Position numbers and translations under genes: made by a program. DNA of 64,000 nucleotides, taken from the NCBI RefSeq assembly GCF_001422545.1, contig NZ_LMLE01000008.1, forward strand, positions 51,946 to 115,945, in the 5' to 3' direction. The stretch's first letter is position 1; every line of letters begins with the position of its first letter. Origin of the DNA: Pedobacter sp. Leaf41 (GTDB taxonomy: Bacteria > Bacteroidota > Bacteroidia > Sphingobacteriales > Sphingobacteriaceae). The notes under the pieces were generated by a model. That model was given only the letters and a program-made list of their open reading frames with translations, was not told the origin of the DNA and ran no database searches. Below, piece by piece: positions 1 through 64,000 of the stretch.

Positions 1-554
1 ATTTTTGGTTACCTTTTTATCAAGAAAAAGGTAAAAGGCCGCCGCCGATGAGGCGAAAGGAATGATTGAAAAGAGATCCTTCGACTACGCTCAGGATGAC
101 AACGGATGAGATTCAGCTTAAAAGATCTCTCCACAACGGTCGTGATGACGGATTGGTTGGATGGGATTGGCTGGAGGGATTTGCTGAACGTAAACATCGT
201 ATAAACGAGAAGATTGCCGCAAGCGTGAAATACTCCTTCGCCCTCCTACCGCAGGCAATGATATAAGGTATTGTGGAATGAGGTTTGGAATGGGTATCCA
301 GTCTGGCAAATGATGAAGGAAAAAAAATACATGTTTTAGATGCCTATAGGGTTCAAAACCTAAACGATTTCGATCCGTAAAAGAGAATTGCATCGTCTAT
401 GGTTCACTTCAGCCCATAATAGATCATCTCGTCCCAATACAGCCTATAATGCATCTCAGCCTAATAATGTGAACTATGTTTGGTCATGGATTTCAAAATA
501 TACCGGTATTCAACATCCATTTAAACAATGATCACAATTTAAAATTTAGAAATT
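1..554. other. Gene-poor left edge
   Basis: I see no convincing gene here. The short open frames overlap dispersed-repeat sequence (75-150), and one of them encodes the peptide CHPERSRR, which is a typical translation of such repeats. Around 400-475 there are three loose copies of a CAGCC(c/t)ATAAT-like phrase separated by about 20-30 nt. The last 60 bases before 555 are AT-rich and probably hold the promoter of the DUF6266 gene, but no clear TAnnTTTG box stands out. Confidence 0.5.
75..150. repeat. Dispersed REP/MITE-like repeat remnant
   Basis: Two related arms are visible. At 75-100 there is a GATCCTTCGACTACGCTCAG-type unit ending in GATGAC. At 124-150 there is a diverged AGATCTCT...GTGATGACG unit. 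Units of this kind are common intergenic dispersed repeats in many bacterial genomes. The copy is imperfect and looks decayed. It probably carries no gene. Confidence 0.5.
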
Positions 555-1193
555 ATGGGAGCGTATTCAAAAGGTGCCAATGGCACATTCTCCGGAAAAG
601 TTGGTAGCGTTGTTGGCACCAGCTGGCGCAGTATTGATTATTTAAGAAGTTTGCCTAAGAAAAGCAAAAAGGAGCCCACAGCCGACCAGTTGGCACAAAG
701 GGCAAAATTTGCACTGGCACCGCTTTACCTCAGGCCAATAAAAGACATTCTCAACATTGGCTTTGGCGATAAAAACCTCAACAAGCTTACGGGTTATAAT
801 GCTGCGGTGAGACTGTTCTTAAATGACGTAGTTACAGGGGATTATCCTGCCTTCAGCATCGATTTTTCCAAAATGGTATTGAGCAAGGGATCTCTATCTG
901 TATTTCATGGCCTGGGTGCCAATTTACAGGGAGAAGATATTGTACTTACCTGGAAGAGCATCCTGAACAGGTATAATGCTTTTACAGATGATACCCTTAT
1001 GGTGGTCTTGTTCAACGAGACCAAAATGATGTATCAGATTTATGAGGAAATAACGCGGGCCGACCTCACTTACACCATTGAGATCGGAAACGATTTCTCG
1101 GGAGATGTTTATGATGCGTGGGCATTTTCCATGAAGCGTGAAGGAGACATCGTTGGCAACAGCCAGTATCTCGGATCCTTTACCATGCCTTAA
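555..1193 (+). CDS. DUF6266 family protein
   Basis: A 212-aa protein without signal peptide or TM helix. Its N-terminus (MGAYSKGANGTFSGKVGSVV then GTSWRSIDYLRSLP) matches the start typical of DUF6266 proteins, which occur in several copies per genome in Pedobacter-like bacteria. The family's function is not known. The glycine-rich start followed by a beta-rich body hints at a structural or adhesin/phage-tail-like fold, but that is only a guess. It is the first gene of a plus-strand group with a small membrane protein, a peptidoglycan hydrolase and a lipoprotein. The ATG at 555 follows an AT-rich leader and is the only sensible start. I am confident of the gene and family, and have no function to offer. 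Confidence 0.8.
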   Translation: MGAYSKGANGTFSGKVGSVVGTSWRSIDYLRSLPKKSKKEPTADQLAQRAKFALAPLYLRPIKDILNIGFGDKNLNKLTGYNAAVRLFLNDVVTGDYPAFSIDFSKMVLSKGSLSVFHGLGANLQGEDIVLTWKSILNRYNAFTDDTLMVVLFNETKMMYQIYEEITRADLTYTIEIGNDFSGDVYDAWAFSMKREGDIVGNSQYLGSFTMP

Positions 1194-1287
1194 TTATTAA
1201 CCGGAAAGCCGTTTGACGGTGGTGTATTATGCTGGTAAAACCAGAGCAGGTATGCTGCATCAAATGGCTTTCCTAATCAAAAAAATC

Positions 1288-1659
1288 ATGAAAACATTAA
1301 TCTTAAAATTTGCTACGGCAAAATTCCAAAAAGTACTCGAACCGATCATGCTGATAACCATCATGGTATTAGGCTGGCAAACATTCACCAAAATATTAAC
1401 GAAGCTCGATGTTACTGTTGCACTGCTGGATGCAGGTATTTGGCAGTTACTCCTATTAGCGGTATTGATATTTATAGGCTGGTTAATTATTGCCTGGCAT
1501 TTAACCCATCATTTTTGGCAGCGGCTGGGTCTTGTTGAATTATCAAATATGGTTTCACAGTTTAAAAATTTAGCGTTATGGCAACAATTAGGATTTTACT
1601 GGGCATCATTTGCCTTGCTGCTTTTGGCTGGAGTGGGCTGCCTGGCAGCGGTTTTGTAG
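1288..1659 (+). CDS. Small multi-TM protein, holin-like
   Basis: About 123 aa with a basic amphipathic start and three hydrophobic stretches (roughly residues 19-33, 42-70 and 100-122). It shows no enzymatic motif. It overlaps the following peptidoglycan hydrolase gene by 82 nt. Small size, several TM segments and position directly before a CHAP-like hydrolase fit a holin or holin-like role, meaning controlled permeabilisation of the inner membrane. This is inferred from architecture only. In-frame upstream starts exist (ATG 1264, ATG 1252, TTG 1213). I chose ATG 1288, which opens with MKTLIL, but the start is uncertain. It could equally be an unrelated membrane protein of the DUF6266 neighbourhood. 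Confidence 0.55.
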   Translation: MKTLILKFATAKFQKVLEPIMLITIMVLGWQTFTKILTKLDVTVALLDAGIWQLLLLAVLIFIGWLIIAWHLTHHFWQRLGLVELSNMVSQFKNLALWQQLGFYWASFALLLLAGVGCLAAVL

Positions 1660-2249
1660 GCTGGGCTGAGTTTGGAGCCGGAAATATGGAGCCGGCAGTT
1701 GCTAACAAGAAGTGGCCAGCCTTTAGTGTGGCTTACATAAAAGCAAAGCCTCGGCATCTTATTTCCAAAAAGGCAGCCTCTTGTGCGGTTAAAAATGCCA
1801 TTATCGCCATAGCACAATCTCAGATCGGTGTGCGGGAGGCTACAGGCAAAAACGACGGTTTAAACGTAGCGCAATACCTTGCCTATACCAGAGAGCAGAA
1901 GGGAGCGCCCTGGTGTGCCGCCTTTGTAAGCTGGGTATTTGGAAGGGCAGGTTTCGGTCAGCCTAAAACCGCCTGGAGCCCTTCGCTGTTTCCGCTTCAG
2001 AAACGAACGACTGACATTCAACCTGCAACTGTATTTGGCATTTATTTTCCTGCTTTAAAAAGGATCGCCCATTGTGGTTTTGTAGAGCGCCTGGATGGGC
2101 ACTGGATCATCACCATTGAAGGCAATACAAACGTTGCCGGAAATCGAGAAGGTGACGGGGTGTATCGGAAACGAAGATTGGTAAATTCCATCCGGTACTT
2201 TGCCGATTGGACCCAAGGGAAGGAGGAAGCAAAGCATGAGAAATTTTAG
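1578..2249 (+). CDS. Membrane-anchored CHAP/NlpC-like peptidoglycan hydrolase
   Basis: A 223-aa protein. Residues 3-20 form a hydrophobic signal or anchor segment without a clear cleavage site. The catalytic part spans about 70-210. GAPWCAAFVSW holds the likely nucleophile Cys113, AHCGFV holds His165, and EGNTN supplies a polar third residue near 183. This pattern fits TIGR02594/CHAP-type amidases or endopeptidases that cut peptidoglycan cross-bridges in the periplasm. The uncleaved N-terminal helix recalls signal-anchor-release endolysins. The gene starts inside the upstream membrane-protein gene and overlaps the downstream lipoprotein gene, so the three are probably co-translated. Cell-wall hydrolysis is well supported. 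Use in lysis rather than wall remodelling is inference. Confidence 0.75.
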   Translation: MATIRILLGIICLAAFGWSGLPGSGFVGWAEFGAGNMEPAVANKKWPAFSVAYIKAKPRHLISKKAASCAVKNAIIAIAQSQIGVREATGKNDGLNVAQYLAYTREQKGAPWCAAFVSWVFGRAGFGQPKTAWSPSLFPLQKRTTDIQPATVFGIYFPALKRIAHCGFVERLDGHWIITIEGNTNVAGNREGDGVYRKRRLVNSIRYFADWTQGKEEAKHEKF

Positions 2250-2727
2250 TCTGCTGTTGATGATCATCAGCCTCACCAGTGCTTGTGGGAGTATTAAAGA
2301 TAAACAGCTTCTGAAAGCAAGTACCTCCGAAGCGGAAGCCATTGAAATGAATTCGAATTTATCGATCGGCACCACTACCAATGAAGTAATTACCGACAGT
2401 TCCCGGCAGGATTACCTGGTAGAGATTTCACCGCTTGGTGTTTTTACTTATGATGCCTTTAACGGATACAAAGGCATGGCCAGCCAATTGGTGTGGAAAG
2501 GAAAGTTACAGCAACAAACCCAGATGAAGCGCAAGGAGAATCAACTTATTGGCGTTAATCACCGGCAAACACAGGCCACAAAAATAAAAAAGACTCAATT
2601 GGACGAACATCTCAAAAAATCAGGTTGGAGTTCAGCCATTTGGCTTTGGCTTGCGGTAGCCGGTGGGATATTCCTGGCTTGGGTAATCTTGGTTTCCAGG
2701 TTGCGAAAGAAGTTAGCGATGATTTAA
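2236..2727 (+). CDS. Lipoprotein with C-terminal TM helix, spanin-like
   Basis: A 163-aa protein with a lipoprotein signal (MRNFSLLLMIISLTSAC, lipid Cys at residue 17), a hydrophilic middle of about 110 residues, and one strong C-terminal TM helix (about residues 135-156) ending in a basic tail RLRKK. A lipid at one end and an inner-membrane helix at the other is the architecture of unimolecular spanins, which bridge the two membranes in phage lysis. The family itself is not recognised. ATG 2236 is favoured over upstream frames because AGGAGG lies just before it (2221-2225) and because it gives a perfect lipobox. It overlaps the hydrolase gene by 14 nt. Confidence 0.6.
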   Translation: MRNFSLLLMIISLTSACGSIKDKQLLKASTSEAEAIEMNSNLSIGTTTNEVITDSSRQDYLVEISPLGVFTYDAFNGYKGMASQLVWKGKLQQQTQMKRKENQLIGVNHRQTQATKIKKTQLDEHLKKSGWSSAIWLWLAVAGGIFLAWVILVSRLRKKLAMI

Positions 2728-2791
2728 ATTAAACGGCGCACAATAAACAGCGTACCTGATCGTATTATATACGAGAGCGTTAATTTAGATT

Positions 2792-2832
2792 AAACGGGAA
2801 TTGTCCAAACTGGATGATTCCCGTTTTCTTTT
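2792..2832 (+). terminator. Rho-independent terminator after the lysis-like group
   Basis: A perfect 10-bp stem AAACGGGAAT (2792-2801) and ATTCCCGTTT (2817-2826) is followed by a T-rich tail to 2832. It lies 65 nt after the lipoprotein stop, so it ends the plus-strand group. Confidence 0.8.
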
Positions 2833-2844
2833 CAGGGCACTCAT

Positions 2845-2874
2845 AAAAAAAGCCTTAAAGGTGGTCTCTAAGGC
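2845..2874 (-). terminator. Orphaned original tRNA-Arg terminator
   Basis: The stem GCCTTA (2852-2857) / TAAGGC (2869-2874) is flanked by a run of seven A at 2845-2851, which is a T run when read on the minus strand. It lies immediately outside the left 21-nt repeat. Before insertion it would have stood directly after the tRNA-Arg gene, which is now 17 kb away. This reading is inferred from the attachment-site geometry. Confidence 0.55.
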
Positions 2875-2887
2875 CTAAGGGCTAATA

Positions 2888-2908
2888 TAAAAAGTGGTCC
2901 CGACGAGA
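2888..2908. repeat. attL: left 21-nt attachment repeat
   Basis: This 21-nt sequence, starting TAAAAAGTGGTCCCG, is identical to 20141-20161. The right copy contains the last 14 nt of tRNA-Arg plus 7 nt downstream, so this copy is the displaced original tRNA 3' end. Direct repetition of a tRNA 3' end around a block of mobilization genes is the usual footprint of site-specific integration. Confidence 0.85.
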
Positions 2909-2952
2909 CTTATAAATACCACTTTAAAAGTCAATGAACGGTGATTTTATCT

Positions 2953-2993
2953 ATTTCGTGGTACTTTTGGTGGTCCCTTTCTGCTATTTGATT
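2953..2993 (+). repeat. Left arm-type repeat block
   Basis: A block of about 41 nt containing two GTGGT(A/C)C(T/C)TTT units (near 2956-2968 and 2969-2980) closely resembles the block at 20002-20043 at the other end of the island, in the same orientation. It starts 44 nt inside the left attachment core. The position and repetition fit integrase or excisionase arm sites. That role is inferred. Confidence 0.55.
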
Positions 2994-3117
2994 TTTTTTA
3001 ATTAAACAAAATTAATTTATGCCCTGTAAGTTCCTATCCTAGTCGTTTTTCATATTTCTCCACCCCCAAACAAAATTAGCAACAGAATAACGAAGCTTAA
3101 TTTATTAGAAATAAAAT

Positions 3118-3477
3118 TTAAGGAGTTGGTTTTTTCTCAATTTGCCATGTATTTGCCTCAATAATGAACGCAAAATTACTAGCTGTTAGTAGTGCAGTGT
3201 CTAAATTTCTGTAATAGAAATGAGACTTACTATTATCTTTATTTTCTTTGAAAGAAGATGTTCCTTTCTTTGTGTATAATATTACTAAGTCGCCTCTACT
3301 CACAACTTTATCAGGAAACCAATAAGGTTCTTTTAAGGATGTATAAATTACACTTTCTCCATTTTTTCTAGTGATAAAAACAAGATATTTACCAATATCG
3401 CAATCTTCTTTTGCTAATAATACCACTCTTTCCTCTTTGGTGCCCCTATCACTTACATTTCTAATTTCTAATTTCAT
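3118..3477 (-). CDS. Hypothetical protein
   Basis: A 119-aa soluble protein that I do not recognise. It is rich in beta-type sequence, has a single Cys (residue 26), and carries no signal peptide or TM helix. Its ATG overlaps the stop of the upstream membrane-protein gene by 4 nt, so the two are translationally coupled. It is the first gene inside the left end of the island and reads toward the attachment site. The middle (EPYWFPDKVVSRGDLVILYT) looks like a small beta-barrel or SH3-like fold, but this is not more than an impression. Confidence 0.6.
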   Translation of the reverse strand: MKLEIRNVSDRGTKEERVVLLAKEDCDIGKYLVFITRKNGESVIYTSLKEPYWFPDKVVSRGDLVILYTKKGTSSFKENKDNSKSHFYYRNLDTALLTASNFAFIIEANTWQIEKKPTP

Positions 3478-3899
3478 TTCTTAAAAGATATTTTAAAGGC
3501 AACCCCCCCAAGTATTAGTAGAATACCAATACCCATCATGAAAAATGCTAGGTTTCCTTTAGTTTCTAAGTACATTTTACCCATTCCTAAGATTACCCCA
3601 CCAGAAGCCGTCGAGAAAGAGTACAAAATTTCTGCTCTTTTTGTTTTGGTTAACTTTTCCTCCAAAACCCTTTTTTCAGTTGTTTCTGTATAATACATAT
3701 CACGAAATGGTTCCAGTAATTCAATTGTTCTTTCAGCTTTTGATAAATCGTTTAGGATTAGCTTTTGCGTACCTGTTTGAGCAAGCTCATCTACCGTCAA
3801 CCCACGTGAAAGGTTTTCGTAAGCATTTGCTCTTTTGACAGGCTTCTCCACGTCGTTTAGATGTAAATTGCCTTCAGCTTTATCCTTATTTTCTTCCAT
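3474..3899 (-). CDS. Small membrane protein with coiled coil
   Basis: 141 aa. The first 90 residues are charged and predicted helical (a coiled-coil-like segment around 55-90). Two TM helices follow (about residues 94-111 and 118-136) with a basic end FKISFKK. No family is recognised. It forms a two-gene unit with the 119-aa protein downstream through a 4-nt overlap. Paired small soluble and membrane proteins in island cargo can be toxin/immunity or defence effectors, but no motif supports a specific role here. Confidence 0.6.
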   Translation of the reverse strand: MEENKDKAEGNLHLNDVEKPVKRANAYENLSRGLTVDELAQTGTQKLILNDLSKAERTIELLEPFRDMYYTETTEKRVLEEKLTKTKRAEILYSFSTASGGVILGMGKMYLETKGNLAFFMMGIGILLILGGVAFKISFKK

Positions 3900-4096
3900 T
3901 AAATATTTATTAAGAGTGCATTGTTAAAAACAAATATATCGAAGATTATAAATTGTTAATACAATTAAGAAGTTTTGGTATTCAAAATTGAAATCTATGA
4001 CTTTCCTCCATGACTCGGCCGCATTAAACTTCGCCTAATATCTCTCTTTTTCTCCAGCATCTCAGATCAAACAAACCAGTTAAATTTGAAATACGA

Positions 4097-4702
4097 TCAT
4101 GAAACATATAACAATTGCTGTTTCATGTGAGAAAATAATCCTATAAACCACTTAATTATTTGGTTTTCGTCATTTAAGTTATGTACATGAGTTTGGTTAT
4201 TAATCCAGTTACCGCTCATTGCAAAATGCATTTTAGTTAAATCAATAATTTTAGACTTTTCTTCAGCTAATAAGCCTATAAAAGTATCAGAATTCTTATC
4301 CATATTTGCCAGTTCCATAAACGTCTTTTCAATAACTTGATTAGACGTTATATGCCAATGAGGCTGAGGATGACTTTCGTCGATCTTATTATAATCGTCC
4401 CATTCAGCCCGAAATAATTGATGCTTAAATGCGTCGTCTGCTAAACCCTGAAATATTGACAGTGAAATAAATGTATTTTTATCCTCAAACCGAATGTCTA
4501 CATATATCCAAAAATCCGAAAACCACTTTAGTACATTTACTTCATATGAGGAGTTGTTGTAATTATTTATAGCTTTCGACATAATATCACCCTCAACACT
4601 AAATCGATTTGCTCTGCTTGGCTTTAAGAAGAAGATGGATTCCGTAAAAAAAACTTTACATGCGGTATTAATCCCATCGATTATCTTTTTTTGATCGAGC
4701 AT
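4097..4702 (-). CDS. Hypothetical protein paired with DNA methyltransferase
   Basis: A 201-aa soluble protein without recognised family. A striking histidine-rich motif HPQPHWH lies in the middle (about residue 110), followed by two further His-containing segments (MHFAMSG and THVHNL). These could bind metal, but no nuclease motif (PD-ExK, HNH or GIY-YIG) is evident. It starts 3 nt after the methyltransferase stop, so both are surely one operon. A modification partner, specificity helper or restriction subunit are all possible. I cannot choose among them from sequence alone. Confidence 0.65.
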   Translation of the reverse strand: MLDQKKIIDGINTACKVFFTESIFFLKPSRANRFSVEGDIMSKAINNYNNSSYEVNVLKWFSDFWIYVDIRFEDKNTFISLSIFQGLADDAFKHQLFRAEWDDYNKIDESHPQPHWHITSNQVIEKTFMELANMDKNSDTFIGLLAEEKSKIIDLTKMHFAMSGNWINNQTHVHNLNDENQIIKWFIGLFSHMKQQLLYVS

Positions 4703-4705
4703 AAT

Positions 4706-7030
4706 CTAGTCAGGATAGAAATATTTAAAAAGAACCTCATTTATGAGTAGCTTCATATATTGATTTCCCTCAGATAACCCTAATCCAATTTGTACAAGAC
4801 CGTCATATCCAAGCGAATTTCTTACGTCACTATTCTTCACATCAGGAAGCGGTATATCTTTTGTGTATTTCCTACCTAAGTCCCATCCTGACAGAAGTTG
4901 TTTCGAATAGATTGACAGCAAACTATCAAATAATGGACTTGAAAATATAGCTAAGTAAAAGTAGTAATCAGAATTCGTGAAAGCTTTTTTCGGAAGCCAA
5001 GCATTACCTCTTTCAACCGCAAACCTACCTGTTTTATCAAATGCGAATGAATCAGATTTTCCAAATTCAGAAGAAATCAAACGAGATTTGTTCTCTCTTA
5101 ACCATGCTCTTGGCTCACTTAGAAGCCACCAACTATTTTCACTTTTCCTTGCACGGTCGGCTAACATATCTTTCAAAGGGAACAACTTAAGAAAGAAAGT
5201 TGGCGCTTCTTTCTCAAATTCCTCTTCGGTCTTAATCAACGTCCCTTTTTCATTGTAAGGATACCATACGTAATTAATGATCTTAACACTACCATTTCTT
5301 ATTGATTCATTATCTGCACTAGGTCGAAAATATATTTTTTCCTTTTCTGGCAAATTTTCAAACTCGGAACTACTTATAATAAAAACTTTATTCTTACCGG
5401 TCCTAATTCCTTGTTGAACACCAAAAACATCTTCAACCCTTACTAATCTTTTCTCAAGAACATACCGTTCAATATTTTTAAACAGCTTATTCTCATCGAG
5501 TGAAATTGGTTTCCAACTGCCTTGAATTATAGGAAAGTCAATTGGTTGAAAAATACTGTAATTTCTTTCGTCTATAGTCAGTGCATTAGAATAGTACATC
5601 TTTCTCAAATCTCTGAGGGCTTCTTGGGCAACTCCTTTTTCATTCCTTGCCCAGAGAACTGTTGTAAGTATATTCACTTTAGGTCTATGACCAATTAATA
5701 AGCTAACATCAGTTAAGGCATCCTCAAAAACAAAATTTCCAAGTTTACCTATCAGACTTATCGAAATTAAATCAAATGCCTCCATTCTAAGTTTTTTGTA
5801 GGCATCTAACGACAATAATGAAGAGGGAACAACACAACCAATAATCCCACCATCATTTAAATTTTGAATACATTTATAAAAAAATGCACTGGCTTGATTT
5901 GGTTTACCAACAAAGACATTATCTAAAGTGTTTTTTACTACATCTTTTGATTGTTTATCCAAAAGTTCCCAAGAGACAAATGGAGGATTCATTAGAATTA
6001 AATCAAAATCGTTATCCCATATTTCTGATAATGAGTCATTGACTAATTTAACTTGAAAATCTAGTTTATCATTCCACACCGTTCTCTGCTCATACTTAAG
6101 CAAAAAGTTTGATGTGTTAATAGCTGTTTCTGAAGAATCCCATCCAACTAACCTAATTTCTCCCGCATAATTTAACTCTTTAAGTTGTTTTAATACTTCG
6201 ATAAGAAATTCGCATGATCCACATGCTGGGTCAAAAATTTTTATACTTGATAAATTAAGGTCGACTTTTCGTAATGCATTCTCGACTATGGTTCTTGCCA
6301 AATACGGTGGTGTGTAATGAATACTTGAGTAAAGATTTACTTTCGTCTCGAGTAAGCTAGAGACTCCTCCGAAAAGATCTCTCTGAGGATTGAAAAATAG
6401 CACCTCTTTTTGGGCTTCTTGGAATAGTATACCTGCAGAGTGTCGCAGAATTAATTCAAGTTCAGGCTTAATAGAATCAATCCCGTTTCTCATTTTATCA
6501 CTAAAGAAGTTGAAATTATCTGGAATATTAATTTGTTGAAGATTCCATTTTTCAGTATCAAGCTTCGTGGAATCTTCTTCTATGCTTGTCAACAAAACGA
6601 AAAGTAGGTTAAGTGCTTCAACAGGATTGGTCCTTTCTTGCGTTAAATTTCGTAATTGCCGAAATATGTCAATTATAAATGGTACGACATCTTTTTCAGA
6701 TTTGTAGCTTTTGGAAAGTAAATATGTATAGAATTTATCAAAGTTTTCTAAAACATTCTTTAAGGATATCTCTTCAGGAATGCTGTTTTGTTTAGACCAG
6801 TTGAATATTTTTAATTTATTATCATCTAATACAACAAAATTTTTGGTACTGCTCGACCAAGATTTCGAAAAATAATCTCCTAGTTCTTTTTCCTCATCTA
6901 TAGTTTGAAGGCAGAAATCACCATATCCTCCATTTAGAAGAATATAAGTAGTCTCATCAGTTGGTTTAAGTTTAATAGGTAGAAGACCAAATTTCTTCTT
7001 CCATGTTAATATCTCAGATAGATTTATCAT
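4706..7030 (-). CDS. N6-adenine DNA methyltransferase with TaqI_C-like specificity region
   Basis: 774 aa. Residues 1-200 form an unassigned helical N-terminal part. The Rossmann methyltransferase domain follows: HYTPPYLARTIV at about 238, SAM-binding DPACGS at 267-272, and catalytic NPPF at 348-351. After about 530, VEDVFGVQQGIRTGKNKVF resembles the TaqI-type C-terminal specificity domain that reads DNA. The layout is that of type IIG/Eco57I-like enzymes, yet I see no PD-ExK nuclease in the N-terminus, so it may only methylate or may work with the 201-aa partner 3 nt downstream. It would act on DNA in the cytoplasm to protect or mark it. Sequence appears AT-rich, as is common for acquired cargo. 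Confidence 0.85.
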   Translation of the reverse strand: MINLSEILTWKKKFGLLPIKLKPTDETTYILLNGGYGDFCLQTIDEEKELGDYFSKSWSSSTKNFVVLDDNKLKIFNWSKQNSIPEEISLKNVLENFDKFYTYLLSKSYKSEKDVVPFIIDIFRQLRNLTQERTNPVEALNLLFVLLTSIEEDSTKLDTEKWNLQQINIPDNFNFFSDKMRNGIDSIKPELELILRHSAGILFQEAQKEVLFFNPQRDLFGGVSSLLETKVNLYSSIHYTPPYLARTIVENALRKVDLNLSSIKIFDPACGSCEFLIEVLKQLKELNYAGEIRLVGWDSSETAINTSNFLLKYEQRTVWNDKLDFQVKLVNDSLSEIWDNDFDLILMNPPFVSWELLDKQSKDVVKNTLDNVFVGKPNQASAFFYKCIQNLNDGGIIGCVVPSSLLSLDAYKKLRMEAFDLISISLIGKLGNFVFEDALTDVSLLIGHRPKVNILTTVLWARNEKGVAQEALRDLRKMYYSNALTIDERNYSIFQPIDFPIIQGSWKPISLDENKLFKNIERYVLEKRLVRVEDVFGVQQGIRTGKNKVFIISSSEFENLPEKEKIYFRPSADNESIRNGSVKIINYVWYPYNEKGTLIKTEEEFEKEAPTFFLKLFPLKDMLADRARKSENSWWLLSEPRAWLRENKSRLISSEFGKSDSFAFDKTGRFAVERGNAWLPKKAFTNSDYYFYLAIFSSPLFDSLLSIYSKQLLSGWDLGRKYTKDIPLPDVKNSDVRNSLGYDGLVQIGLGLSEGNQYMKLLINEVLFKYFYPD

Positions 7031-7244
7031 TTAGAACAAAAATGCATTTTTTTAAAGATTCTCAATACAAAAAACTCAAATATTATACAATGAGCTGTTT
7101 CAGTGGGTACGATACTTATATTGGAATTGCCAAAATTATATTTCGTCTAGATTTAGAAAATAAAACAAATAAAATAGACCTTAACATTTAGACATGGACA
7201 AACACTTGCAAATGAGAAATTTTGGCTTTAAATGATTTTAGGTA

Positions 7245-7643
7245 TTATTTTGACTTCAGCATTTCTACTTTTTCCTTTTCACTTGCTAGTAATCTTTCAA
7301 GTAAAGCGATCTTTTCATCGTAAAGATTCACTATTTTTTCAATGGGACTAAAGTTATAGTAATGTCCATATGACGCTGATTGATCGTTATAAACATTAGC
7401 TATGAAACTAATTGTGGCTTCATCAGAATAATTTTTTATCGCGTCAGCCGAAACGCCTAAAACTTCAGCAATTTTATTCAGGGTAGACTCTTCAATTTCC
7501 TCACTTTGCTCCAGCTTACTTATTGATTGTTGACTAATACCTAATTCAGTTGCAAGCATTTCCTGTTTCATTCCTCGCAATTCGCGAATTCTAGAAATTT
7601 TCCGTCCTAAATGCATGCGAGTTGTTTTTTCTGAGGTTTCCAT
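7245..7643 (-). CDS. XRE-family HTH transcriptional regulator
   Basis: 132 aa. An HTH_3 domain occupies about residues 12-66 (KISRIRELRGMKQEMLATEL, then GISQQSISKLE). A C-terminal coiled-coil stretch (IVNLYDEKIALLERLLASEK) is typical of Bacteroidota XRE regulators and probably dimerises. It is divergent from the HEPN/430-aa pair across a 121-nt region with an inverted repeat, so control of that pair and of itself is likely. A TAnnTTTG box ends only 4 nt before its ATG, suggesting a leaderless or nearly leaderless message. Confidence 0.85.
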   Translation of the reverse strand: METSEKTTRMHLGRKISRIRELRGMKQEMLATELGISQQSISKLEQSEEIEESTLNKIAEVLGVSADAIKNYSDEATISFIANVYNDQSASYGHYYNFSPIEKIVNLYDEKIALLERLLASEKEKVEMLKSK

Positions 7644-7764
7644 ATTCCAAATATATCTAAATTTTCTTTGGTAAAAAACAATCAGTCTGTTGTATTAAAC
7701 AGTTTGGTATGGTTCGGTACTGTCATATCAATCTTGACATTAGGGAAAACAAATCATATAAGCC
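7644..7764. promoter_or_regulatory. Divergent promoter/operator region of XRE and HEPN genes
   Basis: On the minus strand TATATTTG (7648-7655) is a Bacteroidota -7 box placed 4 nt before the XRE ATG. Toward the middle there is an interrupted CTGT/ACAG inverted repeat (about 7687-7702), followed by a repeated TTTGGTA/TTCGGTA phrase (about 7703-7720). These are plausible XRE operators. The plus-strand promoter of the HEPN gene is not clear. Confidence 0.4.
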
Positions 7765-8646
7765 ATGAGAGGAATAACCTTAACACCCGCACTATCAATT
7801 TCTGATGGACTAAATGTATTTATTGAAATACTGGTAAAGAAATTTGAGCCCCTCAAAATTTATTCATTTTGCAGAATTATAAAATCCAATAATCGAACAG
7901 GTTGCTTTATAACTTGTATAGAGAAAGACGAGCCACACTACTTTCTGCTAATGATAATGGAAAGCTCAACCAGGAATGAACATGAAGCCCAAGACTTTTG
8001 TCGTTCACATTTTAATGAAGTTAAAATCACTATTCTTTCGCATGGCTTTGAAACGATCAAGGAGTGTATCCAAAAAAACAATAGGTTTTTCATTACGATA
8101 TTAAACCAAGGGAGGCTTCTCTATAATAATACTGGAATCCTGGCGCAGGAAACCGAAATCAAATTTGACCCCAGCCAAAACTTTGAAAAGGCAAAAAAGC
8201 ATTTTGAACATCGGATAAAATTGGCTCAAGGTTTTTTGGACGCGGCAGCAGATAGTTATGCTAATCAACATTATGCCATTGCCGTTTTTTTGACCCACCA
8301 GGTCATCGAACAATGTACCATTGCATTGATCAGGGTAAATCTCGCTTACAGGTCGGATATTCATCACTTAGGCCGTCAACTTGATCTCTGCTGTTGCTTT
8401 TCAGAAGAGCCTTCTAAGCTTTTTAGAACTACAAAAGATGATCTTTCATTATTTGAAATTTTACTACGAAGCTATTCCCAGGCAAGATATAAGGATACTT
8501 TTAAAGTTGATTCGGATGACGCCGATAAACTTGTATCAAAAGCATATAAATTCTTTGAACTCACTAAAGAAATTTGCACTAATAAAATATCTGAGTTTAA
8601 ACTGCAAAACGAAAAGCAAATAGAAATGGAGGTAGGTTTTGAATAA
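7765..8646 (+). CDS. Degenerate nucleotidyltransferase-HEPN fusion protein
   Basis: 293 aa. Residues 141-270 match the HEPN domains of Bacteroidota nucleotidyltransferase-HEPN proteins: a long helix with AVFLTHQVIEQC, then AYRSDIHHLGRQLDLC, then SYSQARYKDTF. Residues 1-130 sit where the nucleotidyltransferase domain should be, but the GSxxxG...D catalytic signature is absent, so that half looks inactive. HEPN proteins often act as RNases or as partners in toxin and defence modules. Whether this one cleaves RNA is unclear, since only an R-x3/4-H arrangement (YRSDIHH) is visible. The downstream gene begins inside its 3' end (8-nt overlap), which points to a joint function. Confidence 0.7.
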   Translation: MRGITLTPALSISDGLNVFIEILVKKFEPLKIYSFCRIIKSNNRTGCFITCIEKDEPHYFLLMIMESSTRNEHEAQDFCRSHFNEVKITILSHGFETIKECIQKNNRFFITILNQGRLLYNNTGILAQETEIKFDPSQNFEKAKKHFEHRIKLAQGFLDAAADSYANQHYAIAVFLTHQVIEQCTIALIRVNLAYRSDIHHLGRQLDLCCCFSEEPSKLFRTTKDDLSLFEILLRSYSQARYKDTFKVDSDDADKLVSKAYKFFELTKEICTNKISEFKLQNEKQIEMEVGFE

Positions 8647-9931
8647 TTTAACTCCCGATATACCTTTCTACAGGTTTTTTAAACTTCCCTTCAAAAATGG
8701 AACGCGATTGCTGGAACGGAAAACACTGGATTCATTATCAGAATTTAGGTCACCAAAACGCAGCTACCTATCTGTTAGCGTAAAAAATTTGGGTTTTGTT
8801 AACGAGATACTTATCGCCTCTATAAGTATCGAAAAAGAAGATATCGAAATGGTATACCTGAAAGTAACGCAGGATCATTTACTTATCAGTTGCAGCGTCG
8901 ATACAGATGAATTTTATTTAAGCAGATATGCCTACTTTTTTCTAAATAAATATTTATGGTTTTATCATGAAAAAAGTTTTGAAGATTATTACTATCCGGA
9001 TTTCTTTGATGCTTATAAAGGGACATCAAAATATTTGAAAATCGTGAGCAATAGTAAAGGGCTATCCATTAAACTCAAAGAATCATTTAGGAATCTTTTT
9101 AAACCAGGCGTTTCGCTTCCCATTATTCCGCTAAAAAATGAGGCAAGAATAAATATTTTTCTTGAACCACAATTATCGGATTCATCAGAAAATGACACAC
9201 CAGTTATCGCATATTGTATTTTAGATCCCTTAAACCTACACGAGAAATACAATGAAGAAAAAGAATTGCCTTTACTCATTCCTTTTACAGCAACCCTAAA
9301 TAATGACAAAATAAATTTTAAATCATTATTGACATACTTAAACAGTAAAACAATATCAGACGATCCGGAGCTAAATTCAGCGCAGCTTAATCTGAACGAC
9401 ATTTGTGAAGAAATGTGGGAGAATTCTTACTATTTTAAAATGAAAAACCATAAAGACGACAATCATAGCAGAACTTTTTCCGAAAGGAAAAAATTACAGT
9501 TTGATCTTTGGAAAAGTGCACTTCCACAACTTGTGAATGAACGGTTCATGTGCTATCAATGGATTTATGGATTAAGATATATAAAAGGAAAGCCGACAAA
9601 AAAAGATATTCGATTCTGTCAGGTTGCCAGTGATATACCTCAACTGAAATTTTTTCTTATTGACAAAGGAGAATACTATTTTCTTGACCTGAAATTTATG
9701 GTGAATGGCAGGCTCTTCAATTTTCCGCCAATCTTTAACATGTTCTTTTTTGCTGCTGCAGAAAAGGAGCCGATGAAGTTTTACTTGTTAGGCTCGCTGG
9801 CTGATGCTGAAATCGTATCTTATTTCTCAAAAATAAGTTTTCGGTTGCCGGTACTAAAGAAACATTATGATACCCACTTGAAGACCTTTGTCCTACAGAT
9901 TGAGCAAACATATAGCATAACCCAAAGATAG
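8639..9931 (+). CDS. Unknown 430-aa protein coupled to HEPN gene
   Basis: I do not recognise this soluble protein. It starts with TTG at 8639, supported by GGAGG at 8628-8632 and by the 8-nt overlap with the HEPN gene, which signals translational coupling. It is rich in aromatic residues and has no TM helix. Its C-terminal 70 residues (FYLLGSLADAEIVSYFSK and following) faintly recall the region before the helicase domain of Bacteroidota SNF2 proteins. I give that low weight. Transcription ends at a strong terminator 15 nt after the stop. The pair with its divergent XRE regulator forms a self-contained cassette within the island. Confidence 0.6.
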   Translation: MNNLTPDIPFYRFFKLPFKNGTRLLERKTLDSLSEFRSPKRSYLSVSVKNLGFVNEILIASISIEKEDIEMVYLKVTQDHLLISCSVDTDEFYLSRYAYFFLNKYLWFYHEKSFEDYYYPDFFDAYKGTSKYLKIVSNSKGLSIKLKESFRNLFKPGVSLPIIPLKNEARINIFLEPQLSDSSENDTPVIAYCILDPLNLHEKYNEEKELPLLIPFTATLNNDKINFKSLLTYLNSKTISDDPELNSAQLNLNDICEEMWENSYYFKMKNHKDDNHSRTFSERKKLQFDLWKSALPQLVNERFMCYQWIYGLRYIKGKPTKKDIRFCQVASDIPQLKFFLIDKGEYYFLDLKFMVNGRLFNFPPIFNMFFFAAAEKEPMKFYLLGSLADAEIVSYFSKISFRLPVLKKHYDTHLKTFVLQIEQTYSITQR

Positions 9932-9945
9932 TCCTACACCAAATG

Positions 9946-9985
9946 CCTGTCCATTCTGGAATTTTAGAATGGGCAGGATTTTTTT
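9946..9985 (+). terminator. Terminator of the HEPN/430-aa operon
   Basis: A 12-bp stem CCTGTCCATTCT (9946-9957) / AGAATGGGCAGG (9966-9977), with one G-T pair, is followed by a run of T to 9985. Confidence 0.85.
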
Positions 9986-10062
9986 CGCGGATGTAAAAAG
10001 CAAGCCTGGGGTGGATATTGAGCGGCAAGGTTTGCAGGCCACAAATGCGTAGTGGGTAATTA

Positions 10063-10671
10063 TCAATTAGCTTTTTTCTGCTTATCCTTTAAATTCTTTT
10101 TTGATTTCCGTGCGGTTTCATAATCTTTCTTTGCCTTGGCTTCCTTTAAGCTTGCCTCGATTAATAACTGATGCTGATGGATTTGGAGATCAGCATTTTT
10201 CATCAGGTTTTCTTTGTCTTTCAGGTAATGCCCGTCAATTTCAATGGCTAGCTCAGGGTAGGCACCGCGTATGACCTTAAATTTATCTGATTCGGTTTTG
10301 AGCTCACTGTTCCTTAAGATTAAAGAAATGGAACTCCCCAAAGAAATTGCAACAACAAGAAAAATAATTATTGCACCAACAAAATAGAACTTTGATCTTA
10401 TCTCATAGTGATGTTGGTGCTTTACCTTAAACGCTTCAGGTAACTGCTCTATTTTTTTCTTTAACTCATTCATCGAAACGGCAAATCTATTAAGCTCCTC
10501 AATAGAAGGCATGATTCCTCCATCTAACGTAGTTATTGCAATCTCCTCATCCGCCTGCGAATGCTGCTGCTCAATAATAATCGATAGCTTTTCATCCTGG
10601 GATCTCATCTGACCAATAAGCAGATCCATGATCTCTTCTATATTTTCTAATTTTTCATTTATCTTTTCCAT
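10063..10671 (-). CDS. Mobilization-associated TM coiled-coil protein
   Basis: 202 aa. It has an N-terminal coiled coil (about 1-30), one TM helix (about 96-118, FYFVGAIIIFLVVAISLGSS) and a long charged, lysine-rich helical C-terminus. It lies 21 nt after the relaxase stop in the same direction, a position where Bacteroidota mobilizable elements often carry a membrane protein of this shape. It may tether the relaxosome to the membrane or to the helper's coupling protein. That role is inferred from context. No enzymatic motif is present. Confidence 0.65.
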   Translation of the reverse strand: MEKINEKLENIEEIMDLLIGQMRSQDEKLSIIIEQQHSQADEEIAITTLDGGIMPSIEELNRFAVSMNELKKKIEQLPEAFKVKHQHHYEIRSKFYFVGAIIIFLVVAISLGSSISLILRNSELKTESDKFKVIRGAYPELAIEIDGHYLKDKENLMKNADLQIHQHQLLIEASLKEAKAKKDYETARKSKKNLKDKQKKAN

Positions 10672-10692
10672 TAGATTGTATTTAATTTGTAA

Positions 10693-11637
10693 TTACCTGC
10701 CTCTTCCCTGACTTTGTTCTTCATCATAACCGGTTCCTCTTTTTTTCTTTTTTCTGGGCTCCGGTTCAGCTTGAATCGGCGAGAACGTCGGCGTAAACAG
10801 AATCTCCAATACTTCAGCCAATTTAGAGGATTCACTAAACGTCCCCTTGCCAGGAGAACTTTCACCAAATTCCTTTTCTGGCAAGCCTGTTTTGGTAGAA
10901 TCCTGTTGAACAGATATATCCTCGAAAAAGGCATTGAGTTTACCATAACTTAGCGACCTGTCAATTTCCGAACCTTTAAAAGTATATTCTTCGCTCTTAA
11001 ATGAAACGCCCTGTATTTCGTTTTTACCATTCTTATATTTGAAAAACATTTCAATGCCGGCATTGGATAGTTTATTTCCAAAGCTGTCCCAGTCTTTACT
11101 GCTATTTTGTGCTGATTTGATTTGGTCAAAAAGCTGGTAACGGATCTTATCGCTCCCTTTGAGGGCCTTTCTGTTAACTTTGTCTCGATCCTTTGCCATA
11201 AATAACCCATGCTTTACGGTTATTTCTTTGCAGGCCGAAACATTTTTTTTAAACTGGAACTGGTCAGAGATTGTCTTACCATCATTGTCCACCCGATTAT
11301 AAATTATGTGTAAATGGGGGTGATGGTTATCATTATGCCGGACAACAAGCAACTGCGTATTTTTTATGACCATGAGTTTCAAATATTCCATTGCCATTGC
11401 CAACATATTTTCACTACTCAATTTATCTCTATCAAGTTCACTCCAGCTAAGGGAAATGTGGGCTACCGCTTTTGAAAGTTCCGGATTCATCTTTCTTTGG
11501 AAATCAAAATCCCTTACAATGAGGGATGGATTATCCATCCTGATCCCATCCCCATGAAGAATCTCTGCATCCTTCTTATTTACCACATAGCGAACACAAC
11601 CACCGAAGCTTTTTCCAATTACAACTTTTCCTATCAT
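10693..11637 (-). CDS. Relaxase / mobilization nuclease (MobA/VirD2 type)
   Basis: 314 aa. It begins MIGKVVIGKSFGGCVRYV, where Tyr17 is the likely nicking tyrosine. Motif III lies at 101-110 (HNDNHHPHLH), whose histidines bind the catalytic metal. Both are diagnostic of the PF03432 relaxases of Bacteroidota mobilizable elements. The enzyme nicks oriT, stays covalently bound to the 5' end and leads the strand into the recipient. Its ATG overlaps the stop of mobC by 4 nt. The tail after about 270 is charged and poorly conserved in look. The gene appears intact. Confidence 0.92.
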   Translation of the reverse strand: MIGKVVIGKSFGGCVRYVVNKKDAEILHGDGIRMDNPSLIVRDFDFQRKMNPELSKAVAHISLSWSELDRDKLSSENMLAMAMEYLKLMVIKNTQLLVVRHNDNHHPHLHIIYNRVDNDGKTISDQFQFKKNVSACKEITVKHGLFMAKDRDKVNRKALKGSDKIRYQLFDQIKSAQNSSKDWDSFGNKLSNAGIEMFFKYKNGKNEIQGVSFKSEEYTFKGSEIDRSLSYGKLNAFFEDISVQQDSTKTGLPEKEFGESSPGKGTFSESSKLAEVLEILFTPTFSPIQAEPEPRKKKKRGTGYDEEQSQGRGR

Positions 11638-11993
11638 TCCCTGAAATACTTAGCAATCAATTCATGTATCTCACCTATCAACTCCCTGCACTTTTTCTGG
11701 AACACCAGTAGTCCTTGCTCATGAGAAAGCTTGGTAAGCTGGTTCAGGTTGTTTGCCATTCCTGCAAGTATCCTGAATACCTTCAAATCCTCAGGACTTA
11801 TTCTTGGTGAAACCTTTCCTGCTTTAGCCGCCTGGCGAAACCATTCACTGATTTTAATTCCAGCCTTATTTGCTTTTCCCTCAATCATAAAATGATCTGT
11901 TTTGCTCAATCTCACCATAATAATCTTTTCTCGTTTTATCTTCTTTACCGGCCTGCCTCCCTTGGACTTTCCTGCATTTAATCGTTCTTCCAA
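11634..11993 (-). CDS. mobC: MobC-like relaxosome accessory protein
   Basis: About 119 aa from the chosen TTG at 11993 (start MEERLNAGKSKGGRP). A basic N-terminus is followed by a ribbon-helix-helix-like part (IIMVRLSKTDHFMIEGKANK) and the PF05713 signature LAGMANNLNQLTKLSHEQG. MobC proteins bind oriT and help the relaxase open and nick DNA. A TTG at 12050 would give 138 aa, but it would start inside the structured oriT candidate. The stop overlaps the relaxase start (ATGA). Family confidence is high and start confidence is low. Confidence 0.85.
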   Translation of the reverse strand: MEERLNAGKSKGGRPVKKIKREKIIMVRLSKTDHFMIEGKANKAGIKISEWFRQAAKAGKVSPRISPEDLKVFRILAGMANNLNQLTKLSHEQGLLVFQKKCRELIGEIHELIAKYFRE

Positions 11994-12046
11994 AATGTTC
12001 CTTAATTTTTCTTCACCTACTTTTTGCGACCATCGGGAGTAAAAAG

Positions 12047-12104
12047 GCAAGTTCTTTTTCGCCAGAGCGAAAAAGGTTTTTGTATAGCAAAAACATAAAC
12101 TTGC
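12047..12104. other. Three-way-junction DNA element, candidate oriT
   Basis: The outer stem GCAAGTT (12047-12053) / AACTTGC (12098-12104) encloses two adjacent perfect hairpins: CTTTTTCGC/GCGAAAAAG (12054-12062 / 12067-12075) and GTTTTTG/CAAAAAC (12076-12082 / 12088-12094). The element lies just upstream of mobC and the relaxase gene, the usual place of oriT in such elements. It could also be a regulatory RNA or a transcription end for the gene at 12141. The nick site cannot be placed from sequence alone. Confidence 0.5.
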
Positions 12105-12140
12105 TCCCTCATAATGCCCAGTCGATCGCCGCCTAAAATT

Positions 12141-13061
12141 CTACTGTTTAATTAATAATTTTAAAATCTGATATGCCCTTTTCCGATCTCCATAAGCAGC
12201 ATAATGAATAAGAATATCGCAGGGAGATCCACCTTTTTTATTGATGAAAAATTGTGCAGCAGGAGCTTCACTACTGAATACAAAAAATGTTCTTAAAATG
12301 GTATGGTATTCTGCACTGAGTCCATTCCTAATCTCCTTTCCGGGCCTGGTGTACCGAATCCTTGGACCTTTATGGCTGTGGCATTTCCAACCTGCATTCA
12401 ATGGGATGGTATTGATAATATCCGGATCGGCTTGCCTGTTAAAATCTTGCCAAATATTTCCATTCATACTAGAACTAAGCTGACCAGTTAATGGCCTACT
12501 AACTACAGTCTCGAGAAAAAGTCTTTCCTTAAAAAGGACTGCCTCGTCATCAAAAAAAGCATCAGGATCAAAGGACAGAAAACGATATGAGGCCACGTTT
12601 CTCGGCGCAGTATCCAGGGAAATATCCCAATTATAAAAATACTGAACCATGGCGTCAAAATGCTCCTTGTGAGATTCAACAAACTCAATAGGAATCAAAC
12701 CCCATAATCCATTTCCGCTTGCTGATTTACCGCAATAGGCCACGTAAGGGATTGCAATAATCCTCTTGAATATATTATCGAGCCTCTCGCCAAGACCGTC
12801 AACATCAAAAGCAAGATAACCACTATGGCTTTGATGAAAGCGCTCACCTCGTCCACCGATTTGCTGACTACACGGGGTAATTGCAAGCAATTTTCCTTTT
12901 AAGTATTGCTGCCTAGAACACTTGTATTCACATTGTCGGATTTCGTTTAAAATATCAGTTTGCCGAGAGGTTGACAAAGCATCAAACAATGTAATTGATT
13001 TTGGGGAGGTACTGTATTTATTCTCGAAAATACTGCACCAAGCTGTTTTCAAACTTCTCAT
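12141..13061 (-). CDS. BT4734/VirE_N family primase-like protein
   Basis: About 306 aa from ATG 13061; a GTG at 13100 would add 13 residues. Features of the BT4734/BF3469 (VirE N-terminal, PF08800) family are visible: the KLLAITPCSQQIGGRG region at about 55-70, then SGYLAFDVDG, then YCGKSASGNGLWGLIPI. The fold is related to archaeo-eukaryotic primases. In Bacteroidota mobile elements this protein accompanies a RepA/DnaB-like ATPase and probably helps replicate or prime the excised element. It stands between the RepA-like gene and mobC, all on the minus strand. A large hairpin (13123-13171) separates it from the upstream gene. Confidence 0.8.
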   Translation of the reverse strand: MRSLKTAWCSIFENKYSTSPKSITLFDALSTSRQTDILNEIRQCEYKCSRQQYLKGKLLAITPCSQQIGGRGERFHQSHSGYLAFDVDGLGERLDNIFKRIIAIPYVAYCGKSASGNGLWGLIPIEFVESHKEHFDAMVQYFYNWDISLDTAPRNVASYRFLSFDPDAFFDDEAVLFKERLFLETVVSRPLTGQLSSSMNGNIWQDFNRQADPDIINTIPLNAGWKCHSHKGPRIRYTRPGKEIRNGLSAEYHTILRTFFVFSSEAPAAQFFINKKGGSPCDILIHYAAYGDRKRAYQILKLLIKQ

Positions 13062-13122
13062 AAAAAGAGTTTTGGAACTGAAATAGAATGGCCCTTCCAC
13101 TTGCCGTTCCAGTTTACTTTAT

Positions 13123-13171
13123 GAACTAAACTGAAATGGCTCTACCTTTAGGTAGCCATTCAGTTTAGTTC
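13123..13171. other. Long near-perfect hairpin between primase-like and RepA-like genes
   Basis: The arms GAACTAAACTGA...CTACC (from 13123) and GGTAG...TCAGTTTAGTTC (to 13171) pair over about 20 bp with a few bulged bases and a TTTA loop. The structure covers the last codons of the RepA-like gene. It has no T tail on the minus strand, so an ordinary terminator is unlikely. It may be a replication or processing signal. Confidence 0.55.
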
Positions 13172-14341
13172 AGTATCTGGATTCAGGTTAATTATCGCTG
13201 CCTTTCCGCGAAGGCTTTCCTCTTCCGGATTGGAAAGGATCTTGTCAATTTGCAATCTGGTAATCAAATCACTGACCTTATTCAGGCCTGGACTCTGATC
13301 CAGATCAAATGAATTTCTAAGTCCTTTCGCCAGCAAGGGTTTTAGTTGTGAGCGGAGGAGTCCATTACCAAATTTCACAAAGATGGATTTGAGAATAGCT
13401 TTCAGCAAATCCTTATCTATTGCATCATAATTTTGAAGGACTTTCTTTGATTCGCTTACCTGGCTATCCCGTGAATGAATAAGATCATCGAATAAAACCC
13501 TTCTACCGGTATTAGAAAAAGTCAGCGTTAAAGGGTCGCACTCCAATACGAAACTTGAACCTTTAAACTCTAATCCAAGATAATTACCCTTGCGTACGGA
13601 GAGGTGCTTCAAGTTACCATTGAAGACATCATTCCTTAATTCCAGTACCAATCTGCACTTCTGCTCAAGTCCACCTGCTCCCTGCACATTGCTCTTGTTT
13701 GGGATAAGAGATTCTGTCCGCTTATTGGTATGATGCATCAGCAATATCAAACATTGATAGGTTGTGGCAAGCCGCTTCATACAGCTAAGTACATGCCTTA
13801 CCTCTCCATTGTCTTTGATATCATTAACCAAATCACCAAGCGTATCAATCTTGATGATGTCTATTTGCTGGCAAACCAAAATATTCTCTAATTTGCCAAT
13901 GAGGTTATCTGCATCGAAAATGAAGTAAAGGTTTTCCAAAGACCGGATAATTAAATCCTCTGGTTCACCTTTAAGCTGTTTCCGTATTAAATAACTGATG
14001 GCAAGATCATCATCTTCAGTACATACAATAATTGCCTTACGGGAAAGTTGCTCTGAAAAAGGAAAACCTATAAACTGACTTTTGTTTAACACCAGGGAGA
14101 GGATAAGATCCCTTGCGAAAATTGACTTTCCGGTATCTGAACTACCTGCGAGTAAAACTAGGCCAACTTTTGGTAACAAGTCACCAAGCATTTTTGGTAA
14201 TTCCAGAATATTTCGCCGAAAGAGATCAGCACCGGAGAAAACACCGCCTATTTCTGCGTTATCTATTAATTGACTCTTGTTAGCAATAAGAATATCGTTC
14301 CTATGAACAGAAAGGTTGTTTATTCCTGCTGAATTTTTCAT
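13160..14341 (-). CDS. RepA/DnaB-like AAA (RecA-fold) ATPase
   Basis: 393 aa. Walker A is GSSDTGKS (about residue 65), Walker B is IDIIKIDTLGDL (about 160), and a sensor-like stretch LILLMHHTNK follows at about 195. The set is typical of AAA_25/RepA-type hexameric helicases found beside VirE_N proteins in Bacteroidota mobile elements. It probably loads at, or unwinds, the excised element during replication. Its ATG overlaps the stop of the HTH protein gene by 4 nt, so HTH, ATPase and probably the primase-like gene form an operon. The last codons lie in the hairpin at 13123-13171. The gene appears intact. Confidence 0.85.
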   Translation of the reverse strand: MKNSAGINNLSVHRNDILIANKSQLIDNAEIGGVFSGADLFRRNILELPKMLGDLLPKVGLVLLAGSSDTGKSIFARDLILSLVLNKSQFIGFPFSEQLSRKAIIVCTEDDDLAISYLIRKQLKGEPEDLIIRSLENLYFIFDADNLIGKLENILVCQQIDIIKIDTLGDLVNDIKDNGEVRHVLSCMKRLATTYQCLILLMHHTNKRTESLIPNKSNVQGAGGLEQKCRLVLELRNDVFNGNLKHLSVRKGNYLGLEFKGSSFVLECDPLTLTFSNTGRRVLFDDLIHSRDSQVSESKKVLQNYDAIDKDLLKAILKSIFVKFGNGLLRSQLKPLLAKGLRNSFDLDQSPGLNKVSDLITRLQIDKILSNPEEESLRGKAAIINLNPDTELN

Positions 14342-14637
14342 ATAGAAGATCCTTTTTGTTTTTCAACGGCAGCCTCTACTGCTTCAATAGAATATAATAC
14401 TCGCCTACCAATTCGATTGGGGATGAGAATACCAGCCTTTTCCCAGTAATAGAGTGTTGTAAGGGACACATTTAAAAGACGTCTTGTTTCCTCTCGCGTT
14501 TTATACCGGATTTTTTCTTCTGGGTCTTCTCGGGAAGAACTGGTATTTTTAAAGAGTTCACCAAAAACTTCTCTTACTTGCTCGGAAAGAACTTCCTTGA
14601 ATTCTGAATCCGAATAACTTGTTAAAATTTGTGCCAT
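14338..14637 (-). CDS. HTH protein, MerR/excisionase-like
   Basis: 99 aa from ATG 14637 (AGAAGG lies just before it); a TTG at 14661 is possible. The C-terminal half has a winged HTH of the excisionase/MerR_1 type (YKTREETRRLLNVSLTTLYY, then WEKAGILIPNRIGRRVLY). Such proteins precede the RepA-like gene in Bacteroidota elements and act as excisionase or as regulator of excision. The stop overlaps the ATPase start (ATGA). With no integrase in the island, an excision role here would need a partner supplied in trans. Confidence 0.8.
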   Translation of the reverse strand: MAQILTSYSDSEFKEVLSEQVREVFGELFKNTSSSREDPEEKIRYKTREETRRLLNVSLTTLYYWEKAGILIPNRIGRRVLYSIEAVEAAVEKQKGSSI

Positions 14638-14661
14638 ACCTTCTGTAATTGAATTGCACAA

Positions 14662-15145
14662 TGTTCACTAGGATAAACTTTGGGATACTATCATTATTTA
14701 TAGTAAGTTCATTTTATTGGTGGTACTATGAGATTATTAGATTCGTAGGAAACTACATTAAGTCTAATGGGACTAATTTTTTAAAAAAATGGTATCACAA
14801 TCACAAAACATAGTTAATAAATTTACAGAAGAACGCTTTATTGATACAATAATGAAGATCGGATATGCCAGGGTTTCTACCAAAGAGCAAATTTAATTTG
14901 CGGATTGAAGCTCTCGAAAAAGCGGGATGAAAATTATTTTTAGGAATATAATTTTTAAAAAGAGGTAAAACAGGATCATCATATCAATTAAGCTGTTTTA
15001 ACGCTACCGATTAAGTTATCGTGAGCATAAGAAAAATACGGACTATCCTTGGCGTGCTGAATAATTGTGTAAATGATTTTTTTGCCGTTACTGGATTTCC
15101 AAGGGAAGTCTAATTACATTATACCTTCTGAAATATCCAACTTCG
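14662..15145. other. Decayed region where an integrase would be expected
   Basis: This 484-nt stretch has no intact gene. It holds a GGTGGTACTATG unit (about 14720-14731) like those of the end repeats, the serine-recombinase remnant at 14852, and AT-rich sequence with frequent stops. In comparable elements a tyrosine integrase often stands near here, between the HTH gene and the tRNA, but I could not recognise any fragment of one. Confidence 0.5.
14852..14934 (+). pseudogene. Serine recombinase/resolvase N-terminal remnant
   Basis: ATG 14852 reads MKIGYARVSTKEQI and then a stop. A second frame continues as NLRIEALEKAG before another stop. Together these match the conserved start of Pin/resolvase-type serine recombinases (IGYARVST with the catalytic Ser, then the LxxQxxAL helix) with a net loss of two bases between them. 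The rest of the gene is absent. It may be a leftover of an invertase or resolvase once carried by the island. Confidence 0.75.
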
Positions 15146-15364
15146 ATGATAGATTATGATTACGGTTTGAAATTTGGTATTGACATTCCAGCGTTTCCTC
15201 ACATACGACAAAGCAATTTGTGGAGAATAAAAAAGGAATTTCCAGAACAATGTATTACGTCATTTCAGAAAATATATGATGAGGACAATGATGTGAAAGA
15301 GTTTAAAGATTGGATTGATCAGGAATGGCAGGTCAAAATTTCATTTAACAAAACGGAGAGATGA
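15146..15364 (+). CDS. Small hypothetical protein
   Basis: A 72-aa acidic, aromatic-rich peptide (MIDYDYGLKFGIDIPAFPHI) with no recognised domain, signal peptide or TM helix. It is the only intact plus-strand frame between the mobilization core and the envelope cluster, and it follows a decayed region. It could be a real small gene, or a fragment of a larger lost one. I see no close neighbour in the same direction. Confidence 0.4.
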   Translation: MIDYDYGLKFGIDIPAFPHIRQSNLWRIKKEFPEQCITSFQKIYDEDNDVKEFKDWIDQEWQVKISFNKTER

Positions 15365-15499
15365 ATGTTTAGAATTTGATGTTAATCAGGGGTAAACTAT
15401 TTAGCGATGTTATACTGAGTCTGCTTGAATTGGGCCAGAGTTAAAATATGCCCGTTTTAAGATACTCAAAGTTTGAATAGTAAGAATCCCTGGTGTTTA

Positions 15500-17002
15500 C
15501 TAATACCATAACTGTACACCATTGTTATAAATGAAAGGTCTTGAACATTTATCTATCCTTGAATTCCCAGTCAGTTTGTATAAATGATCTTTACGTACCC
15601 TAAGAAAGGTGATTGAAGAATCTCTTTTCGCCTCTACTTTTGAATGCATAGTCCAATAGCCTTTATTGTTTAATACAGATAACGTATAGATTTCCTTCTT
15701 TCTGATCCATGAAAACTCATCGGAAGACCGTCCAAGCGTTATATCGCTTCTCGACTTTGACTGCTTATCGAAGAACATACAACTTCCATCGTTATTAAAT
15801 ATAAAAGGCTTTCCAATAAACTTCAATCCGCTCTCAGTAGGTAAGGCTATTCTATAGAGCATATTTGTGGCCATGTTTGGAAACGATATCGTTTGATTAG
15901 AAATTTTTCCATAGTAAATAGGCTTCCATTCACAATAATTATAAACACATATATATCCCAATTTTTTCGACGTTCCGTTTTCCATAGTATATCTAATATT
16001 CTTTACATTAGTATAATTACTGGTTACGTCGATTAAATTATCGTTTTTATATAGATGCTCAATACAAAATGGGTCTTTTTTAATTAGGGGTTGAATAGAG
16101 TCCGTCCACATATTAGTCTTTCTAAAAGTTATCCTAAAAACCTTTGGTGGGTGATCAAGAAATTGATTTTTTGAGGGAAGTAAAGACCGGATTGTTCCGT
16201 TATGCAACTTGCTAGCATGATGATAAACATCAACAGCATGCCCCCCATTTCTATTCCCCCAATATGGAACCAAATCGACAGTAGCTGGTATTCCCGCCGT
16301 TCTTAGTAGATATACGTGTAGATACGCCAACCTTAAGCAGTCACCTTTTTTTATAAGATTCATTTCATTGAAGGACGGATAGCCGGTTAGTGCTGTAAAA
16401 TTAGTAGAATACTTAAACCACTTGTCTGAACCATTTACAATTAAGTTATCATAGATGTCCTCCGAAGTGGTAGAATTATTCTTGGCGTAAGTAGTTAAAG
16501 TTTTTTTCAGCTTCATTCTCAGAAGCTTTCTCCACTCATCTGGATATTCCCCATGTACTTTATAAGGTAAAACATAGTCTAAAAACAAATCCTTAGCAAC
16601 TGTTTTGTTCCATGGATATTGCTTCCAGTCTCCTATTGCTATATTTATCTCATCCTCTAAACGATTATCATCAATTACTGTGGAATCTGCAATGAATTTT
16701 GTTTTAAGATATGAATGATTTCGCTCTAAGTTTTTAAAAAGTCCTTCTTCGGACTTAAAATTTGATAGAATTAACCGAGTTCCATGTAGATTTGGATCAA
16801 TAACAAAAGAGGTTTGTGAAGTAAGTCCAGACATATTTTTATAAAGAAATGAAGCCGACAATAGCTTAAGGCTGTCCGTAGGATTACCCCTATATTTCTT
16901 CAAAAGGGTTCTATTTCCTTTATTCACCTCCTTACATCCACAAAGCAGAATAATTATGCTTACAAGAGAGGAAAGCCTAATCAACTTATTGAAAGTATGC
17001 AT
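15500..17002 (-). CDS. Lipoprotein with transglutaminase-like domain
   Basis: 500 aa. A lipoprotein signal ends at Cys23 (LLCGC). The transglutaminase/papain-like core shows GDCLRLAYLHVYLLRTAGIP (Cys222) and NGGHAVDVY (His255, Asp258), the order expected for the catalytic triad. The C-terminal 200 residues look beta-rich. It would sit in the outer or inner membrane facing the periplasm or surface and could act as a protease or cross-linking enzyme. It is the last gene of a minus-strand cluster with a 112-aa protein 1 nt upstream and an O-antigen-ligase-like protein. The substrate is unknown; the small upstream protein is one candidate. Confidence 0.75.
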   Translation of the reverse strand: MHTFNKLIRLSSLVSIIILLCGCKEVNKGNRTLLKKYRGNPTDSLKLLSASFLYKNMSGLTSQTSFVIDPNLHGTRLILSNFKSEEGLFKNLERNHSYLKTKFIADSTVIDDNRLEDEINIAIGDWKQYPWNKTVAKDLFLDYVLPYKVHGEYPDEWRKLLRMKLKKTLTTYAKNNSTTSEDIYDNLIVNGSDKWFKYSTNFTALTGYPSFNEMNLIKKGDCLRLAYLHVYLLRTAGIPATVDLVPYWGNRNGGHAVDVYHHASKLHNGTIRSLLPSKNQFLDHPPKVFRITFRKTNMWTDSIQPLIKKDPFCIEHLYKNDNLIDVTSNYTNVKNIRYTMENGTSKKLGYICVYNYCEWKPIYYGKISNQTISFPNMATNMLYRIALPTESGLKFIGKPFIFNNDGSCMFFDKQSKSRSDITLGRSSDEFSWIRKKEIYTLSVLNNKGYWTMHSKVEAKRDSSITFLRVRKDHLYKLTGNSRIDKCSRPFIYNNGVQLWY

Positions 17003-17003
17003 C

Positions 17004-17342
17004 TTAAATTATGTGGTCTTTTAACTCTTCTTTGAGGTAGTTATATGTACGTAGCATATTCTCTAAATTAGAAGGTTTTTTGGTCTTCAATGGTTCAGTA
17101 ACAGCTTTATCTTCGGATATTGATATTGTCACCACATCTCCCATATTTAAGTTTTGTTTTGGCCAGTGTGACAATTTTGATTGTTCAGAATCGAGTCCAG
17201 TTGTTGATAGCTGTAAACTTTCACTGCCGTCAGCTCTCTTTACCCAAGTAATCATCGCAGATAAAACGCCAAATTCCGCATCTACATTTGCTGTAGTTAA
17301 TTTTACTCCGTTAATAGCAATCTCAAAAGATGGATTTATCAT
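17004..17342 (-). CDS. Hypothetical 112-aa protein
   Basis: No family recognised, and no signal peptide, TM helix or Cys. It is beta-rich for the first 80 residues (FEIAINGVKLTTANVDAEFG) and helical at the end (LENMLRTYNYLKEELKDHII). It is tightly packed between the transglutaminase-like lipoprotein (1-nt gap) and the O-antigen-ligase-like gene (11-nt gap), so it is surely co-expressed. It might be a substrate, an adaptor or an immunity-type partner of its neighbours. None of these can be shown from the sequence. Confidence 0.6.
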   Translation of the reverse strand: MINPSFEIAINGVKLTTANVDAEFGVLSAMITWVKRADGSESLQLSTTGLDSEQSKLSHWPKQNLNMGDVVTISISEDKAVTEPLKTKKPSNLENMLRTYNYLKEELKDHII

Positions 17343-17353
17343 AATTTTTAGTG

Positions 17354-19120
17354 TTAATTTTTTAATTTGGTTAATACTAACATAGCATATTTTTGAATCT
17401 TTCCTATATCATTAGACCAGATTTTTACTGGTTGCCTAGTAATTATTTCAGCCAACTTTATCGCTTTTGCATTTTCCTTCTTTGCTATATAAAATCTTAA
17501 TAGCTCACCTTTTTTTACAAAAGAACTTGGAACCATGTACATTGCTAACATATACTGATTTTCCGCTAACTGCTTTTCATTTATGAAATCATAACAAAAT
17601 GCAGTATACATAGCGAGGTCACTATTTGAAAAATAACTACTGGCATCCTTTAATGTGATAAGCGCATTTTCAAAGTCTCCATGAATAGCCATTTCCGTTC
17701 CATAATTTTGTAAGAATACTGGATTTTCTATCAATTCAGGTTTGCATTTCGCATAAAATTTTTGTGCTTCCGTAAAATAACCTTTCACAGCTAAAAGAGA
17801 TGCTTTTTTCCAATAATACTCAGCTTTTAATGTTCTGCATCTATCAAGCAACAGTATAAGTGAGCAAAACAAACAGAAAATTAAAATAGAGGTTCTGACA
17901 GCAATATTTTGATAACTAATCGATACTACTTTCAAAGTACGAGATATAATTATTGAAATCAGAAATATAAAGATAACCTGAATAGAAATAATATGTAAAG
18001 GGTAGGAAAATTGACTGCATACTAATAAAGCCAGGATTGCGCAGACAGTTCCATTCAGAAACTGACAATTACAATTCTTAATCTTCAAAATGAGCTTTTT
18101 AGAAAGAAATAATATTGCAACTATCGTTAGAGAAAAAATTATTAGGCCTGTTTCTACTGCATACTGTAAAAAATCATTGAATGCATAATATGTATCTTTT
18201 GCCAAAAGGTCAATAAATTCAAAACTTTTGTTTTCAAAATAATCAGATTGATAAAGGTTGTAAACTTTCTTAAAATTGCCAATTCCAACCCCCATAAAAG
18301 GATGATCAAATATTATATTTAAGCTAACCCTATATATCAACAGCCTGCCGACAACGGATGTTGGGTTTTTTTCATAGAGATAGACAAACGAGAACAATAT
18401 TATTATTAATGAGAGGCTTACAACAACTATTTTCCAGTAACCTCTAATCTTCGGCGCCACGATTGAATTTTTGGAGTAAATGTTAATAAACAGAAAAATG
18501 CTTAAAGCTAGCATTAAACTTATAATTGCAGTTCTAGAACCACTGTTCATCAGCACTAAAAGAAATAAAAAAATGTTAATACTATTAACGGTGCTCCAAA
18601 ATTTACTCTTTAATCGAAATATAGTGCCGACAAGATATGGTATTAATACAGTTGAAAAAATACCCTGAATGCCTGGGTTTATGTTCAAGCCCGAATCGCC
18701 GTAGAACAACTCGCTCATAAATATTTTGTCACAACAGAGTAGTATACCTACAACTAAAAATGCAATACTGGAAACTTTAATGGTTTGATCGAGCCCATGT
18801 TTATTCGTAAATGCGAGAAAGAAAACGAAGCAAATTGTCAAATTGAATATCCTAATGTAATTTTCGCCATCGCCACTTCGAGTAATAAGTATTGCAAAAA
18901 TTATGCATGCAATCAAAAAAAAAAAACTTGTATTAAGCTTGAACGCGAATCGGTTGCAGATTATAACCAGAATTATGAAAGGTAAGGCGCAACAAATTGT
19001 AAACTCTTCGAAATTTATGAAAGAATTTTTTTGGGTGATTAAGGTTGATAAAAATAGCATTAACAAAACTGATAGTATTGTCACCTCTAAAATGGATAAA
19101 ATTTTTTCAAAGCAACGCAT
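17354..19120 (-). CDS. O-antigen ligase-like (Wzy_C) protein with C-terminal TPR region
   Basis: About 588 aa from ATG 19120, which starts 7 nt after the ATPase stop; the longer frame to 19210 would overlap that gene. There are about ten or more TM helices over residues 10-430, with the periplasmic-loop motif HPFMGVGIGNFKKVYNLYQ typical of WaaL/Wzy_C proteins. A soluble end of about 150 residues with TPR-like repeats (YYWKKASLLAVKGYFTEAQK, then further pairs) follows. Such proteins ligate or polymerise glycans at the periplasmic face, and some members glycosylate proteins. No glycosyltransferases or other capsule genes accompany it here, which is unusual for an O-antigen locus. Confidence 0.8.
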   Translation of the reverse strand: MRCFEKILSILEVTILSVLLMLFLSTLITQKNSFINFEEFTICCALPFIILVIICNRFAFKLNTSFFFLIACIIFAILITRSGDGENYIRIFNLTICFVFFLAFTNKHGLDQTIKVSSIAFLVVGILLCCDKIFMSELFYGDSGLNINPGIQGIFSTVLIPYLVGTIFRLKSKFWSTVNSINIFLFLLVLMNSGSRTAIISLMLALSIFLFINIYSKNSIVAPKIRGYWKIVVVSLSLIIILFSFVYLYEKNPTSVVGRLLIYRVSLNIIFDHPFMGVGIGNFKKVYNLYQSDYFENKSFEFIDLLAKDTYYAFNDFLQYAVETGLIIFSLTIVAILFLSKKLILKIKNCNCQFLNGTVCAILALLVCSQFSYPLHIISIQVIFIFLISIIISRTLKVVSISYQNIAVRTSILIFCLFCSLILLLDRCRTLKAEYYWKKASLLAVKGYFTEAQKFYAKCKPELIENPVFLQNYGTEMAIHGDFENALITLKDASSYFSNSDLAMYTAFCYDFINEKQLAENQYMLAMYMVPSSFVKKGELLRFYIAKKENAKAIKLAEIITRQPVKIWSNDIGKIQKYAMLVLTKLKN

Positions 19121-19127
19121 AATTACT

Positions 19128-19847
19128 TTAGAACAATAATGAGAACGCTCTTTCAGGGGAATCAAGAAAACTTTTATAAACTCTGTAAACTTCAGTCTCT
19201 TTGTAGGCAACTTTATTTAAACCATCTTCCGATATCTCATAAATTACGGCATTTGGGAAAGAGAGTAGGAGAGGTGAATGTGTGACAATAATAAACTGAG
19301 ACTGTCTCTGAACTAAACTGTCTAACTGAGAAAGCATTGCGAGTTGTCGAGTAGCAGATAACGCAGACTCAGGTTCATCTAATATATATAAGCCATTCCC
19401 TTTAAACCGATTTTTAAAGATAGCCCAAAACGACTCACCATGTGACTGCTCATGAAGGGAAACCCCACCGTATGAATTCAACAAGGCACGATCGTAACTA
19501 TCTATTACGGTTGCAAGATTGTAAAAGCTTTCACTACGTAAGAAAAATCCATCTTTTACTTGTTTGAAGCTTTTGGTGATTTTCATTCTTGAATGAAGGT
19601 CAGAGTGAGTTTCCTTTGTACTAAAATTGAAATTTTTACTTCCACCTTCAGCATTAAAGCCTAAGTTTACTGCAATAGCTTCAATTAACGTAGACTTCCC
19701 TACTCCATTGTCTCCAGTAAAAAACGTGACAGCAGGATGGAATTCCAATGATTCTAAATTTTGTAAACTCGGAATATTAAAAGGATAGTGCGAAGCACCA
19801 TCCTTTTTTTCAATTTCAAGAGATAATATATATCCGTTATATTCCAA
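19128..19847 (-). CDS. ABC-type AAA ATPase (COG3910-like)
   Basis: 239 aa. Walker A is TGDNGVGKST (about residue 46), the signature-like motif is SHGESF (about 135), Walker B is LYILDEPESALS (about 153), and the H-loop is THSP (about 185). It has no TM domain. Stand-alone, SMC-like ATPases of this kind are common in mobile elements and in defence modules, where they sense or signal DNA or phage states. It is first in the minus-strand cluster leading to the O-antigen-ligase-like and transglutaminase-like genes, 7 nt before the next start. Whether it works with them is uncertain. Confidence 0.85.
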   Translation of the reverse strand: MEYNGYILSLEIEKKDGASHYPFNIPSLQNLESLEFHPAVTFFTGDNGVGKSTLIEAIAVNLGFNAEGGSKNFNFSTKETHSDLHSRMKITKSFKQVKDGFFLRSESFYNLATVIDSYDRALLNSYGGVSLHEQSHGESFWAIFKNRFKGNGLYILDEPESALSATRQLAMLSQLDSLVQRQSQFIIVTHSPLLLSFPNAVIYEISEDGLNKVAYKETEVYRVYKSFLDSPERAFSLLF

Positions 19848-20001
19848 ATCAATCTAATCTAACAGGTCGAACGCCTGGGCATACTGTGAAATTCCAGTAT
19901 CCCTGGTTTAAACAATAAAATAAACAATCATCACATCGAGACATAGGAGTTTGATCTGTACACCCTACTGAAAGTTACGAAACTGATGTCAAAAAAGGAA
20001 A

Positions 20002-20060
20002 ATTTGGTGGTACTTTTCGTGGTACCTTTTTTCTATTTTCATTGAATTTCGTGGTACCTT
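20002..20060 (+). repeat. Right arm-type repeat block
   Basis: Three GTGGTACYTT(T) units lie near 20006-20017, 20017-20030 and 20049-20060. The first two, with flanks (20002-20043), align along their length with 2953-2993 at the left end in the same orientation. The block stands about 80 nt inside the right core. This fits recombinase arm sites; the role is inferred. Confidence 0.55.
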
Positions 20061-20101
20061 ATTTTTTCAATTATAAACAAAAACCGCCTTTAAAGATACA
20101 A

Positions 20102-20124
20102 AAAAGGGGTTTTTTGAACCCCTT
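20102..20124 (-). terminator. Island-borne terminator for tRNA-Arg
   Basis: A perfect 9-bp stem AAAGGGGTT (20102-20110) / AACCCCTTT (20116-20124) has an A run to its left, which is a T run on the minus strand. It lies about 24 nt after the tRNA 3' end, so the island restores both the tRNA end and a terminator. Confidence 0.75.
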
Positions 20125-20140
20125 TGAATTTTAATGAATG

Positions 20141-20161
20141 TTAAAAAGTGGTCCCGACGAG
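20141..20161. repeat. attR: right 21-nt attachment repeat
   Basis: Identical to 2888-2908. It covers the last 14 nt of tRNA-Arg (20148-20161) plus 7 nt downstream, so the tRNA remains complete after insertion. Confidence 0.85.
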
Positions 20162-20219
20162 AATCGAACTCATATCTAAAGTTTAGGAAACTTCTATTCT
20201 ATCCGTTGAACTACGGGAC
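20148..20219 (-). tRNA. tRNA-Arg (anticodon CCU)
   Basis: A 72-nt cloverleaf can be drawn. The acceptor pairs GGTCCCG with CGGGACC plus discriminator A. The D stem is GTTC/GAAT, the anticodon stem is GAAGT/ACTTT with loop TTCCTAA (anticodon CCT), and the T arm is ATGAG-TTCGATT-CTCGT. CCA is not fully encoded. It reads AGG codons and serves as the integration site of the island to its left. Confidence 0.93.
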
Positions 20220-20229
20220 CATTTATGCC

Positions 20230-20237
20230 GCAAATAT
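20230..20237 (-). promoter_or_regulatory. -7 box of tRNA-Arg promoter
   Basis: TATATTTG on the minus strand fits the Bacteroidota TAnnTTTG consensus and stands 10 nt before the tRNA 5' end. A matching -33 TTTG at the usual distance is not evident. Confidence 0.5.
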
Positions 20238-20358
20238 AATAAAAGTTTTGAGGCTAAATGTGTGAACTTAATGTTTGGGATGATATCCTTCGAAGAGGCT
20301 ATCCTAAACAATAGCGGATGTTATCTGTTGCATTAAATATTCACCTCATATTTTTGTT

Positions 20359-20751
20359 ATGGAAACGAAAATGATCTGGGCTAATCTTGCCGTGAAAGAC
20401 CTGGCACGAACTGCTGAATTTTACAATGCGCTTGGCTTTAAACAAAATGGAGCGCGAACTGCCGATCTGGTGAGCTTTTCTTTTGGCAATAATCATTTTA
20501 TTATTCATTTCTTTACGGAACAGCAATTTACCAATGCAGCAAAGTTAGAAAGCACGGCGCTTCACACCGGAACTGAAATTATATTTAGTCTCTCAGCAGA
20601 AAGCCGCGAAGAAGTTGATGCCTGGTTTGAAAAGACGAAGGCTGCTGGAGCCGCTATTTACGCCGGGAAAGAAAATTATCAAAAAGGTTACACCTTTGGC
20701 TTTTCGGACCCAGACGGACATAAGTTTAACGTGCTTTATTGGCCATCTTAA
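20359..20751 (+). CDS. VOC (glyoxalase/bleomycin-resistance) family protein
   Basis: A 130-aa single vicinal-oxygen-chelate domain. It opens with MIWANLAVKDLARTAEFYNA, the usual first beta-alpha unit, and ends with GFSDPDGHKFNVLYWPS, the conserved final strand. Members bind a metal and act as dioxygenases, isomerases or drug-binding proteins. The substrate cannot be told here. It is monocistronic, with a strong hairpin 70 nt downstream, and lies just past the tRNA-Arg, outside the island. Confidence 0.88.
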   Translation: METKMIWANLAVKDLARTAEFYNALGFKQNGARTADLVSFSFGNNHFIIHFFTEQQFTNAAKLESTALHTGTEIIFSLSAESREEVDAWFEKTKAAGAAIYAGKENYQKGYTFGFSDPDGHKFNVLYWPS

Positions 20752-21152
20752 CTTGAAGTTTACTTTCGACAAAACCTTTGAACAGAGTTTCTAAAGGCTA
20801 ACCTACATTATCGTATAAAAAATCAGCAGATGCAATTTGTGCATCTGCTGATGTGATCACTTTTTAACTTGTGTGTCTAAAGTGCTTGAGGTAACGTTTA
20901 AATACACGAGCGATTCACTTGTGTTTAACCTAAATTATACATCAGTTAGTTCCAGATGTACATGCTAAATACGAATTCTCAGCAAGGCTAGTTTTAAAAA
21001 AGATATTCCTATTTATATTATTCATTGATTTTCAGCATGCTTCGATTGCGCTTATTGGTTTCGGATGAACAAACGTGAATATCGCTTAAATAAGCTAACT
21101 TGCTGCTGTCAACGTTTCGAATTTAAGTGCCTCCAGTAAGCTAATCACACAC
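20752..21152. other. Intergenic, one terminator only
   Basis: Apart from the hairpin at 20822-20852 I see no gene or clear regulatory signal in these 400 nt before the esterase gene. Confidence 0.5.
20822..20852 (+). terminator. Terminator after the VOC gene
   Basis: A perfect 13-bp stem ATCAGCAGATGCA / TGCATCTGCTGAT with loop ATTTG. A T run follows about 8 nt later on the plus strand and an A run precedes it, so it may work in both directions. Confidence 0.75.
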
Positions 21153-22001
21153 ATGCTCCAACAAATATTCCACCCTATTTTAATTGCTCTTTTTTTCCTA
21201 TTAAATGTAAATACAAATCTTGCTTTTGCGCAAAAAAAGCTTGTAAAGGAAACCATTGTTGATAGTTTGACTTTTACCCAAAACAGAAAGATAGTAAATA
21301 GTTTGAATACAAATGTATGGCTCAAGAGGGATTTCATTCTTGATAGCATCCAAATTCCGTATCGCCTGCTTTTACCTAAAGCGCCTAAATCCGTAAAGAA
21401 AAGTTACCCTTTGGTGATAACTTTTCATAATTCCACCAGAATAGGCACCGACAATGAGCAGCAACTGGAGCCACTGGCAAAAATCTGGCTCCGACCTGAA
21501 ATTTATAATGACTATCCATGCTATGTGGTGGCACCACAATTCAACAGTCGATCTTCCAACTATGCGAATGATGAGGTGGGTACTGCAATTTCAAAACCCT
21601 CTGCGGATGTTTCTGCTTTATTGAAATTGATTGCCCAATTGGTAGAGGAATATCCTGATATCGATCGAAATAGAATTTACCTGATCGGCTACTCCATGGG
21701 CGCCTCTACTGCACAAAATCTACTGAACCTGGCGCCAGATAAATTTGCAGCAACCGTTTCTATCGCAGCCGTTTCAGATTTCTCTAACCTTCAAAAGATA
21801 AGGCTAAAAAACATTTGGCTCATCCATGGCGAAAAAGACGACGAAAACCCATACCAGAGTAGTTTGGCTTTATTTGATCGATTGGCTTCCAACAAAAATC
21901 TCGTTTTCACAACCTTCACCAATCTAAATCACAACAACATTGTAATTCCGTTTTTATTAACTGAGGAGATTCCAAAATGGCTGTTTAGTAAACGGAAATA
22001 A
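21153..22001 (+). CDS. Secreted alpha/beta-hydrolase (esterase-like)
   Basis: 282 aa with a signal peptide of about 27 residues ending AFAQ. The alpha/beta-hydrolase fold shows the nucleophile elbow GYSMGAS (Ser171), a likely acid in HGEKDDENP (Asp219 or 220) and His250 in NLNHNN. The family is that of dienelactone-hydrolase or PHB-depolymerase-like esterases, probably acting in the periplasm on an ester or short peptide. It is followed after 60 nt by a beta-propeller protein in the same direction, possibly co-transcribed. The substrate is unknown. Confidence 0.8.
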   Translation: MLQQIFHPILIALFFLLNVNTNLAFAQKKLVKETIVDSLTFTQNRKIVNSLNTNVWLKRDFILDSIQIPYRLLLPKAPKSVKKSYPLVITFHNSTRIGTDNEQQLEPLAKIWLRPEIYNDYPCYVVAPQFNSRSSNYANDEVGTAISKPSADVSALLKLIAQLVEEYPDIDRNRIYLIGYSMGASTAQNLLNLAPDKFAATVSIAAVSDFSNLQKIRLKNIWLIHGEKDDENPYQSSLALFDRLASNKNLVFTTFTNLNHNNIVIPFLLTEEIPKWLFSKRK

Positions 22002-22061
22002 TTTTTGATAGAACAAATGATCGCACCTGCAGGAAACCAGTATCTGTTTAATCGGTATTTG

Positions 22062-23168
22062 ATGATGAAGGCGAAGGCGGTTTGGCTTTACCTGCTACTT
22101 TTTGGCGGCTTATCAGTCGCCTTTATCGTTGTAGCAATGATCGACCCAAATGCTGGAAAAGGGATTAACGGATTTACTGACAAAAATCGTTACAGCCAAA
22201 AAGATATCAACCCTTTAATGTTGAAATACACCACTGGGATCCGCTCTATTTTTGCAGATAGCAAAGGAGATATTTGGTTTGGCAGTCACCAGGAGGGTGT
22301 TGCGCTGCTTCATGAAGGGAAATTTGAATATTTTAATAAGTCGAATGGTTTAATTGATCATCAGGTACGGAACATTTATGAAGATAAAAATGGTGGGGTT
22401 TGGTTTGAGTGCGGCAGGGGCTTAAGCCGATATCAAGATGGTAAAATGGCGGTTTATACCCAGAAGGATTACCATAAAAAAAACGACTGGAAGCTCAACA
22501 AGAATAGTATTTGGTTTAAGGGAAATGAGATGGAAGCCTATAATCAGCTTGAAGGCAACCCCGGCGTGTACGAATATGATGGAAAAAACCTCTCCTACCG
22601 CACATTTCCCATTCGTTCCAGAGTAGGGCATGAAAATCACTATTCGATATCAACGGCTTTTGCGAAGGGCAAAAATGGCAGACTTTGGTTTAGCTCCTAT
22701 GGCGCAGTACTGGGCTATAACGGAAACAATTTTAAAATTCTGAACGATTCGACTCTGGGTTTGAGCGACAAAACCGGGCATCTCCACACCAGAGCCATCA
22801 TGGAAGATCGTAAAGGCAACCTTTGGATTGGCAACAACGGGATAGGTGTATTGAGATACGACGGCAACAAGGTTGTTAATTTTACTGTTGAACAAAAACT
22901 TAGAAAAGCCGACACCGGGGGGAATTCGTTAGAAAAAGTTTTTGCACTTGCCGAAGATCAGTCCGGAAATATATGGTTTGGAACCGTAGGATCTGGTGTA
23001 TGGCGATATGATGGAAAGTTGATGAAGAATTTTACTAAAGCAGATGGACTGGAGAGCCAACACATCTGGACAATCTACAAAACCCCTCAAGGCGAATTGT
23101 GGTTCGGCGGCGCAAACCCAAGCGGAGTATACCAGTTAACGGGAGATAGGTTTGAAAGGAAATTTTAA
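22062..23168 (+). CDS. Beta-propeller protein with regulator-propeller (Reg_prop) repeats
   Basis: About 368 aa from ATG 22062; a TTG at 22005 gives 387. The N-terminal TM helix (WLYLLLFGGLSVAFIVVAMI) anchors it with the rest outside the cytoplasm. The body is a series of about 45-residue blades with the Reg_prop signature, such as IRSIFADSKGDIWFGSHQEG, VRNIYEDKNGGVWFECGRG and VFALAEDQSGNIWFGTVGSG. Such blades form the sensor part of hybrid two-component systems, but here no kinase or HTH follows, so it is a stand-alone propeller. Ligand unknown. Confidence 0.85.
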   Translation: MMKAKAVWLYLLLFGGLSVAFIVVAMIDPNAGKGINGFTDKNRYSQKDINPLMLKYTTGIRSIFADSKGDIWFGSHQEGVALLHEGKFEYFNKSNGLIDHQVRNIYEDKNGGVWFECGRGLSRYQDGKMAVYTQKDYHKKNDWKLNKNSIWFKGNEMEAYNQLEGNPGVYEYDGKNLSYRTFPIRSRVGHENHYSISTAFAKGKNGRLWFSSYGAVLGYNGNNFKILNDSTLGLSDKTGHLHTRAIMEDRKGNLWIGNNGIGVLRYDGNKVVNFTVEQKLRKADTGGNSLEKVFALAEDQSGNIWFGTVGSGVWRYDGKLMKNFTKADGLESQHIWTIYKTPQGELWFGGANPSGVYQLTGDRFERKF

Positions 23169-23186
23169 CCTTTACATCTATAATTT

Positions 23187-23241
23187 AACCTGCCAAGCCA
23201 ATCGGTCGCAGCTGCTACTGTGGCTTATGGCTAGGCAGGTT
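23187..23241. terminator. Convergent-gene terminator hairpin
   Basis: A 14-bp stem AACCTGCCAAGCCA (23187-23200) / TGGCTAGGCAGGTT (23228-23241) has one mismatch. It lies between the convergent propeller and azoreductase genes and probably ends both transcripts. Confidence 0.6.
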
Positions 23242-23281
23242 TAGTTTGAAATCAAACTCTTTATTTTTTTCAGTGTAAGAA

Positions 23282-23887
23282 TTAATACGCTATTTCAATA
23301 TTTTCTATCCCCTTTTCTAAAGCAGTTTCTTTTAGATCAGGCATATTTACGCCTTCTACTCTGAAAACAGTAACATCTGTCATTCCCAGAAAGCCGAGAA
23401 CAGCTTTTAAATAAGGTGCGGCAAAATCATAGGCCTGCATCGGTCCATCAGAATATACGCCACCAGAGGCAATGGCCAGATAAACTTTTTTTCCTTTAAC
23501 TAAACCTTCAGGTCCGCTTGCTCCGTATTGAAAGGTAACGCCAGCTCTGGCGATGTGATCAATCCATGCTTTAAGCGTAGAATGGATGCCGAAATTGTAA
23601 AAAGGTACACCAATGACTAAAATATCAGCATCTTTTATTTCCTGAATCGCCTCATCAGAATGTTGTACAGCAAGTCGATTTTCAGGACTTCTCTGTTCTA
23701 CAGGCGTATAAAAAGCATTAAGATGCGCTTCCTCCAGGTGAGGGAAATGCTTGTTGATAAGATTACTTTCCTTAACCTTTGATCCTGGGTATTTCGACTG
23801 AATTTTATCGATAATGGCATTACCTAGTTTAATGCTCATAGAGGCCTCTCCACGAGGACTTGACATAATATGAAGGATATTTTTCAT
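23282..23887 (-). CDS. azoR: FMN-dependent NADH-azoreductase
   Basis: A 201-aa flavodoxin-like protein of usual family length. The FMN-binding start MKNILHIMSSPRGEASMS, the PFYNFGIHSTLKAWIDHIAR stretch and the ASGGVYSDGP loop are typical of AzoR/AcpD. It reduces azo compounds and quinones with NADH in the cytoplasm, a detoxifying role. It is monocistronic. A TAAATTTG box (23987-23994, minus strand) and a perfect palindrome (24022-24055) lie upstream and suggest regulated expression. Confidence 0.93.
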   Translation of the reverse strand: MKNILHIMSSPRGEASMSIKLGNAIIDKIQSKYPGSKVKESNLINKHFPHLEEAHLNAFYTPVEQRSPENRLAVQHSDEAIQEIKDADILVIGVPFYNFGIHSTLKAWIDHIARAGVTFQYGASGPEGLVKGKKVYLAIASGGVYSDGPMQAYDFAAPYLKAVLGFLGMTDVTVFRVEGVNMPDLKETALEKGIENIEIAY

Positions 23888-23986
23888 CTGTATATATTTT
23901 TTAGGGTGATGAAGCGATCAGATTGATTCATTCCACTATGTGGTTTCAAAAAATCGTGATGGTTTCCTGTTTCTAAATTTACCAGA

Positions 23987-23994
23987 CAAATTTA
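23987..23994 (-). promoter_or_regulatory. Candidate -7 box of azoR
   Basis: TAAATTTG on the minus strand fits TAnnTTTG about 100 nt before the azoR ATG. A TTTG occurs 15 nt further upstream (24010-24013) rather than the usual 19, so the assignment is tentative. Confidence 0.35.
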
Positions 23995-24021
23995 GCCTTA
24001 ACACCTGAGCAAACCTCCCTA

Positions 24022-24055
24022 CTATCCCAAAGGGTAGTGCTATCCTTTGGGATAG
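24022..24055. promoter_or_regulatory. Perfect 12-bp inverted repeat upstream of azoR
   Basis: CTATCCCAAAGG (24022-24033) / CCTTTGGGATAG (24044-24055) with a 10-nt loop. It lies between metG's terminator and the azoR promoter box. It has no T tail, so an operator for a dimeric regulator is as likely as a second terminator. Confidence 0.45.
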
Positions 24056-24077
24056 CCTCATTAATCAGGCACAAAAA

Positions 24078-24101
24078 AAGCCCCGAATAACTCCGGGGCT
24101 T
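24078..24101 (-). terminator. metG terminator
   Basis: The 8-bp stem AAGCCCCG / CGGGGCTT has a run of A on its left, which is a T run on the minus strand, 22 nt after the metG stop. Confidence 0.85.
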
Positions 24102-24122
24102 GATGCAAATCCTAATGATATA

Positions 24123-26231
24123 TTATCGAATAATACTACCTTCTTGAAACTTTTCAACCGGAGCAACAAAGGTTAATTTACCTTCCGAGTTCTCGGCCAT
24201 CAAAATCATTCCCTGTGATAAAATCCCTTTAATTTCACGGGGAGCAAGATTAACAATCATGCTCACTTGCTTGCCGATAATATCTTCTGGCTTATAATAT
24301 TCTGCAATACCTGAAACTACCGTTCGTTCATCGATACCGGTATTTACGGTTAGTTTTAATAACTTTTTAGTTTTTTCTACCTTTTCGGCCGCTACGATGG
24401 TTGCCACACGGATATCCATTGCAGAAAAATCATCGAAATTAATATTCTCTTTAGCAGGAGTAGCCACAACAGCACTCGCGGCATTGGTTGCTTTACTTTG
24501 ATTCAGTTTTTCAATCTGAAAATCAATTTCAGCATCTTCAATTTTCTCGAAAAGCAATACGCCTTCTCCAATCTGATGACCGCGTTTAAGCAAACTCACA
24601 CTTCCCGCATCATCCCAATCGTGACCACCATTCACCAGCATCTTCATTAACTTCTCTGCTGTAAACGGTAGAAAAGGCTCAATTAAGATTTGAATATTTG
24701 CTGCGATTTGGAGCGACAAGTGCAAAATGGTTCTTACGCGGTCTTCATCTGTTTTAATCAGCTTCCAGGGTTCCGTTTCTGCTAAATATTTATTTCCCAA
24801 ACGGGCAACATTCATCACTTCGGATAAAGCCTCTCTAAAACGATAATTCTCTATTGATGCCGATATTTTTGCCGGATAACCCGCCAGCTCATCAATTACA
24901 GCTTGATCAACTTCAGTAATTTCCATGCAGGTGGGCACAATCCCATTGAAATATTTATGTGTAAGTACCACTACGCGGTTTACAAAATTGCCAAGTATAG
25001 CGACAAGCTCGTTATTATTTCTGGCCTGAAAATCTTTCCAGGTAAAATCGTTATCCTTTGTTTCTGGTGCTGTTGCGGTAAGTACATAACGCAACACATC
25101 TTGTTTGCCTTCAAACTCACGCAGGTATTCGTTTAACCAAACTGCCCAGTTTTTAGAGGTAGAGATCTTCTGTCCTTCGAGGTTTAGAAACTCATTGGCT
25201 GGTACATTATCGGCCAGGGTGTATTCGCCATGCGCCATTAACATGGCCGGAAAAATGATGCAGTGAAAAACAATATTATCCTTGCCAATGAAATGTACCA
25301 ATTTGGTTTCATCACTTTTCCAATATTCCTCCCAACCACATTTACCCGCTTCGTAATTACTGATGTAATATTCTTCGGCTTTTGGATTCCAAACATCCAG
25401 TTTGGCATAGTTACAAAGTTCTTTGGTGGCAGAGATATAGCCAATTGGAGCATCGAACCACACATATAATACTTTACCTTCGGCATCGCGAAGCGGAACA
25501 CGTACGCCCCAATCTAAATCGCGGGTCATGGCCCGGGGCTGTAACCCAGCATTCAACCAGCTTTGGCACTGCCCGTAAACATTTGGTCGCCACTCTTTAT
25601 GGCTTTCAATATAAGTCCGCAGGCGATCTTCGTATTGATCTAAAGGCAAGAACCAGTTTTTAGTTTCCTTTAAGATGGGTTTATCTCCCGAAAGCGTAGA
25701 TTTTGGATTAATTAAATCGGTAGCGTTTAAGGTAGAACCGCAGTTTTCACACTGATCGCCATAGGCGTTCTCATTGCCACATTTTGGGCAAGTACCTGTG
25801 ATATATCGGTCGGCTAAAAATTGTTTCGCCGTAGGATCGTAATATTGCTCGGTAATTTCTTCGGTGAATACACCTTTATCATAAAGGGTTTTAAAAAAAT
25901 CTGAAGCCGTTTGATGATGGGTTTGAGAAGAGGTACGGTGATAAATGTCGAAAGAAACCCCAAACTCTTTAAAGGAATCGCCGATTATTTTATGGTATTT
26001 ATCTACTACTTCCTGAGGAGTAATTCCTTCGCGTTTTGCCTTCAAAGTAATGGGCACACCGTTTTCATCCGACCCGCAGATGAACTTCACATCGCGTTTA
26101 TTCGACCGAAGGTAGCGGGCATATATATCAGCAGGAATGTAAACACCCGCAAGGTGCCCAATATGTACGGGTCCATTGGTATATGGAAGCGCTGCCGTTA
26201 CGGTATATCTTTTTATTTTACTATTATCCAA
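24123..26231 (-). CDS. metG: Methionyl-tRNA synthetase
   Basis: 702 aa from a TTG start at 26231 ([20 protein letters not shown]), which matches the usual N-terminus; the longer frame to 26369 is not needed. Class I features are HIGH (residues 23-26), the zinc knuckle CPKCG...CENCGS at about 155-175, and the KISTSK loop (KMSKS equivalent). The C-terminal 110 residues form the EMAP/Trbp111-like tRNA-binding domain ([20 protein letters not shown]). It charges tRNA-Met with methionine. It is divergent from an LD-carboxypeptidase gene 40 nt away. Confidence 0.97.
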
Positions 26232-26271
26232 AACAATTTTTATTAATTTGGCAAAGATAAGTGTTTTAAAG

Positions 26272-27171
26272 ATGATTAAGCAGCCCCCGTATTTAAAAAA
26301 AGGAGATAAGATTGCCATCGTTTGTCCGGCAAAGAAATTACCTAAATCCATTGATAGTGCAATTTCCATTCTGGAAAATTGGGGCTTAGAAGTTATTATT
26401 GGCGAAAGTGTATATGCAAGTCACCATCAGTTTGCCGGTACAGATGAATTGAGAACCCACGATATTCAGCATTTTTTGGATGATGAAACCATAAAAGCGA
26501 TTATTTGCGGTCGCGGGGGTTATGGAACCATCCGAATTATCGACGAACTCGATTTTACAAAGTTTAAGCAGAACCCGAAATGGTTTATTGGATTTAGTGA
26601 TGTGACGATTTTACTTTCGCACATTATAGCGCAAACCCAGATTCAATGTTTACATGCGCAAATGCCTTATACTTTCGATGAATCTACTCCTGAAGCTTTG
26701 GCGTCATTAAAAAAGGTAATTTTTGGCGAGCGGCAAACTTATCATTATAGCAGCGAATTTAATAACCAACCGGGTGTTGGAACAGGCGTTTTAATAGGTG
26801 GAAATTTAACATTGCTTGTCATGATGCAAGGATCAGTTTCGGAGATGGATTTTGATGATAAAATTTTATTTCTTGAAGATGTTGGTGAGCAAGAGTATAG
26901 TATTGATAGAATGTTGAGGATGCTGAAGCGTGCCGGAAAGCTAAAAAACCTTCGAGGCTTAATTATCGGAGCATTTAATGAAATAGCTGAAGAGAAGATC
27001 TCTTTCGGACAAACGGCAGAGCAGGTAATTTGGGATATCGTGAAAGATTATGATTATCCTGTTTGTTTCCATTTCCCCACCGGACATATTGACAATAATT
27101 TATGTATGGTTTTGGGGGCTGAAGTAGAATTAAAAGTAGAAAAAAACGACGTTCAATTTAAATATTTATAA
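26272..27171 (+). CDS. LD-carboxypeptidase (peptidase S66, MccF-like)
   Basis: 299 aa from ATG 26272 ([20 protein letters not shown], the typical start). The S66 serine nucleophile is in GFSDVT, the Glu in [15 protein letters not shown] and the His in FHFPTGH, the usual triad order. The enzyme cuts the LD-bond of tetrapeptide stems during peptidoglycan recycling, although some members degrade microcin-like compounds. There is no signal peptide, so it is cytoplasmic. The DoxX gene begins 1 nt after its stop, so the two are an operon. Confidence 0.92.
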
Positions 27172-27172
27172 C

Positions 27173-27580
27173 ATGGCAATTTTTGATAGTTTGGGTAAGT
27201 ATCGCAACACTGGCCTATTGATTCTCCGCATTGGTTTAGGGATGATGTTTATTATTCATGGTTTCCCAAAATTGGCTGGTGGTCCTTCTGGCTGGGCAGG
27301 TTTAGGCGGCAGCATGAAAGTTGTAGGCATTGATTTCTTACCCATGTTTTGGGGCTTTATGGCTGCTGTAGCTGAAACCTTTGGCGGCTTCTTGCTAATT
27401 GTGGGGTTATTTTTTCGCCCTGCTTGTATGTTATTGGTTTTTACAATGGCTATTGCTGCTTTGGTTCATTTTGGCAAAGGCGACGGCCTGAAAGGTGCAA
27501 GCCATGCAATAGAGTTGGGTATTATATTTTTCAGCTTGATTTTTATCGGCCCTGGAAAATATAGTGTAGATAAGAAATAG
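27173..27580 (+). CDS. DoxX family membrane protein
   Basis: 135 aa with four TM helices. LLILRIGLGMMFIIHGFPKL is the hallmark first helix of DoxX proteins, and the third helix contains FGGFLLIVGLFFRP. DoxX proteins are inner-membrane components linked to redox and sulfur stress in some bacteria, but their activity is uncertain. It is co-transcribed with the LD-carboxypeptidase gene and followed by a strong terminator 14 nt after the stop. Confidence 0.92.
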   Translation: MAIFDSLGKYRNTGLLILRIGLGMMFIIHGFPKLAGGPSGWAGLGGSMKVVGIDFLPMFWGFMAAVAETFGGFLLIVGLFFRPACMLLVFTMAIAALVHFGKGDGLKGASHAIELGIIFFSLIFIGPGKYSVDKK

Positions 27581-27593
27581 GTTATTTTTGATT

Positions 27594-27629
27594 AACGCAA
27601 AAAGCCAGCGAATGCTGGCTTTTTGCGTT
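27594..27629. terminator. Bidirectional terminator
   Basis: A perfect 16-bp stem AACGCAAAAAGCCAGC / GCTGGCTTTTTGCGTT with loop GAAT lies between doxX (plus) and the first susD (minus). It has A and T runs inside the stem and serves both directions. Confidence 0.92.
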
Positions 27630-27643
27630 TAAAAACTGTGCTG

Positions 27644-29095
27644 TTAATTCTGAACAATAAGCTTATTATTTTGCACCTCAGTAGCTGAAATTGGCCATAT
27701 ATAACCTGCTGTATTGAAAGGAATTGCTGGAGCTGTTCCTTGCGAACCACTTTTGGCTACGAAGCCAAGTCCTAATCTCATAACATCAGGAGACCTGAAA
27801 CCTTCACCCAACAACTCAATTCTTCTTTCGGTAAGAATGGTATTCTTTAAATTAGCTGGCAACAAATCTGTCGCTGGAAATACATACCCAGGATTTGAAC
27901 GCTGTCTAACCGCTGTTAATAAGGCGATAGAACGGGTTGGATCACTAACCACAGTCGCTTCTGCCAAGTTTAATAATACTTCAGCATATCTAATTACAGG
28001 AACATAATCAGTATATGGTGATGGTTTTTTGAACTTGGTTAAATAAGTGTTGGTACCTACCGCTGTCGTTAGCGTTTTTCTGGCATCAGGTGAAGCTGCA
28101 GCAAATGCAGCATTACCAAAAATGCCCGATACATTTAAGAAATACTCCTGGTTTCCACCTAAACTTTCTAAATTGTAGTAATAAGCCAATTGATTCTGCG
28201 TACCTGGCGCATCTAAATCTGTCATTGGGAAGCTTAACAAGGCCTCTGTGCCTACATAACTTCCCCCAAATACAGTTGCAATGCTCGTCTCCAATTTGTT
28301 GGCTACTCCGGTTGTTGCCGAAAATGGTGCCGTTGCACTTACAATCTTGTTTGCCTCTGTTACCACTGATGCTAAATTGCCCATTGATAAATACACGCGT
28401 GTTTTTAACGCGATTGCCGTATTTCTCGAGGCTCTGGTTGCTGCCAGGGTTAAAGCCAAATCTGGCTCTGCTTCGTTCAAATCTTTTAAAATTTGCGTAT
28501 AAACTTCTGCAACAGTACTTCTTTTTAAATCATTACCTGTTAAATCCTTTTCCGCTTTTAACCTTAATGGCAAACCTAAACTGGCGCCGTTATCCGTAAT
28601 ATATGGTTTAGCATAAAGTTGCAAAAGACTGTAGTAACACAGTGCTCTTAAAAATTTAGCTTCTGCAATATACTGTTTCGAAAGTGCCGGGGTAATTAAA
28701 GCTGCGTTTGCATTTACACCTTCAATTACCAGGTTTGCTCTGTTAATTGCAGCATAAGCTGCTCCCCATAGGTTATTTACTTCACTGGTGTTTGAGGTGA
28801 CATTAAAACGCCATGTATCGAGATTGGTAACACCGTTCGGTTTATTTACGATGAATTCTTCTCCACGAATATCGTTATAGATCAGGTAGCGGCCGCCATA
28901 GAAGTTGCCTGCCTTTACACCCGCATATACGCCGTTAACCTGCGACAATATTCGGGCAGGAGTAGAAAATGCAGCCTCAATCGGCAGCGTGGTATCAGGC
29001 GCCGTATTAAGGAAATCTTTTTTACAAGATGTTGCAAACAGAAGGGGTGCTGCAACAAAAAGATATTTTATATTATTGTTTATTTTAATTTTCAT
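27644..29095 (-). CDS. SusD/RagB-type nutrient-binding lipoprotein (pair 1)
   Basis: 483 aa with a lipoprotein signal (LLFATSC, Cys at about 24) followed by KKDFLNTAPDT, the usual SusD start, and TPR-like helices with AAYAAINRANLVIEGVNA and KQYIAEAKFLRALCYYSLLQ. It ends with the SusD-typical NTILTERRIELLGEGFR...RLGL segment. It caps the SusC porin encoded 12 nt upstream and helps bind the nutrient at the cell surface. The substrate is unknown. It is the promoter-distal end of the first pair. Confidence 0.95.
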   Translation of the reverse strand: MKIKINNNIKYLFVAAPLLFATSCKKDFLNTAPDTTLPIEAAFSTPARILSQVNGVYAGVKAGNFYGGRYLIYNDIRGEEFIVNKPNGVTNLDTWRFNVTSNTSEVNNLWGAAYAAINRANLVIEGVNANAALITPALSKQYIAEAKFLRALCYYSLLQLYAKPYITDNGASLGLPLRLKAEKDLTGNDLKRSTVAEVYTQILKDLNEAEPDLALTLAATRASRNTAIALKTRVYLSMGNLASVVTEANKIVSATAPFSATTGVANKLETSIATVFGGSYVGTEALLSFPMTDLDAPGTQNQLAYYYNLESLGGNQEYFLNVSGIFGNAAFAAASPDARKTLTTAVGTNTYLTKFKKPSPYTDYVPVIRYAEVLLNLAEATVVSDPTRSIALLTAVRQRSNPGYVFPATDLLPANLKNTILTERRIELLGEGFRSPDVMRLGLGFVAKSGSQGTAPAIPFNTAGYIWPISATEVQNNKLIVQN

Positions 29096-29107
29096 GATTC
29101 TCTTATT

Positions 29108-32100
29108 TTAAAATCCAACATTAACACCGAAAGTAAATGTTCTTGCCGATGGCACTGAGTTTCTATCTACTCCAGGAGCTAAGTTTCCACTATTTGAGGC
29201 CCCTGTAGAGTTTCCGTTAACAGAAACCTCAGGATCTGGCCCTGGGTAGTTAGAAATAATCCAAAGGTTGCTCGATTGTGCGTAAACTCTTACATTCGAA
29301 ATTCCATATTTATTCAAAAATTCCTTAGGCAATGTATAACCTAAGGCCAGGTTACGAACTTTTAAGAAGTTACCAGAGAACACATTTTGTGATTGCGCAA
29401 ATGCAGAACCATTGGATACGTTATCGCCATATACCAAACGGGGAATATCGGTAATCTGACCTGGAGTAGTCCATCTATCCATCATTCCGGCCTCGTTATT
29501 CCAGAAACGTTGATCACGAAGACCTGCAAGCGATCCATAATAAACCTTATTACCTCCTGAGAAAGTTAATCCTAGGGTTAAATCGAATGCTTTGTAACGG
29601 AAGTTATTATCTAAACCACCAAACCATTTTGGAATAGCCTGACCAGTAATTGTTGCATCAAGTGCGGCATCAATCGCTGGCGCATTCTGCCCGGCATTTG
29701 GTCCTTCCAAATATTGATAACGGGCAGCTGTTGCTCTTTGGAAACTAAATCTAACTTTTTGTCCGAATCTGTTGATAAAAATTCTTTCACCTGTAGCTGG
29801 GTCAACACCTGCGGTCGGTACCGTATAAAGTGAACCAATAGGGTAACCAACTCTAGTGATATTGGCCGTTTCCAATTGGGTAACACCAAATAAATCGGCA
29901 TTATTATTTCCCAATTCAGTTACTGTATTTTTCAAAGTACTCAAAGTAAAACTGGTGTTCCAGCTGAAATCGTCACCTTCGAAGTTTTTAGAGTTGATGG
30001 TAAACTCAAAACCTTTGTTATTCATCTTACCAACATTGGCTAAGATTGAGTTGCCCGGAATACCTTTTGATGGTGCCTGTGGCGCATTTTGGATTAAGCC
30101 ATCGATATTGTTATGGTAGTAATCAACATCTAATGAGAAACGGCCATTTAAGAATTCGAAATTAATTCCAACATCGGCTTTTTTACTCGTCTCCCATTTC
30201 AAATCAGGATTACCTGCCTGAGAAAATGATAAAGCCGGATCAGAACCATATAAACCTGGATTGTAAAGGTATAAGGCAGGATAGTTACCCACGGCACTAT
30301 TACCTACCAAACCATAACTACCATGGATTTTCACTCTGGTTAATATTTTACTTAAGTTGCTTTCTTTATAGAAACCTTCTTCAGAAATTGCCCAACCAGC
30401 TGATGCTCCACCAAAATTACCGTATTTATTATCGGCAGATAATGCAGATAAACCATCACGACGGAATGAACCAGTTACATAGTACTTTTTCTTATAATCG
30501 TAGGTTACATTACTAAAGAATGAACGGAAAGCATTATTAAACTGAACTAGGTTTGCTGGTGTAATGGCACCGAAAGCACCTTGATAAACTTCGATGAACG
30601 GATCAATAACATTTTGACGGGTAGCGCCGTAACCATAAGCTTTAGTGTATTGATCTTCTACACCAACTAATGCACCAATACTGTGATCGCCAAATGTTGC
30701 TGAATAGTTTAAGGTATTTGACCAATTCCAACGGCTATTTTTTAAGAAATTACTGGTTGCACCGCCATTGTAAGAAAATCCATCCCCTTGAAGGCGGTTT
30801 ACAAAAACATTGTTATCCAGTTTTAAATTATCAATGCTGTAATTTGTTTTAAATGTTAAGCCTTTTAAAAGCTGAACGGAAACATAAGCATTTGAAATTA
30901 AGCGATCACTCTCAGAAGTATTTTTATCTAAGTTTACCAGAGCAGCAGCGTTAGGATAATTTGAAGCAATTAAATTTGCACCTAAGCCTATTGCTGAACC
31001 TGCAACATTATATGAGCCATCTTCGTTATAAGGAGAAACGTTTGGCGGCAACACAAAGGCCAGTCGACCTAAACCACCCGTATTAAATGCTGATCCAGGA
31101 AGCGAGCCAGTGTTTGGTGCTCTATTCAATGTATTGCTATAAGCAAAATTTGCACCCACATTCACGCCTTTAAATAATTTGTGATCGATATTTACACGGC
31201 CATTTTTTCTTTCAAAAGAGTTGTTGATAATAAATCCTTCCTGATTACTGTAACCCAATGAAACGAAATAAGAGGTTTTCTCATTTGCGCCCGAAAAATT
31301 TAAAGCATGGTTTTGAGAAGTAGCCGTTCTATAGGCATAATCGTACCAATTGGTTTCTACCTGTGTGCCATCAGATCTGGTTTGTAAGAAAAATGCTGGT
31401 GCTAAACCGATGTTGGTTCTTGCTTCATTTTTAATCAACACGTATTCTGCTGCATTTAACAAAGGATTCAAATTTTGAGCTTTAGATGAGCCCACCCATC
31501 CTTCGTAATTCACTTTGGTGGCACCTTGCTTACCTTTTTTAGTCGTAATTACCACAACGCCATTGGCGGCTCTTGATCCATAAATTGCTGAAGAAGCTGC
31601 GTCTTTTAAAACATCGATAGACTCAATATCAGCAGGATTAATATCACCTAATGCATTTCCTGCAGCACTGTTTGACGATTGATCACCTGTAAAAACAGGA
31701 ACACCATCCACAATGATCAAAGGATAAGAACTTAAAGAGATGGAGTTGATTCCGCGAACCCTAAAAACTGGTGGATTGTTTAATACACCGTTTGGTTGAA
31801 TAATGTTAACCCCGGCTGCTTTACCTGCCAATGCCTGTTCAAAACTCTGCACCGGAACATTTTTAAGCTGCTCAGCACTAATGCTGGCTATAGATCCTGT
31901 AACATCTCTTTTTGCCTGCGTGGTGTAGCCTGTTACAACTACGTCAGATAGCGTTTTTGAATCACCGGATAATGTAACATTAAGCACGTTCCCCGAGCCG
32001 ATTGGTCGTGTTTGAGTTGAAAAGCCGATGAAAGAAAATTCTAATGCTGAGGCTTGTGAGGTGATTCTGATTGAATATTTACCATCTGCAGCTGTTGTGG

Positions 32101-32254
32101 TTCCGCCTGCAGCACCTTTAATTTTTACACTTACTCCAGGGAGCGGCAAGCCGTCTTCCTTTCCTGTAACTGTACCAGTGATTGTTCTATCTTGAGCTAT
32201 AGCACTTCCTGCTATAAACAATAGAATGAACAAACTTTGTAGAAGTTTTTTCAT
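29108..32254 (-). CDS. SusC/RagA TonB-linked outer membrane protein (pair 1)
   Basis: 1048 aa. It has a signal peptide (MKKLLQSLFILLFIAGSAIA), a carboxypeptidase-regulatory-like domain (about 25-105), a plug domain (about 110-240, with RVRGINSISLSSYPLIIVDG and the SIDVLKDAASSAIYGSRAAN motif) and a 22-stranded barrel ending TFGVNVGF. It lacks an N-terminal STN signalling domain, so direct sigma/anti-sigma control is unlikely. It imports oligomeric nutrients with energy from TonB. Its first nine codons are identical to those of the other three SusC genes here. Confidence 0.96.
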   Translation of the reverse strand: MKKLLQSLFILLFIAGSAIAQDRTITGTVTGKEDGLPLPGVSVKIKGAAGGTTTAADGKYSIRITSQASALEFSFIGFSTQTRPIGSGNVLNVTLSGDSKTLSDVVVTGYTTQAKRDVTGSIASISAEQLKNVPVQSFEQALAGKAAGVNIIQPNGVLNNPPVFRVRGINSISLSSYPLIIVDGVPVFTGDQSSNSAAGNALGDINPADIESIDVLKDAASSAIYGSRAANGVVVITTKKGKQGATKVNYEGWVGSSKAQNLNPLLNAAEYVLIKNEARTNIGLAPAFFLQTRSDGTQVETNWYDYAYRTATSQNHALNFSGANEKTSYFVSLGYSNQEGFIINNSFERKNGRVNIDHKLFKGVNVGANFAYSNTLNRAPNTGSLPGSAFNTGGLGRLAFVLPPNVSPYNEDGSYNVAGSAIGLGANLIASNYPNAAALVNLDKNTSESDRLISNAYVSVQLLKGLTFKTNYSIDNLKLDNNVFVNRLQGDGFSYNGGATSNFLKNSRWNWSNTLNYSATFGDHSIGALVGVEDQYTKAYGYGATRQNVIDPFIEVYQGAFGAITPANLVQFNNAFRSFFSNVTYDYKKKYYVTGSFRRDGLSALSADNKYGNFGGASAGWAISEEGFYKESNLSKILTRVKIHGSYGLVGNSAVGNYPALYLYNPGLYGSDPALSFSQAGNPDLKWETSKKADVGINFEFLNGRFSLDVDYYHNNIDGLIQNAPQAPSKGIPGNSILANVGKMNNKGFEFTINSKNFEGDDFSWNTSFTLSTLKNTVTELGNNNADLFGVTQLETANITRVGYPIGSLYTVPTAGVDPATGERIFINRFGQKVRFSFQRATAARYQYLEGPNAGQNAPAIDAALDATITGQAIPKWFGGLDNNFRYKAFDLTLGLTFSGGNKVYYGSLAGLRDQRFWNNEAGMMDRWTTPGQITDIPRLVYGDNVSNGSAFAQSQNVFSGNFLKVRNLALGYTLPKEFLNKYGISNVRVYAQSSNLWIISNYPGPDPEVSVNGNSTGASNSGNLAPGVDRNSVPSARTFTFGVNVGF

Positions 32255-32686
32255 AAAATTTTGTTTGGTTTAGTTAATGATTTTTTAAATATAAAATTTA
32301 ACAACCTGTAATGCAAATATTACATAATAAAAAATAAGCGTTAAAAACCTAAAAAACTACGTAAAGCCGTGTAAAAAGCCCAAGAAAGCCATAAATTAGC
32401 CTAACTCCATTAATATATGATCTAAAAATGATACTATAATCGAATTAAACTTACAGTAACAATAATTTTCCTACAAATAAGAGTTGAATTTTTTTTACTT
32501 GTGTAAGAAGATTAAATATTTAAGGTTTACAAAAAAGATTTCAATAGAATTTATAATCTATTTCGACATTACTTGAAATACATCATAAGGATTTTGACAC
32601 CAGTAACTCTTTTCACAGATAAGTAGTAAACAAAAAAAGGCTGCCGAATGGCAACCTCTTCTTGTTAAGTGTAAAAATAATGTTAG
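32255..32686. other. Intergenic between Sus pairs 1 and 2
   Basis: AT-rich leader of susC pair 1. TAATATTTGC on the minus strand about 60-70 nt before the start is close to, but one base longer than, the TAnnTTTG box. The left end of this gap is the leader; the right end holds the terminator of pair 2 at 32632-32657. No gene is seen. Confidence 0.45.
32632..32657 (-). terminator. Terminator of Sus pair 2
   Basis: The 8-bp stem AGGCTGCC (32638-32645) / GGCAACCT (32650-32657) has a GAAT loop and one wobble pair. A run of seven A to its left reads as T on the minus strand, 30 nt after the susD stop. Confidence 0.8.
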
Positions 32687-34198
32687 TTATGGGTTTTGAG
32701 GACCGATATTTGGATTTCCATTAAATTCATCTCTCGGAATTAAAAATAAGAATCTTGGATCGCCAGCTGGAATTTGTAAAACGTTGGCAACAGAAGTTGG
32801 AACAAAGTTAGGAACATTTGCAGCAGTTCTATCTAACGGTAAATTCAAGCGTTTTAAATCTAAATACCTAAAACCTTCACCCCAAAGCTCAACTCTGCGG
32901 TTCACCATAATTTCAGCAATTAATGCATCTCCTGTTTTAGTGCTTTTCACAGCACTTAAATCTCTTTTGGAAACTAAAGCAAATAATGCTGTTTGCGCTA
33001 AAGCATCTTGTGTACTTCTTGCATAAGCTTCTGCCAAGATTAAATGCATTTCAGCAGACCTCATCCAAGGCACATCACCTAACGAGGGATCACCCACAGC
33101 TTTTACCGAAAACTTTCTTGTCATATATGCTCTTCTTACAAATGTAGCAAGAGGCAAAGGGAAGTTTGCTGCAGTTGGAGCTGGCTCCCACATTTTCTTT
33201 CTCACATCGGTTGCAGAAATTTGATCATACAAAGCTGAATTGATCATTTTTGGCGTACCTCTTTGATAACTTGAGTTTGCATTGTAAGCAATTTGAGCAT
33301 AAAAAGATCCAAATGAATCACCTTGCTCCGTAGTAGGATTTGAACCCCACATATACTCTGATAAGTTAATATTATTGAATCCTGTTTGATAATCAGCCTG
33401 ACTCATCAAAGGAAATGAATTGCCATCAATTACCTCTTTAGCATATTTTATTGCCGTTGGATAATCCTGCATCGTTAATGCCACTCTAGCTCTTAACCCT
33501 TTAGACACCCATACTCCTGCATGTGTTTTGTTAGGAACAGTTGTCGCATTCAAAGCAATAGCAGCATCCAAATCTGCAACAATCGCGGCATAGATAGCTT
33601 CAACACTTACTCTAGGCATTTTTGTATCCGTAGATTTAAGTAAAAGCGGTACTGCTAATTGATTATTTGGTTTGGCTGCTGCATTGTATCGGGTTCCGTA
33701 AAACTGAACTAGATAAGAATAAGAATAAGCCCTTAACGTTAATGCTTCAGCCTTGATTCTTGATTTTTCAGCAGGAGTTCCTTCAGCTGCGTCAATGTTA
33801 TCTATAATGTAGTTTGCATTACCAATCATTCTAAAAAACGTACGGTAATAATATAGATTACTTGCTGCATTATCGGTACGAGCGGCAATATAGTTACCTT
33901 CACCTGTTGAAGTAAACCAAGTTGCTGCTGCCTGATGTAAATCCTCGCCCATAAAGTCGATGCCTAAAAGAATTCCAGCTACACCGGGTTTTCCTTGCGC
34001 ATTACTTGTTGTTGTAGTTGTTCTTTCGAACATATAACGATAGATACCATTTAATGCCACACTTGCATTAGCTGTAGTTGAAAATATTGAAGTGTTATCA
34101 ACTCTATCTGTTGGTGTTGTTTGTAGATATTCTTTTTTACAGCCCGACCCGCCTAAAATCATCGAGGCCAATATCGCTGAGTAAATTATTTTTTTCAT
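32687..34198 (-). CDS. SusD/RagB-type nutrient-binding lipoprotein (pair 2)
   Basis: 503 aa with a lipoprotein signal (MILGGSGC) and KKEYLQTTPTDRVDNTSIFS, a classical SusD start. The mid-region RTFFRMIGNANYIIDNIDAA and the AEALTLRAYSYSYLVQFYG helix are the SusD TPR core. The end has EIMVNRRVELWGEGFRYLDL. It is the surface lid of the pair-2 SusC encoded 25 nt upstream. The family is clear and the ligand is unknown. Confidence 0.95.
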   Translation of the reverse strand: MKKIIYSAILASMILGGSGCKKEYLQTTPTDRVDNTSIFSTTANASVALNGIYRYMFERTTTTTSNAQGKPGVAGILLGIDFMGEDLHQAAATWFTSTGEGNYIAARTDNAASNLYYYRTFFRMIGNANYIIDNIDAAEGTPAEKSRIKAEALTLRAYSYSYLVQFYGTRYNAAAKPNNQLAVPLLLKSTDTKMPRVSVEAIYAAIVADLDAAIALNATTVPNKTHAGVWVSKGLRARVALTMQDYPTAIKYAKEVIDGNSFPLMSQADYQTGFNNINLSEYMWGSNPTTEQGDSFGSFYAQIAYNANSSYQRGTPKMINSALYDQISATDVRKKMWEPAPTAANFPLPLATFVRRAYMTRKFSVKAVGDPSLGDVPWMRSAEMHLILAEAYARSTQDALAQTALFALVSKRDLSAVKSTKTGDALIAEIMVNRRVELWGEGFRYLDLKRLNLPLDRTAANVPNFVPTSVANVLQIPAGDPRFLFLIPRDEFNGNPNIGPQNP

Positions 34199-34223
34199 CT
34201 CTGTTTAGATATTTATTAAGATT

Positions 34224-37200
34224 TTAGAAAGATGCATTTAAACCTACGCTTAGTATTCTTGCCTGAGGATATACTGTAGTGTTAACCCCGTCAAATGCTT
34301 CTGATGGATTTAAACCTTTCCTTTTTGAGAATAAATGTAAGTTTTCCCCGGTTACGAATAATCTAGCATTAGTTACATCAATTTTCTTAAGCCAGTTTTG
34401 TGGCAAGCTATAAGATAAATTAACATTACGAATGGCAAGGTAAGAAGCATCAATTAACCACCTGCTTGAAGTTGCATTAATGTTTGCAGAGTTACCAAAA
34501 TCTGCTCTTGGAATGCTACTTGTTGTATTTGACTGTGTCCAGGCACCTAGCAAATCTTTATGCAATGCAGAGCCGTAGTTACCGGTACTCATTAAACCCT
34601 GATAGTTGCTATCATAAAACTTACCGCCTATCTGGTAATTAACCAAGACTGACAAAGTCAGATTTTTATAAGAAAATGAATTGGTAAAAGAGCCTAACAA
34701 ATCAGGAATAGCAGATCCAGAACGATCAAATATTGCATTCGACTGGTTGATGGTGTATTCTACACCATTTACGATTCTCTTATTTGCTGCTGCAATTGTT
34801 TGAGTTGGATCAGGGATATATAATGCAGCTCCATCAGTTGGGTCAACACCAGCATATTGTCTTAACCAGAATTGGTAATAGTCATATCCTACTTCTCTTC
34901 TTTTTGTACCACTTACAATTTGAGGGGTTTCAGCAGGTAATTTTGTAACTCGATTTTTTAAGAAGGTCCAGTTTGTCACTAAGTTCCATGTAAAATCTTG
35001 TGTCCTTACAACGTCTGCACCCAACAAAATCTCCACACCAGCATTGTACATGGCGCCAACATTCTGATTGATTGATGTTACAGGATCTGATACTGGCTGT
35101 GGTACACTAAATAAAAGGTTATTTACATTTTTTTTAAAGAACTCTACTTCACCGTATAGTCTTCTTTTGAACAGTGAAAAATTAAGACCTGTATTAAAAG
35201 TATTTTGAGATTCCCATCTTAGCAAAGGATTTGCAGCTGATGAAAGTAATGCTCCTGGTTCCGTACCATTATTCCAACCTAAGTCATAAAAAGCTCTATC
35301 AGCGTAGTATTCACTATTACCACCAGACAGAATAGCATTGTTTCCAACCTGACCATAAGATGCTTTCAATCTTAAATCATCTATCCAGTTTACGTCAGTT
35401 AAGAAATCTTTATTAATTGACCATGAAGCACCCAATGAAAAGAATGTCCCCCAGCGAGAATCAGGACTGAATCTTGATGAACCGTCACGTCTTAAAGAGG
35501 CATCAAAGAAATATTTCTCTTTGTAGTTATAGCCTGCTTTTGAAAAAAATGACTCTATACGATCATTATCGGCTTGACCTCCTGAACTATTGGCCGTTAC
35601 AAAGTTTGCAAATTCAGTATTACCCTGCAAAATTATACCCGTTCTACTTGCATTAAAAGTACGATAGTTATAATCGTAATTTTCATGTCCAATTAAAGCC
35701 GTTACGTTATGATCTCCAAATGACTTGTTGTAGTTTAGTATCTGATTAAAGGTATATGATCTGATTGTATTATTACTTTGTGATTTATAACCATTCTGTG
35801 TAGCGCCATCGCCAACAGTTGGATTCTGATAAGTACTACCATTATTATTCCGTAGATCAATACTAAAAGTTGGAACAAACGTGAAGTCTTTTAAAAACTT
35901 AATTTCTACGTAACTTCTTGCGCTTACTTGACTTCTTCTTGTTAAATACTCATTTAATAATGTTTCATAAACAACGTGTCTGCCAGGAGATGCACCTTGT
36001 GGACGAGCCACTGCACCTGGATGATTTCCATAATCGTACCACTGTTCGCCTGTTAAGCTGTTCATAATTGGTTGACCAGCTGCATTGAATGCACGTACTG
36101 GATAGATTGGCCCAATACCCCTTGTAAAATTGAAGGCGTTAACAAAACTGGCTGCATTCCCGGTAAAAGAGTCGTTAGCAGTATTGGCTGTTGTCATTGA
36201 ACCGGAAAGGTTTAGACCAGTTTTTAACCAAGATTTAATTTGAGAATTAACATTTATACGAGCATTGAAACGCTGAAAGTCAGATTTAATATTAAATCCT
36301 TTATCATCCAAATAACCCATTGAAACGAAGAAGTCAGATTTTTCAGTCCTTCCAGAGAAATTTAAATTTGCATCGGTTCTTTTTCCTTGTCTGGCAATAG
36401 CATCATACCAATCAAAGTTATCATACAACAGTGATGCATTAGGATTGATTTTACCGTCAGTACCCACGATTTGTCCACCAGGAACGTTAAATGGGTTATA
36501 CACTAAGTTGGTAAAAACATCAGCGGATGCTCTTGTAGATGCAGCAGCTTCAGATAAACCAGGAGAGGCATTATACATCAAGTTGTTCTTAATTCCTTGC
36601 CAAACTAAGGGATAATACTCATAAGCGTTTACGCGATCATACTCAGGGATACCTCTTTCAGAAAAACCTTGAATTATGCTTGCATTTACTGTGGGCTGCA
36701 ATGACTTACCTTTTTTTGTAGTTATGATTATTACACCGTTTGCACCTCTTGAACCATATAATGCAGAGGAAGATGCATCTTTTAATACCGAAATACTTTC
36801 GATGTCATTTTGGTTAATATCACCTATACTACCATCATAAACAGATCCGTCTACAACATACAAAGGTGTATTTGATGCAGAAAATGAACCAAAGCCACGG
36901 ATCCTAATAGTTGGAGTAGCACCTGGTTGACCATTAGATGCACCTACACTAATACCAGGAGCTGAGCCTTGAAGCGCAGCAACTACGTTAGTTACAGTTC
37001 TTGTTTCTAAATCCTTTGAAGTAAGGTTTGATACTGATCCCGTAATAGCTTCTTTCTTCTGTGTACCGTAAGCAACAACTACCACATCACTTAGGGTTTT
37101 TGAATCTGTTGCAAGGGCTGCATTTATCACATTTGAGGCGCCAATATTCACAGTTTTGGTAACATATCCCAGATAAGAGAATTGAATCGAAGTAGTGTTC

Positions 37201-37397
37201 GATGTGATGCGAACAGAATATTTACCATCAGCACTTGTGGCGACTACACCTTGTGAGCCGATTAATTTTACACTAACGCCCGGAAGGGGAATACCTTCTT
37301 CGGTAGACGTTACTGTTCCAGTAATTGTTCGCTCTTGAGCCATTGCATTAAATGCAAAAAACAAAAGCACGAACAAACTTTGTAGAAGTTTTTTCAT
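34224..37397 (-). CDS. SusC/RagA TonB-linked outer membrane protein (pair 2)
   Basis: 1057 aa with signal peptide, carboxypeptidase-regulatory-like domain, plug (RIRGFGSFSASNTPLYVVDG, then SISVLKDASSSALYGSRGAN) and beta-barrel. The C-terminus ARILSVGLNASF ends in the aromatic residue needed for outer-membrane insertion. No STN domain. It is divergent in the barrel from the other three, so the pairs probably take up different ligands. The first nine codons are identical in nucleotide sequence to the other SusC genes in the window. Confidence 0.96.
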   Translation of the reverse strand: MKKLLQSLFVLLFFAFNAMAQERTITGTVTSTEEGIPLPGVSVKLIGSQGVVATSADGKYSVRITSNTTSIQFSYLGYVTKTVNIGASNVINAALATDSKTLSDVVVVAYGTQKKEAITGSVSNLTSKDLETRTVTNVVAALQGSAPGISVGASNGQPGATPTIRIRGFGSFSASNTPLYVVDGSVYDGSIGDINQNDIESISVLKDASSSALYGSRGANGVIIITTKKGKSLQPTVNASIIQGFSERGIPEYDRVNAYEYYPLVWQGIKNNLMYNASPGLSEAAASTRASADVFTNLVYNPFNVPGGQIVGTDGKINPNASLLYDNFDWYDAIARQGKRTDANLNFSGRTEKSDFFVSMGYLDDKGFNIKSDFQRFNARINVNSQIKSWLKTGLNLSGSMTTANTANDSFTGNAASFVNAFNFTRGIGPIYPVRAFNAAGQPIMNSLTGEQWYDYGNHPGAVARPQGASPGRHVVYETLLNEYLTRRSQVSARSYVEIKFLKDFTFVPTFSIDLRNNNGSTYQNPTVGDGATQNGYKSQSNNTIRSYTFNQILNYNKSFGDHNVTALIGHENYDYNYRTFNASRTGIILQGNTEFANFVTANSSGGQADNDRIESFFSKAGYNYKEKYFFDASLRRDGSSRFSPDSRWGTFFSLGASWSINKDFLTDVNWIDDLRLKASYGQVGNNAILSGGNSEYYADRAFYDLGWNNGTEPGALLSSAANPLLRWESQNTFNTGLNFSLFKRRLYGEVEFFKKNVNNLLFSVPQPVSDPVTSINQNVGAMYNAGVEILLGADVVRTQDFTWNLVTNWTFLKNRVTKLPAETPQIVSGTKRREVGYDYYQFWLRQYAGVDPTDGAALYIPDPTQTIAAANKRIVNGVEYTINQSNAIFDRSGSAIPDLLGSFTNSFSYKNLTLSVLVNYQIGGKFYDSNYQGLMSTGNYGSALHKDLLGAWTQSNTTSSIPRADFGNSANINATSSRWLIDASYLAIRNVNLSYSLPQNWLKKIDVTNARLFVTGENLHLFSKRKGLNPSEAFDGVNTTVYPQARILSVGLNASF

Positions 37398-37557
37398 GAA
37401 TTTAAATTAGTTGTTTGGTTAAAGATTTATTAACTCGCAATTTAGCAGATATTCTATTATAATGCAACGTCTTTATTACGTTCAATTTCGGACAAGATAT
37501 CTAATTCTGATTTTTTTACTATAATGTGACAATAAAGAGCTTTCATTGAAAATAAAA

Positions 37558-37584
37558 AACGCCAACCTAAATACAGTTGGCGTT
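37558..37584 (-). terminator. Terminator of Sus pair 3
   Basis: A perfect 9-bp stem AACGCCAAC / GTTGGCGTT lies 20 nt after the susD stop, with A-rich sequence on its left (T on the minus strand). Confidence 0.85.
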
Positions 37585-37604
37585 CCTTTTTTTAAAAAAA
37601 CGGC

Positions 37605-39017
37605 TTAGTAACCGGCATTTTGCTGCCCTTGCAAGCCAACATTATTATCTATCTCACGTTGAGGAATAGGAAGTATGGTTTTCACACCACCAAATGCAGC
37701 TGCTGCATTTCCACTTCTTAATGGCTGTTTATTACGAAGCAAATCCATTCTGCTATGTCCTTCAAAAGCAAGTTCTTTACGTCTTTCAATTAAAAGAGCA
37801 GCAATAAGCGCTTGCTGGGTAGCGACAGTTTTTGCTAGTAATCCAGCACGATTTCTAATCCTTGTATTCAAAATAGTGATCGCCTCAGCACTTGGTGTAG
37901 CACTTTGATGAGCTAAAGCTTCTGCCAAGTTTAAATATACCTCTGTAGTTCTTATTACAGGAGCATTGTCAGAGTTATTTACAGCATCTGGGAATTTTGT
38001 GGTAAAGAAATGGGTTAACCCATCAGTGGCTCTTCCCGAAATTTTAGCGCTATATCTTTTATCATTAGGTTCTGATTCAAAAGCTGTGACCAAGTCTTGA
38101 GAGAAAGGTGCATCTCCACGCCCTCCTAATGAAGCGGGGTTATAATAGGCGGCCCATCCACCGTTACCTGTTCTTCCATTGTCTATAGCGCTATTTTGTA
38201 TAGTAAATACATCTTCCGATGTATTTCCATTGTAGAAGCTGTAATCAGTTGCTGTGGCATAAATACCCTGAGACAATACACTTCTTGCTGCACTCTCTGC
38301 CTTTGCCCATTCTTCTCTATACAGATATAATCTTGATAGTAAAGCGAATGCAGCACCTTTTGTTGCACGTCCACGTGTTTCAGCTGCATCTGTATATTGT
38401 AACGGAAGCGCAGTTGCCGCATCATTTAAATCGCTTACGATTTGTGCATGAATTTGGTTAAGTGTACTCCTAGAAGGATATTCGATGGCTCCAGTAAAAT
38501 CAGCTGTGACCAGTGGTACTGCCAAATTCGACCCTGAACTTACCTGATAAGGCTGAGCGAAAAGATTTGCAAGTTGAAAATATGCCAATGCTCTTAAAAA
38601 TTTCGCTTCCGCTGCATATTGCGATTTTTCAGATGCACCTAACCCTTCAACATTTTCGATTTTAGAAACGATTGTATTTGCCCGGGCGATAACTTGATAG
38701 TGAACTTGCCACAAACCCGATACGTTCGTATTTGTTGATACACCAGAGAAGTTATTCAACTCTTGTAATGTGGGAAACGTACCAACAAAATCTACGTTAT
38801 TACCCATATAATCACCGATTACTTGCGGTAAGCTACCGTAGAAATCAAATGCCTGAGCAGTACTGTAAACACCTCTTAGTGCACTTAGAGCTGTTGATGG
38901 AGAATTGAATACGATTTGGTCTGATAATGCTTGCTGAGGAAGCAATTCCAATTTTTTTTGACAACCTATTACCGTAAAGGCAAAGGCTGAGACTAAGATA
39001 TAATATTTTAATTTCAT
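37605..39017 (-). CDS. SusD/RagB-type nutrient-binding lipoprotein (pair 3)
   Basis: 470 aa from ATG 39017 (MKLKYYILVSAFAFTVIGC, lipobox Cys19). The longer frame to 39098 would overlap the SusC stop and lacks the signal at its end. It shows the SusD core VHYQVIARANTIVSKIENVE and AAEAKFLRALAYFQLANLFA, and the final LLIERRKELAFEGHSRMDLL. It is encoded 10 nt after its SusC partner. Ligand unknown. Confidence 0.94.
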   Translation of the reverse strand: MKLKYYILVSAFAFTVIGCQKKLELLPQQALSDQIVFNSPSTALSALRGVYSTAQAFDFYGSLPQVIGDYMGNNVDFVGTFPTLQELNNFSGVSTNTNVSGLWQVHYQVIARANTIVSKIENVEGLGASEKSQYAAEAKFLRALAYFQLANLFAQPYQVSSGSNLAVPLVTADFTGAIEYPSRSTLNQIHAQIVSDLNDAATALPLQYTDAAETRGRATKGAAFALLSRLYLYREEWAKAESAARSVLSQGIYATATDYSFYNGNTSEDVFTIQNSAIDNGRTGNGGWAAYYNPASLGGRGDAPFSQDLVTAFESEPNDKRYSAKISGRATDGLTHFFTTKFPDAVNNSDNAPVIRTTEVYLNLAEALAHQSATPSAEAITILNTRIRNRAGLLAKTVATQQALIAALLIERRKELAFEGHSRMDLLRNKQPLRSGNAAAAFGGVKTILPIPQREIDNNVGLQGQQNAGY

Positions 39018-39027
39018 TTCTTTAAGT

Positions 39028-42000
39028 TTAAAGGCCAATATTGACACCAAATATGAATGATTTAGCTTGTGGTAAAGCGAAGAAGCTTTGACCAACAACT
39101 AAGTTAGAAGCGCCATTTGCCGAAATTTCAGGATCTCCTCTAAAGTCTTTGTTTTTGATTGTCCAAATGTTCTGAGCAAGGAAATATACTCTTGCACTAG
39201 AAAAAATTTTGGTTTTATCTAAGAATGCTTTTGGTAAACTATAGCCGACAGTTAGGTTCTTTAATCGGAGGTACGAGCCATCCTGTAACTGAGCTGTAGA
39301 AGCTTGCGCATAAGTTGTTCTGGTAGGGCTATTTAAAGCCGGCGCAAAAGCATTTTGCCCTGGTTGCTTCCAATAATCTAGCATTTTAATACTCTTGTTA
39401 TAAGATGCTGATGCGAAATTATCAGTGAAAGTCAATCCGTCAAGATAAACGTCGTTTCCGTACGTAAAGTTAAAGAATGCTGATAGGTCAAAATTTTTGT
39501 ATGTAAAGGTATTAGTGATACCACCCTGAAAATCAGGGTCACCTTTCCCGGCAATTACACGGTCGGCAGCTGTAGGGGTAGTCGTTACAGTACCATCTTT
39601 TTTCAACCACTCCGCATTTCCTGTTTGCGGATTGATACCATTATACCTGATTAGATAGAATGAGTTTTTAGAATAACCAGTTATCGCTCGCTGAACTGCT
39701 CCACCTTGTAAAAAGTCCCGTCCTTCTTCATCAGGATTTTTAGGAAGAGCTAAAACCTTATTTTTATTAAACGCTATATTAAATGAGGTCTTCCAGGTAA
39801 AGTCGCGTGAAGTGATGTTATCAGAATTGATTGAAATTTCAATCCCTCTATTTCTTACTTCTCCGACATTTTGTGAGCTAGACGGAAATCCGGTTGTAAA
39901 TGGAAATGGAACATTTACCAATAATCCAGTAGTATTTTTATTGTAGTAGTTTACTTGCAAATCTATGGCATTAAAAAAACGTGCAGAAACGCCAATGTCT
40001 AGTTGTGCTGTTTCTTCCCAACTCAAATTGGGATTAGGCACAACGCTGGGAGATAATCCTGCTTCACCAAGATAATTAGCACCTGAAACAAATGTTCCAA
40101 CATACTGGTAAAAACCAATATTGTCATTACCAGCCGTACCATAACTTGCCGTTAGTTTTAGATTTTGCGCAATTTTATTTTCTTTGTTGAAGAAGCTTTC
40201 GTTGGAAATCAACCATCCTCCAGAAATAGCATAGAAATTACCATACTTTTTATTTGGGCCGAATCTTGATGATCCATCTCTTCTGAATGATCCTTCAAAA
40301 ACATATTTTTTATCGAAATCATAATTCAATCTCGCAAACTGAGACTCTAATGCCCAATCATATACTTCCTCAGAAGCTGTTATAGGAGTTGAAGCTGACC
40401 CAACATTTGGCAACGCATCACTCGCAAAGCCAGAACCTTCTACTAACATTTGTGTAAGTGTGGCGGTTTCAAAACTATATCCTAATAATGCACCAAATGA
40501 ATGTTTTCCGAAGACCTTATTGTAGTTTAAGGTATTTGTAGTTAGCCATTTCTCATCAGTATTGTGGGTTCTATATCCATATCCTCCAGGAGTAATAATG
40601 TCGGCATCTCTATATTTCTCATCAATACTAAAGTTGTCAATACCAAAATCCGTTTTCAACTTTAAGCCGTCTAATATCTTCCATTCTGCAAATGCATTAC
40701 CAACGCTTCTGTTAGAAAAATTCTTATTTATTCCAGTAGCATTCATTGCAACAACATTGGCTACAAAACCAGTACTTTGGAATTGCCCATCTGGACCGTA
40801 GGGGGTTATATAAGGAATTTGAAGATAGGCAGCTGTTAATGGAGCAGAAGTACTATTTTCAGCGCCAATTCGGTTCATATCTACTCTTGACAGACTATAG
40901 TTTAAACCGAAATTGATTTTATCAGATAATTTATGCGTTAAATTTAATCGGCCTGATAAACGTTGCAAATCGTTACCAAGAGTATAGCTACTTTCATCGC
41001 CATAAGTTCCGCCAACAAAGAATTGTGTTTTCGCATCTCCACCAGCTGCGCTTAAATTAGCAGTGTTGATCTTTCCCGTTTTTACAACTGCATCAATCCA
41101 GTCATAACTATCTGTAGGATAAGCTGGCACAGTTCCATTGTTAGCACGAAGATAATCAGACCTAAATTGTCTAAATTGATCCGCATTCATCATTTGCTCT
41201 AGAGATGTTGGAGACGAGAATCCATTTTGATAATCAGCAGTTATTCTTGTTTTGCCAGAAGCTCCTTTTTTGGTAGTAATAAGTATTACTCCGTTTGATC
41301 CACGAGAACCGTAAATAGCAACTGCCGACGCATCCTTCAAAACTGTCATGCTTTCTATATCGTTCGCACTAATGTTTAGTAAAGGATTCAATCCCGATGA
41401 AGCTCCTTGTGTTTGGGTGTACTCAGCACCTGCTGAGTTAAGCGGAACACCATCAACAACATATAGTGGCCTACCGCCAGCACTTAGTGAAGAACCGCCC
41501 CTCACCGTAATTTGTGCTTCAGAACCAAGTACACCTGAAGAATTTACCATATTAACCCCTGCTGCTTGGCCTTGAAGTGCCTGCTGTGGAGTTTGGATAG
41601 GCATATTCTTGAACGCATCTGCATTTACCGTTGTTGTGATTTGAGTTGTTAAAGCTTTGCTTTGTTGACCATAGCCAACAACAACAACATCAGTAAGTGT
41701 TTTTGCATCTGTAACTAAAGAGACATTAATTGAATTGCTTGCGCCTAAAACCTGCTCTTTTAAAAGATAGCCGATAAAACTAAATTCCAAAGTGTTTGAA
41801 CCCGAAGGCACGTTTAAAGAATACTTTCCATTGGAATCAGTTACTGTTCCAAATTGTGTACCTTTCACTTTGATTGTGACCCCAGGTATAGGCAACTTGT
41901 CTTCCTGAGACGTAACTGTACCAGTGATCGTTCTATTTTGCGCCATTGCAGACAATGCAAATAACATCAATAAGAACAAACTTTGTAGAAGTTTTTTCAT
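39028..42000 (-). CDS. SusC/RagA TonB-linked outer membrane protein (pair 3)
   Basis: 990 aa, the shortest of the four. Signal peptide MKKLLQSLFLLMLFALSAMA, carboxypeptidase-regulatory-like domain, plug (TVRGGSSLSAGGRPLYVVDG, then SMTVLKDASAVAIYGSRGSN), and a barrel ending SFIFGVNIGL. The last residue is Leu rather than the usual Phe, a small departure. No STN domain. It forms a tight operon with the downstream SusD and has its own AT-rich leader of about 470 nt. Confidence 0.96.
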   Translation of the reverse strand: MKKLLQSLFLLMLFALSAMAQNRTITGTVTSQEDKLPIPGVTIKVKGTQFGTVTDSNGKYSLNVPSGSNTLEFSFIGYLLKEQVLGASNSINVSLVTDAKTLTDVVVVGYGQQSKALTTQITTTVNADAFKNMPIQTPQQALQGQAAGVNMVNSSGVLGSEAQITVRGGSSLSAGGRPLYVVDGVPLNSAGAEYTQTQGASSGLNPLLNISANDIESMTVLKDASAVAIYGSRGSNGVILITTKKGASGKTRITADYQNGFSSPTSLEQMMNADQFRQFRSDYLRANNGTVPAYPTDSYDWIDAVVKTGKINTANLSAAGGDAKTQFFVGGTYGDESSYTLGNDLQRLSGRLNLTHKLSDKINFGLNYSLSRVDMNRIGAENSTSAPLTAAYLQIPYITPYGPDGQFQSTGFVANVVAMNATGINKNFSNRSVGNAFAEWKILDGLKLKTDFGIDNFSIDEKYRDADIITPGGYGYRTHNTDEKWLTTNTLNYNKVFGKHSFGALLGYSFETATLTQMLVEGSGFASDALPNVGSASTPITASEEVYDWALESQFARLNYDFDKKYVFEGSFRRDGSSRFGPNKKYGNFYAISGGWLISNESFFNKENKIAQNLKLTASYGTAGNDNIGFYQYVGTFVSGANYLGEAGLSPSVVPNPNLSWEETAQLDIGVSARFFNAIDLQVNYYNKNTTGLLVNVPFPFTTGFPSSSQNVGEVRNRGIEISINSDNITSRDFTWKTSFNIAFNKNKVLALPKNPDEEGRDFLQGGAVQRAITGYSKNSFYLIRYNGINPQTGNAEWLKKDGTVTTTPTAADRVIAGKGDPDFQGGITNTFTYKNFDLSAFFNFTYGNDVYLDGLTFTDNFASASYNKSIKMLDYWKQPGQNAFAPALNSPTRTTYAQASTAQLQDGSYLRLKNLTVGYSLPKAFLDKTKIFSSARVYFLAQNIWTIKNKDFRGDPEISANGASNLVVGQSFFALPQAKSFIFGVNIGL

Positions 42001-42469
42001 AAAATTTTTGTTAAAGAATAAAATATTTAAGAGGCTAAGTTAAAAAAACAATATATATAATGTAACATAAACCCCATAGAATTGTGACTGCTTAGATCTA
42101 CAATATAATTATGACATTTAAAAAACGCTTACATTAAAACCGTATTAGTCAACTACATAAAGAGTGAGTTATATATTGCTTTGAGCCGTTCAGGGGACGT
42201 TGCTATGGGAAAAGGTATAACATATTAATTACAGTTTCCTGATATTAAAATTGTGTATGGATAACTAGAAATCTAGAGTGATATTTGATATTATGTAGCA
42301 CTTTTTCTGAGATTAGTTAGCTACATCAATCCGCTTTTCGAAGAGAACGGGAAGTTTCACCTATCAGAGTTGGTGAATCATTTACCTTAAATTTTGGAAG
42401 TTAAAAAAAATGCCTCTAAAAAGCTGATAACTTTATAGAGGCATTACATTGTACTAGAATTTTATAACA
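42001..42469. other. Intergenic between Sus pairs 3 and 4
   Basis: The left part is the AT-rich leader of susC pair 3, with a TATATATTG phrase on the minus strand that only loosely resembles a -7 box. The right part has the pair-4 terminator (42409-42445). No open frame of interest is seen. Confidence 0.45.
42409..42445 (-). terminator. Terminator of Sus pair 4
   Basis: A perfect 10-bp stem AATGCCTCTA / TAGAGGCATT with a 17-nt loop and A run on its left (T on the minus strand), 25 nt after the susD stop. Confidence 0.85.
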
Positions 42470-44023
42470 TTATTTTTCCCAAAAAATCTTATTGGTAAAA
42501 ATGTCAATAATAGGCACATTGGCACCGTTGTTTGCTAGCTCATTTTGAGGATAGGGGATACGTAACGGTAATTTACCTCCACTAGCATTATTAATACCAA
42601 CAGGCAAGTTGGAAGGAAACCCAGTCCGACGATATTCTGTCCATGCCTCGTGGCCATTGAAGCCATTGTTTGCAATCCACTTTTGAGTGATAATCGCTTC
42701 AAATTGTTTATCTGGAGTTCCAGCAACAGCCCAATTAACTAACGGCTGTGTAGAAGTGGTGTAATAGGTTGTAGCTGCTGCCGCTGTAGAGCCTAAAATC
42801 TTGAAAGACTCTTGAATTCCGGCTTGATATGCTGCTTGAGCACCTGCGTTTCCTCCTGGAAGGTAGCCTTTCAACATAGCTTCAGCTTGTAGAAAAAAGC
42901 CTTCCGCTGCAGTCATTAAATACGCTGGTTTAGAAAAGCCGCTATTAGCACTTGAAGGTAATACCCCAGCACCAACCGCCGAATAGTTATCTTTTTTAGT
43001 GGTCGTTGTTGCTGTTGTTCCTGGATATACTCCAACATAGATAGCTCCTGGTGCTACCGGTGTAACTGCAGGTCTGTAAAGCAAGCCTACACGTGGATCA
43101 TTATTAGCTAACAAAAAGTCAACTGCGTACTTATTACCTCTGGTTGCTTGATAACTTGATGTTTCTGCACCATTAACTTGGAAGCCAATTGCACCATATA
43201 ATGGATTATACTTCCCGGCCTGATTAAAATAGCCCGGATTAACGCCTACATTCTCTCCCGCAGCCAGAAAAGACTTACCTGCTAAAGTCGCAAATCCCGC
43301 AGCTACCTTGGTTGCTCTAGACTGAATCAAAGATTGTCTTAAAAGAACACGAAGCTTTAATGTATTAGCAAATCTTATCCATTTATTCATTGCAACGGTT
43401 GGAGCTGTTGTGATTGAACCATTACCAAAAATGATGTCACTTGATGTAGAAGGATTATCGCCTGTTGCTGTAGTATTGATAATGGCAATACTTGCATCAA
43501 TAGTAGAAAGTATTCCATCATATATATCTTCAGCTTTATCATATTTTGCAGATAATAAATCTGTACCCTTCAAAGCGTCCTTGTAAGGAACATCTCCCCA
43601 AGTATCAACTAACAATTGAAAATTATAAGCCTGCATAATTTTTGCAATTGCCTGGGCATTTACTTTTCCGTTAATTGTTGATTGAGTCTCTACATATTTT
43701 AGGTCGTTTAATGCGTCTGCGTAAAGTGTTGTCCATACTCCATCATATGTAGATGATGTGAAGGCATACGTTTCCTGTGGTTGGTAGAATGCAAAGTCAG
43801 GAGACTGAGCCCAATTCCCAGCTAACAAATTACCCAGTATATTAAAGTTGTTGTTTACAACAGTCCCTGTCGAAGCTAAGGCCGCAGGCAGTACAAGTTC
43901 TGGAGTAGTAGTTGTTGGTGTATTTGGATTACTATTAATATCCAAAAAGTTTTTTTCACAACCACTTAGCGAGACTGCTAATGATAAAAAGGCTACTCCC
44001 TTTATGATATTTTTGATTTTCAT
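42470..44023 (-). CDS. SusD-like (SusD_2 type) nutrient-binding lipoprotein (pair 4)
   Basis: 517 aa with lipobox LAVSLSGC (Cys about 22) and EKNFLDINSNPNTPTTTTPE, the start typical of the second SusD family (PF12771). Further signs are ILGNLLAGNWAQSPDF at about 63 and AIAKIMQAYNFQLLVDTWGD, with WGDVPY, a family hallmark. It belongs to a different SusD branch from pairs 1-3. It is the surface lid for the SusC 20 nt upstream. SusD_2 members are often linked with peptide or unclassified uptake, so a non-glycan ligand is possible. Confidence 0.94.
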   Translation of the reverse strand: MKIKNIIKGVAFLSLAVSLSGCEKNFLDINSNPNTPTTTTPELVLPAALASTGTVVNNNFNILGNLLAGNWAQSPDFAFYQPQETYAFTSSTYDGVWTTLYADALNDLKYVETQSTINGKVNAQAIAKIMQAYNFQLLVDTWGDVPYKDALKGTDLLSAKYDKAEDIYDGILSTIDASIAIINTTATGDNPSTSSDIIFGNGSITTAPTVAMNKWIRFANTLKLRVLLRQSLIQSRATKVAAGFATLAGKSFLAAGENVGVNPGYFNQAGKYNPLYGAIGFQVNGAETSSYQATRGNKYAVDFLLANNDPRVGLLYRPAVTPVAPGAIYVGVYPGTTATTTTKKDNYSAVGAGVLPSSANSGFSKPAYLMTAAEGFFLQAEAMLKGYLPGGNAGAQAAYQAGIQESFKILGSTAAAATTYYTTSTQPLVNWAVAGTPDKQFEAIITQKWIANNGFNGHEAWTEYRRTGFPSNLPVGINNASGGKLPLRIPYPQNELANNGANVPIIDIFTNKIFWEK

Positions 44024-44043
44024 TTTCTTAGATTTTATTATAA

Positions 44044-47000
44044 CTAAAAACTAGCACTTAAGGTAATACCAAAGGTACGTGTAGAAGGTATACTAGTAAA
44101 TTCTCTTCCTTGTGAATTGTTGGTACCGAAAATACTTGCCTCAGGATCTACATAAATATTTGATTTTGGAGTCCATAATAAAATATTTGCACCAGATACA
44201 GCAACGCTTACTCTTCCAAAAGGAGTTTTATTTAATAAATTAGCAGGTAGTCTATATGTTAAAGAGATATCTCTTAACTTCAAGAATGCTGCGTCGATAA
44301 TATTGGATTCTGCAATTTGGGCATAATTTCCGTACCAAAAATCATAACTACCGCTACGTGTTTTTACTGAAGTATTCGGGATAAAATTACCAGAATTTAA
44401 CGGAGATTCTATTACTGAATTAGGGTAAACAAATGGCTGACGGCCATATTCAACAGTTTCTAAGCTCGAGCCTGTAAAGGTAAGTTGGCTTTTTGTTCCT
44501 GAAAAAAGTACATTTCCTGAACGAAAATCCAAAGTTGTGGAAAGAGAAAACGCTTTATAAGAGATTGTATTGTTAAATCCTAAAATATGTTTAGGATTAA
44601 CTTGTCCTAAATTTCTCAACGTTGGATCTTTTCTAATAAAACCAGTGGTTGCATCTACAACAACCCTACCTTCTGAATCTCTTAAATATGCTCCCCCAAC
44701 CAACGAGATTGGTTGTCCAACAATTGCTGTAGGAACAGGATCACCACCACCAAGCGATAACTGCTTAGAATCCTGATATAATGACTCAACTATATTTTTA
44801 TTGTTTGTATAAGTAAAACTAAAATTCCAAGAAAAACCATCGCGGTTTGCGAAAGGGTTACCTTTCAACGCCACCTCAATACCTTTGTTTGTAACTAAAC
44901 CAGCATTAACAGTTGCAGCGGTGAAACCTGTTGATGATGCCACACCAATGTTAATGATTTGACCATCCGTTTTAGTATTGTAATAAGTAAAGTCTAAACC
45001 TAACTTATCTTTCAAAAATGACAATTCAGCTCCAACCTCAAATGCCTTTGTAAATTCAGGTTTCAAGTTTGGATTTGGCGTTGTATTAGATAACGAGAAA
45101 GCTGCAAGTGAGCTATAAGGGAAGTTGGTAGCTGGACCAAATGTTGGCTGCAAGCTATATGCAGCGGCATCAGACCCTACTTTAGAATAACTTGCTCTAA
45201 TTTTCGCATAAGATAACACGTCATTATCTTTTAATGACTCTATTGCTGAAGTAGGAATGAAACTTAAATTTACAGAAGGATAGAAATATGAATTATTATC
45301 TTCAGGAAGAGTAGAAGAAATATCATTTCTTAAAGTTCCGTTTAAGAATAAATAATTCCTATATCCTACGGTTAAATCTCCTGCCCATCCGATTAAACGC
45401 TTCTTATTAATGCTTTCACTACCTCCTAATTCTCCTACTCTATTAGAGAGATTGAAAAAACCTGGTGTAGAAAGCGCACTTGCTGAAGCAGTTAAATTCC
45501 GAGTATCTACCTGGCGAACGTTGTTCAATAGAATTAATGTAGCATTGAAATCTTTATTCAAATCCTTTTTAAATGTTAGCAATAAGTCTGAGTTCATAAT
45601 CCTGTTTGAAAATGCATTTTCAGTTATTGCGCCTGGAGTTGCAGTTGGACGTTGTCCTGCACCAAAGGTTGTTTTTTCAAATGTTGATTTCGTTCTGCTA
45701 GAAGCATAATCAGTTCCCAATCTCCAGGTAACATTCAACCATTTAGTTGGATCGTAACCTACTTGGAAACTACCTAGAAAACGATCTAGATTATCAGCAT
45801 ATCTATTGTTAGCTATATTGTAGTAAGGGTTAGGCTGATATCCATTGAAATATCCCTGTGTAGTAGCAAACTCATAGTTTTTCCAATCTTTGAAGTCTTC
45901 AAGATTGATCTGACGACTGGTATTCAAAACAGCATCCATAACACTATTATTTCCACCACCAACGAAAGAGGTATTAGTTAGGTTCTTATTGTAACTGATG
46001 TTAGCACTTACGTTGAAATTATTAGCCAACTTAGTAGCTCCAGATAATTTGAATGTGTTTCTTCTAAACTTGTCGCCAGGAACAACACCTTTAACTTCGT
46101 TGTCAGAAAGTGAGGCATAAAATGAGCCTTTTTCACTTCCACCTTGAAATGAAACTGAATTCTGAAAATTTGTTCCTGTATCGAAGAAGTTTTTGATGTT
46201 ATCTTCAACAGCACTGTAAGGAATCATTAGTTTATTACCATTAGCAAGAGTAGGACCAGACTGAACGATAGAACCGTCTAATTTTGGGCCCCAGTTTGTG
46301 TTCTCGATTGGATCATATTCTGTAACAGACACACCATTAACAATACCCGTTTCATAACCAGAACCGTACTCGTTTTGAACTTTTGGTAATTTTTGAACGT
46401 TATCTATTTGGAAAGTTGAAACAACATTGATTTCCATTTTTTTATTTCTAGAAGCTGCATCCTTTCCTGTTTTTGTTGTTATGATTATCGCTCCATTTAC
46501 ACCTTGAGAACCGTATAATGCGGCAGCATTCGCTCCTTTTAAAACCGTCACAGATTCAATGTCATCAGGATTAATATCACCTACCCGGTTTCCAACGTCA
46601 ACTTGATTTGCTGATGTTGAAGAAGGCTGTCTAGCACCGTTATCAATAGGAACTCCGTCAATCACAAATAATGGCTGTTGTTCGCCCTGTAAAGACCTGA
46701 TACCTCTCATAGTAATACGTGTTGCAGTGTTAACACCACCACTCGAACGACCAATTTGAACTCCAGCAGTTTTACCGGTTAATCCATTTATTAAGTTGGT
46801 CTGTCTACCATTTGTTAAGTCCTGTGCCTTAACAACATCAGCAGAATAACCTAGTGACGCTCTATCTTTTTCTATACCGACAGCGGTTACAACCACTTCA
46901 TTAAGAACTTTGGCGTCTGAAATCAGACTAATATTAATTATTGAAGCCGAACCAAGTGATTTTGTCTGCTTTACATAGCCAATATAGCTGAATTCAAGCG

Positions 47001-47208
47001 AAGTCGCAGTACTTGGAACTCTTAGAGAGTACTTACCATCAGCACCTGTTACCGTGCCACCGGCTGCACCTAGGATTTTTACACTTACCCCTGGGATAGG
47101 CTGCTTGTCATCCGAGGAAGTAACTGTTCCTGTGATTGTTCGGTCTTGAGCCATTGCAGTTACTGAAATGAACATCAAGATGAACAAACTTTGTAGAAGT
47201 TTTTTCAT
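44044..47208 (-). CDS. SusC/RagA TonB-linked outer membrane protein (pair 4)
   Basis: 1054 aa with signal peptide, carboxypeptidase-regulatory-like domain, a plug with TMRGIRSLQGEQQPLFVIDG and SVTVLKGANAAALYGSQGVN, and a barrel ending RTFGITLSASF. The plug opens VVVTAVGIEKDRASLGYSAD, which marks the SusC subgroup usually paired with SusD_2 lipoproteins, consistent with its partner. No STN domain. It lies 354 nt after the M14 carboxypeptidase gene in the same direction. Confidence 0.96.
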   Translation of the reverse strand: MKKLLQSLFILMFISVTAMAQDRTITGTVTSSDDKQPIPGVSVKILGAAGGTVTGADGKYSLRVPSTATSLEFSYIGYVKQTKSLGSASIINISLISDAKVLNEVVVTAVGIEKDRASLGYSADVVKAQDLTNGRQTNLINGLTGKTAGVQIGRSSGGVNTATRITMRGIRSLQGEQQPLFVIDGVPIDNGARQPSSTSANQVDVGNRVGDINPDDIESVTVLKGANAAALYGSQGVNGAIIITTKTGKDAASRNKKMEINVVSTFQIDNVQKLPKVQNEYGSGYETGIVNGVSVTEYDPIENTNWGPKLDGSIVQSGPTLANGNKLMIPYSAVEDNIKNFFDTGTNFQNSVSFQGGSEKGSFYASLSDNEVKGVVPGDKFRRNTFKLSGATKLANNFNVSANISYNKNLTNTSFVGGGNNSVMDAVLNTSRQINLEDFKDWKNYEFATTQGYFNGYQPNPYYNIANNRYADNLDRFLGSFQVGYDPTKWLNVTWRLGTDYASSRTKSTFEKTTFGAGQRPTATPGAITENAFSNRIMNSDLLLTFKKDLNKDFNATLILLNNVRQVDTRNLTASASALSTPGFFNLSNRVGELGGSESINKKRLIGWAGDLTVGYRNYLFLNGTLRNDISSTLPEDNNSYFYPSVNLSFIPTSAIESLKDNDVLSYAKIRASYSKVGSDAAAYSLQPTFGPATNFPYSSLAAFSLSNTTPNPNLKPEFTKAFEVGAELSFLKDKLGLDFTYYNTKTDGQIINIGVASSTGFTAATVNAGLVTNKGIEVALKGNPFANRDGFSWNFSFTYTNNKNIVESLYQDSKQLSLGGGDPVPTAIVGQPISLVGGAYLRDSEGRVVVDATTGFIRKDPTLRNLGQVNPKHILGFNNTISYKAFSLSTTLDFRSGNVLFSGTKSQLTFTGSSLETVEYGRQPFVYPNSVIESPLNSGNFIPNTSVKTRSGSYDFWYGNYAQIAESNIIDAAFLKLRDISLTYRLPANLLNKTPFGRVSVAVSGANILLWTPKSNIYVDPEASIFGTNNSQGREFTSIPSTRTFGITLSASF

Positions 47209-47562
47209 TTTTACGAAATAAGTTAGTTAATGATTAATGATTGGCCTAATTTAAGAGTTGTTGAGCACGTTAGAAAATTTTTCTTAACATATTTTAACAT
47301 AGTATTAATCTTGCTCTAATAAAAGAACCGAAACAATCATAAGAAATTAATAATCAAGATATTACAATTTGACCCACCTGTAATCAATGAATAGATTTAC
47401 GAGTTTTGTGTTGGCTAATTTCACTTATGGGATCAAAATAAACCAGTATTATCAGAATTTAGCAGTCAATTATGAGCGAATTTTTCCCTATCGTTGATAA
47501 AAATCAAGATAAGAACACTAGTAATTAGATAAGAATGTAACTAACTGCAATTGATCATATTA
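47209..47562. other. Leader between M14 peptidase and Sus pair 4
   Basis: AT-rich region with no gene, no clear terminator hairpin after the M14 gene and no good TAnnTTTG box, so I cannot say whether pair 4 has its own promoter. Confidence 0.45.
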
Positions 47563-50058
47563 CTAATAACTACAAAATAGAATATTACCGAAAAGTGTCT
47601 TGCCACCTTCCCAAAAGTTTCTAAAAAGCGGATCGTTTGCTAAATAAACTACCTGGCCTTTACCAAAATCCTGAACGCCAATCAGCAAACCTGATTTTAA
47701 CTCCTCTCTTACCTTTTTACCGACTACACCCGCCATTAAACTTTTATCATTTACCTGGCCAACATTCCAGCCTTTTGTAAAAGGCTCATAAATTCTGCGA
47801 TCTGTTTTTAGCGTATAGTAAAATTTACCCAAACCGTAGGAGAAGGGGTGAGATGCATCTAAATTTACTTTATAGATTGCCCCTGGAATGGCAAATTCAA
47901 AATCATCTTTGTCTTTGTTTTTAAACAGAAGTTTACTTGGTTCCGGCTTTTCATCCTTTTTAACCACCGCTTCCTTCTTTTTGATATCAAAACCTTTTTT
48001 CTCCAGAACGCTCTCTATCGCATCTTCCATTAAAATCAATTTTCCTCCTTTATTTAACCAGGCGGTTAAGCCGTCCCCTATAAAAGAACCATAACTTCCA
48101 TCAGGAAGAATCAAAGTATTTACCTTATTAATATCTAAATTATTGATATCCTTCGCGTTAATAATACTTGGCGAAAGATTTAAATCATGCTCCAAATAAA
48201 ACCATGCCTCGCCAAAAGCTAAAGAGGAAACTTCATTTCCTGATGCAATTGCAATTTTAGGCTGTTTTAAAATAGGATAAACATTCGAACCAAAGTCTTT
48301 ACCTTTTTCTACAAAACCACTGGTTATGCCTCTTATGGGTTTATCAAACTGCTTTGCCACCGCTACGACCTTATCTTTTAAACCTTTAACCGTCTTTTCG
48401 TTTTCAGTTCTTAAAACAATTAATGTTCCGGCAGGATAATCTCTACCAGCTACCGTGAAGCCTTGATCTGATTGCCTCACTTTTATATTTTCTTTCTGTA
48501 AATTAATTAAAACACCAGCATCTTCGGCTGATCCCCAGGAAAATAACCAAGCTAGGGGTTTGTCTATGTCGTTAGATGTTGGGTCGGCGACAGATAGATC
48601 AGCATATTTCCCCTTAAAACTTTCTTTACTGGCATAAGCCTTTAAACCGTATACATAGGGAAGCGCCCAGGCTGTTATATCATAGGTGTTTGAGTCGGTA
48701 ACAAAAGTTTGGGGCTCCAGCAACACATTGGCCAGTACTGCTCTAGGCTGTTGAATATTTACGATTAAGTCGTTTCGATCGATCGAGAAATTCTCCTCTT
48801 TTTGGGTATCGTAGTCATATCCTCTACCCGATTTGTCTGCGCCATAAGCAAACTGAATTTTATTTTTACTTAACAGTTCCGCCAATTTTTTTAATCTGGA
48901 AACATTACTTGCCTTAATGATATAGGTTTTGTAAGCTCCCGGAGCTGCTATCAATTCTTGCTGGAAGTATTTTTTATATTCCTCCATTAACTTCGCCTGA
49001 TTTTGAGAAGATACTTCGACTGTTGACATGCCAGTTGCGAAATGATGGGCAATTCTGTCTTTCAATGTAAGCGTATCACCATCATTTGTAACCACAGATA
49101 AACCCGCCCTAATCCCGCCTTGCTCATAAGTCATACCGATTGAGCCGTTATACAAGGGGTAAGTATCGCCGTAAGATGGGTAAAGTAAGTCGAACCGCTC
49201 TTTGGTAAAATACTGCCAACCTTCAGCATCGAAGTACTTAGCATTATTTTTTCCTACAACTACCTGAAAACTTCTTTGCCAGGGGGTAATATCCTGATGA
49301 ACGGGTTCGGCCGCTGGCGCAAAATAGTAAGGTTCGTTATAGCTCTGTTCATGAAAATCGACATGAACCTGAGGCATCCACTCATTGTAAAGTGCTAAAC
49401 GCTGTTTACTTTCCAGTTGGGTTTGCCAGGCCCAATCTCGGTTTAAGTCAAAGTAATAATGATTTGGCCTTCCACCTGGCCATGGCTCAATGTGCTCTCG
49501 GGAAGCGGGATCGGAATTAGGCGTTTTGCCAACTACACTATTAAAGTAATTTACATAACGGTCTCTCCCATCAGGATTTAAGCACGGATCTATCACTACA
49601 ACTGTATTTTTTAGCCAATTATTGGCTTCCACATTTTTGCCCGATGAAAGCGTATAAAGCATTTTCATCGAAGTTTCAGTAGAATTTGCTTCATTTCCAT
49701 GCACATTGTAGCTCAGCCAAACGATGGCAGGTTGTGCTTTTATATCAACTGTTTGATCTGCACCCGTACCCAACTTTAAGTTGTTGGTTCTAATTTGCTC
49801 TAATCGGGCAATGTTTTCAGGCGCCGATATTATGGCAACCAATAGCGGTCTACCTTCATTTGTTTTTCCGTATTCGATTAATTTAATGTTTTTTGGAGAA
49901 GCAACAGCAGTCTGTTTAAAGTAATCGGCTACTTTATAATGTGGTGTAAAATGCGTACCAAGCTCATATCCTAAAAACTCATCAGGTGATTTGATTTGGG
50001 CATTCAAAACCAAAACAGAAGCCATAAAAACCAGACAGAATGTTATGCTTTTTTTCAT
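47563..50058 (-). CDS. Secreted M14 zinc carboxypeptidase
   Basis: 831 aa with a signal peptide (about 20 residues, ending LNAQ). Zinc ligands are NVHGNEANSTE (His and Glu, about 115-118) and the VHVDFHE region (about 230). Also visible are DPCLNPDGRDRYV and the likely catalytic Glu in MTYEQGG (about 310), all M14 features. The C-terminal half (about 400-831) is a long extension with a glutamine-amidotransferase-like appearance (LILPDGSYGSFIGDG, WLNKGGKLILMED). It trims peptides in the periplasm or at the surface. As the gene upstream of four Sus pairs it may supply peptides to them. That link is inferred. Confidence 0.9.
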   Translation of the reverse strand: MKKSITFCLVFMASVLVLNAQIKSPDEFLGYELGTHFTPHYKVADYFKQTAVASPKNIKLIEYGKTNEGRPLLVAIISAPENIARLEQIRTNNLKLGTGADQTVDIKAQPAIVWLSYNVHGNEANSTETSMKMLYTLSSGKNVEANNWLKNTVVVIDPCLNPDGRDRYVNYFNSVVGKTPNSDPASREHIEPWPGGRPNHYYFDLNRDWAWQTQLESKQRLALYNEWMPQVHVDFHEQSYNEPYYFAPAAEPVHQDITPWQRSFQVVVGKNNAKYFDAEGWQYFTKERFDLLYPSYGDTYPLYNGSIGMTYEQGGIRAGLSVVTNDGDTLTLKDRIAHHFATGMSTVEVSSQNQAKLMEEYKKYFQQELIAAPGAYKTYIIKASNVSRLKKLAELLSKNKIQFAYGADKSGRGYDYDTQKEENFSIDRNDLIVNIQQPRAVLANVLLEPQTFVTDSNTYDITAWALPYVYGLKAYASKESFKGKYADLSVADPTSNDIDKPLAWLFSWGSAEDAGVLINLQKENIKVRQSDQGFTVAGRDYPAGTLIVLRTENEKTVKGLKDKVVAVAKQFDKPIRGITSGFVEKGKDFGSNVYPILKQPKIAIASGNEVSSLAFGEAWFYLEHDLNLSPSIINAKDINNLDINKVNTLILPDGSYGSFIGDGLTAWLNKGGKLILMEDAIESVLEKKGFDIKKKEAVVKKDEKPEPSKLLFKNKDKDDFEFAIPGAIYKVNLDASHPFSYGLGKFYYTLKTDRRIYEPFTKGWNVGQVNDKSLMAGVVGKKVREELKSGLLIGVQDFGKGQVVYLANDPLFRNFWEGGKTLFGNILFCSY

Positions 50059-50085
50059 AAAACAATTAAATTTTATCTAATGTAG

Positions 50086-50093
50086 TAATTTTG
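50086..50093 (+). promoter_or_regulatory. Candidate -7 box of murF
   Basis: TAATTTTG fits TAnnTTTG and lies 52 nt before the murF ATG, within the 87-nt divergent spacer shared with the M14 gene. No matching -33 box is visible. Confidence 0.35.
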
Positions 50094-50145
50094 CTTTTTG
50101 TTATTGCTAAACCTTAATTTTACAGCATAATTATTAACAATAAAG

Positions 50146-51447
50146 ATGATTACAACAGCCGAATTATACCAGCACTTCCTTAACAATCCGCTTATCTCAA
50201 CTGATACCAGAAATATTTCTGATGGCTGCATCTTCTTTGCTTTGAAAGGCGATAATTTTAATGCCAATACTTTTTCAGCACAAGCTATTGAGAAAGGTGC
50301 TTCTTTTGCTGTAGTAGACGAGAAAGAGTTTGCTGTAAATCAAAGCTGCTTATTAGTTGATGATGTTCTTCTCACCTTACAGGATTTAGCTCGGTATCAC
50401 CGCAAACAATTAAACATTCCAGTAATTGGTTTAACTGGGAGCAACGGAAAAACAACAAGTAAGGAGTTGGTTAATGCTGTTTTAGCAGAGCAATATAAAA
50501 CTTTTGCAACATATGGCAATCTAAATAACCACATTGGCGTTCCACTTTCCATCTTAGCCATTACCAACGACGTTGAAATTGCGGTGATAGAAATGGGTGC
50601 AAACCATCAAAAAGAAATAGAATTGCTTTGTACCATTGCCCAACCTACTCACGGCATTATTACTAACGTAGGCATGGCGCATTTAGATGGGTTTGGCGGT
50701 TTTGAAGGCGTAAAGAAAGGCAAAGCAGAACTTTATGCTTACCTTAAAGAAAACAATGGCTACACTTTTATTAATAGAGATAATACTTATTTACTAGAAA
50801 TGAGTGCTCAAGCAGGCTTAAGCAAACTGATTTATTATGGCACTGAAAATGGCAACACCATAAAAGGAATCTTAAAAAGCAGTGATCCTTTAATTGAAGT
50901 GGAATGGACCAATCACGATGTATCAACGGCAGTAAAAACCAATTTAACCGGCAGTTATAATTTTGAGAACATTCTGGCTGCAATTTGCATTGGCGATTTT
51001 TTTGACATGAGTCCTGAAGATATTAATTGTGGGCTTGCCAACTATCAGCCGAAAAATAACCGCTCTCAGTTAACGAAAACCGATAGCAATACCGTGATTT
51101 GTGATTTTTACAATGCAAACCCAAGCAGTATGATGGCGGCTTTAAATAATATTTCTGTATTATCTGCTGATCAGAAGACAGCTATTTTAGGAGATATGTT
51201 TGAGCTTGGGCCAGAATCTGCTATACAACACGAATTAGTTGCAAAACAAGCTACTCAAAGCGGTTTAAACAAGGTTATTTTTATAGGCCGCCATTTTTAT
51301 GCTTTCAAAGATCAGTTTAAAGGAATCTTCTTTGAAACTCCAGTTGAAGCATCTCTTTATTTACAGGAAAACGCAATTGAGGATAATCTCGTATTATTAA
51401 AAGGTTCAAGAGGAATGAAACTAGAAAGCTTATTACAATATTTTTAG
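50146..51447 (+). CDS. murF: UDP-MurNAc-tripeptide:D-Ala-D-Ala ligase
   Basis: 433 aa, normal MurF length. The N-terminal domain has STDTRNISDGCIFFALKGDN. The central ATP-binding domain has GLTGSNGKTTSKELV (P-loop) and VIEMGANHQKEIELLCTIAQ, then PTHGIITNVGMAHLDGFGG. The C-terminal domain has FYNANPSSMMAALN and ILGDMFELG. It adds D-Ala-D-Ala to UDP-MurNAc-tripeptide, the last cytoplasmic step of peptidoglycan precursor synthesis. It is apparently monocistronic, away from other mur genes. Confidence 0.96.
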   Translation: MITTAELYQHFLNNPLISTDTRNISDGCIFFALKGDNFNANTFSAQAIEKGASFAVVDEKEFAVNQSCLLVDDVLLTLQDLARYHRKQLNIPVIGLTGSNGKTTSKELVNAVLAEQYKTFATYGNLNNHIGVPLSILAITNDVEIAVIEMGANHQKEIELLCTIAQPTHGIITNVGMAHLDGFGGFEGVKKGKAELYAYLKENNGYTFINRDNTYLLEMSAQAGLSKLIYYGTENGNTIKGILKSSDPLIEVEWTNHDVSTAVKTNLTGSYNFENILAAICIGDFFDMSPEDINCGLANYQPKNNRSQLTKTDSNTVICDFYNANPSSMMAALNNISVLSADQKTAILGDMFELGPESAIQHELVAKQATQSGLNKVIFIGRHFYAFKDQFKGIFFETPVEASLYLQENAIEDNLVLLKGSRGMKLESLLQYF

Positions 51448-51818
51448 ATTAAAGCCCGGGAAGAATTTTTTGTCTAAGGATAATATTTTAAGTAATCACA
51501 TTCGCAGTTCCACAAAATTGACTAAACTTCTGCCAAACTCATCAAATAACGTCGTTGGCCGGCAGATTATTTATTTAGGAAACCATCCGAATATAATTTA
51601 GTAGATACTCATATTGGAGAGAAGAAAAGATGTTGAAATGCTAACTATTGCGATGGACGTAAGACGCATTTGCTTCGGACTTTGTTCGGACCTGTGACAA
51701 TTGGAGCCGACTAAAGTCCGTCTCAACTTCGAATTAAATTAATGCTAAAACATAAGGCTTCGCCTAGCGTATATTAATCACTTAGCTTACCATTAGGCAA
51801 TAAGCTTACAGATGTTTT
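51448..51818. other. Intergenic, no gene seen
   Basis: 371 nt between convergent murF and gldH. There is a loose inverted relation between CTTCGGACTTTGTTCGG and CCGACTAAAGTCCG (about 51670-51722), but no clean terminator and no open frame. Confidence 0.45.
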
Positions 51819-52310
51819 TTATTTCTGAGCCTCCTCCACCAAAATCCCAACGTCGCTAACTTCCACTAAGGGGTTATCACGCATATTTTGTTCGATTTCA
51901 ATTTCAAACTTTCCATTTCTCGGGAAACGATGGTTTTCTAGCAATGGTAAAGTGTAATTGAATAGATTTCCCGATCCACTACCTAACCATTCGCCATCTT
52001 TTTTAGCCAATTGAAATTCAAACCGTTGATTGACCATTGCTTTTCCATCTTTAAAATGAGCCAAAATAAAAATGTTCGAATATTTATACTCAGCGGTATG
52101 CCTCAACTTAAAATAAACATTATAGGCTTTTGTATTATCTTTTATTTCAAATGCTGTAGTAATATGATTGCGATAAGTCCATTTGCGATCAGGAATTTCT
52201 ACATTGCTATCAATAACACTCGACGTACATCCTGTAAAAAACGATGCGACCAAAAGAAAGCTCAATAAAAAAGCTGTTTTATTCAGAAGCAGGTTTATTC
52301 TCTGAGCCAT
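51819..52310 (-). CDS. gldH: Gliding motility lipoprotein GldH
   Basis: 163 aa from ATG 52310 (MAQRINLLLNKTAFLLSFLL, lipobox Cys28 in FFTGC). The frame to 52394 would only extend into the upstream gene. The body matches GldH: RKWTYRNHITTAFEIKDNTK, then YNVYFKLRHTAEYKYSNIFI and the LLENHRFPRNGKFEIEIEQNM end. GldH supports the type IX secretion/gliding machinery in Bacteroidota. Its ATG lies inside the ricT gene (32-nt overlap), so it is coupled to it. Confidence 0.9.
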   Translation of the reverse strand: MAQRINLLLNKTAFLLSFLLVASFFTGCTSSVIDSNVEIPDRKWTYRNHITTAFEIKDNTKAYNVYFKLRHTAEYKYSNIFILAHFKDGKAMVNQRFEFQLAKKDGEWLGSGSGNLFNYTLPLLENHRFPRNGKFEIEIEQNMRDNPLVEVSDVGILVEEAQK

Positions 52311-53799
52311 TTGTATTGTTTCGGCGGTTATTATTTTTTCTACGGTTATTTCTGTTCTTGTTTTTACTTTGCTCAGGCTTTGCACCTTCAACACTTTGAG
52401 TCCCTTCTGCCTTCACTACGGGTTTCTGCTGCTGAGGTTTCGGCCCGGCATTTTGGGGTTTTGGTCCGTTAACATGAGCAGGTTTTGGCACCGCTTGCTG
52501 TTGGTTTTTTTGATTGGCATGCTGAGGTTTTGCACCCGCATTTTGAGGCCTAGCACCTTGCTGAGGTTTCTGAGCATTCTGCTGCGACCTATTGCTAGGT
52601 TCATTACTTTTTTCGCCAACCGGAACACGCTCTCTTCTGTTATCGTTTTTATTATTGCGGTTTTTCGAATTTCTATTTGGATTGTTTTTCCCTCTCGAAC
52701 GTTCATCCAAACGGGTTAAACTATCCTGGCCAACCACGTTTTCGTAATCGAATGATTTTTCAACCACTACCGGAGCCGCAATTTGAACAGCTTCTTCTTT
52801 AAGGTTTGGCGCTTTTTTACCAGCCTTGTTCATCACCATGATTTCTTTAACACGAGCGGCTTTAACCGGAATCCAGTTTTCATCACCCTGATAACTAAAC
52901 CACATTATTTTTTTGAAAATATCGGTTTTCTGGTGACGGGCATAACCCGCTTCAGTATCTAAATTCTCAATGCGATCAGGAATATCCTTCAGCGCATCTA
53001 AATAAGTATCCAGCTCATAATTTAAACAACATTTCAATTTGCCGCACTGGCCGGCAAGTTTCAATGTATTTAAAGAAAGGTTTTGATAACGGGCAGCAGC
53101 TGTAGAAACCGTTTTAAAATTGGTTAACCAGGTAGAACAGCACAATTCGCGTCCGCATGAACCAATTCCACCTAAACGACCCGCTTCCTGGCGCATTCCA
53201 ATTTGGCGCATTTCAATCCGAATCCGGAAACTCTCAGCCATTTTTTTAATCAGCTCGCGAAAATCAACACGACCATCAGCAGTATAAAAGAAAGTTGCTT
53301 TTGTTTTATCCGCCTGGTAATCCACATCACTAATTTTCATTTGCAAACGAAGATCTAAAGCCAGTTTACGGGCTTTGTGCATGGTTTCCCATTCCATCTC
53401 TTTGGCGGCATTCCATTTTTCTACATCCGCTTCAGTTGCTTTGCGATAGATTTTTTTGACTACCTGATCTAACGAAGTTTTTCGTCGTTTCATTTGCACA
53501 CGAACCAATTCGCCTGTTAATGAAACATGACCAACATCAAAACCTCCGGTTGGTCCTTCAACGGCAACAAGCTCGCCAATTTCCAAATAAATATTATCCG
53601 TATTAAGGAAAAATTCTTTTCTTGAACCTTTAAATTTTATTTCTGTAACCTGAAAAGGTTTATAACTTGAGGGCATATCCAGGTTGGATAGCCAATCGTG
53701 AACTTCCATTGTCTGGCACCCACCGGTACCGCATGAGCCATTACTTTTGCATCCATTAGGGGTGCAACCACCACCTGTTGAACAACTTCCACATCCCAT
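52279..53799 (-). CDS. ricT: PSP1/RicT-like protein
   Basis: 506 aa. A cysteine-rich start (CGSCSTGGGCTPNGCKSNGS) may bind metal. The PSP1 domain follows, with GELVAVEGPTGGFDVGHVSL and the CCLNYELDTYLDALKDIPDR region; GRELCCSTWL and LAGQCGKLKCCLNYEL carry the conserved cysteines of RicT/YaaT. The last 150 residues are low-complexity (Asn, Pro, Gln, Lys repeats) and probably disordered, a common extension in this phylum. It starts 3 nt after the holB stop. In Bacillus RicT modulates RNase Y; a like role here is an inference. Confidence 0.85.
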   Translation of the reverse strand: MGCGSCSTGGGCTPNGCKSNGSCGTGGCQTMEVHDWLSNLDMPSSYKPFQVTEIKFKGSRKEFFLNTDNIYLEIGELVAVEGPTGGFDVGHVSLTGELVRVQMKRRKTSLDQVVKKIYRKATEADVEKWNAAKEMEWETMHKARKLALDLRLQMKISDVDYQADKTKATFFYTADGRVDFRELIKKMAESFRIRIEMRQIGMRQEAGRLGGIGSCGRELCCSTWLTNFKTVSTAAARYQNLSLNTLKLAGQCGKLKCCLNYELDTYLDALKDIPDRIENLDTEAGYARHQKTDIFKKIMWFSYQGDENWIPVKAARVKEIMVMNKAGKKAPNLKEEAVQIAAPVVVEKSFDYENVVGQDSLTRLDERSRGKNNPNRNSKNRNNKNDNRRERVPVGEKSNEPSNRSQQNAQKPQQGARPQNAGAKPQHANQKNQQQAVPKPAHVNGPKPQNAGPKPQQQKPVVKAEGTQSVEGAKPEQSKNKNRNNRRKNNNRRNNTNGSENKPASE

Positions 53800-53802
53800 A
53801 AT

Positions 53803-54960
53803 CTAATTGTATATATATTGAGTCCCCTGAGGGAGCGTTTTAAACTTTATAATTTTTACCAACTGTAAAGATACATCTAAAAACAGAATTTTAGGATTTG
53901 CATTCCTTTCGATATGGTAATGTGCTTTCTCCAACTCACCAATTATTGCTTCGGCCATTGGTAACGTAAGTACATGTGTGCTGAGCTTTTTTGCGGTTTC
54001 AAGCGTTAACGGAGGCAGTTTTACCAGGTCTTCCGCTCCACTTAAAATTAGGCAACATTCGCGTAAATAATTTACACCGTACTTTAAAAAATTCTTTTGA
54101 TTTTCCCTTCCCCACTTGGCCGCTTCGTCGGTGAAATCTATCAATTCGGGCACTTTGTTACTAAAACCATTTCTAAGCCAACTGGTAAACGTACCCGAGC
54201 TATCATTTTGCGTATCGGCGGCTAAGGCTTTAGCCTCAATTAAATTTCCATCCGCCAAAAAAGCGTAGTCTATCGCCTGATGTTCAGTTAAACTTCCTGA
54301 ATTCAGCAAATAACCAGTAACTTCTGTTCCGGTAAGTTTTGGTATTTTAACAATTTGCGTTCTCGATAATATGGTAGTTAAAATTTGATCCTGACTTTGT
54401 GCAATCAAAATAAACAGTGTATTTGCAGGCGGTTCTTCAATCAGTTTCAGCAAAGCATTTCCAGCTTTATCCAAATACTCGGGCAGCCACATAATCAAAA
54501 CCTTTGTTTCGGCTTCGAAAGCTTTATAGCTTAGTTTTTTAATAATATCGTGGCATTCAGCAATTGGAATGTTGGCTTGTTTGTTGGCAGCATCGAGTTT
54601 CGATCGCCAGATATCCATATCAAAATACGGATCATGCACCACCATACTGCGCCATTCTTCCAGCACATCTACGGCGGTTTTTGTACTGGCAGATGCAAAA
54701 AATGGATAAGAAAAATGTAAGTCGGGGTGAATCAGCCGCTCATACTTTCGACAGCTTGAGCATTCTCCGCAGCTATCATTTTCCATTTTATTTTGGCAGT
54801 TAATATATTGCGCATAGGCAATTGCCAGTGGCACAGCGCCAGAACCAACCGGCGATAAAAAAAGCTGCGCATGGCTCACCCGGTTTTCCTTAACCGTTTG
54901 CACCAATTGTTGCTTAATTTTGCCTTGTCCGATGATTTCTTTAAACTGCATTTGGTGCAA
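53803..54960 (-). CDS. holB: DNA polymerase III delta' subunit
   Basis: 385 aa; the ATG at 54951 (MQFKEIIGQGKIKQQL) may be the true start. The clamp-loader AAA+ fold shows SHAQLFLSPVGSGAVPLAIA, where the P-loop lacks the usual Lys, as expected for delta'. The zinc module is CGECSSCRKYERLIHPDLHF. Also visible are KVLIMWLPEYLDKAGNALLK and LIEEPPANTLFILIAQS. It is part of the clamp loader that puts the beta clamp on DNA. It heads a holB-ricT-gldH operon, a gene order also known from other Bacteroidota. Confidence 0.93.
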   Translation of the reverse strand: MHQMQFKEIIGQGKIKQQLVQTVKENRVSHAQLFLSPVGSGAVPLAIAYAQYINCQNKMENDSCGECSSCRKYERLIHPDLHFSYPFFASASTKTAVDVLEEWRSMVVHDPYFDMDIWRSKLDAANKQANIPIAECHDIIKKLSYKAFEAETKVLIMWLPEYLDKAGNALLKLIEEPPANTLFILIAQSQDQILTTILSRTQIVKIPKLTGTEVTGYLLNSGSLTEHQAIDYAFLADGNLIEAKALAADTQNDSSGTFTSWLRNGFSNKVPELIDFTDEAAKWGRENQKNFLKYGVNYLRECCLILSGAEDLVKLPPLTLETAKKLSTHVLTLPMAEAIIGELEKAHYHIERNANPKILFLDVSLQLVKIIKFKTLPQGTQYIYN

Positions 54961-55264
54961 AATAAGAAATAGATATGAGAATTGAAGCTTTGTTATTCTG
55001 ATCTTCTTTCAGGAGCTGCATTTTTTAAATTAAAACGACATTTTTTTGATTAGAAAAGCAAGCTCCGGTAACGCTTTTGTTCCGTTCGGTCCCTCTTTCC
55101 GCTTTCTCCCAAATTGTACCAATTTGGTAATGCCGCTGCAATAGGGTTTAGAGAGCAAGTGAGGTCGCTTTTTCGCCCCAAAAACCCATTTACCAAAAAA
55201 CCTTACCTTTGGGGCTTTTAATTTTCGCAATGGTGAAAGCATTGCGCCACAGGCAAAACACTAT
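54961..55264. other. Divergent spacer upstream of holB and ruvX
   Basis: 304 nt without a gene. It holds an 11-bp palindrome ACCAATTTGGT (about 55117-55127) and a TACCTTTG promoter box for ruvX at 55204. Confidence 0.45.
55204..55211 (+). promoter_or_regulatory. Candidate -7 box of ruvX
   Basis: TACCTTTG matches the TAnnTTTG consensus, 53 nt before the ruvX ATG. The -33 TTTG element is not evident at 19 nt upstream. Confidence 0.45.
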
Positions 55265-55681
55265 ATGGCAAGAATTCTCGCTTTTGATTATGGAACCAAA
55301 CGTATCGGCATTGCCGTAACCGATCCCTTTCAGATTATTGCTACAGGCTTGGACACCGTTCATCCAAAAGACATTATCAACTATATCAAAAAATATATGT
55401 TAGCAGAGCAGGTGGAGGCATTTGTTTTAGGAGATCCAAAGCAAATGGACGGGTCAGACTCTGAATCAAAACAATATGTTAAAGGCTTTTCTACGCTACT
55501 TAAGAAATCTTTTCCAACTGTACCCCAGCATTGGGTTGATGAGCGTTTTACTTCCAAAATGGCACAACAAGCCATTATGCAAAGCGGCTTAAAAAAGATG
55601 GACCGGAGAGATAAGGATCGGGTTGATACCATCGCCGCCACCATTATTTTACAATATTTTATGGAAACCAACCGTTTATAA
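55265..55681 (+). CDS. ruvX: Holliday-junction resolvase-like protein RuvX/YqgF
   Basis: 138 aa, usual length. RNase-H-like fold with MARILAFDYGTKRIGIAVTD (first catalytic Asp), VEAFVLGDPKQMDG, HWVDERFTSKMAQQAI and KKMDRRDKDRVDTIAATIIL near the end. It is essential in some bacteria, with roles in pre-16S rRNA maturation and possibly in branched DNA cleavage. It is followed after 8 nt by the O-methyltransferase gene, so the two are likely co-transcribed. Confidence 0.95.
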   Translation: MARILAFDYGTKRIGIAVTDPFQIIATGLDTVHPKDIINYIKKYMLAEQVEAFVLGDPKQMDGSDSESKQYVKGFSTLLKKSFPTVPQHWVDERFTSKMAQQAIMQSGLKKMDRRDKDRVDTIAATIILQYFMETNRL

Positions 55682-55689
55682 CCGAATAC

Positions 55690-56325
55690 ATGAGCTTAAT
55701 AAACGACGATTTACAACAACTACTTTTTAATTATTGCGAACCCGAAAGTGAGTTGCTTCAACACATTGATCGCGAAACCAATCTTAAAGTTTTAATGCCA
55801 AGAATGCTTTCTGGCCACTACCAAGGCCGGGTTTTGAGTATGTTGAGTAAAATGGTATCTCCAAAAAGTATTTTAGAAATAGGAACTTTTACGGGTTATG
55901 CTACGCTTTGTTTGGCAGAAGGATTAACGCCCGAAGGCTTGATTTACACCCTGGATATTAATGCCGAATTGGAAGATCTGGTTAGAAACAATTTTGCCAA
56001 ATCGCCGCTAAATGATAAGATCCAATATATTATAGGTGATGCAACCGAAACAGTAAATCAACTGGATGAAGTTTTTGATATCGTTTTTATTGATGCGGAT
56101 AAGAAAAACAACGGTACCTATTACGATTTGATTTTCGATCGCGTTCGCCTAGGCGGAATTATCATTGTTGATAATGTGCTATGGAGTGGAAAAGTACTTC
56201 AGGAGAAACAAGACAAAGACACCAGGAATATTACTAGTTTTAATGATAAAATTGCTGCAGATGAACGGGTTGAGAAATTAATTTTACCGGTTAGAGATGG
56301 ATTGTTTGTGATTCGGAAAAAATAA
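55690..56325 (+). CDS. SAM-dependent O-methyltransferase (catechol-OMT-like)
   Basis: 211 aa. Motif I is ILEIGTFTGYATLCLAEGL, followed by LIYTLDINAE (acidic ribose contact), VFDIVFIDADKKNNGTYYDL with metal-binding Asp, and GGIIIVDNVLWSGKV, the Methyltransf_3 set. These enzymes methylate hydroxyls of catechol-like substrates with a divalent metal. The substrate is not known. It lies 8 nt after ruvX. A 26-bp inverted repeat follows its stop within 3 nt. Confidence 0.93.
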   Translation: MSLINDDLQQLLFNYCEPESELLQHIDRETNLKVLMPRMLSGHYQGRVLSMLSKMVSPKSILEIGTFTGYATLCLAEGLTPEGLIYTLDINAELEDLVRNNFAKSPLNDKIQYIIGDATETVNQLDEVFDIVFIDADKKNNGTYYDLIFDRVRLGGIIIVDNVLWSGKVLQEKQDKDTRNITSFNDKIAADERVEKLILPVRDGLFVIRKK

Positions 56326-56327
56326 AC

Positions 56328-56389
56328 TCGTCATTGCGAGGCACGAAGCAATCCGTTGAATGAGATTGCTTCGTGCCTCGCAATGACGA
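56328..56389. repeat. 26-bp perfect inverted repeat (REP/MITE-like)
   Basis: The left arm 56328-56353 begins TCGTCATTGCGAGGCACGA; the right arm 56364-56389 is its exact complement; the loop is 10 nt. The CGTCATTGCGAG phrase is a well-known dispersed palindrome of many bacterial genomes, probably spread by a REP-type transposase. It may also end transcription of the O-methyltransferase gene, as A/T-rich sequence flanks it. Confidence 0.85.
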
Positions 56390-56487
56390 AAAAATGAAAA
56401 AATTGAAACCATTATGATTTTTCCAAATCAGATCAAATGAATAAAATCATGATAGCTTCATCGCCCATAAAAACAAATTATACACTG

Positions 56488-57159
56488 ATGAAAAATATAT
56501 TTACTTTTTGCCTTTTACTTTTAAGTGTAATTACCACCAAAGCACAAGACACGGAAGATTATATTGCCGAACATGTAGAAGTTGCGCAAGAGTTAATGCG
56601 TGATCATAAAATTCCGGCGAGCATTATTTTAGCGGTTGCCATCCATGAATCTGCTGCTGGAAACAGCCGGATTGCTCAGCATCTAAATAACCATTTTGGC
56701 GTTAAAGGGCCAAATAATAACGCTGATATTCGTTCTGCCTACCGCGATTATGAAAGCGACGAAGAATCTTATAATCACTTTGTAGAATTGATGGAAACCC
56801 GAGCGCCTTTTAACGGCTTATTTGGAAAATACGATCAATACGATTATAAAGGCTGGGCTAGAGGAATACAGAGATCGGGCTATGCCCAAAGCCGAACTTG
56901 GGCAAGCCAGGTTATTGCCATGGTAGATAAATACGATCTTTATCAATATGATGAACGACCTGAAGATTATGTAGCGCCTGTATATAAAGCACCAGTTTAT
57001 CATCGCAAAAAAAGATCTACCTCAAGAATTTATATTGTAAAAGCCGGCGACAACCTTGGTGCCATTGCAAAAAAGAAAGGTACAACAGTAAAAACACTGA
57101 TGAAAAAAAATGGGATGAAAAGAGCGAACTTAAAACCCGGGCAGCGAATTAAGTTTTAA
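56488..57159 (+). CDS. Secreted glucosaminidase-LysM protein (1)
   Basis: 223 aa from ATG 56488, which gives a clean signal peptide (MKNIFTFCLLLLSVITTKAQ); a frame from 56437 adds 17 residues and is less likely. The glucosaminidase domain (about 30-160) has ILAVAIHESAAGNSRIAQHL with the catalytic Glu, and NNHFGVKGP. A basic linker follows, then one LysM repeat (YIVKAGDNLGAIAKKKGTTV) that binds peptidoglycan. It cuts glycan strands in the periplasm, in growth or division. It is followed by a paralogue of the same design. Confidence 0.9.
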   Translation: MKNIFTFCLLLLSVITTKAQDTEDYIAEHVEVAQELMRDHKIPASIILAVAIHESAAGNSRIAQHLNNHFGVKGPNNNADIRSAYRDYESDEESYNHFVELMETRAPFNGLFGKYDQYDYKGWARGIQRSGYAQSRTWASQVIAMVDKYDLYQYDERPEDYVAPVYKAPVYHRKKRSTSRIYIVKAGDNLGAIAKKKGTTVKTLMKKNGMKRANLKPGQRIKF

Positions 57160-57224
57160 GTATTTAGATGCCAATAATTCCATTTCAATTAATCGATTAA
57201 ATAATTTCAACAATTTACCATATA

Positions 57225-58067
57225 ATGCATTCATCCTATCGCTTATCGTTTCTATTTCTCCTCATCGTTTTGGCTAGTTCTTGCAGTTCGCGGAAGTTTT
57301 CGAAAAACAACAAGCAAATTGAAAAAGCCGCTAACAAAGCCAATAACAATAGTTACAAAAGCTACAACACTTTAAGCTATATCGATGAGTTTAAAGCAGT
57401 AGCCATTGAGGAAATGAATTCGGACGGTATTCCAGCGAGTATTACTTTAGCACAGGGAATTCTGGAATCGGGTAGCGGAAACAGCGATTTAGCGAAATAT
57501 GCAAATAATCACTTCGGGATAAAATGCACTTCAGACTGGAGAGGAAAAAATTATTTTCGTGATGACGATCAAAAAAATGATTGTTTCAGAGTTTATAAAG
57601 ATGCCCGCGAATCTTTCAGAGATCACTCTGAATTTTTGAAGCGTAAGCGTTATAGTTTCTTGTTCCAACTGGATAAAAATGATTACAAAAGCTGGGCTCA
57701 AGGTTTAAAGACTGCTGGCTACGCCACCAATCCAAAATATCCTGACCTGCTGATTAACATGATCGAAAAATATCAGCTTTATCAATACGATCAATCAGAA
57801 AGCGAGAAGCAGAAAATAGCTCGTGAGGATCGCGTTTTTGCAGAAATCAACCAAAATATCCCGCAGGAAAAAAAGAAATTTACACCTGTTGATACCCCGC
57901 CGCCAGGAGCGAAACCAATTATTGCCGACGGAACTTACACGGTTGTAAAAGGCGATACGCTTTATAATATTGCTAAACGTTTCAATCTATCGGTTGATGA
58001 ACTGAAAATGCTGAACGAAATGACTACAGATGGCATTAAACTTGGTCAGGTGCTTAAGGTTAAATAA
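57225..58067 (+). CDS. Glucosaminidase-LysM lipoprotein (2)
   Basis: 280 aa with a lipoprotein signal (IVLASSC). The glucosaminidase domain (about 60-190) has ITLAQGILESGSGNSDLAKY with the catalytic Glu, NNHFGIKCTSDW and KSWAQGLKTAGYATNPKYPD. One LysM at the end (YTVVKGDTLYNIAKRFNLSV). It is clearly a paralogue of the gene before it, but is tethered by a lipid rather than released, so the two may act at different places in the envelope. Confidence 0.92.
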   Translation: MHSSYRLSFLFLLIVLASSCSSRKFSKNNKQIEKAANKANNNSYKSYNTLSYIDEFKAVAIEEMNSDGIPASITLAQGILESGSGNSDLAKYANNHFGIKCTSDWRGKNYFRDDDQKNDCFRVYKDARESFRDHSEFLKRKRYSFLFQLDKNDYKSWAQGLKTAGYATNPKYPDLLINMIEKYQLYQYDQSESEKQKIAREDRVFAEINQNIPQEKKKFTPVDTPPPGAKPIIADGTYTVVKGDTLYNIAKRFNLSVDELKMLNEMTTDGIKLGQVLKVK

Positions 58068-58115
58068 TGTTAATACTAAACATTGCGCAACAGATATTTG
58101 TAGTTTTGTAAACAC

Positions 58116-58868
58116 ATGAAACTTTTTGCAACGCTTGCTTTTCTTTTTTGCTTCACAATTGTACTACATGCACAAACTAAACCGGTGCAGGGTATTGTTA
58201 TTGATAAGGAAACCAAGCAGCGATTAGCCAAAGTTTACATTTACAATGTGCGCAGTAAAGAGGGTTTGTATAACAACACTAAAGGTGAATTTAGCACCTA
58301 TGCCAATCCCGGCGATACACTAGTAGCTGCACTTTCGGGCTACGGAGTAGATACAATTATCTTCAAAGGGCAAACTGCAGCTTACTTTCAGCTGAAATCG
58401 CTGGGAATCAGACTTCGAGATGTGGTAATTGCCCAAAAGAGATTAACCCCTCAGCAGCAATACGAAAAATCGATAAAAGAATTCCGCTACCAAACCATGA
58501 AGGGCAGTAGTAAAGACCTTTTGAATTTAGGCACCGGCGGAGTTGGTTTGGGCATTGATGCGATTTATAATTTATTGAGCCGGCAAGGAAGAAATGCCCG
58601 CCATCTACAAAAAATACTGGAAAAAGATTATCGGGAAGATTTAATAGATTATCGTTTTAAAGCATCTCTGGTTCAACAGGTTCTAGGCATAAAGGATACG
58701 GAATTGGAAGAGTTTATGCAACAATATCGCCCAACTTATCAATTCGTGCTCGATGCGGATGACTATGCGTTTAACATCTTCATCCGCAATGCTTACAGAA
58801 GCTATCGGATGAACCCCAAAGCATTACAGTTACCACCACTGCCTAAATTAACTATCGAGAAATTGTGA
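58116..58868 (+). CDS. Secreted carboxypeptidase-regulatory-like domain protein
   Basis: 250 aa with a signal peptide (about 19 residues, ending LHAQ). A CarbopepD_reg_2 domain follows (about 22-110: PVQGIVIDKETKQRLAKVYI, then GEFSTYANPGDTLVAALSGY). The rest is helical and basic with no known domain. The family is common in the Bacteroidota envelope, where the domain is thought to aid protein contacts. The next gene starts within its stop codon region (4-nt overlap, GTGA), so they are coupled. Confidence 0.85.
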   Translation: MKLFATLAFLFCFTIVLHAQTKPVQGIVIDKETKQRLAKVYIYNVRSKEGLYNNTKGEFSTYANPGDTLVAALSGYGVDTIIFKGQTAAYFQLKSLGIRLRDVVIAQKRLTPQQQYEKSIKEFRYQTMKGSSKDLLNLGTGGVGLGIDAIYNLLSRQGRNARHLQKILEKDYREDLIDYRFKASLVQQVLGIKDTELEEFMQQYRPTYQFVLDADDYAFNIFIRNAYRSYRMNPKALQLPPLPKLTIEKL

Positions 58869-59185
58869 AAGCACCAATCTTGATTGTTAAGCATTTGCCT
58901 GCAGCAGGAATGGCAATTTTTCCCTTCATTTTGCTGAAGTCGGAAAAACTTAAGTCCGATATGGAAATCATCAACCATGAGAAAATTCATTTAAGGCAAC
59001 AGCTGGAACTATTGATTTTACCGTTTTACATTCTTTATTTAATCAATTACCTGTTTAATTTAATTATTTATAAAAAGCATGATTTGGCTTACCGCAAAAT
59101 CATATTTGAACAGGAAGCCTACCGGCATGATGCAGATTTAAAATACCTTAAAAACAATAGCTGGTATGGTTGGATTAAATGGTAA
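58865..59185 (+). CDS. Small TM protein with HEKIH motif
   Basis: 106 aa, starting with GTG at 58865 that overlaps the previous stop. A hydrophobic N-terminal segment (residues 9-24) is followed by NHEKIHLRQQ, a TM helix (LLILPFYILYLINYLFNLII) and FEQEAYRHDADLKYL. HExxH-like HEKIH followed by a distant Glu in FEQEAY is the arrangement of gluzincin metalloproteases, so this could be a mini membrane peptidase. It is known from other Bacteroidota only as an uncharacterised family, as far as I can recall. The partner gene upstream is secreted. Confidence 0.75.
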   Translation: MKAPILIVKHLPAAGMAIFPFILLKSEKLKSDMEIINHEKIHLRQQLELLILPFYILYLINYLFNLIIYKKHDLAYRKIIFEQEAYRHDADLKYLKNNSWYGWIKW

Positions 59186-59281
59186 TAACGCTTCATTTTT
59201 AGTCGTTTCATAATTGTCTACCAGACATTCATTTTGGTAAAACCTTTTTATCTATAGAATTTTTGTTTTTCTTTGTAACCC

Positions 59282-60283
59282 ATGAAGAATTGTTTAGCCG
59301 CCCTAATCCTTATTCTAAGTATCTGCTCTACAAAATTATTTGCACAGGTAATTGATACCGTTCCGATCAATACCAAAGACCTGAACATTAAGCTTAAACG
59401 TAGTCCGCTACCTAGCAGACAGGGACCGTTAAATTTCGAGCCCGTAAAAATTCCTCCATTTATTGTAAATGCAAAGGTTAATTATTGGAAAACCAAAACA
59501 GCTGTTGGTATTAACGTAAATCAGGCGCAATTTAGTGATAACTGGAAAGGTGGGGGTGTAAATTCCGTAGCCGTAGGCGGATTACTGAACTGGAAAGCCG
59601 AATACAATAAAAACAACTACAGTTATGTAAGTGAGGTAATTTTGCAGTACGGTAAAATCAAAAATAAAGATCAGCTGCAAAAGAAAACCAACGACCGTAT
59701 TTTCTGGGATAACAAGGCCTCGTTTCAGTTATCAAAAAACTGGTTCTTTTTCGGATCTGTTAACTTTGAATCACAATTTGATAGTGGGTATCGTTACTTC
59801 AGAGATGGAAATGGCGAAGAACAGCAAGTGTTAATCTCCAGATTTATGTCTCCTGGTTACTTAACTGAATCAATCGGTTTTGAGTACAAGCCAAATAAAT
59901 ATTTTTCAACTAGAATTGGTACGGGTACAGCCCGTCAAACTTTTGTGTTAGATACTGCCGTATATGATAACAAAGCGAACGTTTTCGGGGTAGATAAAGG
60001 CAAACATTTCAGAAACGAACTTGCTTTTCAGGTAGTAAGTGCTTTTGATAAAGACATTTTCAAAAACACCAACCTTAAGGCTCGTTATGCCATGTTTATT
60101 CCTTACGAGGATATTGCAGTAAAACGCATCGACCATAGATTAGATGTAGCTTTAACCGCAAAAATTAACCGTTTCATGAATACCAGTTTAACAGGCGTAA
60201 TTTTGTATGATACTGATACGGATGCTAAAGTTCAGGCCAGCCAAACTTTAGCGCTTGGTTTTGCTTTTGTTTTCCCAAGGTAA
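59282..60283 (+). CDS. DUF3078 outer-membrane-type protein
   Basis: 333 aa with a signal peptide (about 21 residues, ending LFAQ). The DUF3078 body shows NYWKTKTAVGINVNQAQFSD, NWKGGGVNSVAVGGLLNWKA and KNWFFFGSVNFESQFDSGYR, all alternating strands, and the end LALGFAFVFPR has a terminal basic-aromatic strand. A small outer-membrane beta-barrel is likely; function unknown. Its stop abuts the stop of the convergent siderophore-interacting gene with no spacer and no terminator between. Confidence 0.88.
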   Translation: MKNCLAALILILSICSTKLFAQVIDTVPINTKDLNIKLKRSPLPSRQGPLNFEPVKIPPFIVNAKVNYWKTKTAVGINVNQAQFSDNWKGGGVNSVAVGGLLNWKAEYNKNNYSYVSEVILQYGKIKNKDQLQKKTNDRIFWDNKASFQLSKNWFFFGSVNFESQFDSGYRYFRDGNGEEQQVLISRFMSPGYLTESIGFEYKPNKYFSTRIGTGTARQTFVLDTAVYDNKANVFGVDKGKHFRNELAFQVVSAFDKDIFKNTNLKARYAMFIPYEDIAVKRIDHRLDVALTAKINRFMNTSLTGVILYDTDTDAKVQASQTLALGFAFVFPR

Positions 60284-61015
60284 TTAAGCACCACCTATTT
60301 TACCAATTTCCCAGTAGGGCATGGTAACAATCTGATTGAAACCTACGCCTCTTTGTTTCAGGTATTTTTTAAACTGCTGAACCGATTTTGCCCGGCCAGT
60401 TAAATAAAAGGTTGCATACTGCCACATTTCCCAACATTTCGGATGCATGTTTTCCATCCATTGAATGGCTCTTTCGGCAGGGGTATTTTTATCTACTGGC
60501 ACAGCGTCTATCAAAAGCTTGATGCAATTCAAGGCTTCGAAGTTTTCTTCATCAAGTTCCAGGATCCCAAAATATTCTTCATCCATTTCAACTGCTTTTT
60601 TTCCGAGCGATTCATACAAACCGATGCTGGTTTCATCACCAAAAAAGAAATGCTGACTTGAACCATTATTATACTTCACCCTCGCTTTATCTATAATTAG
60701 TTTTAACTGATCTCCGCACTGTATATTTTCAGCAAAGGTATTGCCTGGTCCACGCCTGTTTAAATAAAAAATCACTTCACAGGTTTGATCTTCCCTGTTA
60801 AATCTTGAGACCGTATAATGCCTGTATTCGTTGGCATTTACCCTGAAAAGAATTTCCATTCCCGGAATAAATTCAGTTTCATAAAAATCTCCTTTAAAGG
60901 TTACGCTTTTGATATTGTGGCTTAACATTTTGGCTTCTAAAACCTCAACCTGAACTATTTTATTGCTGATTAATTTCTCTACTGTATTAGCCAGCCATGA
61001 TGGTAACTTCGGCAT
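60284..61015 (-). CDS. Siderophore-interacting (FAD-binding) protein
   Basis: 243 aa. The FAD-binding domain has FRVNANEYRHYTVSRFNRED (FAD motif RxY(T/S) in RHYTVS), followed by VIFYLNRRGPGNTFAENIQC, and the second domain FGDETSIGLYESLGKKA; the end has TFYLTGRAKSVQQFKKYLKQ. Family members reduce ferric siderophores in the cytoplasm with NAD(P)H to free iron. It is divergent from an AraC regulator 99 nt away, which probably controls it in response to iron. Confidence 0.88.
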   Translation of the reverse strand: MPKLPSWLANTVEKLISNKIVQVEVLEAKMLSHNIKSVTFKGDFYETEFIPGMEILFRVNANEYRHYTVSRFNREDQTCEVIFYLNRRGPGNTFAENIQCGDQLKLIIDKARVKYNNGSSQHFFFGDETSIGLYESLGKKAVEMDEEYFGILELDEENFEALNCIKLLIDAVPVDKNTPAERAIQWMENMHPKCWEMWQYATFYLTGRAKSVQQFKKYLKQRGVGFNQIVTMPYWEIGKIGGA

Positions 61016-61114
61016 TGTTTAAATTTGTTTAGTAACTTTGAGCAAAAGTAATGGTCTAAAAAATGCTTCCTTTTACATCAAAAGGAGAAAAATTTATATT
61101 AAAAGGATTTTTTT

Positions 61115-62104
61115 ATGGCCTTAAACATTTATGATAGCTCAGATCGTCATTACATTGTAGGTAACGTCTTCAATGAAATTGAATTCAACCAACCCTTAGT
61201 TAGAGAAACCCGCGAAAAGTTAAGTTTTCCATTTGGCGATGCAGAAATGGTACAGATCATTTTTTCTGGGATATCAATTGTTTATGGTGATATGGTGATG
61301 AAAGAAAATCGATTAAAGATTAAATCGTTGGATGAACCGGATTTGGTAGAATTACACTTTTCGATAAGTGGTAATGGCATTATGAATAACCACATTACAA
61401 ATAGGAGCATCAGCATAAAATCAAATCATCATAACATCCTTTACACTCCTAATTTTGATGGAACAGCCGACTTCGATGAAACAGGTAAGTATAAGTTTTT
61501 TGAAATTCATTTTCAGAAAGAACGCTTTGTAGATTTGACTAGCGACAGCAGTACTTTATTGAAAAACTTTGCAGAGAATATTATGAACAATAAATCTGTA
61601 GAGTTATCGGAAGAACATTTACCAATCAGTTTTGCCATGCATAACTGTATTAAGGATATTATGAACTGTCAGTTTTCGGGAGGGTTGAAATTGCTGTTTT
61701 TACAATCTAAATGTGTGGAACTGCTGGCTATGCAGGCACAAGCATTTGAAATTGCGGCGAAAAAAGTAGAGAAACCAAAACTAAAGACAGTTTATGATCA
61801 GGATCGGATTTACTATGCAAGAGAATATTTGATTCAGCATGCCAGTTGCCCCCCATCGCTACCCGAACTTGCGAAAGTTGCCGGAATAAATGAATTTAAA
61901 TTGAAGCAGGGCTTTAAAGAAGTATTTAACGATACTGTATTTGGCCATTTAAGCGATTATCGGTTATCAAAAGCAAAAGATCTTTTATCGGATAAATCAA
62001 AAGATATTAAGCACATTGCAAATGATCTTGGTTACTCTTCAGTTCAACATTTCAGTAACGCTTTTAGTAAAAAATTTGGCGTAAGCCCAGGCAAGGCGAG
62101 ATAA
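61115..62104 (+). CDS. AraC-family transcriptional regulator
   Basis: 329 aa. The N-terminal 220 residues form a sensor part of the PchR-like type (VELHFSISGNGIMNNHITNR). The two C-terminal HTHs (about 235-329) include PSLPELAKVAGINEFKLKQG and KHIANDLGYSSVQHFSNAFS, then KKFGVSPGKAR. It stands divergent from the siderophore-interacting gene, so regulation of iron-related genes by a ferric siderophore is the natural guess. A GGATTTTTTT stretch lies just before the ATG. Confidence 0.92.
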   Translation: MALNIYDSSDRHYIVGNVFNEIEFNQPLVRETREKLSFPFGDAEMVQIIFSGISIVYGDMVMKENRLKIKSLDEPDLVELHFSISGNGIMNNHITNRSISIKSNHHNILYTPNFDGTADFDETGKYKFFEIHFQKERFVDLTSDSSTLLKNFAENIMNNKSVELSEEHLPISFAMHNCIKDIMNCQFSGGLKLLFLQSKCVELLAMQAQAFEIAAKKVEKPKLKTVYDQDRIYYAREYLIQHASCPPSLPELAKVAGINEFKLKQGFKEVFNDTVFGHLSDYRLSKAKDLLSDKSKDIKHIANDLGYSSVQHFSNAFSKKFGVSPGKAR

Positions 62105-62108
62105 TATA

Positions 62109-64000
62109 TTAAACCTTTTTTCTTTTTTTCTTAAGATCCAGATAATCTACAAAGTACAATACTTTAACAGATAAACTATTGTTTTGAGGTGCAGCAAGAA
62201 TACCGGCCAAATTGCGGTTGTAACGTTGCGTAAAATACGAATCGTAGGTTTCGGCTGCATCTTTATACGAAAGTGATAATGTACTGCCTGGGGCGAACTG
62301 CCAGGTATAAATTAAGTCGATATTAAAAACATTATAGTTTCTGTCCGTCCCCGTTAAAGCGGGGCCCTGGTAATCGGTTAAATTACCATCTGGCTTTAAT
62401 AAGTAAAATTCTTTGTTTCTTCTGTCGCTCCAATAATGCCTTAACACCACGGTAACCCCCATTAAGTTAGTAAAGGTGTACTTTGCATCAAAAGAGTTTT
62501 CTACTGTACGTCTATCATATTTAGAAAAAATTGCCTGGCTACCTTGTGATGTTACCCAGTTTACATAGTTATAATTTGGGTTGAAATTCAAATCCAAACC
62601 AAAGGCGATTTTATCATTTAGACGGAAATTTTGAAACAGGTAGAAGTTATACTCTTTGCCCCCGAAAAGTTGTTGTTCGAAAAAGCGAACATTTCCACCA
62701 AAATTATACGCTTTAGCCCGATTTGGATTAATATATAGTCCTATACCATAACTTTCTGGTGCTTTATAAATTTGTCCGTTCCGTGCTTCATAGAAATCGT
62801 TACCCTTCGCATTATAGCTCATATCTATCTCTGCCGACCATAAATTTTTGAAACGTACATAAGCACCTCCATTTGCTATCGTATTTTGGTAATCGCCGGG
62901 ATTTACCCTTCTTGAATAGGTAACATTTAGCCAACTTTGCATTTCATTAAACCACTTACTCGGCTTAAAGATATTGTAACCAAGCCCTATTTTTTGATCT
63001 AAAAAATTATTGTTGGTAAAGAAACCCAGATCTGAAGGATCAAATTGATTGTCGGCATAAACCTGATTATAATTCCAGGTAAAATTGCCGCTTTGTTTCC
63101 CCAAACGCAAAGTATAACTATAGCCTGTGCTGCTTTCCTCGCCACGTAAGTAGCTCATTTTAGCTCCGCCATTAATAAAATATTTGTTGTTTTCATTGTT
63201 TAAGTTAAAAAGCAAAGCACTCACATTGGCATCATAAGCACTGCCCCGGCGCAAGACATTAGTGTTGATAAATGTTGCGGAACTGTTGTTTTTTAACGAT
63301 TGATCGAAAACCAAAATGTTATAGTTGGTAAGCGGTTGTGTTTCTACGTTCCGAACATTTCCTGCTGCATCTTCTACTTCGGTTTGCATACTGTTAGTAA
63401 TGGCGTTAAAAATACCAATGCCTAAACCCTTTGCCGTACGCCCAGATATTTTGGTTGCATTTAATACTTTTGCTTCGGTTTGATCTCTAATAATTTTGTC
63501 GCTTTCCGTTACGCCAGAATAGTTAGAGTAGGCGGGAATAGAGCCAATTCGTTTGGAATAAAACAGATCACCCTTATTAAAAAGTTCTGTTCCTTCGGTA
63601 AAAAATTGCCGGTTTTCGTTAAATTTTACCTCAAACGGCGTGAGGTTTAAAATGCGATTGTCAGATTGCACCTGCCCAAAATCGGGTACTAGGGTCATAT
63701 CTAACGTAAAGCTGTTGTTGATGCCATATTTTACATCCATACCGCCATTGAAGCGAGAGGTGGTATTTTTTACTCCGGGAATATTTGCTGGATAGTGATT
63801 CACATAAGCAGAAACGTAGGGGGAGAACGACAAACGAAGTGGTGGTTTAATGTCTTTTAAGCCTGTTAAAAGCCCTTCCTGATTGATGAAACCATTAACC
63901 TTTGGATCAACAAAATTCCAAAAGGTTTGGATATTGGTTCGTTGAATTCGGCGACTAAAATTTAAACCCCAATTTTGAATTTCCTTACCTGAGAAACGTA
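62109..64000 (-). CDS. DUF5916 outer-membrane protein, 5' end beyond window
   Basis: The gene is cut by the right edge; at least 630 codons are present and the frame stays open to 64000. Just inside the edge are NWGLNFSRRIQRTNIQTFWN and VDPKVNGFINQEGLLTGLKD, then IKPPLRLSFSPYVSAYVNHY, all typical of DUF5916 proteins, which carry a family-9-like carbohydrate-binding domain before a beta-barrel. The rest is rich in barrel strands (VTYSRRVNPGDYQNTIANGG). It probably sits in the outer membrane; the ligand is unknown. It converges on the AraC gene (4-nt gap). Confidence 0.88.
   Translation of the reverse strand, partial: RFSGKEIQNWGLNFSRRIQRTNIQTFWNFVDPKVNGFINQEGLLTGLKDIKPPLRLSFSPYVSAYVNHYPANIPGVKNTTSRFNGGMDVKYGINNSFTLDMTLVPDFGQVQSDNRILNLTPFEVKFNENRQFFTEGTELFNKGDLFYSKRIGSIPAYSNYSGVTESDKIIRDQTEAKVLNATKISGRTAKGLGIGIFNAITNSMQTEVEDAAGNVRNVETQPLTNYNILVFDQSLKNNSSATFINTNVLRRGSAYDANVSALLFNLNNENNKYFINGGAKMSYLRGEESSTGYSYTLRLGKQSGNFTWNYNQVYADNQFDPSDLGFFTNNNFLDQKIGLGYNIFKPSKWFNEMQSWLNVTYSRRVNPGDYQNTIANGGAYVRFKNLWSAEIDMSYNAKGNDFYEARNGQIYKAPESYGIGLYINPNRAKAYNFGGNVRFFEQQLFGGKEYNFYLFQNFRLNDKIAFGLDLNFNPNYNYVNWVTSQGSQAIFSKYDRRTVENSFDAKYTFTNLMGVTVVLRHYWSDRRNKEFYLLKPDGNLTDYQGPALTGTDRNYNVFNIDLIYTWQFAPGSTLSLSYKDAAETYDSYFTQRYNRNLAGILAAPQNNSLSVKVLYFVDYLDLKKKRKKV

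Follow-up and report, generated by a model that had tools for sequence, protein, structure and literature searches.

An element folding as a three-way junction followed by a core-bearing hairpin, at about 12018..12107 on the minus strand, is very probably the oriT of the MOBP-type module of an integrated mobilizable element in Pedobacter sp. Leaf41. Positions are those of the window, the whole 64,000-nucleotide stretch of contig NZ_LMLE01000008.1 that was analysed. The first-pass annotation had proposed a candidate oriT here, and the proposal was supported by constant placement of the element, covariation, a nick-like core and copies on relaxase-less islands. A wider reading is more tentative. 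We consider it possible, if slightly on the doubtful side, that the element belongs to a phylum-wide oriT family in which the nick core is fixed and the preceding fold is exchanged, that what the relaxosome or relaxase recognizes is a three-dimensional junction of single-stranded DNA and not a repeat sequence, and that defence-type islands lacking a relaxase bear this folded tag too and are mobilized in trans. The element offers a searchable oriT signature for Bacteroidota mobilizable elements, where few oriTs are mapped.

Gene context and fold in the window

The element is intergenic: a primase-like gene ends before it (stop at 12141) and mobC follows, with the relaxase gene further downstream. 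Read along the minus strand, the order is an HTH_17 protein (14338..14661; domain match, putatively excisionase-like by its position), an AAA_25 helicase-like ATPase (13160..14341; domain match), a primase-like protein matching a BT4734-like N-terminal domain (12141..13100), the element, NikA-like MobC (PF21983/PF05713; 11634..11993) and a MobA/VirD2-like relaxase identified by Pfam (PF03432; 10693..11637). The arrangement is that of a mobilizable element, and the gene annotation of the window agrees with the placement upstream of mobC and the relaxase gene that had been noted initially. The mobC start was reassigned to TTG 11993. A TTG within the outer stem of the junction (12050) had been put forward as the start; the longer reading frame from it passes through the core. 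In the close relatives L003 and L007, an ATG aligned exactly with the window's TTG at 11993-11991, and L002 also has TTG there, so TTG 12050 is unlikely to be the mobC start and is probably unused.

On the minus strand, 12104 down to 12047 reads GCAAGTTTATG-TTTTTGCTATACAAAAAC-CTTTTTCGCTCTGGCGAAAAAG-AACTTGC. The outer stem P1 comprises a 5' arm, GCAAGTT (12098..12104), paired with a 3' arm, AACTTGC (12047..12053), and its pairs were near-invariant in 54 distinct relatives. Within it lie hairpin P2 (GTTTTTG-CTATA-CAAAAAC; 12076..12094, arms 12076-12082/12088-12094), almost constant in sequence among relatives, and hairpin P3 (CTTTTTCGC-TCTG-GCGAAAAAG; 12054..12075, arms 12054-12062/12067-12075), whose sequence varies freely with its pairing kept. 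Sequence and folding analysis thereby confirmed the earlier description of a 7-bp outer stem enclosing two perfect back-to-back hairpins at 12047-12104. Both strands folded to the three-way junction (-21.9 and -20.1 kcal/mol, z about -5), and none of 200 shuffles matched its folding stability. The junction is part of a larger element, which is extended downstream on the mobC-sense strand by the adjoining hairpin H4 (CTTTTTAC...GCAAAAAG; 12020..12046). The loop of H4 holds the invariant core TCCCG-A-TGGT (12029..12038), and eight of the ten H4 pairs showed two-sided changes. The whole element scored 79.1 bits with covariance model R1. It was the single strong R1 match in its own genome (5.3e-15); the next, L036 (21.7 bits, E 0.24), was taken as chance.

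The cargo adjoining the mob genes (4706-9931) includes an N6 methylase (Eco57I/MmeI-like), an HTH_3 regulator and a HEPN-domain protein, and represents possible defence cargo. At 14850-14930 there is a remnant, stopped early; it is MKIGYARVSTKEQ-like, and we take it to resemble the beginning of a serine recombinase. No TIGR03783 conjugation ATPase was found in the genome and no PF00589 tyrosine integrase within the window, so this copy may rely on incoming helpers or be stranded.

Conservation and covariation among relatives

The same element was present before mobC in four named Pedobacter genomes, with relaxases 63-90% identical by best segment, and at loci from 300 genomes of the order. The alignment of these relatives also brought out the further hairpin after the junction, with the fixed core in its loop. 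Model R1 matched 31 of 31 sources (30 loci and the window), all on the mobC strand. Across the 300 genomes of the order there were 100 matches in 71 genomes, and 83 of the 100 are followed, on the same strand, by a relaxase at a distance of 373-508 nt. Counted from the relaxases, using the best 104 relaxase matches (E up to 9.1e-36; weaker ones left out), 83 of 104 had an R1 match upstream. The remaining 21 had none, and the core was present in all 20 of these that were fetched. The element thus adjoins relaxase and auxiliary mobilization genes as MOBP-type oriTs in general do. Plasmid pMMCAT (L094) carries a related relaxase, yet the core is absent upstream of it. In a sample of the phylum, R1 matched in only 10 of 395 genomes, so the three-way-junction form appears mainly characteristic of the family to which the host belongs; matches in other families are weaker.

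Seventeen R1 matches were unpaired with a relaxase. Eight are orphan copies (L075, L082-L088; see below), one (L081) ends 145 nt from a contig end, two (L089, L092) are followed by mobC or relaxase matches that have diverged, and two (L090, L091) have a decayed core, with mob genes not found nearby. Four weak matches (28-29 bits: L134-L136, G110) were left out of the orphan assessment.

An alignment of 59 elements (54 distinct) had 94.2% of cells paired, although this alignment was fitted to the structure and is biased towards it. Among the 54 distinct sequences, 20 of 35 pairs had two-sided changes in some sequence, two-sided cells numbered 197 against 52.1 expected, and none of 500 shuffles reached any of five covariation measures. 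Slid controls of this alignment fell to 38-59% paired. In an unfitted MAFFT alignment of 21 sequences, no shuffle out of 500 reached four of the five measures, and 81 of 500 reached the fifth (further pair types). The three-way-junction class therefore passed the comparison across relatives that the first-pass annotation had suggested. P3 had two-sided changes in 10 of 10 pairs (54 distinct sequences), and despite its variation in sequence and length, all 46 distinct P3 segments folded as hairpins (z -1.4 to -5.9). The P1 pairs hardly vary, and the pairing of the outer stem is thus not itself proven by covariation.

The behaviour of P3 bears on a duplex protein-binding site, such as a MobC operator or a cruciform, with the single-stranded fold unused and the nick elsewhere. 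We consider this unlikely, since P3 pairing was kept despite free sequence change, which a protein reading duplex sequence would not need, and the adjoining core resembles a nick region. It would nevertheless suit the preservation of P1 and P2 in sequence as well as shape, and the nearly pure Watson-Crick P3 stems on both strands.

Control of mobC-relaxase expression or of transfer by RNA, either a structured 5' leader or a small RNA, was also considered; control of mobC translation by a 5' RNA had been raised in the first-pass annotation. A selected RNA is expected to tolerate G-U pairs on its own strand. G-U pairs in P3 were rare on either strand (7/383 sense, 13/397 antisense), without an excess on the sense strand, and the antisense strand folded better in 33 of 46 segments. 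Selection on DNA is therefore more likely than selection on RNA, although the numbers are small, and the element provides a case of covariation supporting selection on a branched fold. An RNA would explain why the element always lies on the mobC-sense strand upstream of mobC and why its compact fold covaries. There is also a precedent in SGI1, which requires an sRNA of its own (sgm-sRNA), encoded next to its oriT (PMC9299015). SGI1 resembles the present case in having structured sequence beside an oriT and mobilization genes in an integrated island, and differs in its mobilization proteins and in that no sign of sense-strand RNA selection was seen here. However, eight intact copies stand without mobC, the next gene downstream being convergent in three (L075, L084, L086), and the proposed TTG is probably not the mobC start. 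Furthermore, window 10000-15500 had no Rfam 15 match up to E 1, and eight related loci gave only tRNAs at the Rfam gathering score. We regard the RNA explanation as decidedly improbable. The element may have an additional regulatory role besides that of oriT.

Two further structural classes were observed. In the second (L107-L116, L019, L021, L031, L033), the outer stem GGAGCGAGTT/AACTCGCTCC continues directly into the core; covariation was not significant in this class, 180 of 500 shuffles reaching the score with 11 sequences that are too alike. For the third (L117-L132), a four-way cloverleaf with CAAGTTTA/TAAACTTG pairing around the core hairpin is possible and is not claimed. The minimum-energy fold of L127 and L130, in which the stem runs into the core, was a three-way junction and not a cloverleaf; L132 folded with an outer arm, and most members of the class escaped the search pattern.

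The core, the putative nick and transfer

The 20 relaxase loci fetched without an R1 match all carried, upstream of mobC, either TCC(C/T)G-N-T(G/A)GT or a similar sequence, mostly with simpler hairpins in front of it; the core region of distant relatives reads TATCCCGT. Among the relatives as a whole, the folds before the core comprised a single hairpin, a three-way junction running into the core, and a three-way junction with a core hairpin. The distant relatives, with their single hairpin before the same core, also conform to the earlier remark that an oriT usually has one inverted repeat. Four of the 20 loci read TATCCCG|T and one CTCCTG|A, which is close to the MOBP nick consensus (C/T)ATCCTG(C/T), given with an upstream inverted repeat in an excerpt of PMC3772185. 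The window core, CTCCCGA, lies outside the RP4/VirD2 nick-region class, with no exact YATCCTGY in 11601-12200.

The base after the core G varied (A 51, T 30, G 18, C 4; n=103) and the preceding G was constant, which fits a cut between the two. We infer a nick on the minus strand at TCCCG|A, between 12034 and 12033, and the fold would stand 5' of it. Consistent with an oriT, inverted-repeat structure lies 5' of a conserved core on one strand. The core table comprised 103 of 127 locus records that pass an automatic core-plus-mobC rule, several places being entered twice; the pick for L105 is P3 sequence, and L118 and L131 are in the wrong frame. Among the other 24 records, a core match was found in 23, and L042 has CTCCCAATGG. 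Two core classes were distinguished, T...C/A and G...T at positions 0 and 10, and the 16 rows with G at position 0 were the same 16 with T at position 10. The Parabacteroides plasmid L096 has one core of each class side by side. A tandem pair of core copies before mobC was seen in the Bacteroidales-type loci L096, L170 and L171.

The core was also searched alone in 98 genomes around G639, judged from its relaxase and hairpin to be of the Bacteroidales type, and turned up 17 places, compared with 2 when the pattern was reversed. Twelve loci were read: 10 had a relaxase 398-473 nt downstream, one stopped at a contig end and one lay within an unrelated gene.

As in the RP4/VirD2-type MOBP oriT, a relaxase of MOBP type and an auxiliary protein resembling NikA are encoded beside the element, and the fold precedes a nick-like TCC(C/T)G core, on its 5' side and on the same strand. 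It differs in its core, CTCCCG-N-TGGT in the window, and in having a three-way junction and hairpin in place of one inverted repeat. Bacteroides oriTs (Tn4399, Tn5520, CTn341) come from the same phylum and were compared by description. In excerpts of PMC5704250, Tn4399 is classed as MobP, with a single auxiliary protein and a nick that has been mapped, and the nick is said to have been located in some Bacteroidetes elements; a CTn341 nick is mentioned in an excerpt of PMC5729914. The gut Bacteroidales members, with a single hairpin before the core, may coincide with the known Bacteroides oriTs. The literature search, which covered mostly titles and the starts of abstracts, returned nothing joining a three-way junction, an oriT and a relaxase, and no description of the element; in the passages covered, the GUCCY-hairpin and Pedo-repair motifs occurred only in a table of PMC2864571.

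As a working model, MobC and the relaxase would load at the folded arms, and the relaxase would cut immediately 3' of TCCCG on the strand that is sense for mobC (the minus strand of the window). The transferred strand would exit 5' end first via the channel of a helper. The junction, left at the 3' end of this strand, would refold as single-stranded DNA and could position the nick site for strand rejoining after transfer. With the mob genes on the nick side, these would enter the recipient first. RP4 transfers its relaxase genes last, the reverse of this order.

Copies beyond the phylum and on relaxase-less islands

Exact P2 matches of 23-24 nt were found just before mobC-relaxase in three plasmids of Roseobacteraceae (Rhodobacterales), from Phaeobacter, Sulfitobacter and Roseivivax (L157, L158, L159), near 2501-2524 of these loci and 56-57 nt before mobC. 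In the Sulfitobacter record, the mobC and relaxase genes are annotated as hypothetical. In a fourth plasmid, from Pelagovum, the match adjoins a T4CP-like gene at the end of the record. There was no sign of the nick core TCCCGNTGGT next to the P2 hairpin in these Roseobacteraceae plasmids; CCCGATGG, which coincides with the start codon of mobC in L157, resembles coding sequence. As a control, the P2 21-mer occurred twice in 345 genomes of the class, both at known element places, and its reverse did not occur. P2 matches in Buchnera, Enterobacter, Klebsiella, Priestia and Mycoplasmopsis plasmids were taken as chance; in the two contexts read among them (H40, H42), mobC was not beside the match. 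A Borrelia match (H31) had no adjoining mob genes and was likewise taken as chance. The exact P2 pattern had no match in viral_contigs.

Eight intact elements (L075, L082-L088) had no mobC or relaxase within the stretches read, as assessed by tblastn with the window relaxase, MobC and primase and by Pfam on 20 proteins. The class A orphans, L082 and L083, come from two genomes; they share the tRNA-Ser location and differ in cargo, and the order is tyrosine integrase, HTH_3 regulator, element, cargo. The L082 island (1999-10772 of L082; G054:C1:2541998-2550771) is 8.8 kb, relaxase-less and carries restriction-like cargo, with a 16-nt tRNA-Ser repeat at 2541998 and 2550756. Its seven genes encode an integrase, an HTH protein, thymidylate synthase, a C5 methylase, HD-CE, an ORC-CDC6-like protein and one unassigned protein. 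For L083 (G286), the repeat was not found within the stretch read. The class B orphans (L075, L084, L086, L088) have paired tyrosine recombinase genes within about 0.5-2 kb, several with Rhs-like genes as well, and a Toprim/CHC2-type primase protein nearby (Pfam for L075; BLAST similarity for L084, L086 and L088). L085 and L087 are of uncertain type.

These neighbours raise two other functions. A single-strand site at which the element's own primase would begin priming after transfer would fit the primase-like gene adjoining the element in the window and the Toprim/CHC2 protein near several orphan copies; it is nonetheless highly unlikely, as the seven listed genes of the L082 island include no primase and the fixed distance is to the relaxase. 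Hardly credible is an att-like recombination site for tyrosine recombinases, used as a folded single strand like an integron attC: most copies track mobC-relaxase and the G054 integration repeat is a tRNA-Ser 3' end about 2.2 kb from the element, even though the class B copies lie so near paired tyrosine recombinases.

Read as oriTs, the orphan copies resemble the integrated elements with an oriT and without a relaxase that are termed iOriT in an excerpt of PMC11389934, in that they sit on islands lacking mobC and relaxase. L082 combined an integrase, tRNA-Ser repeats and the element, with relaxase and mobC matches absent. The orphan islands differ from iOriTs in being candidates known from sequence, with mobilization in trans presumed. 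No account of such orphan oriT elements in Bacteroidota was found among the titles and abstract openings that made up most of the literature search. The element makes testable how relaxase-less islands spread, including one with methylase-HD-ORC type cargo. At L084, a tandem duplication about 8.5 kb apart was observed.
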